Source: Sulfobacillus thermotolerans (lineage in GTDB: Bacteria > Bacillota > Sulfobacillia > Sulfobacillales > Sulfobacillaceae). From it: a stretch of 64,000 bases of DNA. Positions within the stretch are counted from its first letter, which is position 1; each line of letters starts with the position of its first letter. Positions 1 to 64,000 of this stretch are shown here, piece by piece. The position numbers were made by a program, and so were the translations under genes. The notes under the pieces are model-generated. The model saw nothing but the letters and a program-made list of their open reading frames with translations, was not told where the DNA came from and made no database searches. The stretch covers positions 1 to 64,000 of the forward strand of contig CP019454.1 of the NCBI GenBank assembly GCA_002951815.1, written 5' to 3'.

Positions 1-212
1 TTGGGCTTTCCGTCAGGGGACCACTCACGGGATGAGTCGGAGTACGAGATGAATGCTTAGGTTGTTGGCACTTCGGTTAGAAACCGCAGACGACCGGGAA
101 AAATTGGTCGGAGTACGAGATGAATGCTTAGGTTGTTGGCACAAGTAGTATCCTTCTTGCATGGTCTCCACTAATTGTCGGAGTACGAGATGAATGCTTA
201 GGTTGTTGGCAC
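1..212. CRISPR. CRISPR array end, three identical 36-nt repeats, type V-like
   Basis: Three identical 36-nt repeats lie at 36-71, 107-142 and 177-212, separated by unique spacers of 35 nt (72-106) and 34 nt (143-176). Bases 1-35 look like a further complete spacer, so the array continues to the left of the window. Each repeat begins GTCGGA and ends GGCAC. From memory, the Cas12b (type V-B) repeat of Alicyclobacillus acidoterrestris is also 36 nt with the same two ends, so a type V effector is the best guess. In that orientation the array is read on the plus strand and its leader is off the left edge. No cas gene is visible in the window. Confidence 0.9.
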
Positions 213-639
213 CAGCAGTTTTTTTTACAGGGAGCGGGCAATCCCGAGACTGGATTTCCCCATGCCACTTCCTTGCCTCTGTATTGACGAAGGTGGGATT
301 AGCAGTAATAATTCCCCAATAGCCACTAGGTCGCATACCGACCACCATTGCCTTCTAAATGACAAATTAATCAATTTTAAGTAATACAACGTCTTATTCT
401 GACTATCCGTATCAGCATGACCAACGACATTTAGTGCCGTAACGGCTTCCATCAAGTTATTACACGAAGCTAAGTTCCGGGGGAGGGGGCGTACGAGACA
501 AAAGACGGTCTGGAGGTCGCCCATTGCAGAAAAGCGGTCCATCGCACCCTACCTGAGCAGATCCCAATGCCGACGAACGGATTATAGCGCGAATTGCCCG
601 TTAACCAGCCACGTTGCAGTTTGCTGGCCGAAGCCCAAA
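213..639. other. No recognisable gene
   Basis: This stretch lies between the last CRISPR repeat and the break point of recD2. Open frames here are short and one of them simply translates the repeats. I see no conserved motif and no RNA gene. It probably holds rearranged DNA left after recD2 was truncated. Confidence 0.5.
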
Positions 640-1267
640 CCAAGTGTTCTGCAATGCGGTCGGCGCTTTTAAATCCGATTCCTCGGATGTCACGAGCCAG
701 GCGGTATGGATTTTCTTGGACCGTGGCTATCGCGTCATCTCCATAAGTTTTAAAAATTCTCACCGCCTGAGCCGTCGACACACCGTGCCCATGCAAGAAC
801 ACCATAATCTGGCGAATAACTTTTTGATCTGACCACGCCTGGCAAATCCTTGCTACGCGCTTTGGACCAATTCCCGGAACCTCTCGCAGCCGATCAGGCG
901 TTTGTTCGATGACCGTGAACACTTGCGTGCCGAATGCCTCAACCAGCCTTTGTGCATACACCGCGCCAATACCTTTGACCATGCCTGAGGCTAAATATTT
1001 TTGGATCCCTAAAACGGTTTGCGGGGGAATAATTTGGAGAAGACGCGCACGAAACTGGCGTCCGTATTCGCGGTCGACCACCCAGTAACCTCTCGCCATC
1101 ACGCTTTCTCCCGGCGTGACCGCCGATGCTTGTCCGGTTACAGGCACCAAGTCCTTCAGTTCTGGAATTTTGACCTGCAAGACGCAAAATCCCGTCTCGG
1201 GGCTATGATACGTCACACGTTCAATTGTGCCTTCCAGCGTATCTTCCGCAGCAACCTGCGACTCCAT
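640..1267 (-). pseudogene. recD2: RecD2-like helicase, N-terminal fragment
   Basis: About 209 N-terminal residues of a RecD-like SF1B helicase remain. The start is an ATG at 1267, preceded by AGGAGG at 1278-1273. The fragment has the N-terminal OB-like segment (residues 10-80, with [15 protein letters not shown]) and the helix-hairpin-helix region (residues 95-209, with [11 protein letters not shown] and [15 protein letters not shown]). Homology stops at about position 640 and the frame runs on to a stop at 470 with unrelated residues. RecD2 is normally about 700 residues or more, so both helicase domains with their Walker motifs are missing. The protein cannot be a helicase. Loss probably came with the rearrangement beside the CRISPR array. 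Confidence 0.8.
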
Positions 1268-1278
1268 CGCATCCTCCT

Positions 1279-1858
1279 TTATCCCTTTCTCATACGGGAA
1301 GACGCTGACACCCCAACGCACCTTATTGTCCATGAAGTCGAGAGTCCGACCATTTTGAGGTTATTCTGACACGAATTATTATCGCCAACAAGCAAATAGG
1401 CTCCTATGACTTTGAGTTCATAATGGTCAGTAACACACACAGCCACCCACTCGTTCTTCCACAAGGATATGACACAAAAGGGACTGTGAGGTCATTGCTA
1501 GCAAAGCTCGTACCTTGTAATGTCCAGCCCGCCATGCTTTCGCAATGTGTTTTTCGATAGCTTCAACCGTTTTTACGCTGAAAAATTAAGAAGAAAGAAT
1601 TATGGTGCGAGCCTAAAGAGGACCAAAGGCTCGTTGTGTGCCGAGGTTTTTTGAAAAATGCACCGTTACACCCGCCCACGACAATCCCTTCAGGCCATTA
1701 CCACGGGGACCCCGACCGCATGAGTGTTGTTGTCAGTACGAATGTTCTTAAGGCCTCTACCCTCAAACCTTCATCCATCCGTGGATCTCGCCGTGGTCTA
1801 GGATCTCCCTGTTTCAAACCGCTATTCCATTTGGCTCCTGTTTTTTGCCCCTAGGTCT
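1279..1858. other. No recognisable gene
   Basis: Intergenic DNA between recD2 and rtcB. Only short open frames without motifs or good ribosome binding sites are present. A weak inverted repeat (CGAGCC/GGCTCG) lies near 1610-1636 without a convincing T run. Confidence 0.4.
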
Positions 1859-3103
1859 TTAGCCTTTAACACATAAGAGCTGTTTCAGTTGATAAACAGG
1901 CTCTACGAGATCATGTTGGGCAGCTATCACGGCATCAATATCTTTATACGCGGCCGGAATTTCATCAACAATAGCGGCATCTTTACGACTCTCTACCCCT
2001 GCTGTTTGAGTTTCGAGATCGGCTGTCGTAAAGCGACGCTTGGCTTCGCCTCGCGACATCTGGCGGCCTGCGCCGTGCGAGCACGAAAAGTAAGAATCAG
2101 GATTACCCTTGCCGCGCACAATGTAACTGTGGGTGCCCATACTCCCAGGAATAATTCCCCATTCGCCACTTCTCGCCGATACGGCACCTTTGCGCGTCAC
2201 ATAAGCTACCGATCCATCAATCGTCATTTCTTCAACATAATTGTGGTGACAATTGATGCTCTGCACGACCTCTGCGTGCTGCGGTAGAAAAGGCGCCACC
2301 GCATTCCACAACAAACTCAACATCATAGCCCGGTTCGTCCGGGCGTAATCTTGGGCCCATGCCAACGCCGTAATGTACTGTGCAAATGACTCTGATCCAG
2401 CAACCAGCCAGGCAAGGTCGCGGTCGGGTAACGTATCGCCGCGTCCTTCGGATTCTTGACGCGCCATCTGGATTGCCACTTCCGCTAATACTTTACCGAC
2501 GTGGCGAGATCCCGAATGCAGCATCAGCCACACCGTTCCCTCTTGATCCATTTGCACTTCAATAAAGTGATTACCGCCGCCCAATGTGCCAATTTGTTTC
2601 CACAAGACGCCTTGTGTCTCGTATTGCACTTTCTTCGAAAATTTTTGCGAAAGTAACAAGCCATGATACCGTTCCCGTAAAGTCCGAAGACGCTGTTCAA
2701 AGGTCTGGTGGGTATCCAGAGACAAGACGTTGTCTAACACACGGTCATTTTTATGCGAAGCAAACCCGACAGGGATGGCCGCTTCAATGGCAGAACGCAT
2801 CGAACCCAGAGTATCCGGCAATTGGTCAACCGTAATGTTAGTCCGGATAGCAGCCATCCCACAACCAATGTCCACGCCCACTGCAGCTGGAATAATAGCG
2901 CCTCGCGTCGGTACCACACTGCCAACGGTGGCTCCCTTTCCCCAATGCACATCGGGCATAATCGCTATAGGCCCGGCTAAAATTGGCAACTGGGCCATCG
3001 TGGCAATTTGCTGTTGGGCTTTTTCCTCGATCGGCAATCCGTCAATGGTCCACATGCGCACGTGGTTCAAGGCTTCCACCTGCCCTTTCTGGTTACTAGC
3101 CAC
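1859..3103 (-). CDS. rtcB: RNA-splicing ligase RtcB
   Basis: RtcB joins RNA 2',3'-cyclic phosphate or 3'-phosphate ends to 5'-OH ends, using Mn2+ and GTP. The 414-residue protein shows the family signature: VGVDIGCGM near residues 75-83 (metal-binding Asp and Cys), GGGNHFIEV and HSGSRHVG in the middle, NCHHNYVEEM, and CSHGAGRQMSR near residue 347, whose His is the guanylylated residue. All these ligands are present, so it should be active. The GTG start at 3103 gives the expected short N-terminus, but its AGGAGG is about 16 bases upstream, so a GTG a few codons further in is possible. No archease gene is adjacent. Its role is probably tRNA or RNA repair after endonuclease damage. Confidence 0.93.
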   Translation of the reverse strand: MASNQKGQVEALNHVRMWTIDGLPIEEKAQQQIATMAQLPILAGPIAIMPDVHWGKGATVGSVVPTRGAIIPAAVGVDIGCGMAAIRTNITVDQLPDTLGSMRSAIEAAIPVGFASHKNDRVLDNVLSLDTHQTFEQRLRTLRERYHGLLLSQKFSKKVQYETQGVLWKQIGTLGGGNHFIEVQMDQEGTVWLMLHSGSRHVGKVLAEVAIQMARQESEGRGDTLPDRDLAWLVAGSESFAQYITALAWAQDYARTNRAMMLSLLWNAVAPFLPQHAEVVQSINCHHNYVEEMTIDGSVAYVTRKGAVSARSGEWGIIPGSMGTHSYIVRGKGNPDSYFSCSHGAGRQMSRGEAKRRFTTADLETQTAGVESRKDAAIVDEIPAAYKDIDAVIAAQHDLVEPVYQLKQLLCVKG

Positions 3104-3397
3104 CCGTGGTCGAAGTGCTCCTCCTTGCGTTCCGGTTTCCAGTCTACCATAGAAGATACAACACCATGGTTGGCCATTCGTAGGTTAGTGCGCTTAGAAA
3201 ACCAATCACCAGAAATAAGTTGAAGGCCGAACTATGCGGCAGATGGAAGTAAGGCAGACGCATGGGTCTGGGATGTCACGTCAACGGGGAACTTCCATAG
3301 ACCACAACGGGCTATCATGCGATGAGCAAACGGCAGCGGATGATTGATTCATCAAGGAGCTTTTCTATGGCCTCGCCTATCTCTCTTAGAGACTCTC

Positions 3398-3519
3398 TTA
3401 AGCCCGCAAATCGCCAATGTGCGACCCGGGATCGTTCTTCAACATGAGTGTTCCTATCACAAGAAGATGCCGCCCATCTAAAAGGGATAATCTTCGACCA
3501 AACGAATGCTATGTTAATT
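3398..3519 (-). pseudogene. Decayed 3' end of a paralogue of the 6152-6619 gene
   Basis: Read on the minus strand, this stretch encodes a run resembling the last 40 residues of the membrane protein at 6152-6619: HSFGRR, then LMLKNDPGSHIGDL, against YSFGRG and VMLKKDPGSKINDL in the intact gene. It contains an in-frame TAG near its 5' end. It has no start, directly follows the stop of the gene at 3520-4059, and ends at a TAA at 3400-3398. It is a fossil of a second copy. Confidence 0.75.
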
Positions 3520-4059
3520 TTATTTGTCCATATCCTCGATTACAAGGTCATCAGCTTCCCGGAAAAATTTTCGCGCCTTTTGATAAAGTCCTTCGTAAAA
3601 TGATATCCAATAAGCCAAAAACAATAAATAAATGAACATCGATAGAGCATGATGCACCACGATGGCCTGTGGCGTTTGGATGCCGCGGGGATGGAGCCAT
3701 TGGATGTGTCCAAACTCCAATCCAAATCGCAACGCAAAGCAAGCTATGACGATACTTTCACCGATGGATGAGACGGTATAACTCACTTCAGTGGTGCGGC
3801 GGCTAAATTGAGTGGTGTGTAAACTCAACACTGCCATTCCCCATCCCGCAATCAACCCTAGAGCCACTCCTGCCCACGAATACAGTCCGTGCACTGCAGC
3901 AATAATCAATAAGGCGGCGCACACAATCGATACCTACAGCCTACCGAGCACAACAACTGGATAAAAGGGATGTCTTTGGCCGTACCATCGGGTTCGCAAG
4001 ACGAGACTCATCGCCACGAGTGCCACGATCGGTATCGCCATCAACCCACGTGATAGCAC
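3520..4059 (-). pseudogene. Small membrane protein, possibly CcdC-like, with an in-frame amber stop
   Basis: A single frame of 180 codons runs from a GTG at 4059 to the stop at 3520, but a TAG at 3936-3934 interrupts it after codon 41. A GGGAGA sequence lies 6-8 bases before the GTG. The downstream 134-residue part is rich in membrane segments (ALLIIAAVHGLYSW, VALGLIAGWGMAVLSL, a segment around IVIACFALRFGLEF, and ALSMFIYLLFLAYWISF) and ends in a charged tail. The pattern of helices and the RRTTEVSYTVS loop recall the DUF1453/CcdC family, but this is a weak guess. If translation restarts at an internal codon, only a shortened protein is made. Frame and base use on both sides of the TAG are intact, so the lesion is recent or a sequence error. 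Confidence 0.6.
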
Positions 4060-4300
4060 ATGTTATCTCCCTTCTTTACCGTACCCAATGACGTACTCCT
4101 AAACCATGGCGAATGATTCTTGAGCATGTTGATGCCATAAGCTCTCGTCGGAGCCCTGTCATGGCCATGCACCTATGCGTACAACACGGCTCGCGGGCAT
4201 TTATGTGACCTTTGTTGGCCAACAACGTGAAAAAACCCATTCCACAGACGCGGACGGCGCCGGGCTTCTCTGCAATCGACATGTCTGGCGGGCTCCCAGA

Positions 4301-5698
4301 TTATGTCGGGGTCGTGCCCTGAGGTGTCGGCTTGTGTGTCCATTCCTTTTCGATTGATTCCAGTGAGCGCCCCTTGGTTTCCGGCACGAGTTTGTAGGCA
4401 AAAATCCACGTACCCACGCCAATAATTCCGTAAATCCAGAACGTATTTCCCCGTCCCGCCCACTGAATTAGGGAGAGAAATGTGAGGGCTACCAGCAGGT
4501 TCGCCGCCCAGTTCATCACGGTAGCGAGGCTCATAGCCCGCCCTCTCACGGCAAGAGGGTAAATCTCGGAAATCAACAGCCAAAACACGGGCCCTAACCC
4601 CACAGCAAATGACGCGACATAAATCATGAGGCTCGCCGCGATCGCCCACGCCAGTATGCCGCTGATATGACGCAAGTGGAAAACCAGCCCCAGTATGCCC
4701 AGACTGACGACCATGCCTGCCGTGCCTGTCAGCAAAAGCGGACGACGCCCAACCTTGTCGATCAAACGGATAGCCACGATCGTCATGAGAACATTGACCA
4801 TGCCAATTCCTACGGTAGCCAAAATCGATACGGTGGCGGAATGGACCCCCGCCATTTCGAAAATGGTGGGGGCATAATAGATAATCGTATTGATTCCTGT
4901 AATCTGCTGGAAAATCGCTAGCCCTATTCCAACGATCAGAGCCGGGCGCAACGCCGGGGTCCACAAACTCGAAGGCCCTGGCGATTTCGGTCCGAGGCTT
5001 CGGTCAATCTCAGCAATTTCCTTGCGCACGTCATCGTGCAGCCGCGCCAAAACCCTTTCAGCTTGTTTTTCTTTCCCATGCTCCAGTAGCCACCGTGGGG
5101 ATTCGGGCAGTAGCACCATGCCAACAAGCAAAATGGTGGCCGGAATGGCGGCCACACCAAACATCGCCCGCCAGTCTCCATTTTTGGCGAAGAGATAGTC
5201 GATCAGATAAGAGAGGACAATACCGGAAGTTAACGCCAGCTGATTCAGCGAGACCAACGCACCACGAATTTTTGCTGGCACGATTTCCGAAATGTATAGA
5301 GGCGCAGTAAAAGACGCCACGCCGATAGCCACCCCCACCCCGATTCGGCCCGCGACCAACAATCCCACGGTAGGCGCCAACGCCGTAAAAATGGCCGCGA
5401 CGGCAAAAACGATGGCGGCGGCGATGATCATCTTCCGGCGTCCAAAATGATCGGCCAGGGGACCGCCCGCCATCGCCCCAAACACGGCGCCCACCAGCAC
5501 GGCTGCCACCACAAACTCTTCAGAACCAGCCGACAAATGAAAGTCTGTCTTGAGAAACAGAATAGCTCCAGAAATCGCTCCCGTATCATAGCCAAATAAC
5601 AAACCCGCTACGGCTGCGACAACAGCGATGGGAAGTGCCGCCCGCATAGCCGCCCGAGAAGACAAGCTGGCACCGGTGCCTTGAGTCGGTTGACTCAT
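4301..5698 (-). CDS. MFS sugar porter (sugar:H+ symporter)
   Basis: A 465-residue, twelve-helix transporter of the sugar porter family. Signatures in order: LLFGYDTGAISGAI in TM1, PLADHFGRRK in the TM2-3 loop, RIGVGVAIG, PESPRWLLEHGK after TM6, QQITGINTIIYYAPTIF in TM7, KVGRRP, and VPETKGRSLE after TM12. The ATG at 5698 has GGGGAGGA seven to eight bases upstream. It should import a hexose or pentose by proton symport, favoured in an acid environment; the sugar cannot be told from sequence. It is a single-gene unit with no metabolic genes beside it. Confidence 0.93.
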   Translation of the reverse strand: MSQPTQGTGASLSSRAAMRAALPIAVVAAVAGLLFGYDTGAISGAILFLKTDFHLSAGSEEFVVAAVLVGAVFGAMAGGPLADHFGRRKMIIAAAIVFAVAAIFTALAPTVGLLVAGRIGVGVAIGVASFTAPLYISEIVPAKIRGALVSLNQLALTSGIVLSYLIDYLFAKNGDWRAMFGVAAIPATILLVGMVLLPESPRWLLEHGKEKQAERVLARLHDDVRKEIAEIDRSLGPKSPGPSSLWTPALRPALIVGIGLAIFQQITGINTIIYYAPTIFEMAGVHSATVSILATVGIGMVNVLMTIVAIRLIDKVGRRPLLLTGTAGMVVSLGILGLVFHLRHISGILAWAIAASLMIYVASFAVGLGPVFWLLISEIYPLAVRGRAMSLATVMNWAANLLVALTFLSLIQWAGRGNTFWIYGIIGVGTWIFAYKLVPETKGRSLESIEKEWTHKPTPQGTTPT

Positions 5699-5788
5699 TA
5701 CTATTCCTCCCCATGTCTATGTTCATACGAGCTTTCGCCGACATTTTCGCGAGGACGCCGCCCTTGGCTTGGATAACGGTCAACAGGT

Positions 5789-5817
5789 ATCACAGTAATA
5801 CTTTGACGACAGGTCAA
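5789..5817 (-). promoter_or_regulatory. Possible sigma-A promoter of the sugar porter
   Basis: On the minus strand TTGACC (5817-5812) and TGTGAT (5794-5789) are separated by 17 bases, about 90 bases upstream of the sugar porter start. The -35 is good and the -10 weak. Confidence 0.35.
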
Positions 5818-6091
5818 TACCATTGATGTTAAACGGCGTGATTTCATGGACGCAATGGACCTCGAATACAATCATCGGGAGTGATGCCGAGCTTTACGAG
5901 CAAAATCTGATTTCTTACCCCTAAGGGAGATCCCTATGCGTACGTCTGTGCCTGCCCTACGAATAGCCTACCATGGTTTTCTCAACGAGAAGGCATCCGT
6001 TAACCGTTAAAGCCCTAGGGAGATGCTCACTCCGGCAAGGCCCTGTGACAGAGCGTAATTCATGACTCACATGAGTTCCATGACGGCGCAT
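5818..6091. other. Intergenic, nothing seen
   Basis: No open frame with support and no RNA motif between the sugar porter promoter and the terminator of the next gene. Confidence 0.4.
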
Positions 6092-6129
6092 AAAGAAAAA
6101 AGGTCTTAGAGCGGTCCTCTCTAAGGCCT
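6092..6129 (-). terminator. Intrinsic terminator of the 6152-6619 gene
   Basis: An 11-bp stem (6101-6111 with 6119-6129, one G-U pair, 7-base loop) is followed on the minus strand by a T-rich run at 6100-6092. Confidence 0.8.
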
Positions 6130-6151
6130 AGGACACCTTGCGCAAGAATTC

Positions 6152-6619
6152 TTAGTCGAGCAAATCATTAATTTTCGATCCGGGATCCTTCTTTAACATG
6201 ACAATGCCCATTATTAAGAGGTATAGCCACGCGATGAGAGAAAAACCCCGACCAAACGAATACTGCGCAAATTGAAGATGGCCAACTAAAGGCGCCTTAT
6301 TAATACCAAACGGCAAGGCCACCAAGCCTGAGACAAAGTACATGGTCATGTTGTACGCCGTAAAGAGAATCGGCAACAGATAGTACCGGCGCAACCCAAG
6401 TAGATACACCACTGCAATCAAGCCGTAAGTCGCCGTTTCAATATCAATCCAGTACGAGACAATAGGGGTAGAGCCAGGGCTGGCAAACAAGTGCGCGGCA
6501 ACGTCCACCAGCGCGAAAAATACCATCGACAAACGCAGCCAGTCGAGTCCTGGATGTTGTGGCGAAATAATGTGGGTCGCAGGCTCTTTGGCAAGATTCT
6601 TCATGGGATTCGTCATCAC
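6152..6619 (-). CDS. Small four-helix membrane protein of unknown function
   Basis: About 155 residues. A short hydrophilic N-terminus (TNPMKNLAKEPATH) is followed by four likely membrane segments: LRLSMVFFALVDVAAHLF, ATYGLIAVVYLLGL, YLLPILFTAYNMTMYFVSGL and LIAWLYLLIMGIVML. It ends with a charged tail, KKDPGSKINDLLD. The start is a GTG at 6619 or the next codon, ATG at 6616, with GAAAGGA 7 or 10 bases upstream. It has its own terminator. I do not recognise the family. A decayed copy of its 3' end lies at 3398-3519, so the gene was once duplicated. Confidence 0.75.
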   Translation of the reverse strand: MMTNPMKNLAKEPATHIISPQHPGLDWLRLSMVFFALVDVAAHLFASPGSTPIVSYWIDIETATYGLIAVVYLLGLRRYYLLPILFTAYNMTMYFVSGLVALPFGINKAPLVGHLQFAQYSFGRGFSLIAWLYLLIMGIVMLKKDPGSKINDLLD

Positions 6620-6721
6620 AGCCACATCCTTTCTTTTGGCAAAACCATAATGATTACAAAACAACCATACTATGACGCCTACTTTGTGAAGTGGGTCACA
6701 AGGCCTGAGATCTCCAGACAT

Positions 6722-7087
6722 CGGTCGCTAGGTCGAAGGTCTAATGGTCCCCCACTCTACGGCTGAAAGGCCATACGGTTTATGGGCATCGGACGTCTTA
6801 GAAGCACCTATATTCGTCAATGACGAGTAATGCGTTCAACTTATTAAGATAATACCAAACGGTCACACGCAAACCTACCACCAGCCGGTCTTGAATAGAG
6901 ATTGCCCATGACTATGTGCATAATAAGGTATAATAGGACCATAGAATGGTGGGCTTTTCATTTTTTACAGAGTTTTCCGCCCGACACAAACGAACCCTTT
7001 GCACCCATCCTTATGCCTCGCGCCATTTGTAGAAACCCGCACCACGGCTAAGGCGTGAACACGACGCACACGGATTAGAAAAGGGGA
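6722..7087. other. Intergenic with a possible promoter for the helicase
   Basis: No gene seen. A TATAAT occurs near 6931-6936 on the plus strand, but no well-placed -35 accompanies it. The stretch is AT-rich and may hold the promoter of the helicase gene. Confidence 0.35.
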
Positions 7088-8812
7088 GTGGTCTCAACGA
7101 CAAGCGACAACCAGTACACAAGCGCAGAAGCTCCAGGCACCATGATGACATGGACAGCCGATCAAGAAGCGTTTCTTAACGTGCTTGAGCGCACCAACTG
7201 GCAGCGCATTGCGCTCATTGCTCCAGCTGGGACTGGTAAAACCACCGTGCTCGAAGAATTCGCCAGGCGTTTGGGACGCGCAGCTCCCGTCCTCTTTCTG
7301 GTCTCCACCCACCAAACCAAGGCGTTGGTTCAAGACCACCTGCCAGCCCCCATTGCAGTCAAAACCTTTGCAGACCTCGCCCACGAAAGTTTTCCCGGCT
7401 CCGACGAGGTGTCTTCCTGGAGCTTGCCGCAACTCCGTCAAGTGATTGCCCCACAGATTGACCAATTCGGCACCTTATATGCCGACGATGTCCAGCAATG
7501 GATTCGGGAGTACTGTCTCATGCCCGGTGATGAGCCGTGGAGTACGTGGGCTCAAACCAAAGCCCATGCCTTCGATGGCCCAACCGTCCATGAGCGCTTA
7601 ACCGCGCTCATCTCCGATGGACAAGCTCTATGGGACGCCTGTGAAACTCAAGCCTTGCCGTATCTTTCCGAGATGTTGCTCAAACGCTTTGTACGTCAGC
7701 ATCCCGTACATGATATCCCCTTCATTATTGTGGACGAAGCGGAAAACGAGGGCGTTATCTTTAAGCAGTGGCTGGTTATGCAAACAGCGCGTGAAATCTT
7801 AGCAGCGGACCCGACGGGTATCGAATCTAAAGACCCTACAGAGCCAAACCTTCTGCTTGACCTCCCCGTGGACCACGTCTTTACTCTGGACGCTTCCTTC
7901 CGCTTGGCGGATAGCGCGGCCGAACGCGCCACGCGTATTATGAACTGGCGCACGAATCGCCCCACGCTCAAAGGTCTAGGCGCTTGTGAAGTCAAAGTCC
8001 AAGATAGCATAGTGGGAAGGCGGCCTTTAACGCTGATTGCCCGCTATAATATGAGCCTCCTCGAGAAAATGATTGATATCAGCATGGCATATCATAGTAC
8101 GTTTCTCTATTTCTATTGGGATGCCAGCGGCTTATGGCAAGACGTCAACAGCGCTTACCGGCTATGGGCCCGGGAACGTGGATTTAGTTGGACATGGCAT
8201 GGCGAACGCTGGACCAACTATCATGAATGGCTGCAAAAAATGACTGTAGCCAAAAATTCGGAGGCCATGACCTTAGCCTCCCTTATTAAGAAACACGGCA
8301 GGCGCCTGCCCGTTATCATGCAGCAAGTCCAAAATCAGATTGTCGACACCATCGAACCGACGACCGTCGTTCTAACCACGGCGGAAAATGCTCGCGGGCG
8401 CGAGTGGGACATGGTACAAATTCTGGACGACTTTATTCCGCTGCCACAATTGAGCCTCGCGTACAAAACGCGGCGTCAAACGCGTCAGCATGCGTTAAGC
8501 GCTCCGCGCGCGGCCTACGAGGTACAATTGTTGTATCTTGCCATGACCCGTGCCCGCCGCACCTTATGGATTCCCTCATCGGTTGATACCTGGCTACACC
8601 CTACCTGGCAAACGTTCTTTGACAACGTCTTGAGCGCCCAGCAGCGCGCTTTGTGGAACCTTCACGAAAATTACGAGCAAACTGCCGAACAGGTTGTGCA
8701 AGGAGGCAAATGGACCGCCGATGAGCTAGCGCGTGCTTGGGCTTTGATGCAAGAACACTGGTCTCATTGGAGCGGAGGTCAGCCTTGGCCAGGTCATGAA
8801 ATATGGGAGTAA
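7088..8812 (+). CDS. UvrD/Rep-like superfamily 1 helicase, short form
   Basis: A 574-residue SF1 ATPase. A Q-motif-like TADQEAFL is followed by Walker A APAGTGKTT (about residue 48), a Walker B-like FIIVDEAEN (about residue 217), the motif V-like TTAENARGREWD (about residue 435) and motif VI LYLAMTRARRTLWIP (about residue 485). Canonical UvrD, Rep and PcrA are near 700 residues, so the 1B/2B insertions must be small. The GTG at 7088 is very close to its AGGGG, and ATG codons at 7142 and 7145 are alternatives. It probably unwinds DNA in repair or acts in a nucleic-acid defence role; no partner gene is adjacent. It ends just before a terminator shared with the convergent thioredoxin gene. Confidence 0.82.
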   Translation: MVSTTSDNQYTSAEAPGTMMTWTADQEAFLNVLERTNWQRIALIAPAGTGKTTVLEEFARRLGRAAPVLFLVSTHQTKALVQDHLPAPIAVKTFADLAHESFPGSDEVSSWSLPQLRQVIAPQIDQFGTLYADDVQQWIREYCLMPGDEPWSTWAQTKAHAFDGPTVHERLTALISDGQALWDACETQALPYLSEMLLKRFVRQHPVHDIPFIIVDEAENEGVIFKQWLVMQTAREILAADPTGIESKDPTEPNLLLDLPVDHVFTLDASFRLADSAAERATRIMNWRTNRPTLKGLGACEVKVQDSIVGRRPLTLIARYNMSLLEKMIDISMAYHSTFLYFYWDASGLWQDVNSAYRLWARERGFSWTWHGERWTNYHEWLQKMTVAKNSEAMTLASLIKKHGRRLPVIMQQVQNQIVDTIEPTTVVLTTAENARGREWDMVQILDDFIPLPQLSLAYKTRRQTRQHALSAPRAAYEVQLLYLAMTRARRTLWIPSSVDTWLHPTWQTFFDNVLSAQQRALWNLHENYEQTAEQVVQGGKWTADELARAWALMQEHWSHWSGGQPWPGHEIWE

Positions 8813-8815
8813 ATT

Positions 8816-8851
8816 GAAAAACCGAGCCGTCTGTGTCCTAGTCGGCTCGGT
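8816..8851 (-). terminator. Terminator between helicase and thioredoxin genes
   Basis: A perfect 9-bp stem (ACCGAGCCG at 8821-8829 with CGGCTCGGT at 8843-8851) is followed on the minus strand by a run of five T. It terminates the thioredoxin transcript and could also stop the convergent helicase transcript. Confidence 0.85.
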
Positions 8852-8867
8852 GGTTCTAAACAGAGGT

Positions 8868-9194
8868 TTACGCATTCAATCCCAGTTGCGCCAGTAACGT
8901 CGCCTTCGGCAACGCTCCCACCACACGCCGGGTCTCTTTACCACCATCAAATCGTAAAATGGTGGGAATGCCTTGCACATTGAACCGGCGAGCCAGCCCT
9001 GGATTCTCATCCACATTAACTTTAGCCACCTGTACCGCATCTGGGCGCTCTTCCGCTAGCGCATCAAGCACAGGACTTACGCGTAAACACGGTTGGCACC
9101 ATGGCGCCCAAAAATCTACTACTAACGGCTTAGTGGCATTGGCTGTTAACGCATCGAAGCTCTGCTCAGTGGCCGTAATCACGGCATTACTCAT
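8868..9194 (-). CDS. trxA: Thioredoxin with a WCQPC active site
   Basis: A 108-residue cytoplasmic thioredoxin fold protein, a disulfide reductase for ribonucleotide reductase, peroxiredoxins and the like. The active site is FWAPWCQPC instead of the usual WCGPC. The cis-Pro loop GIPTILRF and the VNVDENP strand are canonical. The ATG at 9194 follows GGTGGAG by about eight bases. A Gln in place of Gly in the CXXC should alter redox potential or partners. It is transcribed alone, with its own promoter, an overlapping palindrome and a terminator. Confidence 0.93.
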   Translation of the reverse strand: MSNAVITATEQSFDALTANATKPLVVDFWAPWCQPCLRVSPVLDALAEERPDAVQVAKVNVDENPGLARRFNVQGIPTILRFDGGKETRRVVGALPKATLLAQLGLNA

Positions 9195-9249
9195 GTAACC
9201 GACTCCACCTTTCCCCTTGCTCTCATAAACCAATTGACTGGTTTCTTTT

Positions 9250-9279
9250 ACTATACGATGTATAGTATTTAGCCGTCAA
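9250..9279 (-). promoter_or_regulatory. Thioredoxin promoter with overlapping operator palindrome
   Basis: TTGACG (9279-9274) and TATAGT (9255-9250) are 18 bases apart, upstream of the thioredoxin start. A perfect inverted repeat ACTATAC-GAT-GTATAGT at 9250-9266 covers the -10 box and part of the spacer, so a dimeric repressor bound here would block RNA polymerase. Confidence 0.6.
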
Positions 9280-9517
9280 TCCTTCCAACGAACCGTGCGG
9301 ATAGAGTTGTTCATCACGCCCCCATAGAAGGCCATCTTTGTTAACCGACTCTTCACAGCTTGTTAACCCGATCATCACGCCGCGATCATCATCGCTCGTT
9401 AGCTTTAAATGGAGAACACTGCCAATCATCATACTACCCACGGCAACGTCGTGGGCCTATCCATCAACTTTAAAAGGTAACGAGCCCGTATTCCCTTTGA
9501 CGCTCGATGACAGGAGG

Positions 9518-10943
9518 ATGACACCTTATAAAAAATACGGATGATACTCCGTTTAAGCCCCTTGACTAGTCGCGCTTCAAAGCGTTTCACTGGCGATCCA
9601 TGTTGACCACCGGCATGGGGGTTTTTACTGATGGTTATGACCTCTCTTCCATCGGCATTGTTCTCCCCTTAGTGCTCGCATCATTCGGCATCAAACACTT
9701 GATTGGCTGGGAATCTTCTCTGTTAGTCGCATCGGCGTTGGCAGGGGCCGCCATCGGTGCCTTAATTTTTGGCGTACTGGCCAATAAAGGCCGCAAGACA
9801 TTCTACGGCATCGACATGCTGTTGATGACCGTAGGCGGATTAATGCAGGCCTTCGTTCCGAATATTGGATGGCTGATCGTCGCCCGTATTATTCTTGGCA
9901 TTGGGGCCGGGGCCGATTACGTTCTCTCGCCCCTCATTATGGTCGAACATTCCAATGCCAAAGACCGCGGTAAAACGGTGGCCACAGGATTTGGACTCAT
10001 GTGGGGATTAGGCGCCATTTTAGCCTCACTCGTCTATATGGGGCTGATGGCGGCCGGTGTTCCGCACCCTCTTGTTTGGCGCGTTGCGTTAGGCACCGGG
10101 GCTTTGCCCTCTCTGTCCGTGATGTACCTGCGTCGGCGCGTTCCCGAAACAGCCCGCTATCTCGTCCGAATCGCGGGCGACAATGCCGCTGCCGAATCTG
10201 TCATTGCTAGCGTTGATCAATCCACCCACAACCACACCGCATGGGAAGAGTCCATGTTGCGGGACCAAAAAGGTTTTGGCTATTACTTCGCGACGCATGC
10301 CCGTGAATTCATCATCGCTTCGGTGCTGTGGTTTCTTTTTGACATCGTAGGCTATGCGGGGAACTTGTTTGGCCCCTCGCTGCTCGCTAAAGGTATTGGG
10401 CTGACCGCCGGCACGTTTGGTTTGGTCATGTTTGCCGTGTTTTCGCTGCCAGGCAAAGCCTTGGCTATTGGGCTCATCGACCGCTGGGGGCGCAAGCCTC
10501 TGCAAGTGTGGGGTTCGGTAGGCGAGGTGGTTGCTCTCATCTTATTCATTGCGCTGCACGGCCGCATTATCGCCTTTCCACTGCTCGGTTTGATGATTTA
10601 TGGTGCATATACCCTCACAGGGTCCATGGGCCCTGGCTCAGTGAGCACCGCCGGAATTTTTGGCGTAGAACTTGCTCCGACGCGGGTGCGAAGTCTCGTG
10701 CAAGCCATCACCGTGGCATCTGGCCGCATCGGCGCCACGCTCACATCCTTCGTATTTCCCGTGCTATTCAAACTGTACGGACAGAACTTTGCCGTGGGCT
10801 TCTTAGCCGCTCTTACCGTCATTGCCGCATTGCTGACCGCATGGGGCATTCCCGAAACCAAACAAGCCAGTTTGGAAGACACAGCCCGCGAGTCATTAGG
10901 CGTAAACGCGTCCTTGGCCTATGCCTCCCAACACGATGCCTAA
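9518..10943 (+). pseudogene. MFS permease of the phosphate:H+ symporter type, damaged 5' end
   Basis: The conserved body starts at ATG 9600 (447 residues): TTGMGVFTDGYDLSSIG in TM1, GVLANKGRK, ILGIGAGADYVLSPL, RRRVPETARYL and WGIPETKQASLED. The order of signatures matches the PHS group, like the intact gene at 22717-24102. Upstream codons in the same frame read TDDTPFKPLD-stop-SRFKAFHWRS, which is family-like N-terminal sequence. It is broken by a TAG at 9567-9569. The only good start (AGGAGG then ATG at 9518) is one base out of frame, at a run of six A (9530-9535). So there is one frameshift and one amber codon in the first 30 codons. The protein could still be made from 9600, but no good ribosome binding site precedes that ATG and the cytoplasmic N-terminus would be lost. 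Confidence 0.8.
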
Positions 10944-10965
10944 AGGAATCCTCAGGCACTTCTAC

Positions 10966-10998
10966 GGGCTGCTCTTTAGGAGAGTAGCCCTTTCGTTT
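10966..10998 (+). terminator. Terminator after the MFS gene
   Basis: A 10-bp stem with one G-U pair (10966-10975 with 10981-10990, loop TTAGG) is followed by TTTCGTTT. Confidence 0.7.
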
Positions 10999-11170
10999 AC
11001 ACGCAAAACCGCTCATTCCCGTTCTGATGGACTTATCCAAGTCTGATCATCGTTTATCAATTGATCAAACGGAGCCACCTTCCTGTGTCATCATGCCACC
11101 GCTTCTTAGGGCCATTGGCCGGTCGTCCACGGGCGGGCACTCCACAGGCTGTCACCGAGCAGGTCTGCCG

Positions 11171-12337
11171 TCAGGCAGACACGGGTGAGGAGCTCCTCAC
11201 CGAACTCTCGGCCACGGTTCGCAAATTAATCGCCGCATTGATGTCGCGGTCGTGGTGTGTGTGACATTCTGGGCACGTCCACTCCCGCATAGCGAGCGGC
11301 ATTTTCGGCATTTTGTATCCACACGCGGAACACGTTTTGCTGCTCGGATACCAACGGCTCACGATGACCACCGTTTTCCCGCATTGGGCCGCTTTGTATG
11401 CGAGTTGCCGACGGAATTCCCCAAAGCCCATATCAGCAATCGCCCGGGCGAGAGGATGATTTTTGAGCATCCCGGCGACGTTCAGGTCCTCGATGGCCAT
11501 GACATCGAAGCGCTGCACGAGATCGGTGGTCAGTTGGTGTAACGCATCCGCCCGGATATTCGCAATCCGCGCATGGCGTCGGGCCATGCGCCGCTGCGTC
11601 TTTCGCATATTCTGGGACAAGGGCATGGGCATCCCTTTCAGGGTGGGCTGGCCGGGCTGAAGCCCGGCGCGGACTTTGGCGACTTCCATCTGGCGACTGA
11701 ATTGTTTCGATAACCGACGAAGCTGTGCCAAGGCGTCCGCATAGGCTTTCGGTCCCACGATCGCCAACGCCGACACGCCCAAATCCACGCCGACTACCGC
11801 TTGGCTTTCGCGGCGGACACTGGGGGGATCGGGAAGTTCGACGGTGACGCTCAAAAACCAGCGATCAGCGGTCCGCGACACGGTGCCTTCTACCACTCTG
11901 CCGATAAATCGCAACGGTTCGTGCATGCGCACCCAGCCTAATTTGGGCATATGCACTTTTTGCCCTTTGACCGTGAATGGGTCGTTGGTGAGCGTAAAGC
12001 TGTCGTGTCGGCCCTTTTTCTTAAACGTGGGATACTCGGCGATCCCCGCAAAGAAATTCTTGAACGCTTGACCCAAGTGCATAATCGCCATCTGGGGGGC
12101 GTTCTTGGTAACCTCCAGCATCCAGGGGAAGGCGGCGCGCTTGAGTGCATTGAGTTGACGCCGCAGAGCGGCTTCGGTCGGCTTGGGCAACGTAGGATCG
12201 GCTTTCCATGCGTCGAACTGTTGTTGCCACTGATCCAAGGCCCCATTGTACGCGAAACGGGCCGTCCCGGCGGCCTTGCGGAAATACGTCTCTTGAACGT
12301 TATTCGGGTCGAGCGCAATCTTATGGGCCAGAATCAT
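11171..12337 (-). CDS. tnpB: TnpB RNA-guided nuclease, with a small internal deletion
   Basis: 388 residues. The RuvC-like catalytic set is visible: Asp in VVGVDLGVSA, Glu in AIEDLNVAGM, a zinc finger CSACGYKMPKMP...CPECH, and Asp in DRDINAAINL. Compared with copy B it lacks seven residues (TLSTGEK) just after the first catalytic Asp and has YNG in place of the YNW motif near the N-terminus. The deletion removes a strand of the RuvC fold, so this copy may be inactive. Its guide would be read from the flank beyond 11019. It overlaps the upstream tnpA by four bases (ATGA). Confidence 0.9.
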   Translation of the reverse strand: MILAHKIALDPNNVQETYFRKAAGTARFAYNGALDQWQQQFDAWKADPTLPKPTEAALRRQLNALKRAAFPWMLEVTKNAPQMAIMHLGQAFKNFFAGIAEYPTFKKKGRHDSFTLTNDPFTVKGQKVHMPKLGWVRMHEPLRFIGRVVEGTVSRTADRWFLSVTVELPDPPSVRRESQAVVGVDLGVSALAIVGPKAYADALAQLRRLSKQFSRQMEVAKVRAGLQPGQPTLKGMPMPLSQNMRKTQRRMARRHARIANIRADALHQLTTDLVQRFDVMAIEDLNVAGMLKNHPLARAIADMGFGEFRRQLAYKAAQCGKTVVIVSRWYPSSKTCSACGYKMPKMPLAMREWTCPECHTHHDRDINAAINLRTVAESSVRSSSPVSA

Positions 12338-12963
12338 GATGACGCCTCCTCCACGGCGTGTTTCACGCCGTCGAGCAATTTTTGGTTCTTGCGGGAGCGG
12401 CTGCCGTAGAGCCGAGCCGAAAACACGGTGATTATTTCGAGGACGTCTTGAGCCAGCTCTTCCTCAAAGGTCGTGTCCTCGCCTTGATTGAGAATCACCA
12501 CCTCCACCTGCTTGGCTTCGCAGATCGCAAAGACGAGCTCCGCCCCAAAGCGCACGAGACGGTCCTTATGGGTCACAACCAGCCGACCGACCCGGTTGGC
12601 GAGGATGTCATTTAAGAGGCGCTTGAGACCCTTTTTGTGATAATTCATCCCGGATCCGAGATCCGCCACGACCTCAAAGGTCCACCCTTGACGGGCACAA
12701 TAGATCTCCAGCACGTGCTTTTGCCGCTCCAGATCGTCTTTCTGGTCGTGGCTCGATACGCGGGCATAGGCGACGGTTTTGCGACGCGGGCTGCGTCGGT
12801 GAAACTGGTCAGGTCGCAACCGGGCCAAGTCGTAACGCCGATACCCACCCGCTGTGCGTTCATCGGGCAACAACGTTCCTTCGTGGTCCCATCGACGTAA
12901 CGTCGATGGGGTCACACCTAAAAATTCCGCCGCTTCACGAATGCCGACAAGTTTTCTATGCAT
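12334..12963 (-). CDS. tnpA: IS607 TnpA serine recombinase
   Basis: 209 residues from the ATG at 12963. An N-terminal MerR-like helix-turn-helix (IREAAEFLGVTPSTLRRWDHEG) precedes a serine-recombinase domain beginning VAYARVSSHDQKDDLERQ, where the first Ser is the nucleophile. LVVTHKDRLVRFG and the C-terminal ARLYGSRSRK are also conserved. A promoter (TTTACC, 18 bases, TATAAT) ends six bases before this ATG, which implies a leaderless mRNA. A TTG further upstream (12978) lies above the -10 box and is unlikely to be the start. This copy has all key residues and is probably active. Confidence 0.92.
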   Translation of the reverse strand: MHRKLVGIREAAEFLGVTPSTLRRWDHEGTLLPDERTAGGYRRYDLARLRPDQFHRRSPRRKTVAYARVSSHDQKDDLERQKHVLEIYCARQGWTFEVVADLGSGMNYHKKGLKRLLNDILANRVGRLVVTHKDRLVRFGAELVFAICEAKQVEVVILNQGEDTTFEEELAQDVLEIITVFSARLYGSRSRKNQKLLDGVKHAVEEASS

Positions 12964-13073
12964 ACCTAAATTATACAATAATGGGTAACCATAGGTAAAC
13001 TTTTAGCAAACTGTTAAAACCCCTTTTTTTACACCCCAATTTGTCCTCAGATGTCCTCCTCGTTATTAAGATT

Positions 13074-13208
13074 TAATCCACAGATTTCTGGATTTTGTGG
13101 ATTACTTGTGGATTGCTTAAAGATTTTCCGCCATATTTAGTGTTCAGCCGACAAATTCGACGACACTATTCACGTATTTTCACCAGATTATCCACAACTT
13201 GTGAACAA
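13074..13208. promoter_or_regulatory. DnaA-box cluster away from the origin
   Basis: Five DnaA-box-like nonamers lie in 135 AT-rich bases: TAATCCACA at 13074-13082 (+), its reverse complement at 13096-13104, CAATCCACA on the minus strand at 13107-13115, a perfect TTATCCACA at 13188-13196 (+), and TTGTTCACA on the minus strand at 13200-13208. There is no coding frame here. The neighbouring IS607 copy ends at 13022. Possible roles are DnaA titration (like the DnaA-box clusters of Bacillus), regulation of the next gene, or an origin fossil of an integrated replicon. Confidence 0.55.
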
Positions 13209-13516
13209 ATGCACAGGCACCAGCTCAAATTATCCCCAATTCCTTGAGCGGTCCTCGTCGGCATTTTGCAGCTTTACAAGACGCTACCGTGGTCCCTCAA
13301 TTTTCTTTGAAGTCCTCACATTACGGGGAAACACGCACTCCTCTTACAACTTTTATAAAACATTAACAACGCCTTCGCATGGCGATAACATTGGCCTGAT
13401 ACAGTGGCACTGAATTCTTCATCATCATGCGTCACTCGTTCCCTCTGCAATACGCGAAAAGAAAGATGGGAAGCCGGCTACACATCCACCCTGTGACAAA
13501 GGAGATGCAGTATTTG

Positions 13517-14494
13517 ATGATAGAAACGGCTCGGTACCGTATTGAACGCTTCGAAGATCATGGCTGGCACATCACAGCCTTATCCGAACCTACGACGTGG
13601 CCTGTCGTATACGTCAGCACCGAACCGGATCCCAGAGCCCTGAACTTTTCTCACTTAGAGCCTTTGCCCTGGAAAGACCATGGCGTGCTGACCATTCGCC
13701 TTAGTCAAAGCATGCGCCATTACGTGCATCTGCACCATGGTGACCACATCGAGACCTTTTCCGACCGCATTGTGCCATTAGAAGGGGGAATTAATTTTCG
13801 GGATTTGGGCGGCTACCGCAATCCCCAAGGGCAAATGGTCCGGTGGGGCACCCTGTATCGTTCTGGCAAGCTAAGTGGGCTAACATCAAGGGATCAGGCC
13901 TATATCCGCCAACTTGGCATTCAAGTCGTTTGTGATTTGCGCAGCGCCCACGAATTGCAGACAGATCCCACACCCCCTGATCTAGCGCCCTCCCTCGCTC
14001 ATCTGCCCCTAAAATTACGCGAGACGTCGTCCGTACCTGGTCATCTTGATCAAGAGACAGCACAAGCGCTATTAAGGGAGAGCTATGAAGCCTTCCCCAC
14101 GTCCTTAGAATCTTACACCGCCTTTTTCCGCACCCTGCTGAATAACGAATCGGGTGCCGTGCTCTTTCATTGCACGGCAGGCAAAGACCGTACAGGCGTC
14201 ACTGCGGCCTTGCTGTTATGGGCCTTAGATATTCCGTGGGATATTATTGTGGAAGATTTTCTGATATCCAATCAATTTAGTGCCCAACTAGCCACCTTAG
14301 TGGCAACTCAAGACAAGACAGTAGGTCCTACTCATCCGCTATGGCCCATGGCCCGCGCCTATCCCGAAAATCTCCGTGCTGCGATTCATGTGATTTTAAA
14401 CGAGTATGGCAATTTAGACCGGTTCTTTACATACGGCTTAGGATTGGATAACGATTGGAAAGATGCACTGCAACACAAATATCTTGTCTCCTGA
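13517..14494 (+). CDS. Tyrosine/dual-specificity phosphatase of the bacterial LipA type
   Basis: About 325 residues. The P-loop HCTAGKDRTG (HCxxGKDRT type of the Y_phosphatase3 family) holds the Cys nucleophile and the Arg. Upstream are the family motifs LEGGINFRDLGGYRN and LYRSGKLSGLT, and a VVCDLRSAHE strand. The N-terminal 100 residues form a beta-rich domain that precedes the catalytic part. AAAGGAG at 13499-13505 fits a TTG at 13517 or ATG at 13520. It has no signal peptide, so it acts in the cytosol. Substrate may be phosphotyrosine proteins or phosphoinositides, as in homologues. Confidence 0.85.
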   Translation: MIETARYRIERFEDHGWHITALSEPTTWPVVYVSTEPDPRALNFSHLEPLPWKDHGVLTIRLSQSMRHYVHLHHGDHIETFSDRIVPLEGGINFRDLGGYRNPQGQMVRWGTLYRSGKLSGLTSRDQAYIRQLGIQVVCDLRSAHELQTDPTPPDLAPSLAHLPLKLRETSSVPGHLDQETAQALLRESYEAFPTSLESYTAFFRTLLNNESGAVLFHCTAGKDRTGVTAALLLWALDIPWDIIVEDFLISNQFSAQLATLVATQDKTVGPTHPLWPMARAYPENLRAAIHVILNEYGNLDRFFTYGLGLDNDWKDALQHKYLVS

Positions 14495-14918
14495 AAGAAG
14501 AGAGCCCAATGCAGGGAGATTCTTAGATTGCGCATGGGCCCATGTTACGCACGACAATACCGAAAGACCAAAGGCGCGAGCACACCTCACCCATATCGGC
14601 CCGGTCGGAGTCCGCCGCGATCATTCGGGGCTTGCGACTCCACTCGGCCCTTAGTAGGGAGAAGTGTCGTGGGGCCCTGACTCCCTTTTGTCGTCCCATA
14701 ATGTTCTTGGTAGCACCCCACCGAGATAAAACCCAAACCATTGCAATAATCGGACTGAGGCTCCTTTGTTGGTACCGTCTGTCCCAGCGGTGATGAGATA
14801 ACACCCCTGCCTAACCAGAGCTAGTCGACCGGGGTCTCGTGATAGCGTACCCTGCATAAGCGGGAAGGATATCGTCATTAGGTCCCTTTCCCCGAATCAC
14901 TGGCGAAAGGATTGTCGC
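14495..14918. other. No recognisable gene
   Basis: Intergenic between the phosphatase and the convergent acetyltransferase. There is a short palindrome, CATGGGCCCATG, near 14533 but no T run and no supported reading frame. Confidence 0.4.
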
Positions 14919-15482
14919 TTATACGGGCGTCCACTGCGGATTAATGCGCGCATATAATTGATGATCTTGCCACTGGCCGTTAATATACAAATACTCTCGG
15001 GCCAGGCCAATAAACACGAAGCGATTTCGCGTAATGACCCCGATAGACGCATAATTGCCCGGCATGATGGCCGCTTGAACGCGGTGCAGACCAATTCTCT
15101 CAAAAGCCATGCGAACCACGGCGTCTACGGCCCTGGTCATGATGCCCTTGCGGGTCCATTCCCCATCCATCATATAACCAATATCGGCACTGTAAAAGGC
15201 GCCTCGTACTACGTTGTTCAGGTTAACCCAACCGATAAGGTCATTGTTCTGGGAGAAAATTCCCCAAGGATAGCGCAGACCCTGAGTCTGTTCTTGACTA
15301 AATTGTGTTAAAAGAGCCTGCTGCGTCTTGACCTCAAACAGCCTCGCATCTAAGGGGGGCATAAAAGGTGTTAAAAAGGCCGCATTCTTTTGAAGAAATT
15401 GTGCGCGCCGACCCGCATCATCTGGCGTGAGCAAGCGCAGATAGACGCCATGGTCCAAATCGGCTTCTAGGTTCATCGACAC
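14919..15482 (-). CDS. GNAT acetyltransferase, RimJ/RimL type
   Basis: 187 residues with the GNAT fold. Strand-loop features LRLLTPDDAGRRAQFL, LIGWVNLNNVVRGAFYSADIGYMM, the acetyl-CoA region EWTRKGIMTRAVDAVVRMAF and LHRVQAAIMPGNYASIGV match N-terminal or ribosomal-protein alanine acetyltransferases. The pyrophosphate loop has WTRKGIM where many family members have a Q/RxxGxG/A. The start is the GTG at 15482, or the ATG two codons later; AGGGAGAGG precedes both. It lies eight bases downstream of the small membrane gene at 15491-15829 and is likely co-transcribed. Confidence 0.88.
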   Translation of the reverse strand: MSMNLEADLDHGVYLRLLTPDDAGRRAQFLQKNAAFLTPFMPPLDARLFEVKTQQALLTQFSQEQTQGLRYPWGIFSQNNDLIGWVNLNNVVRGAFYSADIGYMMDGEWTRKGIMTRAVDAVVRMAFERIGLHRVQAAIMPGNYASIGVITRNRFVFIGLAREYLYINGQWQDHQLYARINPQWTPV

Positions 15483-15490
15483 ACCTCTCC

Positions 15491-15829
15491 CTAGCGTTTG
15501 AGTGCCGATGCGATCACCGCGACAGCATCGAGCAGCACGACGGCAAAAACGCCCGCCGAATGAGCCACCCCGCCCGCAATCGCCATCAGCGGAATTGACA
15601 ACACAAACAGACCCGCCACAGAACCTGACCCCTGGTTTTTGCGAAATCGCCTAAGAATGACCCGTTGGTCGTGCGGCGATAGCTGGGCAAGATAGGCGGC
15701 CACATCCTCTGGAGTCTCAGGCGACTTCTGCATGATTAAGTCAAGAATCTGGTCTGCCGTGTGCTCATCGTAATCAGGCCCCAAGGCGCGATTGGCCTGC
15801 AAAATCGCGAGAATTTCTTGTTTATTCAC
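15491..15829 (-). CDS. Small membrane-anchored protein of unknown function
   Basis: 112 residues from the GTG at 15829, with a GGAGAGGGGGA stretch about 12 bases upstream. Residues 1-65 are charged and helical (NKQEILAILQANRAL, ADQILDLIMQK, SPHDQRVILRRFRKN). Two hydrophobic segments follow, VAGLFVLSIPLMAIAGGVA and AGVFAVVLLDAVAVIASAL, and then a short basic end. The family is not recognised. It is transcribed divergently from uppP and ahead of the acetyltransferase. Confidence 0.7.
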   Translation of the reverse strand: MNKQEILAILQANRALGPDYDEHTADQILDLIMQKSPETPEDVAAYLAQLSPHDQRVILRRFRKNQGSGSVAGLFVLSIPLMAIAGGVAHSAGVFAVVLLDAVAVIASALKR

Positions 15830-16081
15830 GTCCAAGTGTCGTCCCCCTCTCCATTTCGCGCCCCTATAGCCCATGTGATTCCATCTGAGAAGAGCATATC
15901 ATGACGCGTTTGTCTGGGGGCGAGACGAAGGGTAGAGTAAGAAAAATTTGAGCACCGCACACGCCATAGGGGGCTGAAAAACCTTAACCGCGTATTTATC
16001 CGTATTTCATATTCTTCGGGTATGATAGGACTGTATGTCAAATTATGTCCTTGTCGCGCAGGCAACAAGGCAAAGGAGTCG

Positions 16082-16906
16082 ATGAACGTGCCTTTGGGCA
16101 GTGCGGCATTGTTAGGGATTATTCAAGGGTTTGCAGAACTTTTTCCTTTTTCCAGCTTAGGCCTGTTGGTCATCTTGCCTCATATCGTTCACTTGAATGT
16201 GCCAACCCAAGGGGCCCGCTACCTACCATTTCTTGTCGCGTTGCACCTTGGCACCGCTGTTGCCTTGCTGTTACTCTTTCGCCACGAATGGATCGCCGTG
16301 GTTCGTGGATGGTTTCTCTGGCTAAAAGGCCAACACACCCCTGATGGGCGTATGGCTTGGATGTTGATTTGGGCCACCATTCCCGTAGGTTTGGTAGGAC
16401 TGGCCCTCAAGCACCCCTTGGCTCATTTGTTTTCAAAGCCCCTGATGGCCGCCATATTTCTGGTCGTCAACGGCTTGCTCATGTTGCTAGGAGATGCCTG
16501 GCACAAAAAATACCGCAGGCACCCCTTGCCGATGTCTCAAATGAGCATGGGCACCGCTGTCAAAATCGGCCTCTTTCAAATCCTAGCCCTAATCCCGGGC
16601 ATGTCTCGGTCGGGATCCACCATGACAGGGGCGGTGGGGCAAGGTCTATCGTTTGAAGATGCCGCCCACTTCAGCTTTTTGCTGGCTACGCCAATTATCT
16701 TCGCGGCCGCTTTGGTTGAATTGCCCAAACTGCACTCGGGTACCCACAGTCTCATGATTCCCGCGCTGTTTGGCGGCGTTATCGCCGGTATTACCGCATG
16801 GTTGTCGGCCCGCTTCCTCTTGCGGTATTTTCAAGTCCACAATCTCTTTCGCCTCGCCATCATTTCTATGGCCGTGGGTGTTATTGGCATTATTCTTGTT
16901 CATTGA
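16082..16906 (+). CDS. uppP: Undecaprenyl-diphosphatase UppP/BacA-like
   Basis: 274 residues, about eight membrane helices. It removes a phosphate from undecaprenyl diphosphate so the lipid carrier can be reused for cell wall and glycan synthesis. The second catalytic motif is normal (PGMSRSGSTMTGAV near residue 170, with Arg). The first is unusual: GIIQGFAELFPFSSLGLL. The leading Glu of the ExxxE motif is Gln, and the His that normally follows SSxG is Leu. AAAGGAG precedes the ATG at 16082 by three bases, so a GTG at 16088 is an alternative. It could be a divergent subfamily with a different active-site geometry. Confidence 0.85.
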   Translation: MNVPLGSAALLGIIQGFAELFPFSSLGLLVILPHIVHLNVPTQGARYLPFLVALHLGTAVALLLLFRHEWIAVVRGWFLWLKGQHTPDGRMAWMLIWATIPVGLVGLALKHPLAHLFSKPLMAAIFLVVNGLLMLLGDAWHKKYRRHPLPMSQMSMGTAVKIGLFQILALIPGMSRSGSTMTGAVGQGLSFEDAAHFSFLLATPIIFAAALVELPKLHSGTHSLMIPALFGGVIAGITAWLSARFLLRYFQVHNLFRLAIISMAVGVIGIILVH

Positions 16907-16938
16907 CATACAAAGACCTGCGAATCAACCGCCAAGAG

Positions 16939-16970
16939 GGGAGCGCCTGGAGCGCTCCCTTTTCTGTTTT
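16939..16970 (+). terminator. Terminator of uppP
   Basis: GGGAGCGC (16939-16946) pairs with GCGCTCCC (16952-16959) across a CTGGA loop, followed by TTTTCTGTTTT. Confidence 0.9.
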
Positions 16971-17013
16971 CCCAAGATGCACAGCTTTTGAAAAACCCTT
17001 TATGGCCATGGCC

Positions 17014-17039
17014 TGGTTATGGGTACGTACCCATAACCA
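17014..17039. promoter_or_regulatory. Perfect 26-bp palindrome, probable operator
   Basis: The half-site TGGTTATGGGTAC (17014-17026) is followed at once by its exact reverse complement (17027-17039), with no loop. That favours a DNA site for a dimeric protein over an RNA hairpin, and there is no T run. It ends 57 bases before the ATG of the 17097 gene and abuts a possible promoter (TTGCGC at 17043-17048). Confidence 0.6.
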
Positions 17040-17096
17040 TTGCGCCGTTGGGCCCACAATGAATATGATGGAAAAAGCGTAGGGGGGAGGAAGCCG

Positions 17097-17423
17097 ATGG
17101 TTACATACGACGTCACCGATATCCATTGTCCCTCGTGGACCGAAGGCTGGGTGCTCACCACTATTCGGAACCTAGCGCAAGAATTTGACTTGGTGGTCAA
17201 AGAAGAAACCACACTGCTCTCCAAAAAAGGCTCCATTCACTGCCATTTAGGACATCTAAAACAGCCGGGCCTCTTAGAAGTTACGGTATGGCCTAGGCGC
17301 CAGAGCGTTTGGATTGACATGCACGATAATCGGCGCGCTGATTGGAATGCGGCTATTATTGAGACGGTGGCTAGCCGGCTCGCAGAAGAATTTGGCGGAC
17401 GCGCCGAGAAACGACCCTCATGA
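17097..17423 (+). CDS. Conserved-looking hypothetical protein
   Basis: 108 residues with GGAGGA six bases before the ATG. The predicted protein is soluble and alternates strands and helices: WTEGWVLTTIRNLAQEF, GSIHCHLGHLKQPGLLEVTVWP, SVWIDMHDNRRADWNAAII and ETVASRLAEEFGG. No catalytic motif or metal cluster is visible. It is a single gene behind the large palindrome. I do not recognise the family. Confidence 0.7.
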   Translation: MVTYDVTDIHCPSWTEGWVLTTIRNLAQEFDLVVKEETTLLSKKGSIHCHLGHLKQPGLLEVTVWPRRQSVWIDMHDNRRADWNAAIIETVASRLAEEFGGRAEKRPS

Positions 17424-17539
17424 TACCGCATGCGTAATTGCCACCTTAAAAGATCCTGGGCCGATACGGCTATTGTTAAAAGTAGGACCTGCCACCTAAT
17501 CCACAAGATATCCACGCCAACGATCCGATCTAATCTCCC

Positions 17540-17707
17540 ATGAACTCTCCCGCCGCCTGGCTACGCCGAGGCGGGGGGTTCCGGGGTAGGCCTCTTCGCT
17601 TTCTGGTTCGCCGACCGCTGCGCAGGAGACTTTGAGTCTCCTGCGTCTTGTGCAATCTCCCCAGACGTGACTTCGCACCGTTCCGGCCCTAGGTTCCGTA
17701 AAATACC
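17540..17707 (-). repeat. Solitary right end (omega-RNA region) of an IS1341-type tnpB element, copy Y
   Basis: Read on the minus strand, this matches the last 170 bases of the tnpB element at 20991-22600: CTAGGGCCGGAACGGT near its 5' end, GGGGAGAT, then a strong C/G hairpin (17549-17580) and the terminal GAGAGTTCAT. The preceding tnpB coding sequence is absent. In IS605/IS1341 elements this region gives rise to the TnpB guide RNA scaffold. It abuts the IS1634-like fragment. Confidence 0.75.
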
Positions 17708-18010
17708 GTCCAGGTAATCGCAAGACCTTCAAGAAGGCCCAAAACGTGGCATGAAAGGGCTCCGGCAGCGACACGGAGCGGGAACCATCAGGCTGTGGGG
17801 TCACTTGGAGCGCTCGCAGGTGGCGAAAGAGTTCATGGGCCGTAGGGCGCGTCAAGACGCGCCGCGATGGCGAGGAATCGGGACGGCCCTGTCACGGAGG
17901 CGCCGTTCGAGCAGGCTATACAACAGGGCCACCATCAAGACCACGTAGCCCAAGGCCTCCAACCGTTCTGGGATCTTGAGAAACAGCGCGTGGGACACTA
18001 GGGCCGGAGC
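17706..18010 (-). pseudogene. IS1634-like transposase, C-terminal fragment with frameshift
   Basis: Two overlapping minus-strand frames together encode a typical IS1634/DUF4277 transposase tail. ALVSHALFLKIPERLEALGY and LLYSLLERRLRD in the first frame continue as LTRPTAHELFRHLRALQV in the second, with a frameshift near 17855. The upstream DDE catalytic part is missing. Both ends of the fragment meet solitary tnpB-type right ends in opposite orientation. Confidence 0.7.
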
Positions 18011-18155
18011 GGTCCGAGTTACGCCTGGGGAGATCGACGTAAGACGGCCGTCGTCAACGGCGAAGCCGCAGGGGATCCATGATCCATGAACCTCCGGGAG
18101 CGATCCCGGAACTCCCCGCCTCAACCCGCTAGGGTTAGGCGGCGGGATAGTTCAT
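17998..18155 (+). repeat. Solitary right end of an IS1341-type tnpB element, copy Z
   Basis: On the plus strand, ACTAGGGCCGGAGCGGTCCG at 17998 is followed by CTGGGGAGATCGACGTAAG, several hairpins and GATAGTTCAT at 18155. The order matches the right end of the tnpB element at 20991-22600 and copy Y. Only a few tnpB codons remain in front. Bases after 18155 would be the guide of an omega RNA made from here. Confidence 0.7.
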
Positions 18156-18286
18156 TACCGCGCAACGGCACACGGGTTATAGGTACCGGGCAGTCGCTGC
18201 CGCGTTGCGATGGAAACATGCCAAAGTACGGGTTTCGCCGAAACTATAAAATAACCTCGGACGAGTTGGTGGGCGTTTCCGCGAAT

Positions 18287-19036
18287 TTATTTGACCGCAC
18301 CCGTCATGTGAGAATCGATCGTGTTCGCATAGTGGCGCTGCTTTTTGCTAAATTGCCGTGACCACCGCACAACAAAGGGGGAGAGGGTCGGCGCCCAATA
18401 CCACGTGACGGGCACCGGAGGAATGACTTTTTGTGGGGTATTGACCGGGAGATCCGCGCCGCACTGGCTCCATCGGGTGGTTTTGTCGGGCACGGGTGGG
18501 ACGCCCGTGATCTCACTCAAGACCGTGACGAGATCGCCCGAGGGACGGCGAATACGGCCAATCCAGACCCCTGGTTTGGCCGTGCGCGTCGCATACGGGA
18601 TGACCATCCAGTCTTCCAATAGCCCCGTCTCCCATTGGCGGCGATTTTTCCAGAGCACCAAGACCCCTAAGGAAAATATCACCCCCACTATCGGACCTAA
18701 GCCGATGGTCAACACAAATTGCGCGGCGTTGGCGACCGTGCCCCCCATGGCATGAGCAAACGCCTTTTGCGCGCCCAACAGCACGACGAGGAGCAAGGCA
18801 ATACCAAAAAGAACAAAGATGCCCAAGAGACCCACCATAAAGCCAAAGCCGGCGGCCCCAAACACCGAATCCGTCATCCACCGCCCAATGCCCCAATGAG
18901 GTCCCGTGCCATCAAACGGCCACGGACTGCGTTCGCGCACAATACGAAAAGTCCGGTGCAAAGTCCAGATCACAGGACCCGCCAACAGGACTATGATCCC
19001 TGCCCAAACGATTGCCGACACAACAGGTTCGCTCAT
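18287..19036 (-). CDS. Membrane protein coupled to the RHS tail, candidate immunity protein
   Basis: 249 residues. Three or four membrane segments: AIVWAGIIVLLAGPVIWTLH, FGFMVGLLGIFVLFGIALLL, and FVLTIGLGPIVGVIFSLGV running into VLVLWKN. A cytosolic C-terminal half of about 110 residues follows (EDWMVIPYATRTAKPGVW, RRPSGDLVTVLSEITGVPP). The ATG at 19036 is three bases from the RHS stop and its GGAGGG lies inside the last RHS codons, so the two are translationally coupled. No family recognised. Position and coupling fit an immunity protein for the RHS C-terminal toxin; this is inference. Confidence 0.75.
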   Translation of the reverse strand: MSEPVVSAIVWAGIIVLLAGPVIWTLHRTFRIVRERSPWPFDGTGPHWGIGRWMTDSVFGAAGFGFMVGLLGIFVLFGIALLLVVLLGAQKAFAHAMGGTVANAAQFVLTIGLGPIVGVIFSLGVLVLWKNRRQWETGLLEDWMVIPYATRTAKPGVWIGRIRRPSGDLVTVLSEITGVPPVPDKTTRWSQCGADLPVNTPQKVIPPVPVTWYWAPTLSPFVVRWSRQFSKKQRHYANTIDSHMTGAVK

Positions 19037-19039
19037 ATT

Positions 19040-19768
19040 CTACCCTCCATATTTGAATCCGGATGTTGTGGGAAAACCCGTCGTAATGTCATGGAGCCAG
19101 GACGACACAGGCAACGTCCACGGAGCGGTGGCTAAGGCATAATGTCCGATGAAAATGCTGGAGGCATAACTAGCCATCGGCTGCTCGGCACCAAGTTGAG
19201 TCAGACCCTTAGCCAGGATACCATTTAATGCGCCAAAGCCAAAACTGTAAATAAAGTCACTGCCTACCGAATTCAACGAAAATACCTGCCCTTCGGTTCC
19301 TAACGCAGCAAGATTCGTGGCAAACAGGGTGCTACTAGAGGCCACAGCGTTCCCAATTTGACCCAAGTCAAATGAGAGGGAACCGACTTCACCCCCATAT
19401 ACGCCGCTGACACCGCCCCCGATAGTATCCACAAGGACGGTGTTGAACTTCTGTCCGGCGGACATGTGATTAGGAAGTACTAAGGTCGTGAGGAGGCCAC
19501 TGGCCAGTCCAAGCCCTGCCCCAATCGCCGCCCCGACCAATCCCTCATGCCCGGTAGGGTCTACCAGTACTGTGGGAGCATTTCCAGCGTAACTATATGA
19601 TGATGTCGCGAATTGGCTATCCGGCGTGAGATATTGACCTAGGGCTGGCAAGTAGTACCGAGAGCCGACGTGACCGAGCACAAGCCCATGAGTGCCTCCT
19701 AGAGTGGATTGAGAATAGCCACCATATCCATAGGCTAAGGCCGAGGTTGGGCTGCTAGAAGAAAACTC
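19040..19768 (-). pseudogene. RHS-repeat protein 3' end with C-terminal effector region
   Basis: Open frame of 242 codons without a usable start; it begins after a TGA at 19771-19769. It encodes the last RHS repeat strands (YGYGGYSQSTLGGTHGLV), the core motif GSRYYLPALGQYLTPDSQF...YSYAGNAPTVLVDPTGHE, and then about 170 residues of variable C-terminal domain, rich in Gly and hydrophobic residues (AAIGAGLGLASGLLTTLVLP, DTIGGGVSGVYGGEVG). Full RHS proteins have over 1,000 residues, so the body is lost, or this is a displaced C-terminal cassette. The C-terminal region has no nuclease motif I can see; its composition suggests a membrane-acting effector. Confidence 0.75.
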
Positions 19769-19796
19769 TCAAGAAGTGTGGTGAGCTTTTCGAGTG

Positions 19797-19835
19797 AAGC
19801 ACCAGTATTCCGACATCGGAACACTGGTGCTTTTT
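19797..19835 (+). terminator. Terminator hairpin upstream of the RHS remnant
   Basis: AAGCACCAGT and ACTGGTGCTT arms, with an inner TTCC/GGAA stem, are followed on the plus strand by TTTTTAT. No plus-strand gene now ends here, so it may be a relic of a lost gene. Confidence 0.65.
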
Positions 19836-19955
19836 ATCAGCCCGAAAGAATAGTTTTTAAAAATCCTTATATCCTGCGTTTATATAACGTGCCAGGGTAT
19901 TCAGATAACCAACCGCTTCGTAAAATCCCGCTCCTAATGGGGTGTTGTGGATGGC

Positions 19956-20495
19956 TTATAAGCCTTGCTTGTCGCTTTCCACCTCTGCGGTTATCGCTGT
20001 CCGAATTAGCTGCATCGGAATGAAGAGATCCAACGACTGCCCTAGCCGACAAAATCCGAGCCGTTCGTAAAAGGGGATGAGGTGGACGGTCTTGGCTTGG
20101 ACTAGCACTCCAGCTAATCCGATGTCCGCCTGGAGACGTTCGGCGCGCTTCAGAGCATCAGCCACTAAAGCGGATCCGATTCCTTGACCTTGAATTGTCG
20201 TCGAGATCCCTAATCGTCCCAATAAGGCGACAGGAACTAAGGGATATTTGGGATACAATTTAATCCATTCCGTCGGCAAGTGACCTAGTTATATCGTCGC
20301 GGCTGATAGGGTATAAAATCCGCTAACCTCTAAAGGCTGTATCGTATCGATTAGCACGTACACGACCGACACGCCGCGTTTCATGTTTTGATAAGCGTAC
20401 TGGTGGAACCACCGATCTAGTTCGGCATCTCCAGAGGAAAACGACGCGCGATGATGCTCTCGTCGCAATTTTTCCATGCGATACGTCGCTGGCAT
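19956..20495 (-). pseudogene. GNAT toxin of a TacA-TacT type module, in-frame stop
   Basis: One frame of 180 codons from ATG 20495 to the stop at 19956, broken by a TAA at 20291-20289. The N-terminal part (FSSGDAELDRWFHQYAYQNM, VSGFYTLSAATI) and the C-terminal part (YPLVPVALLGRLGIS, QGQGIGSALVADALKRAERL, FYERLGFCRL) together make a complete TacT-like tRNA acetyltransferase with the acetyl-CoA motif QGQGIG. With the stop, no active enzyme is expected. Six bases separate it from the upstream DUF1778 antitoxin. Confidence 0.85.
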
Positions 20496-20501
20496 AGGTG
20501 A

Positions 20502-20792
20502 CTAATCCGACTCAATCATTTCGTCGTGACGTCTCATCGCGTCACGCAGAGCTTGCGGGGAACGCGCAGTTTGATCCAGCAGCATTTCGGTAAATTGTCG
20601 GCTCACCATCTCGCTCAGTTGGATGTGCTGATGCCGCGCCAAGACGTCTTCGGCATGATGTTTGACGGCTACGAGCACAAAATCCGAAAGACTCAAACCT
20701 TCCATAGCGGCCGCTGTTTCGATCAACTGTTTATCTTCGGGCCGCAGACGAGTTTCTAAACGGGCCGTCCGATTCTTATTCATGGTAACCAT
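20502..20792 (-). CDS. DUF1778 antitoxin (TacA-like)
   Basis: 96 residues. An N-terminal ribbon-helix-helix (RTARLETRLRPEDKQLIETA, then GLSLSDFVLVAVKHHAE) binds DNA, and a C-terminal helix normally wraps the GNAT toxin. GGAGGG lies six bases before the ATG at 20792, which overlaps a TATACT. It heads the toxin-antitoxin operon and should repress it. The antitoxin gene looks intact while the toxin gene is broken, as expected for a decaying module. Confidence 0.88.
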   Translation of the reverse strand: MVTMNKNRTARLETRLRPEDKQLIETAAAMEGLSLSDFVLVAVKHHAEDVLARHQHIQLSEMVSRQFTEMLLDQTARSPQALRDAMRRHDEMIESD

Positions 20793-20990
20793 AGTATACC
20801 CTCCGTAGCGCTTATTATTTTATTGTACGGCACAGTGCCGCCTTTTGGAACAGGATGAATACATTCTACTCCGTCACAAATGTCCCTAAATGGCAAAGTC
20901 ACTCTGGGCATTCGTCCCATAGCAGAGTCTGACGAGGACGAAAGCAATGGCCACATGGTTTAAACGCTACTGTACAGCATTGTGGTTCAC

Positions 20991-22602
20991 ATGAACTCTC
21001 CCCCCGCCTGGCTACGCCGAGGCGGGGGTTTCGGGGTCGCCCCCAAAGCTTTCCTGGCTCATTGATCGCTGCGTCGAGGCCGTAGGCCCCAGACGGCTTA
21101 CGCCGATCTCCCCATGCGTCACTTCGGACCGTTCCGGCCCTAGTTTCCGAAAAATCCGCGTGGTTTTGTGAGTTCTGGTCAGCGGATCGCCGGAAAGAAG
21201 CTTTTGGACCCCCCGCTTCGCGATCACCACGGCCGCATTGTGGTCGGCATCATCGGTGTGTCCGCAGCGTTGACAGACAAATGCCGCCTGTGAAGGCCGA
21301 TTGTCCGGGGCAGTGAATGTGCAGACAGCACATTCCTGCGAACTATACGCGGATAGTACGGTGATGACCAGCTTGCCATGACGCAATGCTTTATAGGTGG
21401 TAAACGAGACGACTTGTCCCCAAGCCGACGACAAGATAGCGCGGTTGAGCCCGGCTTTGGCGGCCGCTTGATTGGGCAGAAACCGTCCTTGAGCATCCGT
21501 TTTGGCCTTGGGGCGTTTGGTCATCGTTTGGATCTTCAGAGCCTCGAACACATACAAATCATAGGCCTCATCGGCGGCCAAATGATGACTCGTTTGATGG
21601 GCATAGTCCTGTCGGACATTCGTTTCGTATTGCTGATACTTCGCCACTTTGCGATAGGCTTTCTTCTGATTTTGCGATCCTTTCTTCCTGCGAGAAGCCT
21701 GTCGTTGCCAGCGTTTGCGTTGCCGGCGGGTCTTCTTGATCCGTTTCTTCTGCACGGGCAGGAGGTCAAAGACCTGCCCATCCGAGGTGGTCAGGGGCTT
21801 GGCAACGCCCCGATCTCCACCGAGCGTCCGTGCGGTAAGTTGCTCCGCCGAAAGATGCCGTAAATCCTCAGCAATTTGTTCCGTGGTGGCGTCTCGCGTT
21901 TTCTTGGGCATCGTTACCTCGGCATCCTCGGCTGCGAAAGACAGCCACCAGTGGCCGCCTTCCACGGCGATGTGAATCGAAGACGGTACGCCATGCGACC
22001 GATGCGCCACGTAAGCAATGACCCCGACCGGAAACTTCTGCGTGCCTAGAATCAACTGATACGATGCGATCGCGCCGGTCTCATTGATGAGCGGGACGAA
22101 CTGGAATAACTCATCGGTGACCCAGACAATCTGCCGTCCGCTTTTTTTCTTGATTTTTGGACGCCCTCCGAGCTTCTGAAAGAAGCGTGCATAGGCTTGT
22201 TTGAATTTGACGGCCCCATTGCTCAAGATCTGCGAGGGCACCTGTTTGAGAAAGGCGGTTTTCTCCGTGATAAAGCGGCTATACTCCTAATCGACGGGAA
22301 TTTTCTCGCCCGCCGTGCCGACCATGCATTGAGCAAATCGACGAAAATAGCGATCCTCTTGGACTTTCGCGTTATAGATACCCCGTTGGCACCCGATCCA
22401 CCGGGACTCGGATACAGGCGAAACCGATAGCCGTTAAGCAGGGCGAATCACCCCCAGCGAACAACCGGCCACGGAATACGCAAGATTAAGCGGCCAAATG
22501 GCCGCTGCCCGCTTGACCCCCTCCTGGCCTGCGGCCAAGGAATGGGGAATGCGCGGGCGTGTTGTTCAATCGACCCACTTCGCCCGCGTTGCCAAGTGGG
22601 TC
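20991..22602 (-). mobile_element. IS605/IS1341-type element with a decayed tnpB
   Basis: The right end is at about 20991 (terminal AGTTCAT on the minus strand), with a strong hairpin at 21002-21026; it recurs at 17540 and 18155. The left end is not fixed by comparison. Two hairpins before the gene (GCGGCC-AAAT-GGCCGC at 22489-22504 and a 9-bp stem at 22572-22602) are candidate left-end structures. There is no tnpA, so transposition would need one in trans. Confidence 0.6.
21012..22438 (-). pseudogene. tnpB: TnpB nuclease gene with deletion, frameshift and amber stop
   Basis: The main open frame (22241-21012, 409 codons) holds the RuvC-like core: GGDRGVAKPL, LYVFEALKIQ, the zinc finger CAVCTFTAPD...CQRCG and DADHNAAVV. 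In the same frame upstream, YNAKVQEDRYFRRFAQCMVG and EYSRFITEKTAFLKQVP are plainly TnpB, but a TAG at 22289-22287 separates them. Further upstream, GYRFRLYPSP is in another frame, so a small deletion removed part of the N-terminus. Internal initiation at the GTG at 22241 would yield a protein without the wedge/REC N-terminus. It is presumably inactive. Confidence 0.82.
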
Positions 22603-22652
22603 GTCGCGGTCATCTCGTGGTCGACATACAATGCCCTCAATTGGTACAAAGC

Positions 22653-22689
22653 AAAAACACAAGCACCTATGTGAGGTGCCTGTGTTTTT
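22653..22689. terminator. Bidirectional terminator after the phosphate permease gene
   Basis: A 16-bp stem with one mismatch (AAAAACACAAGCACCT at 22653-22668 with 22674-22689) has T runs in both directions. It would stop the minus-strand permease transcript. Confidence 0.85.
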
Positions 22690-22716
22690 AGGGCATCGGC
22701 ATTGCCTTAAAATATT

Positions 22717-24102
22717 TCAGGATCCGGTTTTACTATACGTAGGGGTCTGATCCACTGGGCTGATGTCTTCGAGCGACCGACCAGAAGGTTCGGGTAACAA
22801 TAATGTCAGCAGTAGGCCCACTAAGGCAAACACGAAGGTTATCGTCAACGTTCCGTTAAGGCCCAACGCTTTCACTAATAGGGGGAAGGCGAAGACCCCA
22901 ATAAACGCCCCGAATTTTGCAACACCAGCCGAGAAACCATGTCCTGTGGCCCGGACACTGGTAGGATAGACTTCGGCGGACAAGACAAAGGTCGTGGTGT
23001 TCGGGCCAAATTCGGCAAAGAAATAGCTGATCCCAAAGATCAGAAGGAACGGCAGAATATCATGCGTCAAGTTGGGCACAATACCGATGACTCCAAACGC
23101 CGCACCCATGATTAAGAATCCCAACCATTGCAAGCGGCGATGGCCAATCTTGTCAATCGTCATAAAGGCTAAGATATAACCGGGTACAGCCGCCACGGCA
23201 AAGATGATAAGGGACCAGGCAATACTCGTCACATCCGTCGCATGAGGAGCCACACTTTTAATCACCAACGGAAGCGATATCGAGTTGCCGTAGTAGGCGT
23301 AGTCAAACAACGCCCAACTGCCTGCGGTGCCCAACAGCAAGCGCCAATACCGTCCTTGCGATAACATCTCCTTCAACGACAACCTACGTGTGGGTTCCTT
23401 TTCATCGACAATGCCGACTTCGGTGCCTGCGAAATTCTTGAGTCCCAAGGCGGCCTGTTTGTCCGCACCGCGCACTTGGGCTAAATACCGGGGCGATTCG
23501 GGCATCCGCCGACGCAAGAGAATGACAGCCGTAGCGGGAATAGCGCCTAAGCCCAACATTAAGCGCCATGCAATATCCGGGTTAATACCTGAACTCAAAA
23601 GGGTTAGGGCCACGATCGGTCCCGTAATCAAGCCGAGAGCCTGCATTGAGAACACCAAGCTGACTAATTTGCCGCGGTCTTTGGTGTTAGCAAATTCACT
23701 CATTAAAACGGCCGACATCGGATAGTCACCACCGATACCCAGCCCCATGATAAACCGGAAGATCAAAAGCCACAGCACATTGGGAGAAAACGCGGACAAA
23801 ATAGCGCCAATGGCCATAATCGCCGCTTCTAGGCCATAAATCGATTTGCGGCCAAAGACGTCGGCTAATCGCCCAAAAATAAACGCCCCGGCAAATGCGG
23901 CAATTAGGGCGGTCGATCCCAGCAATCCAATCATGGCCGATGAGGGATGCCACTGCGCTTTAATCAGGACAAGAGCCGCACCAATAATAAAGAGGTCGTA
24001 GGCGTCTGTAAAAAATCCCATCCCAGCGGTCAGTACGGCACGCAAATGGAATAGACCTAAAGGCGCTTCATTTAATGTTTGTGTTACCGTCTTTGATGAC
24101 AT
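22717..24102 (-). CDS. MFS permease of the phosphate:H+ symporter family
   Basis: 461 residues, twelve helices. Signatures: LTAGMGFFTDAYDLF in TM1, GRLADVFGRKSIYGLE between TM2 and TM3, MGLGIGGDYPMSAVL in TM4, RRRMPESPRYLAQVRG, IDKIGHRRLQ, and LLPEPSGRSLED at the end. The GIGGDYPxS motif is typical of Pho84-like transporters, although homologues also carry other organic anions. GAGGAGG lies six bases before the ATG at 24102. It is a single-gene unit with a terminator. A related but damaged gene is at 9518-10943. Confidence 0.9.
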   Translation of the reverse strand: MSSKTVTQTLNEAPLGLFHLRAVLTAGMGFFTDAYDLFIIGAALVLIKAQWHPSSAMIGLLGSTALIAAFAGAFIFGRLADVFGRKSIYGLEAAIMAIGAILSAFSPNVLWLLIFRFIMGLGIGGDYPMSAVLMSEFANTKDRGKLVSLVFSMQALGLITGPIVALTLLSSGINPDIAWRLMLGLGAIPATAVILLRRRMPESPRYLAQVRGADKQAALGLKNFAGTEVGIVDEKEPTRRLSLKEMLSQGRYWRLLLGTAGSWALFDYAYYGNSISLPLVIKSVAPHATDVTSIAWSLIIFAVAAVPGYILAFMTIDKIGHRRLQWLGFLIMGAAFGVIGIVPNLTHDILPFLLIFGISYFFAEFGPNTTTFVLSAEVYPTSVRATGHGFSAGVAKFGAFIGVFAFPLLVKALGLNGTLTITFVFALVGLLLTLLLPEPSGRSLEDISPVDQTPTYSKTGS

Positions 24103-24258
24103 AAAGTCCTCCTCAAAAGAGTTTGACGATCCATTGGAGTGTGAGAACCATCTACACGTGATAAGAGCTGGAAACAAAATTCATTATGCGAGGAGGGAAT
24201 TAAGACCCTAGGAAGGTTATGTGAAGAAAAGGTTAAGATCGGGTTAGTGCTTTGTGGT

Positions 24259-24699
24259 CTAAAACTCTTGAGGCGTATCCAAGAGTTTATTTAAAATCCG
24301 CTGCAAATCCGTTTGGTCTGCTTGAGGAAGCGTTTCGAGAACCTGGGCTAGTGCTTGCACCCGAGTTTGATGCCACTCTTGCCAAGCTGATGTTCCTAGG
24401 GCCGTCACCGTAATAGAGACACGGCGTTGATCGTTGGACGAACGTAAGCGCGTGACGTAGCCTGAGCGTTCGAGCCGCTGTGTGGTAATGCTCATGGCCG
24501 AAACACTGACACCCCAAAACGCGGCTAACGCAGAAACCGACAGCGGGCCGCATCGGCTCAGGTGCTTAAGCAACCGATATTGTTCCGAGGTAATGTCCGT
24601 CTGAATGGTTTTGGACCGCATGCGCCACCGGCGCCATAATTCCCACAGCATTTCAACCGTGCGTTCTGAATCTGCCTGGGGTGAGATTGACGTTGTCAT
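24259..24699 (-). CDS. MarR-family transcriptional regulator
   Basis: 146 residues with the winged helix-turn-helix: ITSEQYRLLKHLSRCGPLSV, FWGVSVSAMSITTQRLERSG, then the wing YVTRLRSSNDQRRVSITVT. C-terminal helices form the dimer interface. It is divergent from the ABC exporter at 24764, with only 64 bases between the starts and a palindrome in that gap. This arrangement predicts that it represses itself and the exporter until a small ligand, often the exported compound, is bound. Confidence 0.92.
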   Translation of the reverse strand: MTTSISPQADSERTVEMLWELWRRWRMRSKTIQTDITSEQYRLLKHLSRCGPLSVSALAAFWGVSVSAMSITTQRLERSGYVTRLRSSNDQRRVSITVTALGTSAWQEWHQTRVQALAQVLETLPQADQTDLQRILNKLLDTPQEF

Positions 24700-24702
24700 A
24701 TA

Positions 24703-24720
24703 TTTGATAATACCATCAAA
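24703..24720. promoter_or_regulatory. Candidate MarR operator
   Basis: Inverted repeat TTTGAT-AATACC-ATCAAA, starting four bases upstream of the marR ATG, in the 64-base divergent intergenic gap. Confidence 0.6.
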
Positions 24721-24763
24721 CTATTAACCCATAAAAGTATTAAGTGAAAGCGAGGAAAGCCCT

Positions 24764-26686
24764 ATGGGGATGCATTCGGGTATGGGATGGGGTGGCGGAG
24801 GACCTTTACATTCCGTTTGGGAACAAAGAAAGTCCTTACAATATTTAAAAAGTGGGGGCCGGCCAAGTAAGGAAACCGTTCAGCGTTTATGGAAGGTCCT
24901 AAAACCGCACCATAGGCTGCTGGCGTTAGCCATGACGTTGACGACCTTAGGCGTGGTTTTAGCCCTAGTTCCGCCCTTGATTATTCGTGCGATTATCGAT
25001 AACGCCATTGCCCATCATCATCCCACGCTCCTGATGTGGTTAGCCGCCGCCTTGTTGCTTTTCCCTGCGGTCAAAGCACTGGTATCCGTGGCCCAAAACT
25101 ATCTCAACACCGTTGTCTCCCAAAGCGTTATCCACGATTTGCGCACAGCCCTTTACGAACACGGCCAGCACTTGGGCATCGACTTCTTTACCCATACCCC
25201 CAGCGGGGAGATCCACTCCCGTTTAATTAACGATCTCAATGCCGTGCAGCAAGTCCTTAGCCGCACATTAACCGGCCTGTTTGTCAATGGCTTAACGGTA
25301 CTCCTCACCTTGAGCATGATGTTTTTCCTTAATTGGCGACTCGCCCTAGTTTCTGCCATCATCCTCCCTGTCTTCGCCTTGCCTGTCGTCAGTTACGGCC
25401 AAAAAACGTATACCGCGATCACCACCGCTCAAAATCGGATCGCCGAGTTGACCGCCCACCTGGAAGAAACACTGAGTCTTTCTGGCATCGTGGTGGTGAA
25501 AAGTTTCGGGACCCGCGCGCGAGAAGCGCAGCACTTTCGTTCCCTGAGCGAAAAGGTCAAGCAAGCCCAAGTCCAGCAAAATCTCGTGGGCCAATGGCTA
25601 TCATTCGTGGTGCAAGCCTTGTCCGCTGTCGGTCCAGCTCTGTTGTATGGATATGGCGGCTACTTAGTCATCGCGGGACAAACCCAATTGGGAACCATTG
25701 TGGCCTTCGCTACGTATTTAACCCAGCTCTTTAATCCAGCGTCGTCCTTAGCCGGATCCAACACTACGTTAATCGGAGGGCTTGCCTTATTTGACCGGAT
25801 TTTTCAGTTTCTCGATTTACCCATTTCCGTCCCTGAGCCGCTTACCTCGGCGCCCGCACCAGGACCAACCCCGTCTTCGCCCATTCGCATTCACTTCGAA
25901 CATGTCTCTTTTTCCTATCCGAAAGGCGAAGAGGTATTGCACGATATTACCTTCACCGCCCGCGGCGGACACTTGACCGCATTAGTCGGGCCCAGCGGCG
26001 CCGGCAAAACAACCTTGTTGTCCTTAGCCGCACGCTTTTATGACCCCACAGCAGGCCAGGTCCTATTAGAAAACACGCCCCTGATCCATTTTAATGAAGA
26101 CACCCTGCGCCGCACAGTCGCAGTCGTCACTCAAGAGGTGTTCTTGTTCCATACCACCTTGGAACAAAACATTCGTTATGGCCAACCCACCGCATCCGAA
26201 AGCGAGCTCATGGAGGCTGTCCAAGCGGCACAGTTAGAAGATCTCGTCGCGCAGTTACCCCAAGGTCTTCAAACGGTGGTCGGAGAGCGCGGGTACCGGT
26301 TATCGGGCGGAGAAAAACAGCGCGTGGCCATTGCCCGCGCTATTTTACAAAATCCTCGCGTTCTCTTGCTAGACGAAGCCACAAGCTCTTTAGATTCCCA
26401 TGCCGAACGGCTGATTCAAGACGCGCTCGCCCGCCTCTTTCACGGCCGGACGGTCATTGCTATTGCCCATCGTCTGTCAACCATTTTGGCCGCTGACCAA
26501 ATTATTGTCGTGCAGAGCGGTCAAATCGTCGACCAAGGACGTCACTTAGAGCTGTTAGCCCGTAACGGGCTGTACGCCCATCTCTATCACGAACAATTCG
26601 ACGCTGCGGACGTCTCCACCGTTACTGCGGCTGAGCACTCCATAAACGGCATAATTCCACCAGTAATGCTGCCCCATAACCCGTAG
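24764..26686 (+). CDS. ABC exporter, fused permease and ATPase
   Basis: 640 residues. The N-terminus is Gly/Met/His-rich (MGMHSGMGWGGGG), then six membrane helices (residues 55-330) form a type I exporter domain. The nucleotide-binding domain has Walker A GPSGAGKTT near residue 408, Q-loop VVTQEVFLF, signature LSGGEKQRVAI near 512, Walker B VLLLDEATSS near 534 and H-loop AIAHRLST near 566. It works as a homodimer, probably as a drug or lipid exporter of the MsbA/LmrA/BmrA type, under control of the divergent MarR. Its last 65 bases overlap the convergent pepA. Confidence 0.94.
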   Translation: MGMHSGMGWGGGGPLHSVWEQRKSLQYLKSGGRPSKETVQRLWKVLKPHHRLLALAMTLTTLGVVLALVPPLIIRAIIDNAIAHHHPTLLMWLAAALLLFPAVKALVSVAQNYLNTVVSQSVIHDLRTALYEHGQHLGIDFFTHTPSGEIHSRLINDLNAVQQVLSRTLTGLFVNGLTVLLTLSMMFFLNWRLALVSAIILPVFALPVVSYGQKTYTAITTAQNRIAELTAHLEETLSLSGIVVVKSFGTRAREAQHFRSLSEKVKQAQVQQNLVGQWLSFVVQALSAVGPALLYGYGGYLVIAGQTQLGTIVAFATYLTQLFNPASSLAGSNTTLIGGLALFDRIFQFLDLPISVPEPLTSAPAPGPTPSSPIRIHFEHVSFSYPKGEEVLHDITFTARGGHLTALVGPSGAGKTTLLSLAARFYDPTAGQVLLENTPLIHFNEDTLRRTVAVVTQEVFLFHTTLEQNIRYGQPTASESELMEAVQAAQLEDLVAQLPQGLQTVVGERGYRLSGGEKQRVAIARAILQNPRVLLLDEATSSLDSHAERLIQDALARLFHGRTVIAIAHRLSTILAADQIIVVQSGQIVDQGRHLELLARNGLYAHLYHEQFDAADVSTVTAAEHSINGIIPPVMLPHNP

Positions 26687-28007
26687 CGCCCGCTCCGTCT
26701 TGTCCACTAAACGCCAAGCCCGCGATATCCAAATGCGCCCACGGTGTCTCCTTGGCAAAGTGTCCAATAAAGAGACCGGCGGAAACAGTACCCGCTGGAC
26801 GCCCTCCGCTATTCTTGAGATCCGCAATTGTGCTGTCATTCAGGTGCGCATACTCGGGATCATGAGGCAATTCCCAGACCGGTTCTTCCATCTGGTCGCC
26901 GGCTTGCGCGACCAACTGTCCCAACGATGCATCGTTGGTGATAAGCGCGGCGCGAATGCCGCCCAACGCCACCACGTTAGCCCCCGTTAATGTCGCGATA
27001 TCGACGACCGCGGCCGCGCCGTTTTGGCGAGCAAATGTGAGTGCATCGGCTAGAACCAAGCGGCCTTCCGCATCCGTAGAAATAATCTCCACGCGCGTGT
27101 TATCCAGCATCGTCAGCACATCCCCTGGCCTGTAGGCGCCGCCACCGGGGAGATTTTCTGCCAAAGGCGCTAACGCCATCAGGTTTATGGGCAGGGCCAG
27201 ATCTGCTACGACGCGTAACGCGGCCATCACCGCGGCCGATCCAGCCATGTCGCCTTTTAAGCGCCCCATGCCTTCGGCGGGTTTTAACGAAATGCCCCCG
27301 CTGTCAAAGGTAATGCCCTTGCCAACAAGCGCTAGCCAGGGCCCCTCACCATTCCCGTGGTACCGCCCTTCAAGCAGTACAGGAGGCCGGGTGCTGCCTG
27401 AGCCCACCGCCAATATGCCCCCAGCGCCCATTTCGAACAAATCCTGCTCATGATACGCATGAAACGTCACTGAGCTCGGGGCGTCTTTTTGATACTCCAG
27501 AGCTAAATCTTCTGGGGACTTTTCATTAGGCGGCATGTTGACCCAGTCCCGAGTTAATGACTGGGCTTGCGCAATGCGAACCAGGCGCAGGAGCCCTGAC
27601 TCTTGATCCTCTCCGGCCAGCACCGTGACACTCTGAACTGGTGCTGCGGATTTCAGGCCCACGTAACGGTAAAACCCTTGCTCCAATCCGGTAATAACCG
27701 AGGGCAGCGACTCCCTCGCCATGCCTTTAATCCAGACACCAACGCTCTGTGCTCCCATTTTCGCCGCGTTTTGCGCAGCCTCACGGTACACTTTCTGTCG
27801 CAGTTGACGAACAGGCGCAGCATGCACGACTAGCACGAGATGAGAGTTCAGGTGCATCGTAAGAAACGAACCTTCCGGGATAGAGGGAAGGGCTTCCTCC
27901 TCCAAAACCATTTCCTTTATGTATAAAGGCCACAGCTCGTGCGGCACGATCCAAGCCTGGGGTTGAACTTCTGAGATATGCGTAGTCACGGTCCATTGCC
28001 TCATCAT
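26622..28007 (-). CDS. pepA: Leucyl aminopeptidase, M17 family
   Basis: 461 residues. It cleaves N-terminal residues from peptides with a two-metal centre and is hexameric in homologues. Seen: GKGITFDSGG (Lys and Asp ligands), KGDMAGSAAVMAAL, and the signature STDAEGRLVLADAL, which is normally NTDAEGRL. The C-terminal catalytic domain is complete and the N-terminal domain is of the usual alpha/beta type. GAGGTGA precedes the ATG at 28007. The 3' end overlaps the ABC exporter gene on the other strand. Confidence 0.92.
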   Translation of the reverse strand: MMRQWTVTTHISEVQPQAWIVPHELWPLYIKEMVLEEEALPSIPEGSFLTMHLNSHLVLVVHAAPVRQLRQKVYREAAQNAAKMGAQSVGVWIKGMARESLPSVITGLEQGFYRYVGLKSAAPVQSVTVLAGEDQESGLLRLVRIAQAQSLTRDWVNMPPNEKSPEDLALEYQKDAPSSVTFHAYHEQDLFEMGAGGILAVGSGSTRPPVLLEGRYHGNGEGPWLALVGKGITFDSGGISLKPAEGMGRLKGDMAGSAAVMAALRVVADLALPINLMALAPLAENLPGGGAYRPGDVLTMLDNTRVEIISTDAEGRLVLADALTFARQNGAAAVVDIATLTGANVVALGGIRAALITNDASLGQLVAQAGDQMEEPVWELPHDPEYAHLNDSTIADLKNSGGRPAGTVSAGLFIGHFAKETPWAHLDIAGLAFSGQDGAGATGYGAALLVELCRLWSAQPQ

Positions 28008-28153
28008 TCAATCACCTCATGGTGTGGGATGTCCAGGGAGGATTGCTAGGCAAAAATCCTGGGATACTTTTCATCTTACCGCATTGCTTGGCAATATAAC
28101 GCATAGGCACCAGCACAATGTTTTGGGCCGTTTTCAGAATCCCAAAAAATTTA

Positions 28154-28182
28154 TGGACAGACCAATGTGTATATTGTATATT
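28154..28182 (+). promoter_or_regulatory. Promoter of the peptide-binding lipoprotein gene
   Basis: TGGACA (28154-28159) and TATATT (28177-28182) with 17 bases between, 37 bases before the ATG at 28219. Confidence 0.65.
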
Positions 28183-28218
28183 ACCATCTAATCTAAACAA
28201 ACCAGAAGGAGGGTGGCT

Positions 28219-29946
28219 ATGCACAAATCGGCTTCCTGGCGTATCACGGCTATTGGTCTTATCGGAATTCTTGCGTCTGGTTGCGGTGCGACCTCATCGG
28301 CTTCCCACTCTGCAACCCCGGCTAATGGCGGTACCGCTGTTATCGCATTAGCTCCCCAAACCTCGCCAAACTGGTTTTTTCCCGTGCGCGCGGTTGGTTA
28401 TGGTTCGGATGTCAATATGCAGCTCGAAGGACTCATGTACAAACCACTCCTTGATATTACGCCGAGCGATGGGATCAATTTCGCGCATTCGTTAGTGTCA
28501 TCGATTGACGTGTCCTCCAACGACACCGTCTTTACCTTGCACCTTAACCCGAAATATCGGTGGTCAAACAACACCCCTATTACCGCCCAGGATGTCGTGT
28601 TCGCCTGGAAGATCATTGATACGACCAGTTCCTCAGCGCCGAATCTTCCATGGATTCATGCCGGCAGTGGCGTGGGTGGGGTGCCTACCCTTTGGAAAAG
28701 TGTCGTCGCACTAAATCCCAAAACCGTCGTGGTCACCCTCAACACCCCTTCCAATCCGGTGTGGTTTGAACACAATGGGCTGGCTCCCATTACGCCCGTG
28801 CCAGAAGCGGTGTGGAATAAATATCCCCAAAACTTTATGCAGGAATTGGCCTATATCAAATCGGTGGCCAATTCGCCCACCGCAGCGCCCTACCATGTCG
28901 TCGACGGACCGTATCAATTTGCCAGCATGCAAGCCAACAACGACTGGGTATTTGTGCCCAATCCGCATTACGGCGGACACCCTTCCTCGTTATCCAAAGT
29001 CATCTTTCAGTATGAAACCTCCCCGCAAGCCGAATTTGAGGGATTAAAGACGGGGACAATCACATTAGGATACTTACCTTCATCGTTGTGGAGCTCCCGA
29101 CAAGAGCTGACCCACGATGTCCTCAATACCGCCTATCTCTTTGGATTCGACTACTTGCAGCCGAACTTGAATCCGAATGCCCCAGGTGGACTCGGTGTCG
29201 CCTTCAACCAGCGCTACGTGCGTGAAGCGCTCGAAATGGGGATTAATCAAGAAGGCATCATTAAGGCTTTTTACCATGGTCACGGGGTTGTCGAGGACAG
29301 CCCAATCCCTGCTAAACCACCAACAAAATTCTATGACTCCGCCCTCAGCCAGCCGCTTTACCCCTATAATCCTGAGCAAGGCAAAAAGCTCTTGGAAGCC
29401 CACGGTTGGCGACTGGTCAATGGGGTGATGACTAAAGGCTCCACCCAACTCCGATTTACACTGACGTACGTCAGTGGGAGCAATACCGACGCTGACATCG
29501 TGCAGCTTATTAAGAGCACATGGGCCAAAGAAGGCATCGCTGTCACCCTCACACCACAACCCTTTGATCAGATTATTGCGCAGGCTAATCAAACCGACCC
29601 GACTAAGTGGAATATGGTGTGGTGGGGCGGAGGCTGGACTTACGAGCCCGATTTCTATCCGACAGGCGGAGGATTATTTAAGTCGGGAGCGGGTGCTAAT
29701 TTTGGCGGATACTCCAGTTCCGAAATGAACCAACTCATTGCCGAAACGTATGCCCCAGGCTCTGCTGCACAATCCCAAAGCCGACTGGATGCATATCAAG
29801 CGTGGGCCGCGAAAGACTTGCCCGTCTTGTGGATGCCGTGGACTCCCGCCTTTAACGTCCATGCCGTGAATTTACATGGGACGGTCAAGACCTTCAACCC
29901 GGTCTCCGACTTGTTGTCTCCGAATTACTGGACTTTGTCCCAATAG
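28219..29946 (+). CDS. Peptide/nickel-type ABC substrate-binding lipoprotein (SBP family 5)
   Basis: 575 residues. A signal peptide with lipobox LASGC puts the lipidated Cys at residue 22, followed by a Ser/Ala-rich linker. The mature part has the OppA/DppA-like order: PTLW, YRWSNNTPITAQDVVFAWKI near residue 115, DGPYQFASM, RYVREALEMGINQEGII near residue 340, PYNPEQGKKLLEAHGW and VDLPVLWM-like ending KDLPVLWMPW. It is anchored outside the membrane and captures oligopeptides or similar solutes. No permease or ATPase genes follow; a terminator comes at once, so it must serve a transporter encoded elsewhere. Confidence 0.9.
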   Translation: MHKSASWRITAIGLIGILASGCGATSSASHSATPANGGTAVIALAPQTSPNWFFPVRAVGYGSDVNMQLEGLMYKPLLDITPSDGINFAHSLVSSIDVSSNDTVFTLHLNPKYRWSNNTPITAQDVVFAWKIIDTTSSSAPNLPWIHAGSGVGGVPTLWKSVVALNPKTVVVTLNTPSNPVWFEHNGLAPITPVPEAVWNKYPQNFMQELAYIKSVANSPTAAPYHVVDGPYQFASMQANNDWVFVPNPHYGGHPSSLSKVIFQYETSPQAEFEGLKTGTITLGYLPSSLWSSRQELTHDVLNTAYLFGFDYLQPNLNPNAPGGLGVAFNQRYVREALEMGINQEGIIKAFYHGHGVVEDSPIPAKPPTKFYDSALSQPLYPYNPEQGKKLLEAHGWRLVNGVMTKGSTQLRFTLTYVSGSNTDADIVQLIKSTWAKEGIAVTLTPQPFDQIIAQANQTDPTKWNMVWWGGGWTYEPDFYPTGGGLFKSGAGANFGGYSSSEMNQLIAETYAPGSAAQSQSRLDAYQAWAAKDLPVLWMPWTPAFNVHAVNLHGTVKTFNPVSDLLSPNYWTLSQ

Positions 29947-29970
29947 GGAGAACGTCCTATTCATGCCCCT

Positions 29971-30002
29971 AATTCCTGCCAATAAGTGGCAGGAATTTTT
30001 TT
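29971..30002 (+). terminator. Terminator of the binding-protein gene
   Basis: AATTCCTGCC (29971-29980), 7-base loop, GGCAGGAATT (29988-29997), then a run of T to 30002. Confidence 0.93.
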
Positions 30003-30168
30003 GCAGACACGCTTTATGCCAGCTAAAGGCTACGCGCTGATTGGGGCTAAAGAAAGCCTCGCCTCGTGAAAGTCTGAACATTGCGTGCCCCTTGCTTCTT
30101 TGCCACGAGAGCCTAAGAATGTTATATGCTGTTCCCAATGGGGTGGAAAAGCATTGTCCAAGAACAAG

Positions 30169-31017
30169 ATGGTACGGCCATTTCTCAAGTGGGCGGGAGG
30201 GAAGCGGCAGTTGTTGCCGGAGCTCCGGCGCTATTATCCAAAGAACTTTCACTGCTATTATGAACCGTTTGTGGGAGCCGGGGCTGTGCTCTTTGATCTT
30301 CAGCCATTACAGGCCGTTGTCAACGACATGAATAGCGAACTCATCAACACCTACCGCGTAGTGGCGAATGACGTCGAAGCCCTCATTGCTGACATGGGCA
30401 AGCATCACAACGACAAGGAGTATTACTACCAATTAAGGGGCCTCGACCGGACTGCGCAATATCGGGAGTTAACCGACGTCGAACGAGCATCCCGCATCAT
30501 TTTCCTGAACAAGACATGTTTTAACGGTCTTTTTAGGGTCAATAGCCACGGGCATTTTAATGTGCCATATGGACACTATAAAAATCCGACTATTGTCGAT
30601 GAGATCGCATTGCGGGCGACTAGCCAGTACCTGTCCTCAAACAGCATCTCATTAACGAATATGGATTTTGAACAGGCTCTACAAGGTGCCACAAAAGGAG
30701 ATTTTGTGTATCTTGACCCGCCTTATGATCCCATTTCAGATACCGCATCTTTCACGGCATATGATCGCGGAGGGTTCGACCGCAACCAGCAGATGCGACT
30801 CAAATCGGTGTTTGATGATCTCAACCGCCGAGGCTGTCACGTGCTGCTAAGCAATTCAGCGACCGCCTTTATTAAAGACTTATATCGCGACTATCCCATG
30901 CAGATTATTGGTGCAAACCGGGCTATCAATTCCGATGCAAAGCATCGGGGCAAGATCGATGAAGTGCTCGTGATGAACTATGATACCTCAGCGAGCGTTG
31001 TTGGTTCTAGACTCTGA
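30169..31017 (+). CDS. dam: Dam-like DNA adenine-N6 methyltransferase (D12 class)
   Basis: 282 residues from ATG 30169; a TTG at 30154 is an alternative, and neither has a strong ribosome binding site. Motif I PFLKWAGGKRQLL binds S-adenosylmethionine, EPFVGAGAVLF follows, and the catalytic motif IV is VYLDPPYDPIS. The order and spacing fit M.DpnII/Dam enzymes, which methylate adenine in GATC; this target is inferred. No restriction endonuclease gene is adjacent. The IS607 copy B starts 88 bases downstream and may have replaced a partner. Confidence 0.88.
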   Translation: MVRPFLKWAGGKRQLLPELRRYYPKNFHCYYEPFVGAGAVLFDLQPLQAVVNDMNSELINTYRVVANDVEALIADMGKHHNDKEYYYQLRGLDRTAQYRELTDVERASRIIFLNKTCFNGLFRVNSHGHFNVPYGHYKNPTIVDEIALRATSQYLSSNSISLTNMDFEQALQGATKGDFVYLDPPYDPISDTASFTAYDRGGFDRNQQMRLKSVFDDLNRRGCHVLLSNSATAFIKDLYRDYPMQIIGANRAINSDAKHRGKIDEVLVMNYDTSASVVGSRL

Positions 31018-31149
31018 CGCGGCCATTTGGTAAATGTATGGCCTGACCACCAATAGCCATTCATCACGAAATTTCGGACACTGGTGTTTCGTAAAAGAGA
31101 GTGCAGGGTTTTAACAGTTTGCTAAAAGTTTACCTATGGTTACTCATTA

Positions 31150-31794
31150 TTGTATAATTTAGGTAGGCATAGAAAACTTGTCGGCATTCGTGAAGCGGCG
31201 GAATTTTTAGGTGTGACCCCATCGACGTTACGTCGATGGGACCACGAAGGAACGTTGTTGCCCGATGAACGCACAGCGGGTGGGTATCGGCGTTACGACT
31301 TGGCCCGGTTGCGACCTGACCAGTTTCACCGACGCAGCCCGCCTCGCAAAACCGTCGCCTATGCCCGCGTATCAAGCCACGACCAGAAAGACGATCTGGA
31401 GCGGCAAAAGCACGTGCTGGAGATCTATTGTGCCCGTCAAGGGTGGACCTTTGAGGTCGTGGCGGATCTCGGATCCGGGATGAATTATCACAAAAAGGGT
31501 CTCAAGCGCCTCTTAAATGACATCCTCGCCGACCGGGTCGGTCGGCTGGTTGTGACCCATAAGGACCGTCTCGTGCGCTTTGGGGCGGAGCTCGTCTTTG
31601 CGATCTGCGAAGCCAAGCAGGTGGAGGTGGTGATTCTCAATCAAGGCGAGGACACGACCTTTGAGGAAGAGCTGGCTCAAGACGTCCTCGAAATAATCAC
31701 CGTGTTTTCGGCTCGGCTCTACGACAGCCGCTCCCGCAAGAACCAAAAATTGCTCGACGGCGTGAAACACGCCGTGGAGGAGGCGTCATCATGA
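31150..31794 (+). pseudogene. tnpA: IS607 TnpA with mutated start codon
   Basis: The frame is intact and carries the recombinase motifs (VAYARVSSHDQKDD, THKDRLVRFG). However, the codon equal to copy A's start ATG is AGG here (31165-31167). The promoter, TTTACC at 31129-31134 and TATAAT at 31153-31158, ends six bases before it, so a leaderless transcript would have no start codon. The TTG at 31150 lies upstream of the -10 box and would not be transcribed from this promoter. The conserved ARLYGSRS has become ARLYDSRS. This TnpA is probably not made or is defective. Confidence 0.7.
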
Positions 31795-32978
31795 TTCTGG
31801 CCCATAAGATTGCGCTCGACCCGAATAACGTTCAAGAGACGTATTTCCGCAAGGCCGCCGGGACGGCCCGTTTCGCGTACAATTGGGCCTTGGATCAGTG
31901 GCAACAACAGTTCGACGCATGGAAAGCCGATCCTACGTTGCCCAAGCCGACCGAAGCCGCTCTGCGGCGTCAACTCAATGCACTCAAGCGCGACGCCTTC
32001 CCCTGGATGCTGGAGGTTACCAAGAACGCCCCCCAGATGGCGATTATGCACTTGGGTCAAGCGTTCAAGAATTTCTTTGCGGGGATCGCCGAGTATCCCA
32101 CGTTTAAGAAAAAGGGCCGACACGACAGCTTTACGCTCACCAACGACCCATTCACGGTCAAAGGGCAAAAAGTGCATATTCCCAAATTAGGCTGGGTGCG
32201 CATGCACGAACCGTTGCGATTTATCGGCACAGTGGTAGAAGGCACCGTGTCGCGGACCGCTGATCGCTGGTTTTTGAGCGTCACCGTCGAACTTCCCGAT
32301 CCCCCCAGTGTCCGCCGCGAAAGCCAAGCGGTAGTCGGCGTGGATTTGGGCGTGTCGGCGTTGGCGACGCTCTCGACCGGAGAGAAGATCGTGGGACCGA
32401 AAGCCTATGCGGACGCCTTGGCACAGCTTCGTCGGTTATCGAAACAATTCAGTCGCCAGATGGAAGTCGCCAAAGTCCGCGCCGGGCTTCAGCCCGGCCA
32501 GCCCACCCCGAAAGGGATGCCCATGCCCTTGTCCCAGAATATGCGAAAGACGCAGCGGCGCATGGCCCGACGCCATGCGCGGATTGCGAATATCCGGGCG
32601 GATGCGTTACACCAACTGACCACCGATCTTGTGCAGCGCTTCGATGTCATGGCCATCGAGGACCTGAACGTCGCCGGGATGCTCAAAAATCATCCTCTCG
32701 CCCGGGCGATTGCTGATATGGGCTTTGGGGAATTCCGTCGGCAACTCGCATACAAAGCGGCCCAATGCGGGAAAACGGTGGTCATCGTGAGCCGTTGGTA
32801 TCCGAGCAGCAAAACGTGTTCCGCGTGTGGATACAAAATGCCGAAAATGCCGCTCGCTATGCGGGAGTGGACGTGCCCAGAATGTCACACACACCACGAC
32901 CGCGACATCAATGCGGCGATCAATTTGCGAACCGTGGCCGAGAGTTCGGTGAGGAGCTCCTCACCCGTGTCTGCCTGA
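31791..32978 (+). CDS. tnpB: TnpB RNA-guided nuclease, full-length copy
   Basis: 395 residues. It keeps YNWALDQW at the N-terminus, the first RuvC Asp (VVGVDLGVSALATLSTGEKI), the Glu in AIEDLNVAGM, the CSACGYKMP...CPECH zinc finger and the third Asp in DRDINAAINL. TnpB uses an omega RNA from the element's right end to cut DNA at the empty donor site next to a TAM, which favours retention of the element. Because tnpA is damaged in this copy and tnpB in copy A, this is the likely active nuclease. Confidence 0.93.
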   Translation: MILAHKIALDPNNVQETYFRKAAGTARFAYNWALDQWQQQFDAWKADPTLPKPTEAALRRQLNALKRDAFPWMLEVTKNAPQMAIMHLGQAFKNFFAGIAEYPTFKKKGRHDSFTLTNDPFTVKGQKVHIPKLGWVRMHEPLRFIGTVVEGTVSRTADRWFLSVTVELPDPPSVRRESQAVVGVDLGVSALATLSTGEKIVGPKAYADALAQLRRLSKQFSRQMEVAKVRAGLQPGQPTPKGMPMPLSQNMRKTQRRMARRHARIANIRADALHQLTTDLVQRFDVMAIEDLNVAGMLKNHPLARAIADMGFGEFRRQLAYKAAQCGKTVVIVSRWYPSSKTCSACGYKMPKMPLAMREWTCPECHTHHDRDINAAINLRTVAESSVRSSSPVSA

Positions 32979-33192
32979 CGGCAGACCTGCTCGGTGACAG
33001 CCTGTGGAGTGCCCGCCCGTGGACGACCGGCCAATGGCCCTAAGAAGCGGTGGCATGATGACACAGGAAGGTGGCTCCGGTTGATCAATTGATTAACGAT
33101 GATCAGACTTGGATAAGTCCATCAGAACGGTTAGGTCTCATCAGTGAGCCAGATAGTCTCTACAAGTTTTAGCGCAGGAGTAGCCATCATGC

Positions 33193-33281
33193 TATAATCG
33201 AAAGACATAGTCGTGAAAGGTGGGTCGATCATGCGCATATCACCATGGGCGAATCCGACCTTTCGTATCACGCCCCCCTAA
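33193..33281 (+). other. Possible leader peptide ORF with its own -10 box
   Basis: TATAAT at 33193-33198 and AAAGGTGGG precede ATG 33231, which opens a 16-residue frame (MRISPWANPTFRITPP) ending at 33281. The next gene starts 49 bases later. There is no clear -35. It may be a regulatory leader of the MFS gene or chance. Confidence 0.3.
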
Positions 33282-33330
33282 AATCCTCTCACTGAAATAG
33301 AAACCTATCTATCATAATGAGGGGATTGCT

Positions 33331-34524
33331 ATGTCTATTAGGCAATATCCCCAGTTCTTGCGCTACTGGATTGGCGACACCGCGTCCTTATGGGCTGGCA
33401 ATGCTTTTCAAGTCGCCCTCTATTGGACCTTGGCGTCTTATGCCCACGGTGCCCAAGAACTGGGTTGGCTAAGCTTTTTCTCGACAGCTCCCGTTTTAGG
33501 CGGCGGCCCTATCGTGGCTGGGTTATTTCAGCGCTTTGGCATTCGTCGTGTGATGGTTGCGGACTTTTGGATGCGCTCTGGCGTATACGCGGCTCTTGCG
33601 TTTTGGCTCACCTGGCATGGTTTCAGCCATCTTTGGTTTATTGATGGGGCAAGCACCCTATGGGGTCTGACCTTTATTGCCAATACTAGTGGTGGGCCTA
33701 GCTTATGGCCACGCCTATTACCTGAAACAAACCTGCCGCTCGCCATGAAGTTAGAGCAAACAGGATGGAATATCTCAGCGGTGGGCGGCTCACTTACGGG
33801 TGGGTTGCTAGCTATGGTGCTCCCACTAAAGACGCTGGCCTTGATTGTTAGTGGGATCTTTTTTCTGGCGGGTCTGAATCTTGCGGTACTCTTTCTCCCT
33901 CCCCAAGGTGCTCCCCAAGCCATTCACGAAGCGCATGCCTCCTTTCGGCCATGGTCACTGGTGCGGTCCGATATGCGCCTTTGGGCACCACTGCACGTAT
34001 TTTGGCTAAGCAATTTCGGGGCGGGCGACTTGGTGGTGGTGCAACCAATTATGGTGCACAAATGGCATGCGCCGGCATTGGCTTATGCTCTGTTGGAAAG
34101 CTTGAGTGCCCTAATGGGAACGGTGGGGACGTGGTTTTGGCCTCGTCGACGTTCCACACGTCCTCTTTTAACTAGGCTATGGCTGATGCAAACCGTGGCG
34201 GGGCTCGCTCTGGCCGGCTATTGGATCGGCATCATGCACCCGTTGTGGGCGTTTGTGGGGATCACTGTCAACGCGGCGATGGCCGGAGGAACCAGTATCT
34301 TTGTCATGCAGTTGCGATTCGGTGCGATACCCGAAGAGCACCGCGCGGTGGTCCTTACGCACATCCGGACCCTTCTTCAAGCCGCCGGACCTCTTGGTGC
34401 TTTGGCGGCCGGGCAATGGCTCGCGCATCACACCTTAGGCCCCGCGATCGGTGGGGCTGTTCTCATCTCTGTTGTTCCCAGTATGGGACTGTTAGGAGCC
34501 ACGTGGTGGTGGACAATCGGTTAA
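33331..34524 (+). CDS. MFS exporter, EntS/MefA-like
   Basis: 397 residues, ten to twelve helices. The start FLRYWIGDTASLWAGNAFQVALYWT is typical of the MFS_3/EntS-like exporter group, and the TM4-5 region GGPSLWPRLLPETNLPLAMKLEQ (with the usual LP...L..A..L.....N pattern) supports this. GAGGGG lies eight bases before the ATG. It should export a small molecule such as a drug or siderophore by proton antiport. It is a single gene. Confidence 0.85.
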   Translation: MSIRQYPQFLRYWIGDTASLWAGNAFQVALYWTLASYAHGAQELGWLSFFSTAPVLGGGPIVAGLFQRFGIRRVMVADFWMRSGVYAALAFWLTWHGFSHLWFIDGASTLWGLTFIANTSGGPSLWPRLLPETNLPLAMKLEQTGWNISAVGGSLTGGLLAMVLPLKTLALIVSGIFFLAGLNLAVLFLPPQGAPQAIHEAHASFRPWSLVRSDMRLWAPLHVFWLSNFGAGDLVVVQPIMVHKWHAPALAYALLESLSALMGTVGTWFWPRRRSTRPLLTRLWLMQTVAGLALAGYWIGIMHPLWAFVGITVNAAMAGGTSIFVMQLRFGAIPEEHRAVVLTHIRTLLQAAGPLGALAAGQWLAHHTLGPAIGGAVLISVVPSMGLLGATWWWTIG

Positions 34525-34542
34525 GTTTTTGCTGAAGGTATC

Positions 34543-34568
34543 GCCCTCGTTAGGACCCTAACGAGGGC
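34543..34568. terminator. Hairpin after the MFS exporter
   Basis: Perfect 11-bp stem (GCCCTCGTTAG and CTAACGAGGGC) with a four-base loop, 19 bases after the stop codon. There is no T run, so termination would be weak or factor-assisted. Confidence 0.5.
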
Positions 34569-34673
34569 ATCTGTTCGTTCCTAAGCCATCGGCTACAAAA
34601 AAGAGGCAACAACAGCGGTACAAAGAACGTAGACCTTGCCAAAACAGTGTTATCAACACCCCAATGCCTGTGT

Positions 34674-36266
34674 TTAGACTCCCTTATGGCTCTTTTGGGT
34701 AGGCTCGGTGTCAGCGCGAAAATAGGCAAGAAGAGTAATCGGGGCCACCGCCACAGCGGTCGCCAATATTCCTAGGCAGATACGGCTCAGATTAATTGAG
34801 GCGGGTGGCGCTAACAAGACGACATGGCCTAATAAATAGGACAGCAAACTATGATGGTAATACCGCCAAATAGTCCGGCTCATGGTCGCTAAGGATAAGA
34901 GCGCGGCACCGATAAATGTCCCAATTTGCAAGACTTTTGGCCACTTCATCCACCAATGTGCCGCGAGCCACGAAGCAGGAGCCAAAAGAAACAAAAAGTA
35001 GCGCCCTTGCAAGAAGTAGAACCCGGTTAAGACATTATACTCTCCTTGCATGAGCCACAGCATCGTAAAGCCGGCGCTGATCCAGACCATGGCCAAAGCC
35101 CAGCCCCGCTGTCCCCTTCCCGCAAGCACTCCGCCCAATAGAATCCATATCACTATGGCCCCGAGAACAAGGCGAAACCACGAAATGGAGATCCAAGGTT
35201 GCCACCATGGACAATCCATACCAAAAAACAGCTGAGTCACCATCATATCCATCTGAAAGGAACGACTCAATAGCTCATGGCGAACCACAAATCCCCACGT
35301 GCGAGGATTGCTCCCGGCACTCTGATAAGTTAAGGGGGGAACCAGGGCGTGGTAGCGGTGAAGCATCAGCGCAAACCAGGGCCAAGCCACCAAAAGGGCC
35401 GTAGCGCCGGCCAATCCAAACCATGCTCCCCGCACGCGCCACGAAGCCTGCTTGCGCCATACGCTGCTTAACACAAAGGGAAGGGAGAGGGCTAAAGCGA
35501 GGTAGGCTTCTTCCTTGGTCCAGATAACCATTCCAGCTAACAATCCCAGCGCGACAGCCCCCTTCCACGAGATAAACCGCAGGGGATTCTGCATCGCGGC
35601 CAGCGATGCGCCAAATACCGCCATACTGGCACCGTCCATGACCACGTCATTGTTCACGACACCCCCTAGCATGCCAACGGTAGGAATCGCAAGCACTGCG
35701 GTGGCTAAAAACATGAGCCGCAAAACGCTTTGACGAATTGCGGATCTTAGCACCTGATTCCATACAACGCCCAATACCGCAAGCCACAAAGCGCTGACCG
35801 CCCGTGCCATATACGCCGCGTACAACACATTGCGCAGGCCTAATAACCTAAGCCCCCATGCAATGAGGTCATAATAGAGGGGTGGATAAATCTCCACGTA
35901 ATTTTGAGTGCCTATCGTTGCCGCTTGAGCGCTCGCGCTCGCGTGCGCCACCGCCCGAAAAATCTTGGCCGTTTCATAAGGTGTCCAAGAAAACCACGCG
36001 GCCGGATCCTGCAGGACCCGGGCACGCTGGGACAACGTCACCGCCATATTTTCTGCGGACGAGGGGCTATACAGCCAAGGACTTTGTCCCGCTGGAACAA
36101 TGTCTTGCCGCGGCGGAAACACATGATGTTCCATGTACTGGACATAAGCAAACTGTGCCGGCTCATCAGGTCCTTGCCACAAGGGCATCAGACCCATCCA
36201 TATCAGCCCCAGGCTGAGGAAAAACGCAAACACCATGAATTGTTCTCGTCCTCGTACTTTGTGCAT
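34674..36266 (-). CDS. DUF2142-family polytopic membrane protein, probable glycosyltransferase
   Basis: 530 residues, about eleven membrane helices. Right after TM1 comes GPDEPAQFAYVQYM, the DUF2142 signature, with an acidic DE pair placed like the catalytic acid of lipid-dependent (PMT/ArnT-like) glycosyltransferases. A long outer loop (SPWLYSPSSAENMAV) and a QGRYFLFLLAP segment near the C-terminal end are also family-like. GAGGAGG lies five bases before the ATG at 36266. It follows the flavoprotein gene by 36 bases in the same operon, so both probably serve a surface glycan. Confidence 0.82.
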   Translation of the reverse strand: MHKVRGREQFMVFAFFLSLGLIWMGLMPLWQGPDEPAQFAYVQYMEHHVFPPRQDIVPAGQSPWLYSPSSAENMAVTLSQRARVLQDPAAWFSWTPYETAKIFRAVAHASASAQAATIGTQNYVEIYPPLYYDLIAWGLRLLGLRNVLYAAYMARAVSALWLAVLGVVWNQVLRSAIRQSVLRLMFLATAVLAIPTVGMLGGVVNNDVVMDGASMAVFGASLAAMQNPLRFISWKGAVALGLLAGMVIWTKEEAYLALALSLPFVLSSVWRKQASWRVRGAWFGLAGATALLVAWPWFALMLHRYHALVPPLTYQSAGSNPRTWGFVVRHELLSRSFQMDMMVTQLFFGMDCPWWQPWISISWFRLVLGAIVIWILLGGVLAGRGQRGWALAMVWISAGFTMLWLMQGEYNVLTGFYFLQGRYFLFLLAPASWLAAHWWMKWPKVLQIGTFIGAALLSLATMSRTIWRYYHHSLLSYLLGHVVLLAPPASINLSRICLGILATAVAVAPITLLAYFRADTEPTQKSHKGV

Positions 36267-36302
36267 CGCGCCTCCTCGGGCATCTGACAACACCATACCC
36301 CT

Positions 36303-37748
36303 TTATCCTTTGAGGCTGCGCAGCCTTTGTGGAACCGACCGCACACTCCCTGAAGTCTCCAAGTATTGCGCATCGCCATTCACGGCCCACACATCATAAT
36401 GGGCGCCAGACACATTCTTCGCCGCTAAAATCCCCGTCATCATGGCATGATCCTGATTATTGTAACGATGCATGCCATTGCGGCCGGCGACGTGGACATT
36501 GGGCAGGTGTGACGCCAGAAAGTGGCGTATGGTCCTGACGTGGTGCTCATAAGCGTCGTCATAGACGGGGTAAGCCTTGGGGACACGAATCACCGTTCCG
36601 TCAAGACAGCGTGCTTGCCCTAAAAGACCGGTTGCGCGGGCTTCTTGTTCGGCTAAATTCAATAACGCCGCGTCCGTCATGGTCCACAATTTATCGCCCG
36701 CAAAGCAAAAATACTCCATGCCTATACCGGTCTTAGATGCATCAGGGACCATAGCCGGACTCCAGTTTTTGAAGTTTTGAATGCGCCCGACTTTAAGGCC
36801 GGGATCATGGATGTAAATCCATTGGTCGGGAAAAAGATGGGGCGCGTCAATAATAAGCCCTACCGTCAAAAAATCTCGGTACTGCAGCGATTCCGCCGCG
36901 TTGATGACTTCTTCTGGCGCCTTGGGGTGCAAGGCGCGCACGAAAGAGCGCAGCGGCATTGATGAAATCACGTGATGGACGGTACTGACATGATGGGGTG
37001 TTTCGATTTGCACGACGCCACGCCCCTTTTCCCAGATAATGCGAGCGACTTTGGCCCCCATGACCACATGCCCGCCTTGCTCACGAATCCGCTCAGCGAC
37101 TTTTTCCCATAACATGCCAGGCCCTAAGCGCGGGTAGAAAAAAGCGTTTGTTAACGTTTTAATAACGCCGGTAGCCGATTGTCTGCCAGGCCAAAGAGCC
37201 GCCTGCACCGCACGGCCTAAATTTAGTCCTTGAATGCGTTGTACGGCCCAGTCCGCGCTTATCTCTTGGCAGGGCATTCCCCACACTTTCTCCGTGTAGG
37301 TTTTAAAGAACATTTGATACAACTGTCGACCAAAGTGGTTGATGACCCACTCTTCAAAATTCGTGACAGGTGTGATCGGTTGGATTTGCGCTCCGGCAAA
37401 ACTGGCCAAACACTGCACCGTCTTGAGCATTCCCATATTGCGAAAGGCATTAGAAGCTTTCAGCGGGTAGTCATAAAATTTTCCTTGGTAGTAAATGCGG
37501 GACAACCGCTGCCGCCTTAACAGATCGTCGCCTAGCACGTCTTTCCAATAGGTTTCCATGGCCAAGTTCTTGGAAAAAAAGCGGTGGCCACCAATATCAA
37601 ATCGGTAGCCCTTGTACAGAACGGTTCGAGAAATCCCCCCGACATGATGCGCATCTTGCTCGTAGACGATGACCTGATGCCCCTGTTGGACCGCTTCATA
37701 GCCTGCCGCGAGGCCCGCAGGTCCTGCTCCGATAACAACAACGTCCAT
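36303..37748 (-). CDS. FAD-dependent oxidoreductase, UDP-galactopyranose mutase-like
   Basis: 481 residues from ATG 37748. The N-terminal Rossmann motif VVVIGAGPAGLAAGYEA binds FAD, followed by VGGISRTVLYKGYRFDIGGHRFFSKN, the FAD/substrate segment shared with UDP-galactopyranose mutases and related protoporphyrinogen-oxidase-like enzymes. The C-terminal region has HVAGRNGMHRYNNQDHAMMTG, the second FAD contact. It is longer than classical Glf (about 370-400 residues), so the substrate may be another nucleotide sugar. It is the first gene of an operon with the DUF2142 protein. Confidence 0.85.
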   Translation of the reverse strand: MDVVVIGAGPAGLAAGYEAVQQGHQVIVYEQDAHHVGGISRTVLYKGYRFDIGGHRFFSKNLAMETYWKDVLGDDLLRRQRLSRIYYQGKFYDYPLKASNAFRNMGMLKTVQCLASFAGAQIQPITPVTNFEEWVINHFGRQLYQMFFKTYTEKVWGMPCQEISADWAVQRIQGLNLGRAVQAALWPGRQSATGVIKTLTNAFFYPRLGPGMLWEKVAERIREQGGHVVMGAKVARIIWEKGRGVVQIETPHHVSTVHHVISSMPLRSFVRALHPKAPEEVINAAESLQYRDFLTVGLIIDAPHLFPDQWIYIHDPGLKVGRIQNFKNWSPAMVPDASKTGIGMEYFCFAGDKLWTMTDAALLNLAEQEARATGLLGQARCLDGTVIRVPKAYPVYDDAYEHHVRTIRHFLASHLPNVHVAGRNGMHRYNNQDHAMMTGILAAKNVSGAHYDVWAVNGDAQYLETSGSVRSVPQRLRSLKG

Positions 37749-38114
37749 GACCCTGTCCTTTCGCACTGTCTCGGACAGTATAATGACCCAGAAATTGCTG
37801 AGTTATCCACACATTGTGCACATCATCATGCATTTCGATCATTTCCGGATTTGGTCCTTGCCTTTACTCAGGCCATTATCGTAGTGGATACCGGTCTTAA
37901 GCGGCAAGCAGTTGCATAATGTCAAGTTCTCCCATCTTTTACATTCAGATGATTTGGGGACTCAAGGACACTAAACCACCCACGATCTGGTCCAAGGGCA
38001 GACAAGGACTGGCGGCAAACGATCGTTTCCACGGTGCCCGAACCCATAAATTTTTTCGCCTTAGAACTTTTTTCTATGGAATCCATATTATGGCCATTAA
38101 GGAGGGATTTGACA
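37749..38114. other. Divergent intergenic region with one DnaA box
   Basis: The gap separates the leftward glycan operon and the rightward peptidoglycan-binding gene. A perfect DnaA box TTATCCACA is at 37803-37811, close to the likely promoter of the flavoprotein (TATAAT-like ATTATA near 37780-37785 on the minus strand). No gene is seen. Confidence 0.5.
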
Positions 38115-39908
38115 TTGGCTAGCTTTTCTAACAACTTGCCGGTCGTGCCTTTTGGATCGCGAGTACTTCGGTTGCAGTCGCCTGCAATTGCAGGAACTGA
38201 TGTGAAAGTTTTTCAACGCCTATACGATACCATGCTAGAACTTATGGATCCCCCTCAAGGCCCCATGGGCTCCCGCATTCCCATTACCGGGATCTTTGAC
38301 CACAGTAGCCAACAAGCCGCGTACAATATCCAAAGTTATTTCGGAATTGCGGTCGATGGTGTTGTCGACCGGCAAACGTACCGCATTATGGGGCAGGATA
38401 ATAGCGCCTATGGAGGTCCAGCGTTTGGCTCCCGTCCATTAAGCATCGGCATGAGTGGCGGAGACGTGAGGGTACTGCAAAACCGATTAAATTGCCTGCG
38501 TTACGCATCGATTAATAATCAGCCTGCCAATGGCATTTTTGGATCATCGACAAAACCCGCAGTTCTCGCGTTTCAGGGAGATAACATTGTTTATCGCCAT
38601 TGGGACATATCATTCGATGGGTCAGTTGGTCCCAACACCTTTGATATCTTGTGGATTACATCTTTTACCGGCGGCCGCAATTTGGGAGAAGGGGACAACG
38701 GATTCGATACTGTGGGCCTCCAAGTCATTCTGCAAAATCTAGGCTTCTACCTTGGTCGCATTGATGGCTATTTTGGGCGAGCTACGCGTGAGGCCGTGCG
38801 CGCGTTTCAAAAAGCGTTTGGCATAACTGTGGATGGCGTTGCCGGCTCAGAAACCTTCTACGCGCTAGGACGTTCGAATCCGGTCTTTTGGTACTCGGCC
38901 GACCTTTTTCCTCGCCAGCGCATCGGCGATCTGCACACTATTCGAGAAATTTCATCGACGATAGATCCCATAAACGGTGACAAAAATCCTTATGGCGTCA
39001 TATTAGCACCGAATACGTTTGATGATACCCAAACCGTGCTCAAACACGGCGATGTGCTGGTCTCAAACATTAACAACGCCAAAGGCATCATGGGTCTAGG
39101 CAGCACCTTAGAACGCATTGTACAGGGGAAACCTCACCGATTCTTCGCAGGAGCCATGGCACCTATTGCGATTGCGACATCAAATCTAGGAGCCACGTGG
39201 ATCGCCGATTACGGATTTAATCCGAACGGAAGTCAGGGGATTGTCCAAGTGATTTCGGCGAATGGTCTTCTATTTTCTGGGGGCGATATTCGCCGCGATC
39301 TATTTGCCGGTCCTTGGGGAATGCAGTTTAATTTTGGTGAATTCTATGGACTTCCCGCCGCATTCTTCTCTACCAATGTCCTTTCAGGCACCATCGATCG
39401 CTTTACGGGTTTTCATCCCCCGAACTTTAATGAGGATTCCATCACCGTACAAATCGGATCCGGCTTTGCCCACATCGGCACTACTATTAACACGGTTTAC
39501 GGACCGCAAGGCATGATTTGGTTACCAATGGGCGATGCTCTCTACATTGCCGATGGAGCCCATGACAGTATCTCCGTGCTCGCCCCTGTCTCCACAGGTG
39601 AAAATGATATGGGATCAGGGCTTACGATTTATCAAGGACCTCCCCTCAACAAGCCAGCGGGGTTGGGGTTCAATCCCGAAAACGGTCACCTCATTGCGGT
39701 TAATCAAGGAGACAATCGAGCCATCGAAATCAATCCCCGAACAGGACGCCTTGTGTCATCCCGGACGTTGGATAAAACGCCTGTCAACCCCGTCACAGGC
39801 GCTGGCTCTGCCTTATTTGGGATTTATGTCGCCCTTGATGAAGACGGGGAACTGGCCTTATATTTCACCAACAACAATACCAATACGGTTAATGTTCTCA
39901 CCCGTTAG
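38115..39908 (+). CDS. Three peptidoglycan-binding domains fused to a beta-propeller
   Basis: 597 residues from TTG 38115, with AAGGAGGG eight bases upstream. Three PG_binding_1-type units are visible: GIFDHSSQQAAYNIQSYFGI...VDGVVDRQTY (about 30-110), GDVRVLQNRLNCL...NGIFGSSTKPAVLAFQ (about 120-200), and GLQVILQNLGFYLGRIDGYFGRATREAVRAFQ (about 205-270). The C-terminal 300 residues resemble an NHL/YncE propeller with repeats such as GDVLVSNINNAKGIMGLG and GDALYIADGAHDSISVL. I see no signal peptide and no membrane helix, which is odd for wall-binding domains. A spore-coat or wall role is possible; the partner ligand is unknown. Confidence 0.8.
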   Translation: MASFSNNLPVVPFGSRVLRLQSPAIAGTDVKVFQRLYDTMLELMDPPQGPMGSRIPITGIFDHSSQQAAYNIQSYFGIAVDGVVDRQTYRIMGQDNSAYGGPAFGSRPLSIGMSGGDVRVLQNRLNCLRYASINNQPANGIFGSSTKPAVLAFQGDNIVYRHWDISFDGSVGPNTFDILWITSFTGGRNLGEGDNGFDTVGLQVILQNLGFYLGRIDGYFGRATREAVRAFQKAFGITVDGVAGSETFYALGRSNPVFWYSADLFPRQRIGDLHTIREISSTIDPINGDKNPYGVILAPNTFDDTQTVLKHGDVLVSNINNAKGIMGLGSTLERIVQGKPHRFFAGAMAPIAIATSNLGATWIADYGFNPNGSQGIVQVISANGLLFSGGDIRRDLFAGPWGMQFNFGEFYGLPAAFFSTNVLSGTIDRFTGFHPPNFNEDSITVQIGSGFAHIGTTINTVYGPQGMIWLPMGDALYIADGAHDSISVLAPVSTGENDMGSGLTIYQGPPLNKPAGLGFNPENGHLIAVNQGDNRAIEINPRTGRLVSSRTLDKTPVNPVTGAGSALFGIYVALDEDGELALYFTNNNTNTVNVLTR

Positions 39909-40416
39909 CCAAGTTTCAATAGGTGAGCTCTCATCTCGTCGGTTACGTTCCGTCTAGCCATAATAATAACGGGGATGTTTGAATCCAAGGCCCCGAATAA
40001 ATTTGGCCGGGGGGTTATTAGCAAAGCGATGACCCCACCATAGAGTCTTAGTTTCCCAATAGTCGCTCCCTTAATCGGTATCATCCGGGTCCCACTTAGA
40101 GCCAAGCGTAACGTGTACAACCACGCCGAAATCTCAGCGCGCGAATCGTATTAGTATGAGTCTCAATACAGGACGCGTACTGGCCTTGAAAGCTAGTATA
40201 TAACTATCCCAGCCCATCAGCAGCGAAGTTTTGTCCTATGAGGTTTCTTGCGCGTCAATTAGATTTCAGGCTTTTCGAGGTCCTTTTGGCGCAATTAGAG
40301 ATTTTTTGGGTGCGTTTTTAGCGATTCCCAACTTGACTATGTGAACTGCTCCCGCCCGCTTCGCTTAGAGCACTCATTAATCCTATGTTACCATGGAAGC
40401 CACGAAATCCCGGGGA
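39909..40416. other. No gene; possible degenerate insertion-sequence end
   Basis: No supported reading frame. Around 40240-40330 two related strings, GCGCGTCAATTAGA and GGCGCAATTAGAGA, recur about 40 bases apart, as in the repeated ends of IS21-like elements. No transposase is present. The resemblance is weak. Confidence 0.35.
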
Positions 40417-40773
40417 CTAGAGCATACCAGATCCCATATCCGATAGGATTCTCTTGAGCTTCTTGAGGATCGCAGGGACATCCTCTTGTACGGTGTCCCA
40501 AACAATCTCGGGATCCACATGACCATAGTTGTGAACTACACGGTGGCGAATGCCCGTGATGGCTGCCCAAGGAGCATCGGAATACCCAGTGGTCCATAGT
40601 CGATCGAAACGCCCCGCGGCTTCCCCCAAGACAGTGAGGTTCCTCAGAACCGCATCAAATAACAATGTATCATCGACGAATTCGGCCAAGGTCCGATTTT
40701 CACAATACCGGAGGATTTTTTCGCATGCATCCACCATATCGACTAAGTATACAACCGCATTCTTTTCCGCCAT
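40417..40773 (-). CDS. hepT: HepT-like ribonuclease toxin (DUF86)
   Basis: 118 residues, all helical. The HEPN catalytic motif RHRVVHNY (R-x4-H-x-Y) near residues 76-83 is intact, with the Tyr that the MntA partner modifies. DTVQEDVPAILKKLKRIL is the usual C-terminal helix. The ATG shares a base with the TAA of the upstream mntA gene (TAATG), the classic coupled layout. HepT cleaves RNA and is neutralised when MntA AMPylates it. Here mntA is frameshifted, so the toxin is either silent or tolerated. Confidence 0.88.
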   Translation of the reverse strand: MAEKNAVVYLVDMVDACEKILRYCENRTLAEFVDDTLLFDAVLRNLTVLGEAAGRFDRLWTTGYSDAPWAAITGIRHRVVHNYGHVDPEIVWDTVQEDVPAILKKLKRILSDMGSGML

Positions 40774-41020
40774 TAGGCTTGGACCTCTGGTGGAAAAATC
40801 GATACCATCTGCTTTCGAACTTGGTCTCTAATCACGGGATGGATCTCCTGCAGGGTATGCATATCGACAGAGCGCCCTTCGAATATCTCCGAAAATCGGT
40901 CTTGAATGCTCAGCAGACGAACAAAACCCACGCGCTGACCGGGCGCAAATCGAACTACCAGGTCGATATCGCTCTCAAGCTCACAAGAGATGATCCGACG
41001 CCTTCAGTTCGTTTGGGCAT
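40773..41020 (-). pseudogene. mntA: MntA nucleotidyltransferase antitoxin, frameshifted and shortened
   Basis: The C-terminal two-thirds is clear: ELESDIDLVVRFAPGQRVGF with the catalytic DxD, then RFSEIFEGRSVDMHTLQEI and ending FPPEVQA at a TAA (40775-40773). The GSS part of the GSx(10)DxD nucleotidyltransferase motif is seen as EGVGSSL in another frame, from ATG 41020. The two are joined by a frameshift near 40990, and spacing between GSS and DID is too short. The first 20 or so residues normally found before GSS are also missing. Adenylyltransferase activity should be lost. Confidence 0.8.
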
Positions 41021-41033
41021 TTCCGTTTAGCCT

Positions 41034-41412
41034 TATTGACAAGTGCGCCTATTCAGCAATCGTGTGGTGGTGAATTCATAAGGAAAATCAAAAGAAGCAG
41101 TATAAATCTCTGTGCAAATTCTGGCCAAATCGCTCCCCTTTGGGTTTAGCAAAAGCGCTGATCACCTCGTAATTGGACAGCACCAGAAGTTTAGGCTAGG
41201 TTTCAGGAAGCCCCGTCCGCACGAAGTCCGCACTGCGTGATTTGCGGTACACCCATTCGACCTTGCTCTTACAGCAAGGCGTTGGCACATGGGCATGGAT
41301 TGCTGGCCAGTGCCCACAAGATTGACCGGGCCAACAATGCTAACAGCCAAAAAAATAAAGTCGGCCGACAATAAAAAAACGCCGCGTACACGCAATACGC
41401 TGCGCCAAATTT
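41034..41412. other. No recognisable gene
   Basis: Intergenic between the hepT-mntA remnant and the tRNA cluster. No supported reading frame, no clear terminator and no other RNA gene seen. Confidence 0.4.
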
Positions 41413-41488
41413 TGGTGCGCCCGCCGGGATTTGAACCTGGGACCTCTTGATTCGTAGTCAAGCGCTCTATCCGCTGAGCTACGGGCGC
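41413..41488 (-). tRNA. tRNA-Arg (anticodon ACG)
   Basis: 76 bases including an encoded CCA. The acceptor stem GCGCCCG/CGGGCGC with discriminator A, a D-arm beginning AGCTCAGC, an anticodon stem with loop CTACGAA, and GGTTCAAATCC in the T arm are all present. ACG, read as inosine, decodes CGU, CGC and CGA. Confidence 0.97.
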
Positions 41489-41529
41489 ACAACATTTAAA
41501 TTATATCAAACTTTTGTCGATTCTGCAAG

Positions 41530-41623
41530 TGGCGGAGGGAGTGGGATTCGAACCCACGCTAGGCTTGAAAGCCTACTAACGGTTTAGCAAACCGCCCTCT
41601 TCGGCCAGCTTGAGTATCCCTCC
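41530..41623 (-). tRNA. tRNA-Ser (anticodon GCT)
   Basis: 94 bases with encoded CCA, acceptor GGAGGGA/TCCCTCC and discriminator G. The long variable arm (stem around GTAGGCTTTCAAGCCTA) is typical of serine tRNA. GCT decodes AGC and AGU. Confidence 0.97.
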
Positions 41624-41690
41624 GTGCGCAAGGGCTATAATATCATAATCAGACTAGGCATGGCAAGCCTGCAGAATCTGGTTTAAAAAG

Positions 41691-41774
41691 TGGCGGAGGG
41701 GACAGGACTCGAACCTGCAAGCCCGAAGGCGGTGGTTTTCAAGACCACTGCGTTACCAATTACGCTACCCCTCC
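41691..41774 (-). tRNA. tRNA-Ser (anticodon TGA)
   Basis: 84 bases with encoded CCA, acceptor GGAGGGG/CCCCTCC, discriminator G, and an extended variable arm with a TTCG loop. TGA decodes UCA and other UCN codons by wobble. It lies 73 bases downstream of serS on the same strand. Confidence 0.96.
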
Positions 41775-41847
41775 AAAGACAAAGAATAGTGTACCCTAAA
41801 AATGCAGGGAAGAAAAGAGGGAGGCACTGGGAAACAGCACCTCGATC

Positions 41848-43110
41848 TTAGAGTTGTTCCATACCGCCCATATAAGGACGCAGCACTTCAGGAATCTGAA
41901 CATGGCCATTGGCCATTTGATAATTTTCTAAAATAGCCGCAATGGTGCGTCCCACGGCCAGAGCACTGCCATTGAGCGTATGAGCCAATTCCGTTTTTTT
42001 GCTGCCTTTAGGTCGGTACCGAATGCTGGCCCGCCGGGCTTGAAAATCGGTCATGGTGCTCACGGAAGATATCTCGACATACTTGCCGTAACTTGGTAGC
42101 CATACTTCAATATCATAGGTCAAAGCTTGTCCAAAGCCCATGTCCCCACCACAAAGCATCACCGTATGATAGGGGAGTCCAAGGTCCTCCAGCACACTCT
42201 CTGCATCACGCAACATTTCTTGCAAAGCTTGCTCGGACTTCTCAGGTTCTTCAATGCGCACCAATTCCACTTTGTCAAATTGGTGTTGACGGATAAGACC
42301 GCGCGTGTCGCGTCCGGCTGCTCCCGCCTCCGCCCGAAATGACGCCGTATAGGCGGTAAACTTTAAAGGCAACGGGGTGGAAATGATTTCATCCCGAAAT
42401 AGATTCGTCAAGGGCACCTCGGCGGTCGGAATGAGATAATAATCATGGGGCACAACATGGAACACATCGTCCACAAATTTGGGAAATTGTCCCGTGCCGA
42501 ACATAGAGGTGGCGTTAACTAAATAAGGTGTGGCCATTTCATGATACCCTCGGGCTCGTGCATGGTCCAACATAAAATTTATCAAAGCGCGACTGAGCCT
42601 GGCCCCGCCATCTGCCAATACCGTAAACCGTGCGCCACTAATTTTTCGTGCTCGCTCAAAATCTAGGATGCCCAACCGCTCACCAATATCCCAGTGCGCT
42701 TGCACCGGAAATGAAAAAGTCCGCGGTACACCAAATTTGTGGATTTCCACATTATCATCGGCCGATTCACCCTCTGGGACTTGCGGCAACGGCGTATTAG
42801 GCACTGTGAGCAAAAATTCCTGCAACTCCGCGTCAATGGGTTCAAGCGATGCTTCTAACGCTTTAATCTCGTCGCCCACCTGCCGCATTTCTAAAATAAG
42901 GTCCTGGGCATCTTCTCCGCGCTTTTTGCGTTGCGACACGGCCTCCGAGGCTTGATTGCGTTTGGCTTTCAACTGTTCGATTTGCAGTGTCACCTGACGC
43001 CGTTTTTGATCCAGTTCTTGTACGGTGTCGAGATTTACGTTCACATGTTTTTTCGCTAACAGCGCCTTCACCGTCTCCGGTTCTTGGCGTATGCGCTTAA
43101 TATCGAGCAT
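41848..43110 (-). CDS. serS: Seryl-tRNA synthetase
   Basis: 420 residues from ATG 43110, with GGAG seven bases upstream. It attaches serine to tRNA-Ser. The N-terminal long coiled-coil arm (residues 30-100, QKRRQVTLQIEQLKAKRNQA) grips the long variable arm of tRNA-Ser. The class II core has motif 2 FRAEAGAAGRDTRGLIR and motif 3 LNGSALAVGRTIAAILENYQ. It lies 133 bases after mtnA on the same strand, and two tRNA-Ser genes follow. The T-box upstream of mtnA has serine features and is the likely regulator of the whole unit. Confidence 0.97.
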   Translation of the reverse strand: MLDIKRIRQEPETVKALLAKKHVNVNLDTVQELDQKRRQVTLQIEQLKAKRNQASEAVSQRKKRGEDAQDLILEMRQVGDEIKALEASLEPIDAELQEFLLTVPNTPLPQVPEGESADDNVEIHKFGVPRTFSFPVQAHWDIGERLGILDFERARKISGARFTVLADGGARLSRALINFMLDHARARGYHEMATPYLVNATSMFGTGQFPKFVDDVFHVVPHDYYLIPTAEVPLTNLFRDEIISTPLPLKFTAYTASFRAEAGAAGRDTRGLIRQHQFDKVELVRIEEPEKSEQALQEMLRDAESVLEDLGLPYHTVMLCGGDMGFGQALTYDIEVWLPSYGKYVEISSVSTMTDFQARRASIRYRPKGSKKTELAHTLNGSALAVGRTIAAILENYQMANGHVQIPEVLRPYMGGMEQL

Positions 43111-43243
43111 CCCCTGTCTCCTGCCTTTCACTGGATACGACCATCACTGGCGTGTCGTCCGCCTTGTCGCATATGCTGCCTTTATACAAGGAGTCGACTA
43201 ATTCACTCTTTATATCACTTTGGCGCGTCTCATACTGCAGGGT

Positions 43244-44284
43244 TTAGACATTTTTGCTTATGAGACGCGGAATATTTTCGGAAAATGGTGGGGAAATAAT
43301 CCCTTTTTCAGTAATAAATGCGGCCACCAGACTCCCCGGGGTAATATCAAAAGCGGGGTTATACACGGGAAAATTTTCGGGGGCCACTTGCGCGTTTCCC
43401 ACACGGCGCACTTCGTCAGCTGCCCGAAGTTCGATAGGGATATCGGCGCCGCTTTGCGCCGCGATATCAAAAGTACTAAGGGGCGCAGCCACGTAAAAGG
43501 GAATCTGATGAAAAGCTGCCAGCACGGCTACAGTATAGGTTCCAATCTTATTTGCCGTGTCGCCATTTGTCGCAATCCGGTCAGCTCCTACAATTACGCC
43601 ATCAACCATATGTTGTGCCATGACCGTGCCTGCCATGCTATCCGTAATCAGTTGAGCCGGGATATGTTCTTGATCCAGCTCCCAAGCGGTCAATCGCGCA
43701 CCTTGCAACAAAGGACGGGTTTCATCGACCCAAACCTGCTGCAAACGTCCCGCTTGGTAAAGCGAGCGAATAACCCCTAGAGCTGTTCCGTAACCGCCCG
43801 TAGCCAAAGCTCCCGTGTTACAGTGCGTCAAAATCCGCACCGATCCGTCAAAGAGGGTCGTGCCCCATCTTCCAATTTCTTGGTTTAAGGTGATGTCTTG
43901 CGCGAGCAAGCTGTCGGCCCATTGCCGGCACGCTAAAACCGCATCTTGCGGCGCAAAAGACCGCATGCGCTCATAGGCAAGGTCCACCGCCCACGCTAAG
44001 TTCACCGCCGTCGGGCGAGCGCTTTTAAGTGCCGTCAGCGCATGCTGGACTTGAGACCAAAAATCATCCGCCCGAAGAGCTTGACGCGCAAAGAGCCACA
44101 GTCCATACGCTGCGGCAATCCCAATCGCAGGGGCGCCTCTTACCGCCAAAGAGCGGATGGCTTCAATGACGTCATTTCCATCGGTACAGGTCAAATAGGT
44201 TACTGTTTGCGGTAAAGCGCGTTGATCCAATAAGATGACTGCCGTCTCTGAGGCCTGAATTGCAGATATGGCCGGTGTATCCAT
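43244..44284 (-). CDS. mtnA: Methylthioribose-1-phosphate isomerase
   Basis: 346 residues. It converts 5-methylthioribose 1-phosphate to 5-methylthioribulose 1-phosphate in methionine salvage. The motifs RGAPAIGIAAAYG, the catalytic Cys in THCNTGALATGG, and the Asp in VGADRIATNGDTANKIGTY are present. It belongs to the eIF2B-alpha-like fold. The ATG at 44284 has AAAGGGG about six bases upstream. No other mtn gene is in the window. It sits between a serine-type T-box and serS, an odd place for a methionine-salvage gene. Confidence 0.95.
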   Translation of the reverse strand: MDTPAISAIQASETAVILLDQRALPQTVTYLTCTDGNDVIEAIRSLAVRGAPAIGIAAAYGLWLFARQALRADDFWSQVQHALTALKSARPTAVNLAWAVDLAYERMRSFAPQDAVLACRQWADSLLAQDITLNQEIGRWGTTLFDGSVRILTHCNTGALATGGYGTALGVIRSLYQAGRLQQVWVDETRPLLQGARLTAWELDQEHIPAQLITDSMAGTVMAQHMVDGVIVGADRIATNGDTANKIGTYTVAVLAAFHQIPFYVAAPLSTFDIAAQSGADIPIELRAADEVRRVGNAQVAPENFPVYNPAFDITPGSLVAAFITEKGIISPPFSENIPRLISKNV

Positions 44285-44309
44285 GGCTTGCCCCTTTTCG
44301 TCTGCACGC

Positions 44310-44545
44310 AAATAAAAACTCCTCCCACAGTCGGGGACGAGTATAACCCGCGGTGCCACCCCAATTGACGCTCTAAGCGCCCAACTCAATGCCCAATAAC
44401 GGCGAGCCCCGCCGACTCATCGCCGGAGATTCACGAGAAGTGGAATAAGACAACGGGCCTGCCGGATTACACCCAGCTCCGGCTCTCTGTAAGGCCTAAG
44501 TGCCCATATTCTTCTCGGTTTTTCACGAAAAGCCCTGTCCTACTT
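44310..44545 (-). promoter_or_regulatory. T-box riboswitch, probably tRNA-Ser specific (specifier UCC)
   Basis: On the minus strand: stem I base CGAGAAG/CTTCTCG, AGAGAG bulge with the GCCGGA...TCCGGC distal stem, the T-box core GGGTGGCACCGCGG (about 44361-44348) and a terminator (ACTCGTCCCC / GGGAGGAGT, then TTTTT at about 44344-44314). In the specifier loop the triplet before the conserved A and the lower stem is TCC (44444-44442), a serine codon. The variable T-box base is C, which pairs with discriminator G; tRNA-Ser has G, tRNA-Met has A. Uncharged tRNA would favour the antiterminator and switch the operon on. Confidence 0.9.
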
Positions 44546-44555
44546 AACCAGTTTG

Positions 44556-44584
44556 ATTTTGCCTTACTGCATATCGGATGTCAA
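44556..44584 (-). promoter_or_regulatory. Promoter of the T-box leader
   Basis: TTGACA (44584-44579) and CAAAAT (44561-44556) with 17 bases between, just upstream of the riboswitch. Confidence 0.6.
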
Positions 44585-44608
44585 CTCAAGGGGAGGGCTT
44601 TTAATGCG

Positions 44609-44648
44609 AAGAGCACAACGCCCCCCAAAGTGAGGCCGTTGTGCTCTT
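44609..44648. terminator. Hairpin after pdxT
   Basis: A 12-bp stem (AAGAGCACAACG and CGTTGTGCTCTT) with a 16-base loop, nine bases after the pdxT stop codon. There is no long T run. It probably ends the pdxST transcript and isolates it from the T-box promoter. Confidence 0.6.
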
Positions 44649-44656
44649 GGTCTGGT

Positions 44657-45241
44657 TTAAACGGTTTGTGTTTTTCGTACCTTGTCGACGAAATACTGGT
44701 GGATACGCACGTCATGACTCATTTCAGGGTGAAAGGCCGAGACTAAAAGTGAACCTTGTTCAGCCATGACAACCTGTCCATCATATTCGGCCAAGGGGAC
44801 CACGTCCGCTGACATCGCTAGGATTTTTGGCGCCCGTATGAAGACCGCCGGAAAGTCAGGTTGCCCTAAAAAGGGAATAGTAATCGGGGCTTCGAATGAC
44901 GCCAATTGGCGGCCATACGCATTGCGTCCGGCTGTGATATCCATAAGCCCTAACCGAGCAGGAGAAGGCCCAACCACGTCTTTGGCCAATAAGATAAGGC
45001 CGGCACACGTGCCGTAGACCGGAAAGTGGTCGTTTACCACGCGTGAACGAATGGCGTCAATCAGTCCTCCTTCTTGCATCAACATTCCGATGGTCGTGCT
45101 TTCCCCGCCTGGAATAATAAGGCCATCAACGCTGTCAAAGTCTTTGACCGTGCGCACCTCGGCGGGTTCAGCACCAACCGCGATCAAATGATTTTTGTGC
45201 TCACGCACATCGCCTTGAATGGCCAGCACACCAATGCGCAT
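44657..45241 (-). CDS. pdxT: Pyridoxal 5'-phosphate synthase, glutaminase subunit PdxT
   Basis: 194 residues, class I glutamine amidotransferase. It hydrolyses glutamine and channels ammonia to PdxS. GGESTTIGML (near residues 46-55), the nucleophile Cys in YGTCAGLILL (near 79) and the His-Glu of FHPEMSHD (near 170) form the catalytic set. The ATG directly follows the pdxS TAA, so the subunits are co-translated. Confidence 0.97.
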   Translation of the reverse strand: MRIGVLAIQGDVREHKNHLIAVGAEPAEVRTVKDFDSVDGLIIPGGESTTIGMLMQEGGLIDAIRSRVVNDHFPVYGTCAGLILLAKDVVGPSPARLGLMDITAGRNAYGRQLASFEAPITIPFLGQPDFPAVFIRAPKILAMSADVVPLAEYDGQVVMAEQGSLLVSAFHPEMSHDVRIHQYFVDKVRKTQTV

Positions 45242-46132
45242 TTAAATCCCCCGGTCCTGCATGCGGTCAGCAGGCGTTAAGGTTGCCATTTCCAGTCCCG
45301 GCATCCCATCGCCAATCCCTTCCGACACTTCCGCAATGATTTTAGGATCATTAAAGTGCAAGGTTGCGCGGACAATCGCACGGGCCATGGCTTCAGGATT
45401 TTGAGACTTGAAAATGCCTGACCCTACAAAGATGCCGTCAGCACCCAATTGCATCATCAATGCCGCATCGGAGGGACTGGCAATGCCTCCTGCGCTGAAG
45501 TTGACGACGGGTAGGCGTCCGAGCTCTTTGACCTTGCGCACCAAGTCAATTGGAGCCCTGAGCTCTTTCGCCAAATCCGGCAATTCTCCATCGGGCGTGG
45601 CAACCAAACGACGAATCTCGGCATTGACGGCACGGAGATGGCGCACCGCTTCGACAACGTTGCCAGTACCCGGCTCACCTTTGGTCCGCAACATCGCAGC
45701 CCCTTCGGCGATACGGCGCAGGGCTTCGCCTAAGTCGCGCGCTCCACAGACAAACGGTACTTGGAATCCCCATTTATCAATGTGGTATTGCGGATCAGCG
45801 GGGGTAAGCACTTCGCTCTCATCAATATAATCGACCTCTAGAGCCTCAAGTACTTGAGCTTCCACAAAATGGCCAATGCGCACTTTGGCCATAACCGGAA
45901 TGGAAACCGCTTGCTGAATGCTTTTAACAATACGGGGGTCTGCCATGCGGGCGACTCCACCTGCCGCACGGATATCGGCAGGCACGCGTTCAAGCGCCAT
46001 GACCGCGACAGCTCCAGCTTTTTCCGCAATAACGGCTTGCTCGGGAGTGGTCACATCCATAATCACGCCGCCTTTAAGCATTTCCGCGAGTCCAGCCTTC
46101 ACATTAAAAGTCCCAACCTGCTTTTCGTTCAT
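45242..46132 (-). CDS. pdxS: Pyridoxal 5'-phosphate synthase, synthase subunit PdxS
   Basis: 296 residues, a (beta/alpha)8 barrel. It makes PLP from ribose 5-phosphate, glyceraldehyde 3-phosphate and ammonia. The catalytic lysines lie in [10 protein letters not shown]-following [14 protein letters not shown] and in [15 protein letters not shown], and the phosphate loop is [17 protein letters not shown]. It follows gyrA in the same direction, as in many Firmicutes (pdxS-pdxT-serS), and is joined to pdxT without a gap. Confidence 0.98.
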
Positions 46133-46197
46133 TTGTCTTGTTATCCTCCCTTACAGGTATGCGATCCCTCTTTAATGGCTGGATCGTTACTGCTAGT

Positions 46198-48651
46198 TTA
46201 CCGACTTTCGTCGTTATCGTCACTCTCTTCATCGGCACCAACACGGGTAAAAGCGGCAACGGTTTGGCCGGGCTCAAGGCGCATAACCATCACCCCGCGG
46301 GCATCACGGCCTTGCTTGGACACATTTTCCACATTCATACGAATCAGGGTACCATCGCTGGAAATGACCATGCACTGCTCGTGACCTTCCACGGGGACAA
46401 TGCCAACCAGATTACCCGTTTTGGCGGTCACACGAATCCCCCAGATACCTTGTCCATTGCGCCCGGTGACGCGGAATTGATCGGTATCTGTGCGCTTGCC
46501 AAAGCCCTTTTCTGTCAAGAGGAGCAATTCGCCCATGTCGCTGACGGTGGCCAAGGATACGACTTTGTCGCCTCCGATTAGGCGGATGCCTTTAACGCCA
46601 TGCGCAGACCGACCCATGGCGCGCACTTCGGATTCAGGGAACCGAATGATTTTGCCAAAGGCCGTAGCCATCAGGACATCACTGTGGCCCGTGGTTTGCT
46701 CAACCCCGATCAGTTCGTCATCCTCATCCAAATGGATGGCGATGACACCACCGCCACGCCACGTGGAATAATCGGCTAACGCTGTGCGCTTGACCACTCC
46801 TTGCTTTGTGGCAAAGACCCAATACGTATCTTCAGGAACATCTTGTGGTAGTGTTTGCACCGCCGCGATCCGCTCATCTGTTTCCAACGCCACCAAGTTG
46901 GCCACGGAAATTCCTTTGGCTTGCCTTCCCGCCTCGGGGATTTCGTGAACCTTTACGCGATAAATACGCCCTTTGTTGGTGAAAAAGCAGAGATAGGCAT
47001 GGGTTGAAGCAATAAACAAATGGTTGATGAAGTCATCTTCGCGCACGGTACTGCCCATGACGCCACGCCCACCGCGTTTTTGAGACCGGTACACAGAGGT
47101 TTGTGACCGCTTGATATAGCCGCGGTGGGTTAGCGTAATGACCATATCTTCTTCGGGAATCAGATCCTCATCACTCATGGTTTTGGCAGCTGCCCCAATT
47201 TTAGTGCGGCGTTCATCGCCATATTTTTCCTTAATCTCAAGAAGATCATCTTTAATAATTTGATAGACGAGCCGTTCGTCCGCTAAAATCTCACGCAGAT
47301 GCGCAATCAGTTCTTGGATTTGGCGGTATTCTTCTTCAATTTTTTCGCGTTCGAGTTGCGTTAAGCGTTGCAAGCGCATTTCCAAGATGGCATTGGCTTG
47401 CAGCTCGCTTAAGCCAAAACGCGTCATGAGTCCCGTGCGCGCGGCATCCACGCTGGCAGCAGCGCGAATCAAGGCGATAACCTCGTCTAAGAACTGCAGA
47501 GCAATGCGCAAGCCTTCGAGAATATGGGCTCGGGCTTCGGCTTTTCGCAAGTCAAACTGTGTCCGGCGAACAATAATCTCCCGCCGGTGTTGCACAAAAT
47601 AATGCAAAATTTCCTTGAGCGATAAGACCTGGGGACGGTTGTCCACCAGGGCGAGCAAAATCATGCCAAACGTTTGCTGTAAAGGTGTATATTTGTACAA
47701 TTTGTTGAGAATGACCTTCGGCACGCCATCACGCTTGATTTCGATCACAATGCGAACGCCATGGCGGTCAGACTCGTCGCGTAAGTCCGCAATCCCCTCA
47801 ATCTTATGTTCGTGGACCAAGTCCGCAATTTTTTCGAGAAGACGTGCTTTATTGACCTGATAGGGAATTTCGGAAATCACAATCCGGGTGCGTCCTTGTT
47901 CAGGTTCCTCCACTGCCGCAATCCCGCGCATGACAATAATGCCGCGGCCCGTTGCATAGGCTTGGTGAATCCCTTCACGGCCCATAATCATCCCGCCCGT
48001 GGGAAAATCGGGACCAGGAACCAATTTCAATAAATCTTCCAAACTGGCTTCTGGGTGATCGATGATATAGACTGCCGCATCCGCCACTTCGGATAAATTA
48101 TGGGGCGGAATATTTGTAGCCATCCCCACCGCAATCCCAGCAGACCCGTTAATGAGCAAATTGGGAATGCGTGCGGGCAATACTAGGGGTTCTTGGGTTG
48201 TTTCGTCAAAGTTGGGTGTAAAATCGACTGTTTCTTTGTCAATGTCGACTAACATTTCCATCGCAATCTGCGATAAACGCACCTCTGTGTAACGCATGGC
48301 GGCAGGAGAATCTCCATCCATGGATCCAAAGTTGCCGTGTCCATCGACCAGCGGATACCGTATAGAAAAATCCTGAGCCATCCGCACCATGGCATCATAC
48401 ACCGCCACGTCGCCATGCGGGTGATACCGTCCTAGCACTTCTCCTACAATACGGGCCGATTTTTTGTAGGGATGATTGGGGGTATTGCTGAGCTCATTCA
48501 TCGCATACAGAATCCGACGATGTACGGGCTTAAGCCCGTCGCGCACATCCGGCAATGCCCGGCTGACAATGACGCTCATGGCATAGTCAATGTACGACTT
48601 CTTCATCTCATCTTGGATATCAATGGGCAACACATGCCCGATTTCAGCCAT
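46198..48651 (-). CDS. gyrA: DNA gyrase subunit A
   Basis: 817 residues. It cuts and rejoins DNA, with GyrB supplying ATP-driven strand passage. The catalytic Tyr is in [10 protein letters not shown] (about residue 122). The quinolone region reads [13 protein letters not shown]: Val stands where many species have Ser at the position equal to Ser83 of E. coli, while the Asp is kept. Six C-terminal beta-propeller blades, including the GyrA box-like segment [10 protein letters not shown], wrap DNA. The tail is acidic (ESDDNDES). It follows gyrB by 16 bases. Confidence 0.98.
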
Positions 48652-48667
48652 TTATCGTTTCCTCACT

Positions 48668-50629
<1,962 letters not shown>

Positions 50630-50905
50630 CTATATTTCAGTATACCACATAGCTAAAGAGCCTTCGGACGCTATCTTACCGGCTCGTTTGTAGAGCGTGG
50701 CGGCCGAGATACTGGACATAACAAGGCCGGAATCTGTCAAGATCATGGTTTTTGCGTCAGCGAGGTCGCCTTGCAAGGCGCCAATGCTATTAAGGCGGTG
50801 GACCATCTGTCGTACCTCAGGGGAATGGTCCATAAGGTTTTTATTGAGGATGGCAACAATGCGGCCGGTGTCGATCATGGTGTCATGGCCGATATGCAAG
50901 TACAT
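50630..50905 (-). CDS. remB: RemB/YaaB-like DUF370 regulator
   Basis: 91 residues. MYLHIGHDTMIDTGRIVAILN at the start and the AKTMILTDSGLVMSSISAAT core match the DUF370 family, which includes the matrix regulators RemA and RemB. The place between recF and gyrB is that of yaaB in Bacillus. RemA-type proteins form DNA-wrapping oligomers. AGGAG is six bases before the ATG. The function of RemB itself is poorly defined. Confidence 0.9.
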   Translation of the reverse strand: MYLHIGHDTMIDTGRIVAILNKNLMDHSPEVRQMVHRLNSIGALQGDLADAKTMILTDSGLVMSSISAATLYKRAGKIASEGSLAMWYTEI

Positions 50906-50920
50906 GGCATGGTCTCCTCC

Positions 50921-51463
50921 TCATGATTTTTTGGTCGTGATGAGCGCAGTTTCGCACACACTGCAATATTCATAGGGTTTTAACACGGGGCTGCCGCAGT
51001 GTGGGCATAAGTGGTAGTTGTCTTGGAGCCATTTGGCGACAGCTTCATGATAATTGTGCTTCACATGGTCTAATAATACTCCCAGGTCTTGGGTTTTGGG
51101 CCGCAGTTTTCCGAACCGGTACGTACGTTCGCCGATTAAGATGTGGGGTTGCGCGGTGCGGAAAGCCCGTAGGTTCACGCGTGTGTGGATATCGGTCACG
51201 AAGTCTGTGTGGAGTTCTTGGTTAATTTTGGTAATGAGATCGGGAATGAAATATTGTAGCTGTTGGGCCCATGACGAAGAGGTTACAGCGATGGTCAGGA
51301 TCTTGGGTTTATAGCCTAAGATCCGTGTGCGATTGGCAATGGTGTCGCCTGCGACGGAGCGCCAACTGCTCTCTAGAATCCATAAAGATTTGGCGGGTTG
51401 CCACGCATAGCGTTCCACCAATCGGTCGAGTACCTCGCGTAGTTCCTCACTGTTTGTATCCAT
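50921..51463 (-). CDS. DUF721/DciA-like protein with C-terminal zinc ribbon
   Basis: 180 residues. The DUF721 core covers residues 1-90 (WRSVAGDTIANRTRILGYKP, LTIAVTSSSWAQQLQYF). In many bacteria this fold is DciA, a loader of the replicative helicase. The last 35 residues carry CPHCGSPVLKPYEYCSVC, a four-Cys zinc ribbon. Its ATG overlaps the recF stop (TAATG), so it belongs to the dnaN-recF unit, which fits a replication role. Firmicutes normally use DnaI-type loaders, so loader function is an inference. Confidence 0.85.
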   Translation of the reverse strand: MDTNSEELREVLDRLVERYAWQPAKSLWILESSWRSVAGDTIANRTRILGYKPKILTIAVTSSSWAQQLQYFIPDLITKINQELHTDFVTDIHTRVNLRAFRTAQPHILIGERTYRFGKLRPKTQDLGVLLDHVKHNYHEAVAKWLQDNYHLCPHCGSPVLKPYEYCSVCETALITTKKS

Positions 51464-52515
51464 TAGGCTTGCCTCGAAAATTGGCCGTCCTCTACCGTGT
51501 AGACCTGCGGATGGAGGTGGTCAAAATTGCGTGCTTCGGTATCTGTGACAATCGTTTGGGGATGATTGGTCGCAATGAATGCGAGCAGACTAGAGCGTTT
51601 AATCGGATCGAGCTCTGATAAGACATCATCAAGTAAAACGATTGGCATAATTCCCGTCTCCTTTTCGAGGACGTGGTAGCTGGCTAGTTTGAGGCTTAAG
51701 GCGAGGGCCCGGTGTTGGCCTTGAGACGCATAAGGAGATGCGGCCACACCATTGATCTGAAATAGCAGGTCGTCGCGGTGCGGACCAACCAACGTCATTT
51801 GCCTTCGTTTCTCTTCGGTGCTGCGCTCATCCATTAAGGTTTTGTACTCCTCGAGGGTTTCAATCTTTCTCGAGCTTCCGCCCTCTTTGAGCATACATTG
51901 CATAGAGAGTCCTGTCAGTTGGGTAAAGATTTCTTGAGCCCTGGGCACTATATTTTGCACCATTTCACGCCTGCGGATCCACAGGTAAAGACCGGATTCG
52001 ACGAGGACGTGGCTAAAGTCCGGTAATGTCGGCCAAAGACGTGAATCTTTTAATATGCGGTTTCTGGCTAATAAGGCGTGTTGATATTGGCGGTATAAGC
52101 GGAGGTAGCGCGTGTCTACGGTCGCTAAGGTCCAGTCGAGAAAACGGCGTCGACCGCTTGGCGACCCTTTGGAGAGTTGGACATCATCAGGGGAAAAAAG
52201 GACGACGGGCCAGATTTGCCCCGTGTGTTTTTTTCTCACGGGCTGGCGTCCGATAAAGTGAGTGATTGTCAAAGGGTCGGTGTGCTCTTTCCGAATTTTG
52301 GCGGTCAGGCTCGTAAAGGGTTGGTTCCAGCCAATGAGGTCTTGGTCTGAAGTACCCCGGAATGATGTGCCCGTTAATGTGACATACAAAGCTTCTAGGG
52401 CGTTGGTCTTGCCTTGGCCATTGTTTCCGACAATTAGAGTCAATTGCGGGGAAAAGTGTAATGTGGTGTCCGTGATGTTGCGAAACCCTTTGATGTCCAA
52501 CGTGTCTAGTGTCAT
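51463..52515 (-). CDS. recF: DNA recombination and repair protein RecF
   Basis: 350 residues, SMC-like ATPase that helps load RecA at gaps. Walker A GNNGQGKTN is at residues 30-38, the signature-like region at VLFSPDDVQLSKGSPSGRRR, and Walker B at IVLLDDVLSELD with QTIVTDTE after it. The ATG follows the dnaN stop codon directly. Confidence 0.97.
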   Translation of the reverse strand: MTLDTLDIKGFRNITDTTLHFSPQLTLIVGNNGQGKTNALEALYVTLTGTSFRGTSDQDLIGWNQPFTSLTAKIRKEHTDPLTITHFIGRQPVRKKHTGQIWPVVLFSPDDVQLSKGSPSGRRRFLDWTLATVDTRYLRLYRQYQHALLARNRILKDSRLWPTLPDFSHVLVESGLYLWIRRREMVQNIVPRAQEIFTQLTGLSMQCMLKEGGSSRKIETLEEYKTLMDERSTEEKRRQMTLVGPHRDDLLFQINGVAASPYASQGQHRALALSLKLASYHVLEKETGIMPIVLLDDVLSELDPIKRSSLLAFIATNHPQTIVTDTEARNFDHLHPQVYTVEDGQFSRQA

Positions 52516-53625
52516 TTAAATCATCTGCCGCAAGGGAAGTAAGACGTGAAAGTATTGAGCGCCTTCGGCATCCATGATTTTGGCCGGAGATTGAATGCCG
52601 GAAAATTGTAAGAGTGCTTCGTCGCCCTCGAGCGCTTTAAGGGCATCTAGAATATACGTGGGATTGAATAAGATGTCCAAGGCCTGGCCATGGGTTTGCG
52701 CTTCTACAGTCTCTTGAGCTTGGCCAATATCGGCTGTTTGGGTTGAGAGATCGATCGTCCCGTCTTCTAGATGCACAGCAACTGGCGTGGAATGATCCTT
52801 GGCGGCTAAGAGGTTGACACGCTCTAAGGAACCGCGGAGATCCGCAATAGATACCCGACATTCAGCAATAAATTCCTGGGGGATGACGCGGTCATAGTCA
52901 GGAAATTGGCCTTCGAGCAGCCGCGTGGTAAAAGTGGTGCCTGGGGCGGTGAGTTCAACGAGTCCGGTTCCCAAGGTGAGGGTGACGGGATTGTTTTGGT
53001 TTAGACGCGCGCCTTCGCTGAAGAACTTGTGCGGGAGGACAACCTCTTTTTGGGGACCGCGGTAGTCAGGAATGGGAAGCCAGCTATGGGATAGACGAGT
53101 ACCGTCGGTGGAGACGAAGACGAGGCGGCCGGTTCCGAGTTTTACATAGACGCCTTTAAGAATGGGGCGGCTATCTTCTCGGGATACAGCAAAGAGGAGT
53201 TGCCGGCTCAGCGTTCCGAGCGTCCCGGTCGGTAACTCAAGGCGTGCTTGGGTATCTTCGAGCATGGGAAAAGTTGGTAACAGTTCTTGGCCATAGCCGT
53301 TGATGATGGCTTTGTTGCGCCCATAGCGAATAGTGCTGCGTCCGGTATTGGGATCTGAGGTTAAGTCGAAGGTCGCGGTGGGGAGGCGTTGAATGAGTTC
53401 GGTTAACGTGGATCCCGGTAGAACGACAGAACCTGGCTCTTGAACGTCGCAGGGAATTTCTGCGGCGATGTGACTGGAAAGGTCGGTTGCTGACAGCAAA
53501 AGACGACCATTTTCGGCTTGGAGTTGGATGCCTGCGAGAACAGCCATGGTGTTTTGAGGTTGAATAACGCGACCGACTTGTTGAAGAGCGCGAGTCGTAA
53601 GGTCTTGGGCAGCGCTAAAGTGCAT
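52516..53625 (-). CDS. dnaN: DNA polymerase III beta subunit (sliding clamp)
   Basis: 369 residues with three clamp domains. MHFSAAQDLTTRALQQVGRV, then the middle domain around LLFAVSREDSRPILKGVYV, and the C-terminal FNPTYILDALKAL and the final LLPLRQMI typical of DnaN. It encircles DNA and tethers polymerase. GGGAGGAG lies upstream. The S4-domain gene yaaA, usual between dnaN and recF, is missing. Confidence 0.98.
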   Translation of the reverse strand: MHFSAAQDLTTRALQQVGRVIQPQNTMAVLAGIQLQAENGRLLLSATDLSSHIAAEIPCDVQEPGSVVLPGSTLTELIQRLPTATFDLTSDPNTGRSTIRYGRNKAIINGYGQELLPTFPMLEDTQARLELPTGTLGTLSRQLLFAVSREDSRPILKGVYVKLGTGRLVFVSTDGTRLSHSWLPIPDYRGPQKEVVLPHKFFSEGARLNQNNPVTLTLGTGLVELTAPGTTFTTRLLEGQFPDYDRVIPQEFIAECRVSIADLRGSLERVNLLAAKDHSTPVAVHLEDGTIDLSTQTADIGQAQETVEAQTHGQALDILFNPTYILDALKALEGDEALLQFSGIQSPAKIMDAEGAQYFHVLLPLRQMI

Positions 53626-53926
53626 TAAGGTGGTCTCCTCCCGGTAGGGTTTTTTGAGATGGGTGAGCGACTTTCGTAGCCCACTTATGATTAAGATTCT
53701 TTTTTTGTCTTTTTTCCGTAGTCATAATAAGGGCTGGGGATAATCTGGATAAGTGTCCGCAGCCCTTATGTCATCAGGCGATGGGGCGCAAAATAATTCT
53801 GAATAACCTCTGGATCGACACGGGGAGAATTGGGGATGATTTTTGTGTCTGATGGTGTAGTTGTGTATTACCTGTTGTTGTTCCACAATTAACCCCCCGT
53901 TTTTTCACCATTTATCCCCAAGCTTT
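53626..53926. promoter_or_regulatory. dnaA-dnaN intergenic region, part of oriC
   Basis: It holds DnaA-box-like nonamers: two adjoining on the minus strand at 53735-53743 (TTATCCCCA) and 53744-53752 (TTATCCAGA), TAATACACA on the minus strand at 53862-53870, and TTATCCCCA at 53913-53921 (+). An AT-rich tract at about 53688-53730 next to the tandem boxes is a candidate unwinding element. Confidence 0.65.
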
Positions 53927-55312
53927 TCAGCGCGATTTGATCCGTTTTGAGATGGCTTCGAGAATTTGTGCGAGTTGGGCATCTTCGTGTCGTTCCCGGT
54001 CGATTTTTTCGCAAGCATGAATTACAGTGGTGTGGTCGCGTCCGCCAAATTCCTCACCGATTCTTGGGAGGCTGGCGTCCGTCAAGCTGCGTGCAATATA
54101 CATGGCGACTTGCCGGGGAAATGCCACCGCGCGCGTGCGTTTTTTGGCCTTGAGATCTTCGACACGCATGTCAAAGTGTTTCGCCACTTCTTCTTGGATA
54201 AGGCGGATGGTGATCGCTTTCGGACGCGAATTGGGTATAACGTCTTTTAGCGCTTCCATCGCCAATTCTGCTGTCAAAGATTGGCGGGTGATAGATCCAT
54301 AGGCCATGACACGAATGAGAGCCCCTTCGAGTTCCCGAATGTTGGTGTCGATGCGCGCAGCAATAAACTGGAGGACGCTGTCGGGCACTTGCAAATCTTC
54401 CAGTTGGGCTTTTTTGGCTAAAATTGCAATACGGGTTTCGAGATCTGGGGGCTGGATATCGGTGATTAAACCCCACTCGAATCGTGACCGTAGGCGCTCT
54501 TCAAGGGTTGGGATATCTTTAGGAGGACGGTCGCTCGATATGACGATTTGCTTATGGGCCCCGTGTAAGGCTTCAAAAGTGTGGAAAAATTCTTCTTGGG
54601 TGCGTTCTTTGCCTGCGACGAATTGAATATCGTCAATCAAGAGGACATCAATGTTCCGGTAACGTTGTCGAAACCGAACCATTTTGTCGTCGCGAATGGC
54701 GTTGATCATTTCGTTGGTAAAATTTTCTGAGGAAACGTACAGAACACGAGCTTCTCGGTTGACGGATAGAACTTGATGCCCTATCGCGTGCATTAAGTGG
54801 GTTTTGCCAAGACCCACGCCGCCATAGAGAAATAGTGGATTATAGGCTCGTGCTGGCATTTCAGCGACGGCCTGGCAAGCAGCATGGGCGAAGCGGTTAG
54901 AGACTCCAACGACAAAGGCTTCGAACACGTACTTGGGGTTAAGACGAGTATGAAATTCCGACTCTTGGGGCTCTGGCGCAGACTCCTTAGGCGCGGGCCG
55001 AACCGATTGGGGCGGAGGAATGGGTACAGGCTTTTCCTCGTCAAGTGTTTCCGGCGCTTTGGGTGTCAGCACAAGGTGTACCTCGATCGGGCGTCCAGCA
55101 GACTTGGTCAGCACGTCGCGGAGCAATCCAGCATAGCGGCTGGCAATAATTTGGCGGACGAAATCACTGGGTACGGCCAAGTCAAGTACGCCATCATCCA
55201 AAGAGAGTGGGAAGACTTGACGCACCCACGTCTCCATACTGGGTGTGGATAACTCGCTTTCCAGACGAGCCACAGTATCCGCCCACAGGCCTTCTAAACC
55301 GACCTCCAGCAT
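53927..55312 (-). CDS. dnaA: Chromosomal replication initiator DnaA
   Basis: 461 residues from ATG 55312 with GGGGGA about nine bases upstream. Domain I (1-80) has WVRQVFPLSL, domain II is a short Pro-rich linker (90-115), and domain III is the AAA+ ATPase with Walker A GGVGLGKTHL (163-172), Walker B VLLIDDIQF and sensor IVISSDRPPKD. Domain IV carries the DnaA signature GGRDHTTVIHACEKI near 425-440, canonical for TTATNCACA binding. A perfect DnaA box on the minus strand (55244-55252) lies in its 5' coding part. Confidence 0.98.
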   Translation of the reverse strand: MLEVGLEGLWADTVARLESELSTPSMETWVRQVFPLSLDDGVLDLAVPSDFVRQIIASRYAGLLRDVLTKSAGRPIEVHLVLTPKAPETLDEEKPVPIPPPQSVRPAPKESAPEPQESEFHTRLNPKYVFEAFVVGVSNRFAHAACQAVAEMPARAYNPLFLYGGVGLGKTHLMHAIGHQVLSVNREARVLYVSSENFTNEMINAIRDDKMVRFRQRYRNIDVLLIDDIQFVAGKERTQEEFFHTFEALHGAHKQIVISSDRPPKDIPTLEERLRSRFEWGLITDIQPPDLETRIAILAKKAQLEDLQVPDSVLQFIAARIDTNIRELEGALIRVMAYGSITRQSLTAELAMEALKDVIPNSRPKAITIRLIQEEVAKHFDMRVEDLKAKKRTRAVAFPRQVAMYIARSLTDASLPRIGEEFGGRDHTTVIHACEKIDRERHEDAQLAQILEAISKRIKSR

Positions 55313-55491
55313 GAAACAATTCCCCCTAATATACACAAGAAGTCCACAAAGTTATCCACAGTTTGTTGATAACTTTCCTATAAATAATGAATGCCTCCGA
55401 ACCCGGAGGAGTTGTTTTATCATAACAAATTCGGACAGGGCTCTCAACGAACAAGGCAGGTAAAACCCGGCCTGTGGAAAAAATCCCTTTC
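55313..55491. promoter_or_regulatory. dnaA-rpmH intergenic region, origin-side DnaA boxes
   Basis: A perfect TTATCCACA at 55352-55360 (+) and a near-match TTATCAACA on the minus strand at 55364-55372 lie close to dnaA, together with the perfect box at 55244-55252. Gene direction switches here from leftward to rightward, as expected at oriC. The dnaA promoter must be here, so the boxes allow autoregulation. Confidence 0.7.
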
Positions 55492-55520
55492 TTGACCTGA
55501 GAATGTGAGGCGACTATAAT
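55492..55520 (+). promoter_or_regulatory. Promoter of the rpmH-rnpA operon
   Basis: TTGACC (55492-55497) and TATAAT (55515-55520) with an ideal 17-base spacer, 40 bases before the rpmH ATG. Confidence 0.9.
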
Positions 55521-55560
55521 TAAAGCCACATTTGCGCGAGAGTCGGGGGGTGACGAATTT

Positions 55561-55695
55561 ATGAAGCGGACTTTTCAACCGAACCGTCGACACCGGGCTA
55601 AAGTTCATGGTTTTAGAAAACGCATGTCCACCAAAGCTGGCCGTATGGTCATTAAGAGGCGCCGTCAAAAGGGCCGAAAGCGTTTGGCTGGCTAG
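55561..55695 (+). CDS. rpmH: Large ribosomal subunit protein bL34
   Basis: 44 residues: [18 protein letters not shown], then [18 protein letters not shown] and a basic end. The length and sequence are typical of bL34. GGGGGGTGA precedes the ATG by about seven bases. It is the first gene of the rpmH-rnpA unit, directly behind a strong promoter. Confidence 0.97.
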
Positions 55696-55698
55696 GCC

Positions 55699-56043
55699 AT
55701 GGCAAAATTTCAGCGGCTCAAACGGCGTTCTGATTTTGGACGGGTTTTCAAGTTTGGACGCACGGTAGGCGATCGGTATATTGTCCTGTTTATTCTTGGT
55801 AACGGCCGCGGAGAAGGGCGCATCGGTTTTACCTCACAGCGGTCCGCTGGCTCCGCGGTGAAGCGAAACAGGATTCGTCGTCGTATGCGTGCTCTCTTTT
55901 CCCTTTTTGCGCCGGATATGAAAGCCTGTGGAGATATGATTGTTTTGGGTAAAAAAGCCGTGTTGTCGGAAGATTGGGACCGTCTTGTTCAATCCATGCG
56001 GCGATTATTAGTGAAGGGTGGCTGCTTGGACAAGCGGATGTGA
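55699..56043 (+). CDS. rnpA: Ribonuclease P protein component
   Basis: 114 residues. It binds the RNase P RNA and the 5' leader of pre-tRNA. The N-terminal LKRRSDFGRVFKFGRTVGDR and the RNR signature AVKRNRIRRRMR are clear. It begins three bases after the rpmH stop codon. Confidence 0.96.
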   Translation: MAKFQRLKRRSDFGRVFKFGRTVGDRYIVLFILGNGRGEGRIGFTSQRSAGSAVKRNRIRRRMRALFSLFAPDMKACGDMIVLGKKAVLSEDWDRLVQSMRRLLVKGGCLDKRM

Positions 56044-56065
56044 TGGAGAAAGCGGGTAACAGCTG

Positions 56066-56275
56066 GTGAAGACGTTGGTCATTGGGCTAATCCGTGTCTA
56101 CCAAAAATATATATCTCCGATGACTCCCCCCAGTTGCCGATATATGCCAACCTGCTCGCAATACGCGGTGGAAGCCGTATCGAAGTACGGGGTGCCCAAA
56201 GGTGGTTATTTGGCGGTCAAGCGTGTATTGCGATGCCATCCCTTTCACGAGGGGGGCTACGACCCTGTCCCATAG
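56066..56275 (+). CDS. yidD: Membrane protein insertion efficiency factor YidD
   Basis: 69 residues from GTG 56066. [20 protein letters not shown], then [14 protein letters not shown] and [17 protein letters not shown] are the full family pattern, with its conserved Cys residues. It sits between rnpA and yidC as usual and assists YidC. The ribosome binding site is weak, so it may depend on read-through from rnpA. Confidence 0.95.
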
Positions 56276-56294
56276 TTCGTTAAGGAGGCTGTAA

Positions 56295-56969
56295 ATGGCT
56301 ATTTGGGGCGGATTTTTGAGCATAATTCGTGGGGCGTTTGTGTTGTTCACGGGGTGGACCCACAATTATGTGCTGGGGATTATTCTGCTCACATTGCTCG
56401 TGCGTCTGATTCTTTTGCCGCTTGGGGTGTATCAAGCCCGGTCGATGCAAAAGATGGCCAAGGTAGGGCCTAAACAACGGGAACTGCAAAAGCGGCATAA
56501 AGGTAATCCGCAGCAATTGCAAAAGGAATTGGCGTTGCTCTACAAGGAGGAAGGCGTCAATCCTGCATCGGGATGCTTGCCGTTATTATTGCAGATTCCG
56601 GTCATGTATGGGTTGTTCGACGTATTGGAGCGATTTCATTACGTGTATCACAATTATGGATTCTGGGTATGGGAGAATTTGGCGAAACCGGATCCGACTT
56701 ATATTTTGCCAATCTTAGTGGCTATTAGCACGTTCTTTATGCAGAAGCAAACGATGCAAATGACACCGCAGCAGCCTGGAATGGAACAGAGTCAAAAGAT
56801 GATGTTGTGGATGATGCCCATTGTTTTTGGTTACGTGGCATCCCGGTTTCCCGCAGGACTTTCTGTGTATTACGTGATTTCCAATCTCTTTCAGTTGGGA
56901 CAGACGACGTGGTTGTTACGCAAGCCGCTGAAGGATGCATCAGGCGGGGGCGCGCAGGCCACGCACTGA
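56295..56969 (+). CDS. yidC: Membrane protein insertase YidC (SpoIIIJ-like)
   Basis: 224 residues with five membrane segments: FLSIIRGAFVLFTGW, YVLGIILLTLLVRLILLPL (with the functional Arg), LPLLLQIPVMYGLFDVL, ILPILVAISTFFMQ and FPAGLSVYYVISNLFQL. The cytosolic hairpin QKMAKVGPKQRELQKRHKG is present. I see no signal peptide or lipobox Cys, unlike many Firmicute YidC lipoproteins. TTAAGGAGG precedes the ATG. A terminator follows; jag is absent. Confidence 0.95.
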   Translation: MAIWGGFLSIIRGAFVLFTGWTHNYVLGIILLTLLVRLILLPLGVYQARSMQKMAKVGPKQRELQKRHKGNPQQLQKELALLYKEEGVNPASGCLPLLLQIPVMYGLFDVLERFHYVYHNYGFWVWENLAKPDPTYILPILVAISTFFMQKQTMQMTPQQPGMEQSQKMMLWMMPIVFGYVASRFPAGLSVYYVISNLFQLGQTTWLLRKPLKDASGGGAQATH

Positions 56970-56981
56970 CACGAGGGAAGA

Positions 56982-57003
56982 CCGCGCTGAAGCGCGGTTT
57001 TTG
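56982..57003 (+). terminator. Terminator after yidC
   Basis: CCGCGC-TGAA-GCGCGG (56982-56997) followed by TTTTT. The start of rsmG is 31 bases further on, so rsmG must rely on partial read-through or a promoter overlapping this site. Confidence 0.75.
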
Positions 57004-57033
57004 CTTATTACGGGGCAAGGAGACGACGGTGGA

Positions 57034-57735
57034 GTGGAAATACCCCAATGGGTTACGCCAGAAATGGCTAAGAAGCTGCAGTCATCAACGTATGAGGCGC
57101 AATTGATGCAGATGATGACAGAGCTTTTAGATGTACCAATGAACGTAACAGGCTTTCGAACGATTGCGGATTTGTGGGATCACGGGGTATTGGATGCGGT
57201 GTATTCCTTGCAGGCTGTCGACATGACAAAGGTCCGCCAAGGAGTGGATATTGGCAGTGGTGGTGGATTTCCGGGCATGGTCATGGCGATTTTATATCCG
57301 GAAGTGGAGTGGGTTCTCGTCGAATCACGAGCCAAACGGGCCGATTTTTTGGAAGACATGAGTAACAAATTGGGACTTGAGAACGTGACCGTCTTCGCCC
57401 AAAGGGCGGAAGATATGATTCAAATGGACCCCTCATGGAGGGAATCGGCAGAGTTTGTGACGGCACGCGCTGTGGGCCCTTTGGCGATAGCGTTGGAGTT
57501 AAGTGTGCCGTTTATGGCTGTGGATGGTTATGGAGTATACCCCAAAGGGTCGTCACAGGCGGCCGATGAGGTGCGTGTGGCTAAGTCGTTAGGGCGCAGG
57601 TTAGGGGCGGAATTTGTGTCCGTTTCGGAACCGTATGGTCCTCGCTTGAGTTCGCGGTTGGTTACGGTGAAAAAAGTCCATCCCACACCGGTGATGTATC
57701 CTCGAAAAGCTCGCGAGTTAGGGGACCGCGGCTAA
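57034..57735 (+). CDS. rsmG: 16S rRNA (guanine-N7)-methyltransferase RsmG
   Basis: 233 residues from GTG 57034, with AAGGAG 11 bases upstream. It methylates G527 of 16S rRNA (E. coli numbering). The SAM-binding motif VDIGSGGGFPGMVMAI, the acidic loop VLVESRAKRADFL, and FAQRAEDM followed by ARAVGPLA are family signatures. In other Firmicutes mnmE and mnmG stand before it; here yidC does. Confidence 0.94.
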   Translation: MEIPQWVTPEMAKKLQSSTYEAQLMQMMTELLDVPMNVTGFRTIADLWDHGVLDAVYSLQAVDMTKVRQGVDIGSGGGFPGMVMAILYPEVEWVLVESRAKRADFLEDMSNKLGLENVTVFAQRAEDMIQMDPSWRESAEFVTARAVGPLAIALELSVPFMAVDGYGVYPKGSSQAADEVRVAKSLGRRLGAEFVSVSEPYGPRLSSRLVTVKKVHPTPVMYPRKARELGDRG

Positions 57736-57894
57736 AGTGTTTCTTTTTGGGGGAGCGGGACAAGCATGCTGCCCGGTGCCGAGATCGTTTATAATGCGGA
57801 GTAAGGCGTGTAATGGGTGATGTAGGCTTTACGGCCGGTGGTCTCCTTGTGGCCAAGCCGTTATTGAATTCAATGCAACAGGAGGCACCATTTT

Positions 57895-58656
57895 ATGGGC
57901 CGAATCATCGCGGTGGCCAATCAGAAGGGTGGGGTCGGCAAGACAACGACGGTGATTAATCTTGCCGCCTATCTGGCTGATTCGGGCAAGCGCGTTCTTG
58001 CGGTAGATATTGATCCCCAAGGAAATACGACGACAGGTTTGGGGATTGAAAAACACACGGTCGATGCGTCCATTTATGATGTGTTGTTAGAGGGACAGCC
58101 GTTAATGGAAGCCTTGATCCCCACTGATGTAGTGGGCTTGCATTTAGTGCCAGCCACGATGGATCTCGCAGGGGCCGAGGTGGATTTATCGAAGGCAGAT
58201 CACCGGGAAATGCGGCTTAAAGCCGCATTGACGATCGTCAAGGAACGCTACGATTATATTTTCATTGATTGTCCACCCTCTTTGGGTTTATTAACGGTGA
58301 ATGCCTTGTGTGCAGCGGATCGCGTGATGATTCCGATTCAATGTGAGTTTTTTGCATTAGAAGGACTATCACAATTGTTATCAACCATTGAGCTGGTTAA
58401 ATCTCATCTCAATCCTACGCTGGCTTTAGAAGGCATTTTGCTCACAATGTTTGATGGGCGGACCAATCTTGCTACGCAAGTGGCGGATGAAGTACGTAAT
58501 CATTTTACGTCTCAAGTGTATCAATCCGTCATCCCGCGGACGGTGCGTCTAAGTGAAGCGCCAAGTCATGGGTTGCCGATTATGCGATATGACCCGAAAT
58601 CGCGCGGAGCGGAAGGGTACCGCGCGCTAGCGGAGGAGGTGATGGCCCATGGCTAA
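57895..58656 (+). CDS. parA: Chromosome partitioning ATPase ParA (Soj)
   Basis: 253 residues. Deviant Walker A KGGVGKTTTVINL near residue 11, DIDPQGNTTTGLG, and Walker B-like IFIDCPPSLGLLT. It binds DNA as an ATP dimer and is stimulated by ParB; in spore formers it also affects DnaA activity. AGGAGG lies nine bases before the ATG, and its end overlaps parB by eight bases. Confidence 0.97.
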   Translation: MGRIIAVANQKGGVGKTTTVINLAAYLADSGKRVLAVDIDPQGNTTTGLGIEKHTVDASIYDVLLEGQPLMEALIPTDVVGLHLVPATMDLAGAEVDLSKADHREMRLKAALTIVKERYDYIFIDCPPSLGLLTVNALCAADRVMIPIQCEFFALEGLSQLLSTIELVKSHLNPTLALEGILLTMFDGRTNLATQVADEVRNHFTSQVYQSVIPRTVRLSEAPSHGLPIMRYDPKSRGAEGYRALAEEVMAHG

Positions 58657-59533
58657 GGCACGGGGATTAGGTCGGGGTTTGTCGTCTTTAATTCCTGGTA
58701 GCGCAGATGATGCGGTAAGGGAAGAGCCCCGCGACGGACAAGCGGTTTCCGCGGTGCCGCTAGACCAGGTTAGTTCCAGTCCTTTTCAGCCTCGAAAGCA
58801 TTTTGGAAGCGAGGAACTTCAGGAGCTCGCGCAATCGATCCGGACGCACGGGATAATTCAGCCCATCGTGGTGCGGCCGTGGCAAGAGGGATATCAGCTG
58901 GTTGCTGGGGAAAGGCGTTATCGGGCTGCAAAATTAGCGGGATTGAGTGAAGTGCCTGCCTTGATTCGTCCCTTATCTGATCCAGATGCCATGGAAATTG
59001 CGCTAGTGGAGAATCTACAACGTCGCGATCTTAATCCGATGGAGGAATCGTGGGCGTATTTTAAACTGACACAGGAGTTGGGGTGGACGCAAGAAGCCTT
59101 GGGCGAAAGAGTGGGCAAATCCCGATCGCACATTGCTAACTATTTACGGTTATTGAATCTGGAGCGTGAGATCCAAGAGAGAGTCGCTGATGAATCCTTA
59201 AGTGTCGCGCATGCCAAGTTCTTGCTTTCGGTTGATTCCTCAAGGCGCGTCGATCTTGCTCGCCGCTGTGTTCAAGAAGGCTGGACGGTTAAGGAGCTGG
59301 AATTACAGGCTCAACGCGACAAAGTCAAGTCTGTTGAGAAACCGGCGCTTGATGTGCACTTAGCCGCGACGCAAGAACAGTTGAGCAGGCGATTTGGCAC
59401 AAAAGTCCGGGTGCGAGGCGATTTGCAAAATGGAAGAATCGAGATTCCGTACCGGAGCGTTGAAGAGCTGGAACGGATTTTAGAGATTTTGGAACGCGAA
59501 TCGGATGCGGACACGGGACCGTTCGTGGTGTAG
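58649..59533 (+). CDS. parB: Chromosome partitioning protein ParB (Spo0J)
   Basis: 294 residues. The CTPase/N-domain motifs SSPFQPRKHFG, IQPIVVRPW and GERRYRAAKLAGL bind CTP and drive clamp closure. The helix-turn-helix (QEALGERVGKSRSHIANYLRLL) reads parS, and the C-terminal residues 230-290 dimerise. Three parS-like palindromes follow at once. Their centre differs from the usual CACGTG, so the recognition helix may differ as well. Confidence 0.97.
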   Translation: MAKARGLGRGLSSLIPGSADDAVREEPRDGQAVSAVPLDQVSSSPFQPRKHFGSEELQELAQSIRTHGIIQPIVVRPWQEGYQLVAGERRYRAAKLAGLSEVPALIRPLSDPDAMEIALVENLQRRDLNPMEESWAYFKLTQELGWTQEALGERVGKSRSHIANYLRLLNLEREIQERVADESLSVAHAKFLLSVDSSRRVDLARRCVQEGWTVKELELQAQRDKVKSVEKPALDVHLAATQEQLSRRFGTKVRVRGDLQNGRIEIPYRSVEELERILEILERESDADTGPFVV

Positions 59534-59653
59534 TGTTCCTCGAGGAACATTGTTGTTGGATAGCACAAAGGAACAGAATTGTCAGCAGAGGAAACTCATG
59601 GAGTGTTCCTCAAGGAACATTCTGTGCGTGGAAGGAGTGTTCCTCAAGGAACA
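59534..59653. promoter_or_regulatory. Three parS-like 16-bp palindromes
   Basis: TGTTCCTCGAGGAACA at 59534-59549, and TGTTCCTCAAGGAACA at 59604-59619 and 59638-59653. The classical parS is TGTTTCACGTGAAACA; here the outer TGTTnC arms are kept and the centre is TCGA or TCAA. The first copy begins at the base after the parB stop codon, and the third ends at the base before the ATG of the DUF554 gene. Confidence 0.85.
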
Positions 59654-60355
59654 ATGTCACATGTATTGGGTGCGTTAATCAATGGAGTCGGCATCGTGGT
59701 TGGGTCCTTAATCGGGCTCTTGTGGGGGAAACATCTCGCCGAAGATTTTCGTGGACAAGCGCTTAAAGTAATTGGTCTCTTTGTCGTGTTAATTGGATTA
59801 AAAATGGCGTGGCCGTTACCGGATCCTATTAACACGCTGCTGTCGATTATTTTAGGGGCATGGTTGGGGTCGGCTTTGCAGCTAGACCGCCGATTAGAAC
59901 ACTTTGGTGCTTGGGCTGAATCGCGCGTGGGACAATCGGGATTCGCCAAAGGCTTTGTCGCCGGGACATTAATTTTCAATATCGGAGCGATGGCGATTTT
60001 AGGTGCCTTGCAAGATGGCTTGACAGGCAAGTTCACCATTCTTGCCACTAAAGCGGTGCTAGACGGTACGACGGCGATTATTTTGACTTCGGTCGCTGGG
60101 TGGGGTGTCATGGCTGCTGGCGTGGTCACCGCGCTTTACGAAGGGGCTTTATCGTTGTTGGCAGGAGACTTGTCGACCGTTTTGAAAGGGGTTCTCCTGA
60201 CAGATGTCACGGTGGTGGGTGGCCTCATGATTGCGGCGATTGGGCTGAATTTTATTCTAGACAACGGCGTGATCAAGATTGGCAACTTGCTGCCGGCGTT
60301 ATTACTTCCGGTTCTTCTCTTGTGGCTAAAGAGCCATGGGCTCGAATTCTTGTGA
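59654..60355 (+). CDS. DUF554 membrane protein (YdfK/YqgA-like)
   Basis: 233 residues, about seven helices: GALINGVGIVVGSLIGLLWG, ALKVIGLFVVLIGLKM, IILGAWLGSALQLDRRLEHFG, VAGTLIFNIGAMAILGAL and GVLLTDVTVVGGLMIAAIGL. DUF554 proteins are putative transporters of unknown substrate. The ATG at 59654 touches the third parS-like site, whose AAGGA could serve as a close ribosome binding site. ParB bound here would cover the translation start region of the DNA. Confidence 0.88.
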   Translation: MSHVLGALINGVGIVVGSLIGLLWGKHLAEDFRGQALKVIGLFVVLIGLKMAWPLPDPINTLLSIILGAWLGSALQLDRRLEHFGAWAESRVGQSGFAKGFVAGTLIFNIGAMAILGALQDGLTGKFTILATKAVLDGTTAIILTSVAGWGVMAAGVVTALYEGALSLLAGDLSTVLKGVLLTDVTVVGGLMIAAIGLNFILDNGVIKIGNLLPALLLPVLLLWLKSHGLEFL

Positions 60356-60371
60356 TTGGGGGATTTGTCGA

Positions 60372-60902
60372 ATGCTATCCGGTTTGCCCTTATCTTGGGT
60401 CGCGGTAGGCAGTGCAGGCATTGCCGCGTTAGCGGTCGTCATCGCTTTGTGGGCTTTAATCTCTGCGGCTCGTCTTCGTAAACGAATCACCCGCTTAATG
60501 CGAGGGGGTGGCTCGAGTCTTGAAGAAACCATGGCCAAGACGCACGAGGCGGCCGAGTCCGCCAGGACCATGGCGGGTAGCTTTGATGCCCGGATCGAGC
60601 TATTAGAGGCAAAAACTGCTCAAACCCTCAATAAATTCGGTTTGGTGCGTTTCAATCCGTTTGAAGATACCGGTGCTGACCTGTCTTTCTCCTTGGCCTT
60701 GCTCAACGACAGCGGGGATGGTATTACATTGACGAGCCTTTGGGCGCGCAATGAAGTGCGCCTCTATGCCAAACCAATCAAAGACCGTACGAGCCGCTAT
60801 GCCCTGAGTCAGGAGGAAACGCGTGCAATCGAGCTGGCGATGTCTACGCGCTTAGACACGGGCGAGGGTAGGTCCCGCGTCAACGCCTCGCGATCCTCAT
60901 AA
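60372..60902 (+). CDS. DUF4446 family protein
   Basis: 176 residues. One N-terminal membrane helix (VAVGSAGIAALAVVIALWAL), a coiled-coil stretch (residues 40-85) and the conserved block LVRFNPFEDTGADLSFSLAL...GITLTSLWARNEVRLYAKPI. The family occurs next to parAB in many Firmicutes; function unknown. GGGGGA is eight bases before the ATG at 60372. It starts 16 bases after DUF554, so likely the same operon. Confidence 0.88.
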   Translation: MLSGLPLSWVAVGSAGIAALAVVIALWALISAARLRKRITRLMRGGGSSLEETMAKTHEAAESARTMAGSFDARIELLEAKTAQTLNKFGLVRFNPFEDTGADLSFSLALLNDSGDGITLTSLWARNEVRLYAKPIKDRTSRYALSQEETRAIELAMSTRLDTGEGRSRVNASRSS

Positions 60903-60934
60903 CAGGGTCTGCACCAGGGACATGAAAAACGCAT

Positions 60935-61498
60935 TTAGCCTAACCCTAAACTATGCACAAAGGCCTCGGATATGCACGAGGCCATTTTCATCACAAGATT
61001 TAAGCGGGTGTTCTGCAGCACAAAAAATTCCATAAAGCCACCGACGTTGACCGTTCCCGTCAAATGATACCGTCCCAAGGGCGGTAGCTGTTTGTTCACT
61101 CCCGCTCCTGGACGCAAGGGACCAAAACTCGCGGTGATGCTCCCGACATCGCTCAATTTACCTAATGAGGCGTCGACAGCTAACACCCGACTGCTGAGGA
61201 TGGCAGGATAGGCGCGAATCATCTCTGTGAGATTGGCCGCGTGCACGGGATCATCGAGCGTCCCGAGCACCCGAATCGGATGAATGCGAGCGCCGATTAA
61301 ATTACTGCCGACAAGGGGGCCTAAGGCATCACCGGTCGAGCGGTCGGTGCCAATACAAACGACGACCTCCGGCACACCCTCCTTGCGCCATAGCCATTTC
61401 ATCGCCGCGCTTAATTCCGATACGGCCCCTGGTGCGTCGTATTGGACCCTTTTATCTGCATAACCGCCGTTGCGGTTGACCCCTAATTCTGCCAACAC
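60935..61498 (-). CDS. yyaC: Spore protease YyaC-like protein
   Basis: 187 residues, start TTG 61498 (or GTG 61501) behind GGGGGGA. VVCIGTDRSTGDALGPLVGS, the Asp-containing VLAVDASLGKLSDVGSI and LTGTVNVGGFMEFFVLQNTR match YyaC, a relative of the germination protease GPR. Its place near parB is conserved in Bacillus. It supports a spore-forming host. It is the only leftward gene between parB and the window end. Confidence 0.9.
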   Translation of the reverse strand: MLAELGVNRNGGYADKRVQYDAPGAVSELSAAMKWLWRKEGVPEVVVCIGTDRSTGDALGPLVGSNLIGARIHPIRVLGTLDDPVHAANLTEMIRAYPAILSSRVLAVDASLGKLSDVGSITASFGPLRPGAGVNKQLPPLGRYHLTGTVNVGGFMEFFVLQNTRLNLVMKMASCISEAFVHSLGLG

Positions 61499-61570
61499 TT
61501 GTTCCCCCCATATCTGTTATGACTATTTTATCCAACTCCCATCATAGATGTACTGAAAAGGGGGAAATCC

Positions 61571-62548
61571 ATGAAATCCTCATCGATTGCCGTGGCGATG
61601 GCTTATGTGGGAACCGTAATAGGGGCGGGTTTTGCAAGTGGCCAAGAAATTTGGCAGTTCTTTTCACGCTTTGGCTTATGGGGCGGATGGGGCATTGCTG
61701 CGGCCGCTCTTGGCTTTGCGCTTGTGGGATGGCTCGCATTAGAACGAGGACGAGCCGGCGTCCATGACTTTGGAACATTGCTTGCATCCGTTTATCCGCC
61801 GTGGGCCGCCTATATTGCAGAAGGCTTGACCACGGCCTTTTTGGTGGTGGGGGTTGTTGTGGTGGTTTCCGGTGGGGGCGCTGCGCTCGCCTTTTTTAGT
61901 CTGCCTTCTATCCTCGGAAAAGCTTTGACGCTCCTAGTGATTATCGCTGTTGCGAGTCGTGGTGGGAATGCAGTCACTATCGCTAACTCATTTATTGTGC
62001 CGTATTTAATCATGATGACGGTAGCTGTTGCCTGGCTTTACCCACACAACCTCCTGACTCACGGATCGCCAGACCATTCGTGGGCATGGGCTTTGTCAGC
62101 ACTGCTTTATGTATCGTATAATTTGTTTACAGCGTTAATGGTGCTCCTAGCTCTGGGATCCCGTCTGACGTCTTTTAAATCGACGGGGATGGCCGCTGGA
62201 CTCGGAGGGGCTATCCTAGGACTTTTGGCCTTTTTGGAACATGGGGTGCTTTTGCGCCTATTGGTGATTGGTGACCTGCCAATGCTGACTGCGGCTCACC
62301 AGATTCATCCGGGTCTTGGGTTTTTATTTGCAGCAAGTCTTTGGTTGGCTCTGATGACAACCGGCATTGGGGGGGCCTTTGCCCTAGGAGAACGATTTGG
62401 CCGCTCCCGTTTGTGGTGGCTGGTGTTCACGATAATTCTTACGCCTTTGAGTTTTAAAACACTAGTCAGTTTGCTGTATCCCGTGATGGGGGTGTTGGCG
62501 GTTATGTTATGGCTTCCCCTATTTGTTACACCAACAAGGAGCGAGTGA
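61571..62548 (+). CDS. YkvI-like LeuT-fold membrane transporter
   Basis: 325 residues, nine or ten helices. The start AMAYVGTVIGAGFASGQEIWQFF is the family signature (GTxIGAGFASGQEI) found in YkvI and related amino acid/Na+ symporter-like proteins. Other segments are TAFLVVGVVVVVSGGGAAL and ALLYVSYNLFTALMVLLAL. GGGGGAAAT precedes the ATG. The substrate is unknown. The TPR gene overlaps its stop codon. Confidence 0.85.
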   Translation: MKSSSIAVAMAYVGTVIGAGFASGQEIWQFFSRFGLWGGWGIAAAALGFALVGWLALERGRAGVHDFGTLLASVYPPWAAYIAEGLTTAFLVVGVVVVVSGGGAALAFFSLPSILGKALTLLVIIAVASRGGNAVTIANSFIVPYLIMMTVAVAWLYPHNLLTHGSPDHSWAWALSALLYVSYNLFTALMVLLALGSRLTSFKSTGMAAGLGGAILGLLAFLEHGVLLRLLVIGDLPMLTAAHQIHPGLGFLFAASLWLALMTTGIGGAFALGERFGRSRLWWLVFTIILTPLSFKTLVSLLYPVMGVLAVMLWLPLFVTPTRSE

Positions 62549-62553
62549 GTCTT

Positions 62554-63159
62554 GTGAGTAATCATCAAACCGAAAGTCCGCCGTGGGACAGCCAAGGCCA
62601 AACTTGGTTGATGCAGGGCACGCATGCGTGGGAGGGTGGCGAACGCGAGCAAGCGTTGGACATTTTCCACCGCATTATTGACGCCTATCCCGATCGCCCT
62701 GAAGGTTATAATAAAATCGGCGTGATATACGCGGAAACGGGGCAACTTGACGACGCGGAAAAATATTTTTTGTATGCGTTATCCAAAGACCGTATGCATG
62801 TCCCGGCGCTGACCAACTTGGGAAATATATACCTTGAACGGGGGCAGCTTACGGAAGCGATTCAGCACTATGCACTAGCCTTACAGGCGGATCCGGAATA
62901 TCCTCCTGCCCACCGCAACTTGGGGGTCGCATATCGGCGCCAAGGACGCATTGCTGCTTCTGTGTCGCATCTGAAACGCTCGCAACGCCTTGAGGCGCGG
63001 AAGATTGACGAAAAAGCGCGCGCGGAACGGCGCTTGCAGCCGGGACCCGCTAAAAGCGGCCCCAAGAGGGAACTGTCACATTTCGGGGTCCGGTGGGCTC
63101 TGTGGATTCTCGCAGCCATCGTTGTCACCGGATGGTTGCTTACAAGGGGTAAACTATAA
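62554..63159 (+). CDS. TPR protein with C-terminal membrane anchor
   Basis: About 201 residues from GTG 62554 (GTG 62545 is nearer to AAGGAG at 62536-62541). Three to four TPR units: EGGEREQALDIFHRIID, GYNKIGVIYAETGQLDDAEK, ALTNLGNIYLERGQLTEAI and AHRNLGVAYRRQGRIAASV. A basic linker and one helix (WALWILAAIVVTGWLL) end the protein, so the TPR part faces the cytosol as a scaffold for other proteins. It is followed directly by another membrane protein gene. Confidence 0.88.
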   Translation: MSNHQTESPPWDSQGQTWLMQGTHAWEGGEREQALDIFHRIIDAYPDRPEGYNKIGVIYAETGQLDDAEKYFLYALSKDRMHVPALTNLGNIYLERGQLTEAIQHYALALQADPEYPPAHRNLGVAYRRQGRIAASVSHLKRSQRLEARKIDEKARAERRLQPGPAKSGPKRELSHFGVRWALWILAAIVVTGWLLTRGKL

Positions 63160-63531
63160 ATGCGTCGTAAACCGCCCATGATCTTAAGGATTTTCGGTAT
63201 GGTTGTGACGGTGGTGTTGCCCATCGTGGTGCTTTCGTTATGGAGCGCATGGAGTGGTCCGCTTCCACTATGGGTCAAGGATTTGGTGGCATTCGTGTTG
63301 GCTTCAGCGGCTGCTCAACTAGGTTTTTTGCTCACAAAAGCTCGCGCGACCGCTATGATCGGACAAGACGTGGCGATAGCAGGTGTTGCGGGTGTGGGAT
63401 CGTGGCTGGCAGAAAAACTGGCATTGGCTCAAGGCGGGGGCGTAGCGAATACGGCTCTGATTGCTTTAATAGCGGCGTATGTCTTAGCTCTTTGGCCCCA
63501 TGACCGCCGCCGCCTTTCACCAAGACACTAA
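63160..63531 (+). CDS. Small membrane protein of unknown function
   Basis: 123 residues. Four hydrophobic segments: IFGMVVTVVLPIVVLSLW, VKDLVAFVLASAAAQLGFLL, DVAIAGVAGVGSWLAEKL and NTALIALIAAYVLALWP. The ends are basic. It starts at the base after the TPR stop codon, with GGGGTAAA upstream, so it belongs to the same operon. No family recognised. Confidence 0.75.
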   Translation: MRRKPPMILRIFGMVVTVVLPIVVLSLWSAWSGPLPLWVKDLVAFVLASAAAQLGFLLTKARATAMIGQDVAIAGVAGVGSWLAEKLALAQGGGVANTALIALIAAYVLALWPHDRRRLSPRH

Positions 63532-63562
63532 GGACCTATTGGTCCTGAAGGAGGACATCGGA

Positions 63563-64000
63563 ATGCGTTGGGTGGATATCGCAATTCTTCTCTACATCGC
63601 GGTTGGCGCGGTGAGTGGAATACGGCGTGGCCTTATTACGGTTCTATTTAGCCTAGCCGGTTATGTGATGGGGATTATTGTGGCCGCTCAGTATCAAGCT
63701 GGCCTCACTCAAACGCTTATGGCCTCGCTTCCGGTTACCACATGGGCTAGGCGGCTCTTGCCAGGGCCTGCCGCAAGTGTGCCTGGTTACACCCTGCAAG
63801 CCGACGACCTTATTCATACCTTGGTCGCGCTGTTGGTCTTTCTAGTTATCGTCGGGGCTATCGAGTTTCTCGGACGATTGCTGGGAGAGTTTTTAACCCG
63901 CATCGTTAAGACACTCAAAGTGACAGGATTTTTGAATAAAGTAGGAGGAGCCGCCGCGGGGTTGGCTGAACACGGAGTTTTGGTGGGATTAGTGATTACC
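63563..64000 (+). CDS. CvpA-family membrane protein, partial
   Basis: The frame is open for 146 codons from ATG 63563 to the window edge, with AAGGAGG nine bases upstream. WVDIAILLYIAVGAVSGIRRGL at the start is the CvpA pattern (a first helix followed by a G-x-RRG-like turn), and LVALLVFLVIVGAIEFLGRLLGEFL and FLNKVGGAAAGLAEHGVLVG match the rest of the family. CvpA proteins are linked to colicin V production and envelope stress. The C-terminus is outside the window. Confidence 0.85.
   Translation, partial: MRWVDIAILLYIAVGAVSGIRRGLITVLFSLAGYVMGIIVAAQYQAGLTQTLMASLPVTTWARRLLPGPAASVPGYTLQADDLIHTLVALLVFLVIVGAIEFLGRLLGEFLTRIVKTLKVTGFLNKVGGAAAGLAEHGVLVGLVIT

Follow-up and report, generated by a model that had tools for sequence, protein, structure and literature searches.

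Why does the chromosome of the acid-loving bacterium Sulfobacillus thermotolerans Kr1 carry a dense group of DnaA-box-like sites some 40 kb from its replication origin? A reading of the sequence alone had noted, in the first 64 kb of the 3,317,203-bp chromosome (the window, meaning the whole stretch of DNA that was analyzed), five such sites, one of them perfect, in 135 noncoding bp beside a copy of IS607, and had proposed either a titration or regulatory cluster or the origin of an integrated plasmid. The observation was confirmed in each of its parts. The first interpretation gained from the finding that the cluster is conserved, at one position, in all eight genus genomes compared (G000, which is Kr1, to G007), and the second did not survive. 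On balance, we favor the interpretation that this is an oriC-proximal cluster of DnaA boxes that binds DnaA and delays initiation. Elements of this kind have been described before, and this one is a new instance.

We scored boxes by their mismatches to the consensus, TTATNCACA. By this measure the cluster (positions 13074 to 13208) holds five box-like sites, four of them with at most one mismatch and one perfect, arranged as a left module (boxes A, B, and C), a 72-bp spacer, and a right module (boxes D and E). Box A (13074 to 13082, plus strand) and box B (13096 to 13104, minus strand) both read TAATCCACA, with one mismatch; they are inverted relative to each other, with 13 bp between them, and together form a perfect inverted repeat. 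Box C (13107 to 13115, CAATCCACA, two mismatches) is on the same strand as box B, 11 bp away start to start. Box D (13188 to 13196, plus strand) is a perfect TTATCCACA, and box E (13200 to 13208, minus strand), which reads TTGTTCACA, has one mismatch; these two stand head to head with a 3-bp gap. Thus, at the 5′ end three of the five boxes (TAATCCACA and CAATCCACA) depart from TTATNCACA, and a fourth (TTGTTCACA) is one base off. A weak, poorly conserved site with two mismatches lies in the spacer at 13166 to 13174 (plus strand, CTATTCACG), and an additional box-like site with one mismatch, TTATCCCCA, is found beyond the cluster at 13230 (plus strand). Because a check of the open reading frames gave no plausible gene in 13074 to 13208, the cluster is taken to be noncoding; its GC content is 37%, compared with 42% locally.

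The density of these boxes is nonrandom. We sampled 544 kb of the Kr1 chromosome, made up of the window, 80 kb of flanking sequence, and 20 stretches of 20 kb each, evenly spaced, and counted clusters from boxes with at most one mismatch, of which there were 369. At least four boxes per 150 bp occurred at three places only: the cluster itself and positions 53735 to 53870 and 55244 to 55372, which are the halves of the ordinary bipartite oriC around dnaA. In the 400 kb of spaced stretches there were no clusters with at least four boxes, and one (by a strict rule) or two (by a looser rule) with three. When the local 404 bp were resampled 20,000 times by a first-order procedure, at least four boxes fell within 135 bp in a fraction of 0.00035 of the resamples. 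Given these two results, the possibility that random AT-rich intergenic DNA of this genome has a similar density of near-boxes fails. Across the whole genome there were 93 perfect TTATNCACA sites, versus 60 matches to a reversed-pattern control. Ten of the 93 were no more than 50 kb from dnaA, where 2.8 were expected (Poisson probability, 0.0007), an enrichment that is only suggestive because several of the others among these ten sit within long open frames.

The position of the cluster is kept as well. In Kr1, dnaA (53927 to 55336, minus strand) begins 40.7 kb away and has the ordinary bipartite oriC on both sides, with weaker boxes between dnaA and dnaN (53735 to 53920) and, upstream of dnaA, a head-to-head pair (55352 to 55372, plus strand). 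This pair has the layout of boxes D and E, which recurs at the dnaA promoter as TTATC(A/C)ACA n3 TGTGGATAA, in a comparison of dnaA flanks that leaves out G011. The distance from dnaA to the cluster is 35.4 kb in G003 and 24.5 kb in G004; it was measured in these three of the eight genomes, the other five having the two loci on separate contigs or no dnaA found. In all three, the cluster is downstream of dnaA and in the same relative orientation. In G003 and G004 the cumulative GC skew reaches its minimum in the 2-kb bin at dnaA, and in G000 it does so no more than about 6 kb from the gene; the skew does not turn at the cluster, which is thus not at the GC-skew origin.

Sampled in 20-kb stretches, the Kr1 chromosome showed positive GC skew between about 44 kb and 2.39 Mb, with one exception at 150 kb; the skew had fallen to near zero by 2.55 Mb, and from 2.71 Mb it was negative all the way to the origin. 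From this pattern of signs, the two replichores of Kr1 appear highly unequal, at about 2.5 and 0.8 Mb.

The cluster is not carried by the neighboring IS607-type insertion sequence (at least 11174 to 13023, minus strand; tnpA, 12337 to 12978; tnpB, 11174 to 12337), the right end of which, at about 13023, is 51 bp outside it. When positions 12950 to 13440 were used as a query, 17 other places in the genome matched just the first 72 to 80 bases, and the five copies compared stop at or near 13023. The neighboring copy is a later insertion, incidental to the element and outside it. Eighteen near-identical IS607-type right ends are present in Kr1, including those at 12950 to 13026 and 31106 to 31178 of the window.

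On its other side, the Kr1 cluster adjoins a Y_phosphatase3 gene (13427 to 14494, plus strand), which accompanies the cluster in only one other genome, G001, where it is further off; a search of the genome contigs for loci related to this gene found none. Beyond it are a GNAT acetyltransferase gene (14922 to 15482, minus strand) and a UppP/BacA gene (16022 to 16906, plus strand), both of which are syntenic markers in the genus. In G002 to G006 the genes by the cluster are, in order, UppP, a small ORF, GNAT, and an unannotated gene of ∼250 amino acids, here called X, the 5′ end of which faces the cluster; the order in G007 is nearly the same, with GNAT not found. UppP, the small ORF, and GNAT are kept in Kr1, where the window yielded no recognizable X (best tblastn E value, 0.037). 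In G001, GNAT and X are on the cluster contig and UppP is on another, and X is 3.3 kb from the cluster, behind other genes. The genes on the opposite side of the cluster vary by species. Copies of X are at 9263 to 10000 of stretch L049, 9090 to 9830 of L050, 10884 to 11636 of L052, and 8623 to 9381 of L053; the gene is fast evolving, and the two members tested had no Pfam family.

When 60 relatives were searched at the DNA level with positions 13020 to 13470 as the query, the six fuller genus genomes gave matches to the cluster: 87% identity over 146 bp in G001, 70% over some 140 bp in both G003 and G004, and about 90% over 40 to 44 bp in G002, G005, and G006. The cluster of G007, the genome of which is 61% complete, was missed by this search (E value, 0.29) and recovered with a left-module pattern, which matched exactly one site, with no mismatches, in each of the eight genus genomes (second matches overlapped this site on the opposite strand). 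In the eight-way alignment, 41 of the 45 columns in boxes A to E are invariant, versus 16 of 90 between the boxes and, in the flanks, 5 of 95 (Fisher P = 5.6e-17, a test that ignores relatedness). Boxes D and E and the core ATCCACA of box C are invariant in all eight genomes; box A in G007 is TTATCCACA. Between Kr1 and G001, 1 of 45 box columns and 18 of 90 other columns differ (P = 0.0037), and between Kr1 and G007 the corresponding counts are 3 of 45 and 46 of 80; the closest pair, G003 and G004, with 0 of 45 and 3 of 80 differences (P = 0.55), is uninformative. These patterns argue that boxes A to E are under selection. A sixth box just after E (13211 to 13219, minus strand), TTATCCTCA or close to it, is present in six of the eight genomes and missing in G000 and G001.

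Outside the genus, the left-module pattern matched 1 of the other 34 genomes of the order (42 in all), with three mismatches, and the reversed-pattern control also gave one match. Among 397 other genomes of the phylum, seven had the left module with at most two mismatches, none with zero or one, and several of these matches contain TGTGGATAAC-TGTGGAT runs, an ordinary type of box. All 42 genomes of the order have UppP matches; the UppP neighborhoods of 16 genomes from other genera of the family were compared, and they contained neither the neighboring genes nor the cluster. There are two perfect boxes in tandem at a weak match in G019 (L023; E value, 2e-4) and one site in G011 (E value, 0.005). 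The surroundings of oriC in G011 and G035 contained no comparable cluster, so the element is not general to the order.

Two other DnaA-box sites were seen. One, at 288878 to 288898 of the Kr1 chromosome (G000:C1; about 7878 to 7898 of L184, and also in L185 to L191), is a second conserved site, consisting of TTATCCACA n3 TGTG(T/C)ACAA in all eight genus genomes, followed by TGTGTACA in all eight. On one side of it is a YabQ-like gene, and on the other, in a row, are HTH (sigma region 4-like), DivIC-like, and S1-domain genes, the DivIC-like assignment being below the cutoff; its position suggests that DnaA may control a set of division and sporulation genes. The other, at 37803 to 37823 of the window, is a near head-to-head pair, TTATCCACA CAT TGTGCACAT, between divergent amine oxidase-like and peptidoglycan-binding genes; it had no match in the relatives' stretches tested.

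What might the cluster do? Five probable sites are nearly unchanged, in the same place, in all relatives examined within the genus, and so the cluster probably limits the timing of DNA copying. Judged from the boxes, DnaA is very probably its ligand, and the DnaA protein carries its HTH domain (PF08299). That the cluster acts as a brake on initiation is less certain and is argued by analogy, although we consider it the probable function, and we infer simple titration rather than nucleotide switching. DnaA would occupy five to six boxes in two modules, one with A inverted to B and with B and C one helical turn apart and the other with D and E head to head, and several molecules would be stored. 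Because the cluster is 25 to 41 kb from oriC, it would be doubled soon after each initiation, and this early doubling would enable it at once to draw DnaA from the new origins. The DnaA drawn off would probably be ATP-DnaA, and reinitiation would be delayed. Against this interpretation, a single cluster is a small sink beside the boxes of oriC itself, four of the boxes deviate from TTATNCACA and are predicted sites, and the cluster does not occur generally in the order.

In B. subtilis, YabA is a brake on initiation. YabA (PF06156) had no match in any of the 42 genomes of the order, in a search whose control found the YabA proteins of B. subtilis and L. lactis. The genome also has genes for ParA and ParB. 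A second PF00308 match, the only other one in the genome, proved to be an IstB-type ATPase and not Hda-like.

The cluster can be compared with several known systems. It lies downstream of dnaA, unlike the B. subtilis region between trmE and jag, which we take to be on the other side of dnaA. That region, which is among those listed as binding DnaA strongly in vitro (PMC4447404, Table 1), is also multibox and near oriC, with four sites in 300 bp, and submicromolar Kd values are given for the strongest of the B. subtilis regions (PMC4447404). B. subtilis is also described as having six DnaA-box clusters outside oriC, attributed to Okumura et al. 2012 (via PMC5295017, PMC13220808, and PMC4585315); a strain without them initiates early, and the effect is strong only if all six have been removed and is partly relieved when one is restored (PMC5295017, PMC13220808). 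The Sulfobacillus cluster resembles these in being a noncoding group of boxes of the same consensus, denser than background, outside oriC, and near it, as some of the six are. It differs in that there is one dense cluster in the 544 kb sampled rather than six, in its gene context, and in the failure to find YabA in the order. A Streptomyces coelicolor cluster, also near oriC, is said to repress untimely initiation (Smulczyk-Krawczyszyn et al. 2006; PMC4585315, PMC5742627); it belongs to a different phylum, and the likeness to ours is one of description. Both the B. subtilis and the Streptomyces clusters have been likened to datA (PMC4585315, PMC5742627). E. coli datA, DARS1, and DARS2 share with the Sulfobacillus cluster a noncoding, multibox makeup, conserved boxes with variable spacers, and a conserved distance from oriC, whereas datA and DARS2 are reported to depend on IHF/Fis (PMC4585315, PMC5295017). 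A remark in PMC5295017 that brings in E. coli tempers the analogy with the B. subtilis clusters.

DnaA regulates sda and its own gene, dnaA, from bound sites, and the main rival to a brake on initiation is that the cluster is a DnaA-controlled promoter element regulating a neighbor, ancestrally gene X. The start of X is about 0.2 to 0.4 kb from the cluster in six of the eight genomes, so in these six DnaA may control X; the sixth box is missing exactly in the two species in which X is absent or displaced; and triplets of DnaA boxes lie upstream of dnaA and the YabQ/DivIC/YabR locus in the genus. However, boxes A to E are constrained in G000 and G001 even though X was undetected in the former and is displaced in the latter, which speaks against a need for X. 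In addition, the distance to X varies, the intervening sequence is little conserved, and the genes on the other side change from species to species. We regard gene control as unlikely, although it is the strongest competitor to an oriC-proximal brake.

Still less probable is a more ambitious version of the brake, in which a genus-specific, two-module cluster would be the main control of initiation in YabA-less Sulfobacillus; it would take up or inactivate DnaA once duplicated, without IHF or YabA, through an ordered, helically phased DnaA assembly. Helical phasing also bears on whether the cluster is a nucleotide switch like datA or DARS, on which assembled DnaA would hydrolyze ATP or release ADP. 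Boxes C and D are separated by 62 bp in five genomes, by 64 bp in G006, and by 72 bp in G000 and G001, and a step of 10 bp is about one helical turn, but it is a single event shared by two sister species, and the spacing in G006 does not fit it. The number and mixed orientation of the boxes are also like those of the E. coli elements (three boxes in the DARS core and five in datA [PMC4585315]). On the other hand, datA is reported to require IHF (PMC5295017, PMC4585315), and B. subtilis is described as having no known regulator of the DnaA nucleotide state (PMC5295017). We regard a nucleotide switch as improbable.

That the boxes merely resemble DnaA boxes and instead bind a different protein, or form a hairpin in RNA, is very unlikely. 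Boxes A and B do form a perfect inverted repeat, and DnaA as the ligand is a prediction; but box D matches the DnaA consensus exactly, the layout of D and E recurs at the dnaA promoter, and the changes at A and B in G007 break full complementarity. A search of Rfam gave a single chance match, under the gathering score.

Least probable of all is a second chromosomal origin, or the remnant of one or of an integrated plasmid's origin: dense boxes, low GC content, and, in Kr1, an AT-rich stretch on the left side would fit, but GC skew places oriC at or near dnaA, no AT-rich unwinding tract is common to all species (the lowest 40-bp GC fraction in the G001 flanks is 0.475 on both sides), no plasmid replication gene was recognized among the neighbors tested (MFS, Y_phosphatase3, GNAT, UppP, IS607, or genes without a Pfam match), and the same site, with its boxes but not its flanks conserved, is common to every species of the genus examined. 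The integrated plasmid-like region published for Kr1 comprises other ORFs, BXT84_00415 to BXT84_00865 (PMC6803676), and by this numbering appears to lie outside the window.

We found no paper on this site in the open-license literature searched for Sulfobacillus DnaA and replication origins, and the main-text passages of the Kr1 genome paper (PMC6803676) make no mention of dnaA, oriC, or an origin. If an oriC-proximal brake is the correct interpretation, the use of DnaA-box clusters near oriC as brakes would extend to the Sulfobacillus lineage, in an order in which YabA was not found. The element is well delimited, at 135 bp, and its pattern of conservation points to the bases to mutate. Such a compact site would thus allow one to ask cleanly whether titration is sufficient by itself to time replication in a bacterium of the Gram-positive type.

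What the first reader, a model, noticed from the sequence alone, without database searches (positions are those of the whole stretch)
18287..19768. RHS C-terminal cassette with a coupled membrane partner
The RHS core motif is followed by a 170-residue variable domain with no known motif, then, three bases after its stop, by a membrane protein whose ribosome binding site lies inside the toxin gene. This is the usual layout of polymorphic toxin and immunity genes. The toxin part is Gly-rich and hydrophobic and the partner is polytopic, which together suggest a membrane-acting toxin. The pair may be undescribed.
Basis: partly seen in the sequence, partly recalled or inferred. Interest (0 to 1): 0.6.

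Follow-up and report, generated by a model that had tools for sequence, protein, structure and literature searches.

The report
Truncated RHS toxin tail with partner
A broken copy of a secreted bacterial competition toxin survives here as only its variable tail plus the membrane protein that probably protects the producer; the pair is a rare, apparently unnamed toxin–immunity type of a familiar kind, and this strain no longer has the rest of the toxin gene.

Summary
The layout is real. A Gly-rich 168-residue domain follows an RHS core on the minus strand. Three bases after its stop comes a 249-residue membrane protein whose ribosome binding site lies inside the upstream gene. The pair is conserved at about 70% amino-acid identity, in the same order and coupling, in two other genomes of the genus; codon changes indicate purifying selection. 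Neither part matches Pfam, PADLOC, PHROGs or PDB, and only the core tail matches NCBIfam. The family is narrow: the tail occurs in 3 of 154 genomes of the class, and nowhere else credible in 398 sampled across the phylum.

Homology stops near window 19735–19768; about 1,250 codons (signal peptide, Ig-like domain, RHS repeats) are gone, no other RHS gene was found in the genome, and no convincing start remains. A full-length 1,487-codon version exists in one relative; the second relative is also 5'-truncated, next to an IS66-type element.

Best reading: a decayed WapA-like RHS polymorphic toxin whose tail acts on membranes, as Tse5, EsxX and TspA do, with a 3-TM immunity protein. Membrane action is inferred. 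New member of a known kind; modest interest.

The parts
19547..19768 (-). Remnant of the RHS core: last ~65-74 residues of an RHS repeat protein; homology to relatives ends within 19735-19768
   Evidence: TIGR03696 E 8.8e-9; matches only residues 550-610 of the 610-residue core query; nucleotide homology ends near 19735
19040..19546 (-). 168-residue Gly-rich C-terminal domain (presumed toxin tip) with stop codon TAG
   Evidence: 71% and 68% aa identity to tips of RHS genes in G003 and G002; no family or PDB match; NG86 dN 0.19-0.24 against dS 1.27-1.43
19034..19052 (-). Translational coupling zone: GGAGGG ribosome binding site inside the toxin gene, TAG stop, AAT spacer, then the partner ATG
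   Evidence: Sequence; equivalent coupling in L012 and L013
18287..19036 (-). Presumed immunity protein, 249 aa: three TM segments (5-23, 68-86, 108-126) and a ~120-residue soluble C-terminal part, predicted cytoplasmic by the positive-inside rule
   Evidence: ORF; hydropathy; charges; homologues in G003 72%, G002 69% directly after the RHS tip; single-sequence model of low confidence
19769..19800 (.). Junction where the missing RHS 5' part should begin; sequence from about 19785 onward belongs to a TacA/GNAT-type toxin-antitoxin module
   Evidence: Stop codon directly upstream in frame; 19785-20121 matches G004:C2 at 76%, a genome without RHS match; TacA1 and GNAT domains

Best explanation
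This is the 3' end of a decayed RHS polymorphic-toxin locus. In the apparently intact form (relative G002) a signal peptide, an Ig-like domain and an RHS/YD-repeat shell carry a C-terminal 168-residue tip out of the cell, WapA-style. The tip, which is probably helical, almost uncharged and Gly-rich with no recognisable catalytic motif, most likely inserts into the cytoplasmic membrane of competitors and depolarises it. The co-translated 3-TM protein sits in the producer's membrane and blocks insertion or assembly. In the window strain the RHS gene has lost its 5' ~1,250 codons, so the toxin is not exportable as such; what may still be useful is immunity against neighbours that carry the intact toxin. 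Shown: RHS origin, truncation, conserved coupled pair, purifying selection over the lineage, partner copies without the tip. Inferred: toxicity, membrane target, immunity function, residual role. My separate estimates: toxin-immunity pair 0.75; membrane-acting tip 0.5; no exported toxin in this strain 0.85.
For: Conserved tip+partner order and coupling in three genomes. Full-length RHS gene with signal peptide, Big_1-like domain (below Pfam's cut-off), DUF6531 and 12 RHS repeats in G002. Tip searches hit only these three genomes in 154 of the class. Partner copies without the tip are mostly decayed (G002:C123, G024:C41), like orphan immunity genes. A different RHS locus in a same-order genome (G035) carries another tip, followed by repeats of that tip's end and of a downstream gene, so polymorphic RHS loci exist in the lineage. 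Tip: 17-20% Gly, 3-4 Lys/Arg in all, GRAVY about +0.5 to +0.6, glycines selectively invariant. Partner: three TM segments in all three homologues. Experimentally known parallels: Tse5/Tsi5 (PMC9637101), EsxX/ExiCD and TspA/TsaI (PMC12744356). Genome has no other RHS match.
Against: No experiment. Only one tip segment clearly passes a TM hydropathy threshold (6-24); a second passes in one homologue only. GxxxG motifs are not clearly above composition. The tip model has pLDDT 38 and carries no information. An intact but divergent partner homologue in G005 has no RHS nearby, so the partner family may have another role. The canonical Rhs autoprotease motif is not present in full. No same-core/different-tip pair was found within the genus.
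Confidence: 0.55

Rival explanations
1. Toxin-immunity pair, but the tip is a soluble or enzymatic toxin of unknown fold; its Gly-rich first helix only helps the tip cross or dock at the membrane, and the membrane partner is immunity by another route, for example guarding a membrane receptor or a membrane-linked target.
For: Strong hydropathy only at residues 6-24. A few invariant polar residues exist (IGHY, WLHD, D and E positions). The partner has a sizeable conserved soluble part, which could bind a soluble tip.
Against: No enzyme family match at permissive thresholds. Composition is almost uncharged and Gly/Ala/Ser-rich throughout. Partner has three TM segments, unlike the usual small soluble immunity proteins.
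Confidence: 0.25
2. Not a toxin: the tail is the ordinary membrane-proximal end of an RHS surface protein and the partner is an accessory for its secretion, anchoring or display.
For: Tail evolves at about the same pace as the partner, with no sign of tip swapping among the three genomes. An RHS-free partner homologue exists (G005).
Against: Partner copies persist without RHS, some decayed, which suits immunity better than an export accessory. Tip and partner survive in two genomes that lost the RHS 5' part. A related RHS locus with an unrelated tip exists in the order.
Confidence: 0.15
3. In the window strain the whole remnant is a dead pseudogene with no current function, including the partner (compatible with the best explanation for the intact form).
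For: Promoter and start lost; neighbourhood full of mobile-element pieces (TnpB element 21012-22241, lone TnpB-end repeat 17994-18159, split TacA/GNAT module). Tip codons on the window branch show slightly more replacement changes than the other branches (35:26 against 46:63, p = 0.08).
Against: Both frames are open over 168 and 249 codons, and the partner shows no excess of replacements (42:41 against 75:93, p = 0.42).
Confidence: 0.4

Closest known systems
Tse5/Tsi5 (Rhs pore-forming effector of Pseudomonas aeruginosa and its membrane immunity protein)
   Same: RHS/YD shell with a short C-terminal tip lacking enzyme motifs; adjacent integral-membrane immunity protein (two predicted TM regions in Tsi5; PMC9637101)
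   Different: Tse5 is T6SS cargo with a PAAR-like N-terminus, here a signal-peptide RHS protein; Tse5 has the full DPXG-X19-DPXG autoprotease motif (PMC10684867), incomplete here; partner has three TMs plus a soluble domain; no sequence match found
EsxX/ExiCD and TspA/TsaI (T7SS glycine-zipper membrane-depolarising toxins of Staphylococcus aureus)
   Same: Gly-rich membrane toxin domain at the C-terminus of a secreted protein of a Gram-positive bacterium, neutralised by membrane proteins; ExiCD genes also occur as orphans (PMC12744356)
   Different: LXG carrier and T7SS export rather than RHS and a signal peptide; ExiCD is a two-protein set; no sequence relationship shown
WapA-type RHS/YD-repeat polymorphic toxins of Bacillota
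   Same: Secreted YD-repeat protein with polymorphic tip and immunity gene directly downstream (recalled; PMC12704120, listed, is a recent WapA example, abstract only)
   Different: Known WapA tips are mainly nucleases with soluble immunity proteins (from memory); this tip and partner match no listed family

Membership tests
RHS polymorphic toxin | RHS/YD-repeat region ending in the RHS-associated core directly before the tip | tested here: met
   TIGR03696 in the window remnant; RHS repeats and DUF6531 in the G002 homologue. In the window itself only the core tail is left.
RHS polymorphic toxin | Immunity-like gene immediately downstream, co-occurring with the tip | tested here: met
   All three tip-bearing genomes have the coupled partner.
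RHS polymorphic toxin | Same carrier with different tips in related strains | tested here: inconclusive
   RHS carriers are rare here. G035 carries an RHS gene with a different tip, but its repeat region is only 26-33% identical. No tip swap seen within the genus.
RHS polymorphic toxin | Autoprotease motif DPXG-X18/19-DPXG at the end of the core (found in many, not all, Rhs proteins) | tested here: not met
   Only the second half (DPTG/DPSG) is present. The first is PDSQ/PDGQ, and the two Asp are 20 apart instead of 22-23 (sequence; motif from PMC10684867). Release of the tip by self-cleavage is therefore doubtful; the motif is described for Enterobacteriaceae-type Rhs, so this bears on mechanism more than on RHS membership.
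RHS polymorphic toxin | Complete exportable gene in this genome | tested here: not met
   5' ~1,250 codons missing; no other RHS match in the genome. The window locus is a relic of the family, not a working member.
Tse5-like Rhs pore-forming toxins | Sequence relationship of tip or immunity protein to Tse5-CT/Tsi5 | tested here: inconclusive
   No PDB sequence match of the tip profile at E up to 10, but the Tse5 tip is disordered and no direct comparison was made; partner matches only ryanodine receptor segments at E 0.007 or worse, judged chance. Works-like claim only.
Glycine-zipper membrane-depolarising toxins | Extended GxxxG zipper beyond what composition gives | tested here: inconclusive
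   8-10 GxxxG against 4.7-6.1 expected, p 0.05-0.06; conserved G5, G9, G13, G17 series.
Glycine-zipper membrane-depolarising toxins | Depolarises membranes | not testable with these tools
   Needs expression and membrane-potential assay.

The most novel reading that the evidence does not exclude
Tip and partner form a new membrane toxin-immunity family that has detached from its RHS carrier in two of three genomes and now persists as a stand-alone membrane addiction or immunity module.
Probability: 0.12. Interest if true: 0.5.

Novelty: new member of a known kind. Interest (0 to 1): 0.27.

Why it matters
If the inference holds, it adds an RHS-delivered membrane-depolarising tip with a polytopic immunity protein carried by a signal-peptide RHS protein. 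The same principle is documented for T6SS Rhs (Tse5) and T7SS LXG toxins, but I found no report of it for a signal-peptide RHS protein (a limited literature search). It also shows how RHS loci decay in this genus while leaving tip and partner intact. In this genome alone it is a relic.

Tried and rejected
Pfam, NCBIfam, PADLOC and PHROGs for both proteins: nothing beyond the RHS core tail. Weak GtrA, AmaP and ryanodine-receptor matches of the partner were rejected as hydrophobic-composition matches. Phylum-wide profile hits at E 0.002–0.006: the two tip hits were inspected (L039, L040) and are not RHS proteins, so chance. Plasmid protein searches and viral contigs: no relatives. The allowed genome-contig scan returned one MAG contig (WH4.bin11) of 52,552 bases, the same length as G002:C123 and also with a partial partner, presumably the same locus. 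First RHS-core query and two alignments failed on frame errors and were redone.

Full report
What is there. On the minus strand the frame 19768→19040 encodes the last part of an RHS core (TIGR03696, E 8.8e-9, residues 29–74 of the frame) followed by 168 residues with no match in Pfam, PADLOC, PHROGs or PDB sequences. After TAG and three bases AAT, ATG opens a 249-codon gene; its GGAGGG ribosome binding site is inside the upstream gene.

The frame begins directly downstream of a stop codon, and only the last ~65–74 residues of the RHS part are present. A search of the whole 3.3-Mb single-contig genome with a 610-residue RHS query finds only this remnant (residues 550–610 of the query), and a search with the tip finds only itself. 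DNA homology with relatives ends near 19735; from about 19785 the sequence belongs to a TacA/GNAT module that matches another relative. The best in-frame start (GTG at 19681) sits about 13 bases from an AGGAGG, poor spacing (reading). So the toxin gene is a 3' relic.

Relatives. In 61 related genomes the tip occurs in two others of the same genus, G002 and G003, each followed at once by the partner. In G002 the gene is complete in appearance: 1,487 codons with a signal peptide, a Big_1-like domain, DUF6531, 12 RHS repeats, core and tip. In G003 it is a 457-codon remnant adjoining an IS66-type transposase gene, and no upstream half was found. Thus two of three carriers lost the 5' part while tip and partner stayed open. 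The pair lies at unrelated places: the best match of the window's UppP/BacA neighbour lies 1.7 Mb away from the cassette in G003. Tip identity is 68–73%, partner 68–72%.

Selection. NG86 gives dN 0.17–0.24 with dS 1.27–1.58 for the tip and dN 0.20–0.24 with dS 1.8 or more for the partner; dS is near saturation, so ratios are rough (YN00 gives lower dS for the tip, 0.68–0.77), but constraint is clear. Window-branch changes show a slight, non-significant excess of replacements in the tip (35:26 against 46:63, p = 0.08) and none in the partner (42:41 against 75:93, p = 0.42). This would fit a relaxed toxin beside a maintained immunity gene but proves nothing.

Distribution. Profiles of tip and partner against 154 genomes of the class hit 3 and 5 genomes. 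Partner copies without the tip are a 5'-truncated one in G024, a decayed one in G002:C123, and an intact 28%-identical gene in G005 without RHS. In 398 phylum genomes there are only chance-level hits. None in plasmids or viral contigs.

How it probably works. The tip is 17–20% Gly, nearly uncharged, GRAVY about +0.5, with one strong and one marginal hydrophobic segment. Glycines are much more conserved than other residues (26/29 against 73/139, p = 1.4e-4), including the series G5, G9, G13, G17. No conserved catalytic motif was recognised. The partner has TM segments at 5–23, 68–86 and 108–126; charges (loop 1 and C-terminal part positive) put the N-terminus outside and the ~120-residue C-terminal part in the cytoplasm. 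I infer a membrane-inserting, depolarising toxin with a membrane immunity protein, by analogy with Tse5/Tsi5 (PMC9637101; PMC10684867) and EsxX/ExiCD and TspA/TsaI (PMC12744356). For EsxX, too, the membrane immunity genes occur as orphans in strains without the toxin, which matches the pattern seen here. Structure prediction could not help (pLDDT 38 and 54 without an alignment).

Membership. It meets the defining features of an RHS polymorphic-toxin tip–immunity pair, except that the Rhs autoprotease motif is incomplete (first DPXG replaced by PDSQ/PDGQ, Asp–Asp spacing 20) and that no tip exchange on the same carrier was seen in the genus. A same-order genome has another RHS gene (26–33% identical repeats) with a different tip and downstream repeats of that tip's end, so the lineage does use polymorphic RHS loci. 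No sequence link to Tse5, EsxX or TspA was found, and no direct comparison was made.

Verdict. Observation partly confirmed, interpretation partly supported. New member of a known kind; here a relic. Interest 0.27.

Noticed in passing
window 17994-18159 (+) and 20991-21143 (-): A ~165-base repeat: one copy is the 3' end of a TnpB gene element (likely omega-RNA/right end), the other stands alone just beyond the partner gene in the opposite orientation. Dozens of copies of this end occur in G001 and others.
   Followed up: partly
window 19956-20792 (-): TacA/GNAT-type toxin-antitoxin module whose acetyltransferase appears split into two frames (20289-20495 and 19956-20279) beside an intact TacA1 antitoxin.
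   Followed up: partly
window 11171-12978 (-): IS607-type pair: MerR-resolvase recombinase and a TnpB-like gene.
   Followed up: no
L045 (G035:C1:2505500-2516000), about 216-4037: Downstream of an RHS gene with a different tip, tandem repeats of the tip's C-terminal end and of a following gene: an apparent orphan tip-immunity cassette array.
   Followed up: no
L012 (G003) 1950-6181: Peptidase-C39-like exporter, membrane-fusion-like and ABC transporter genes upstream of the IS66 element and truncated RHS gene, looking like a bacteriocin export cluster.
   Followed up: no
L046 (G031) 2556-7679 and L047 (G007) 2155-2868: RHS genes of other relatives are also broken, the one in L046 between IS66-type genes, so decay of RHS genes seems frequent in this family.
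   Followed up: no
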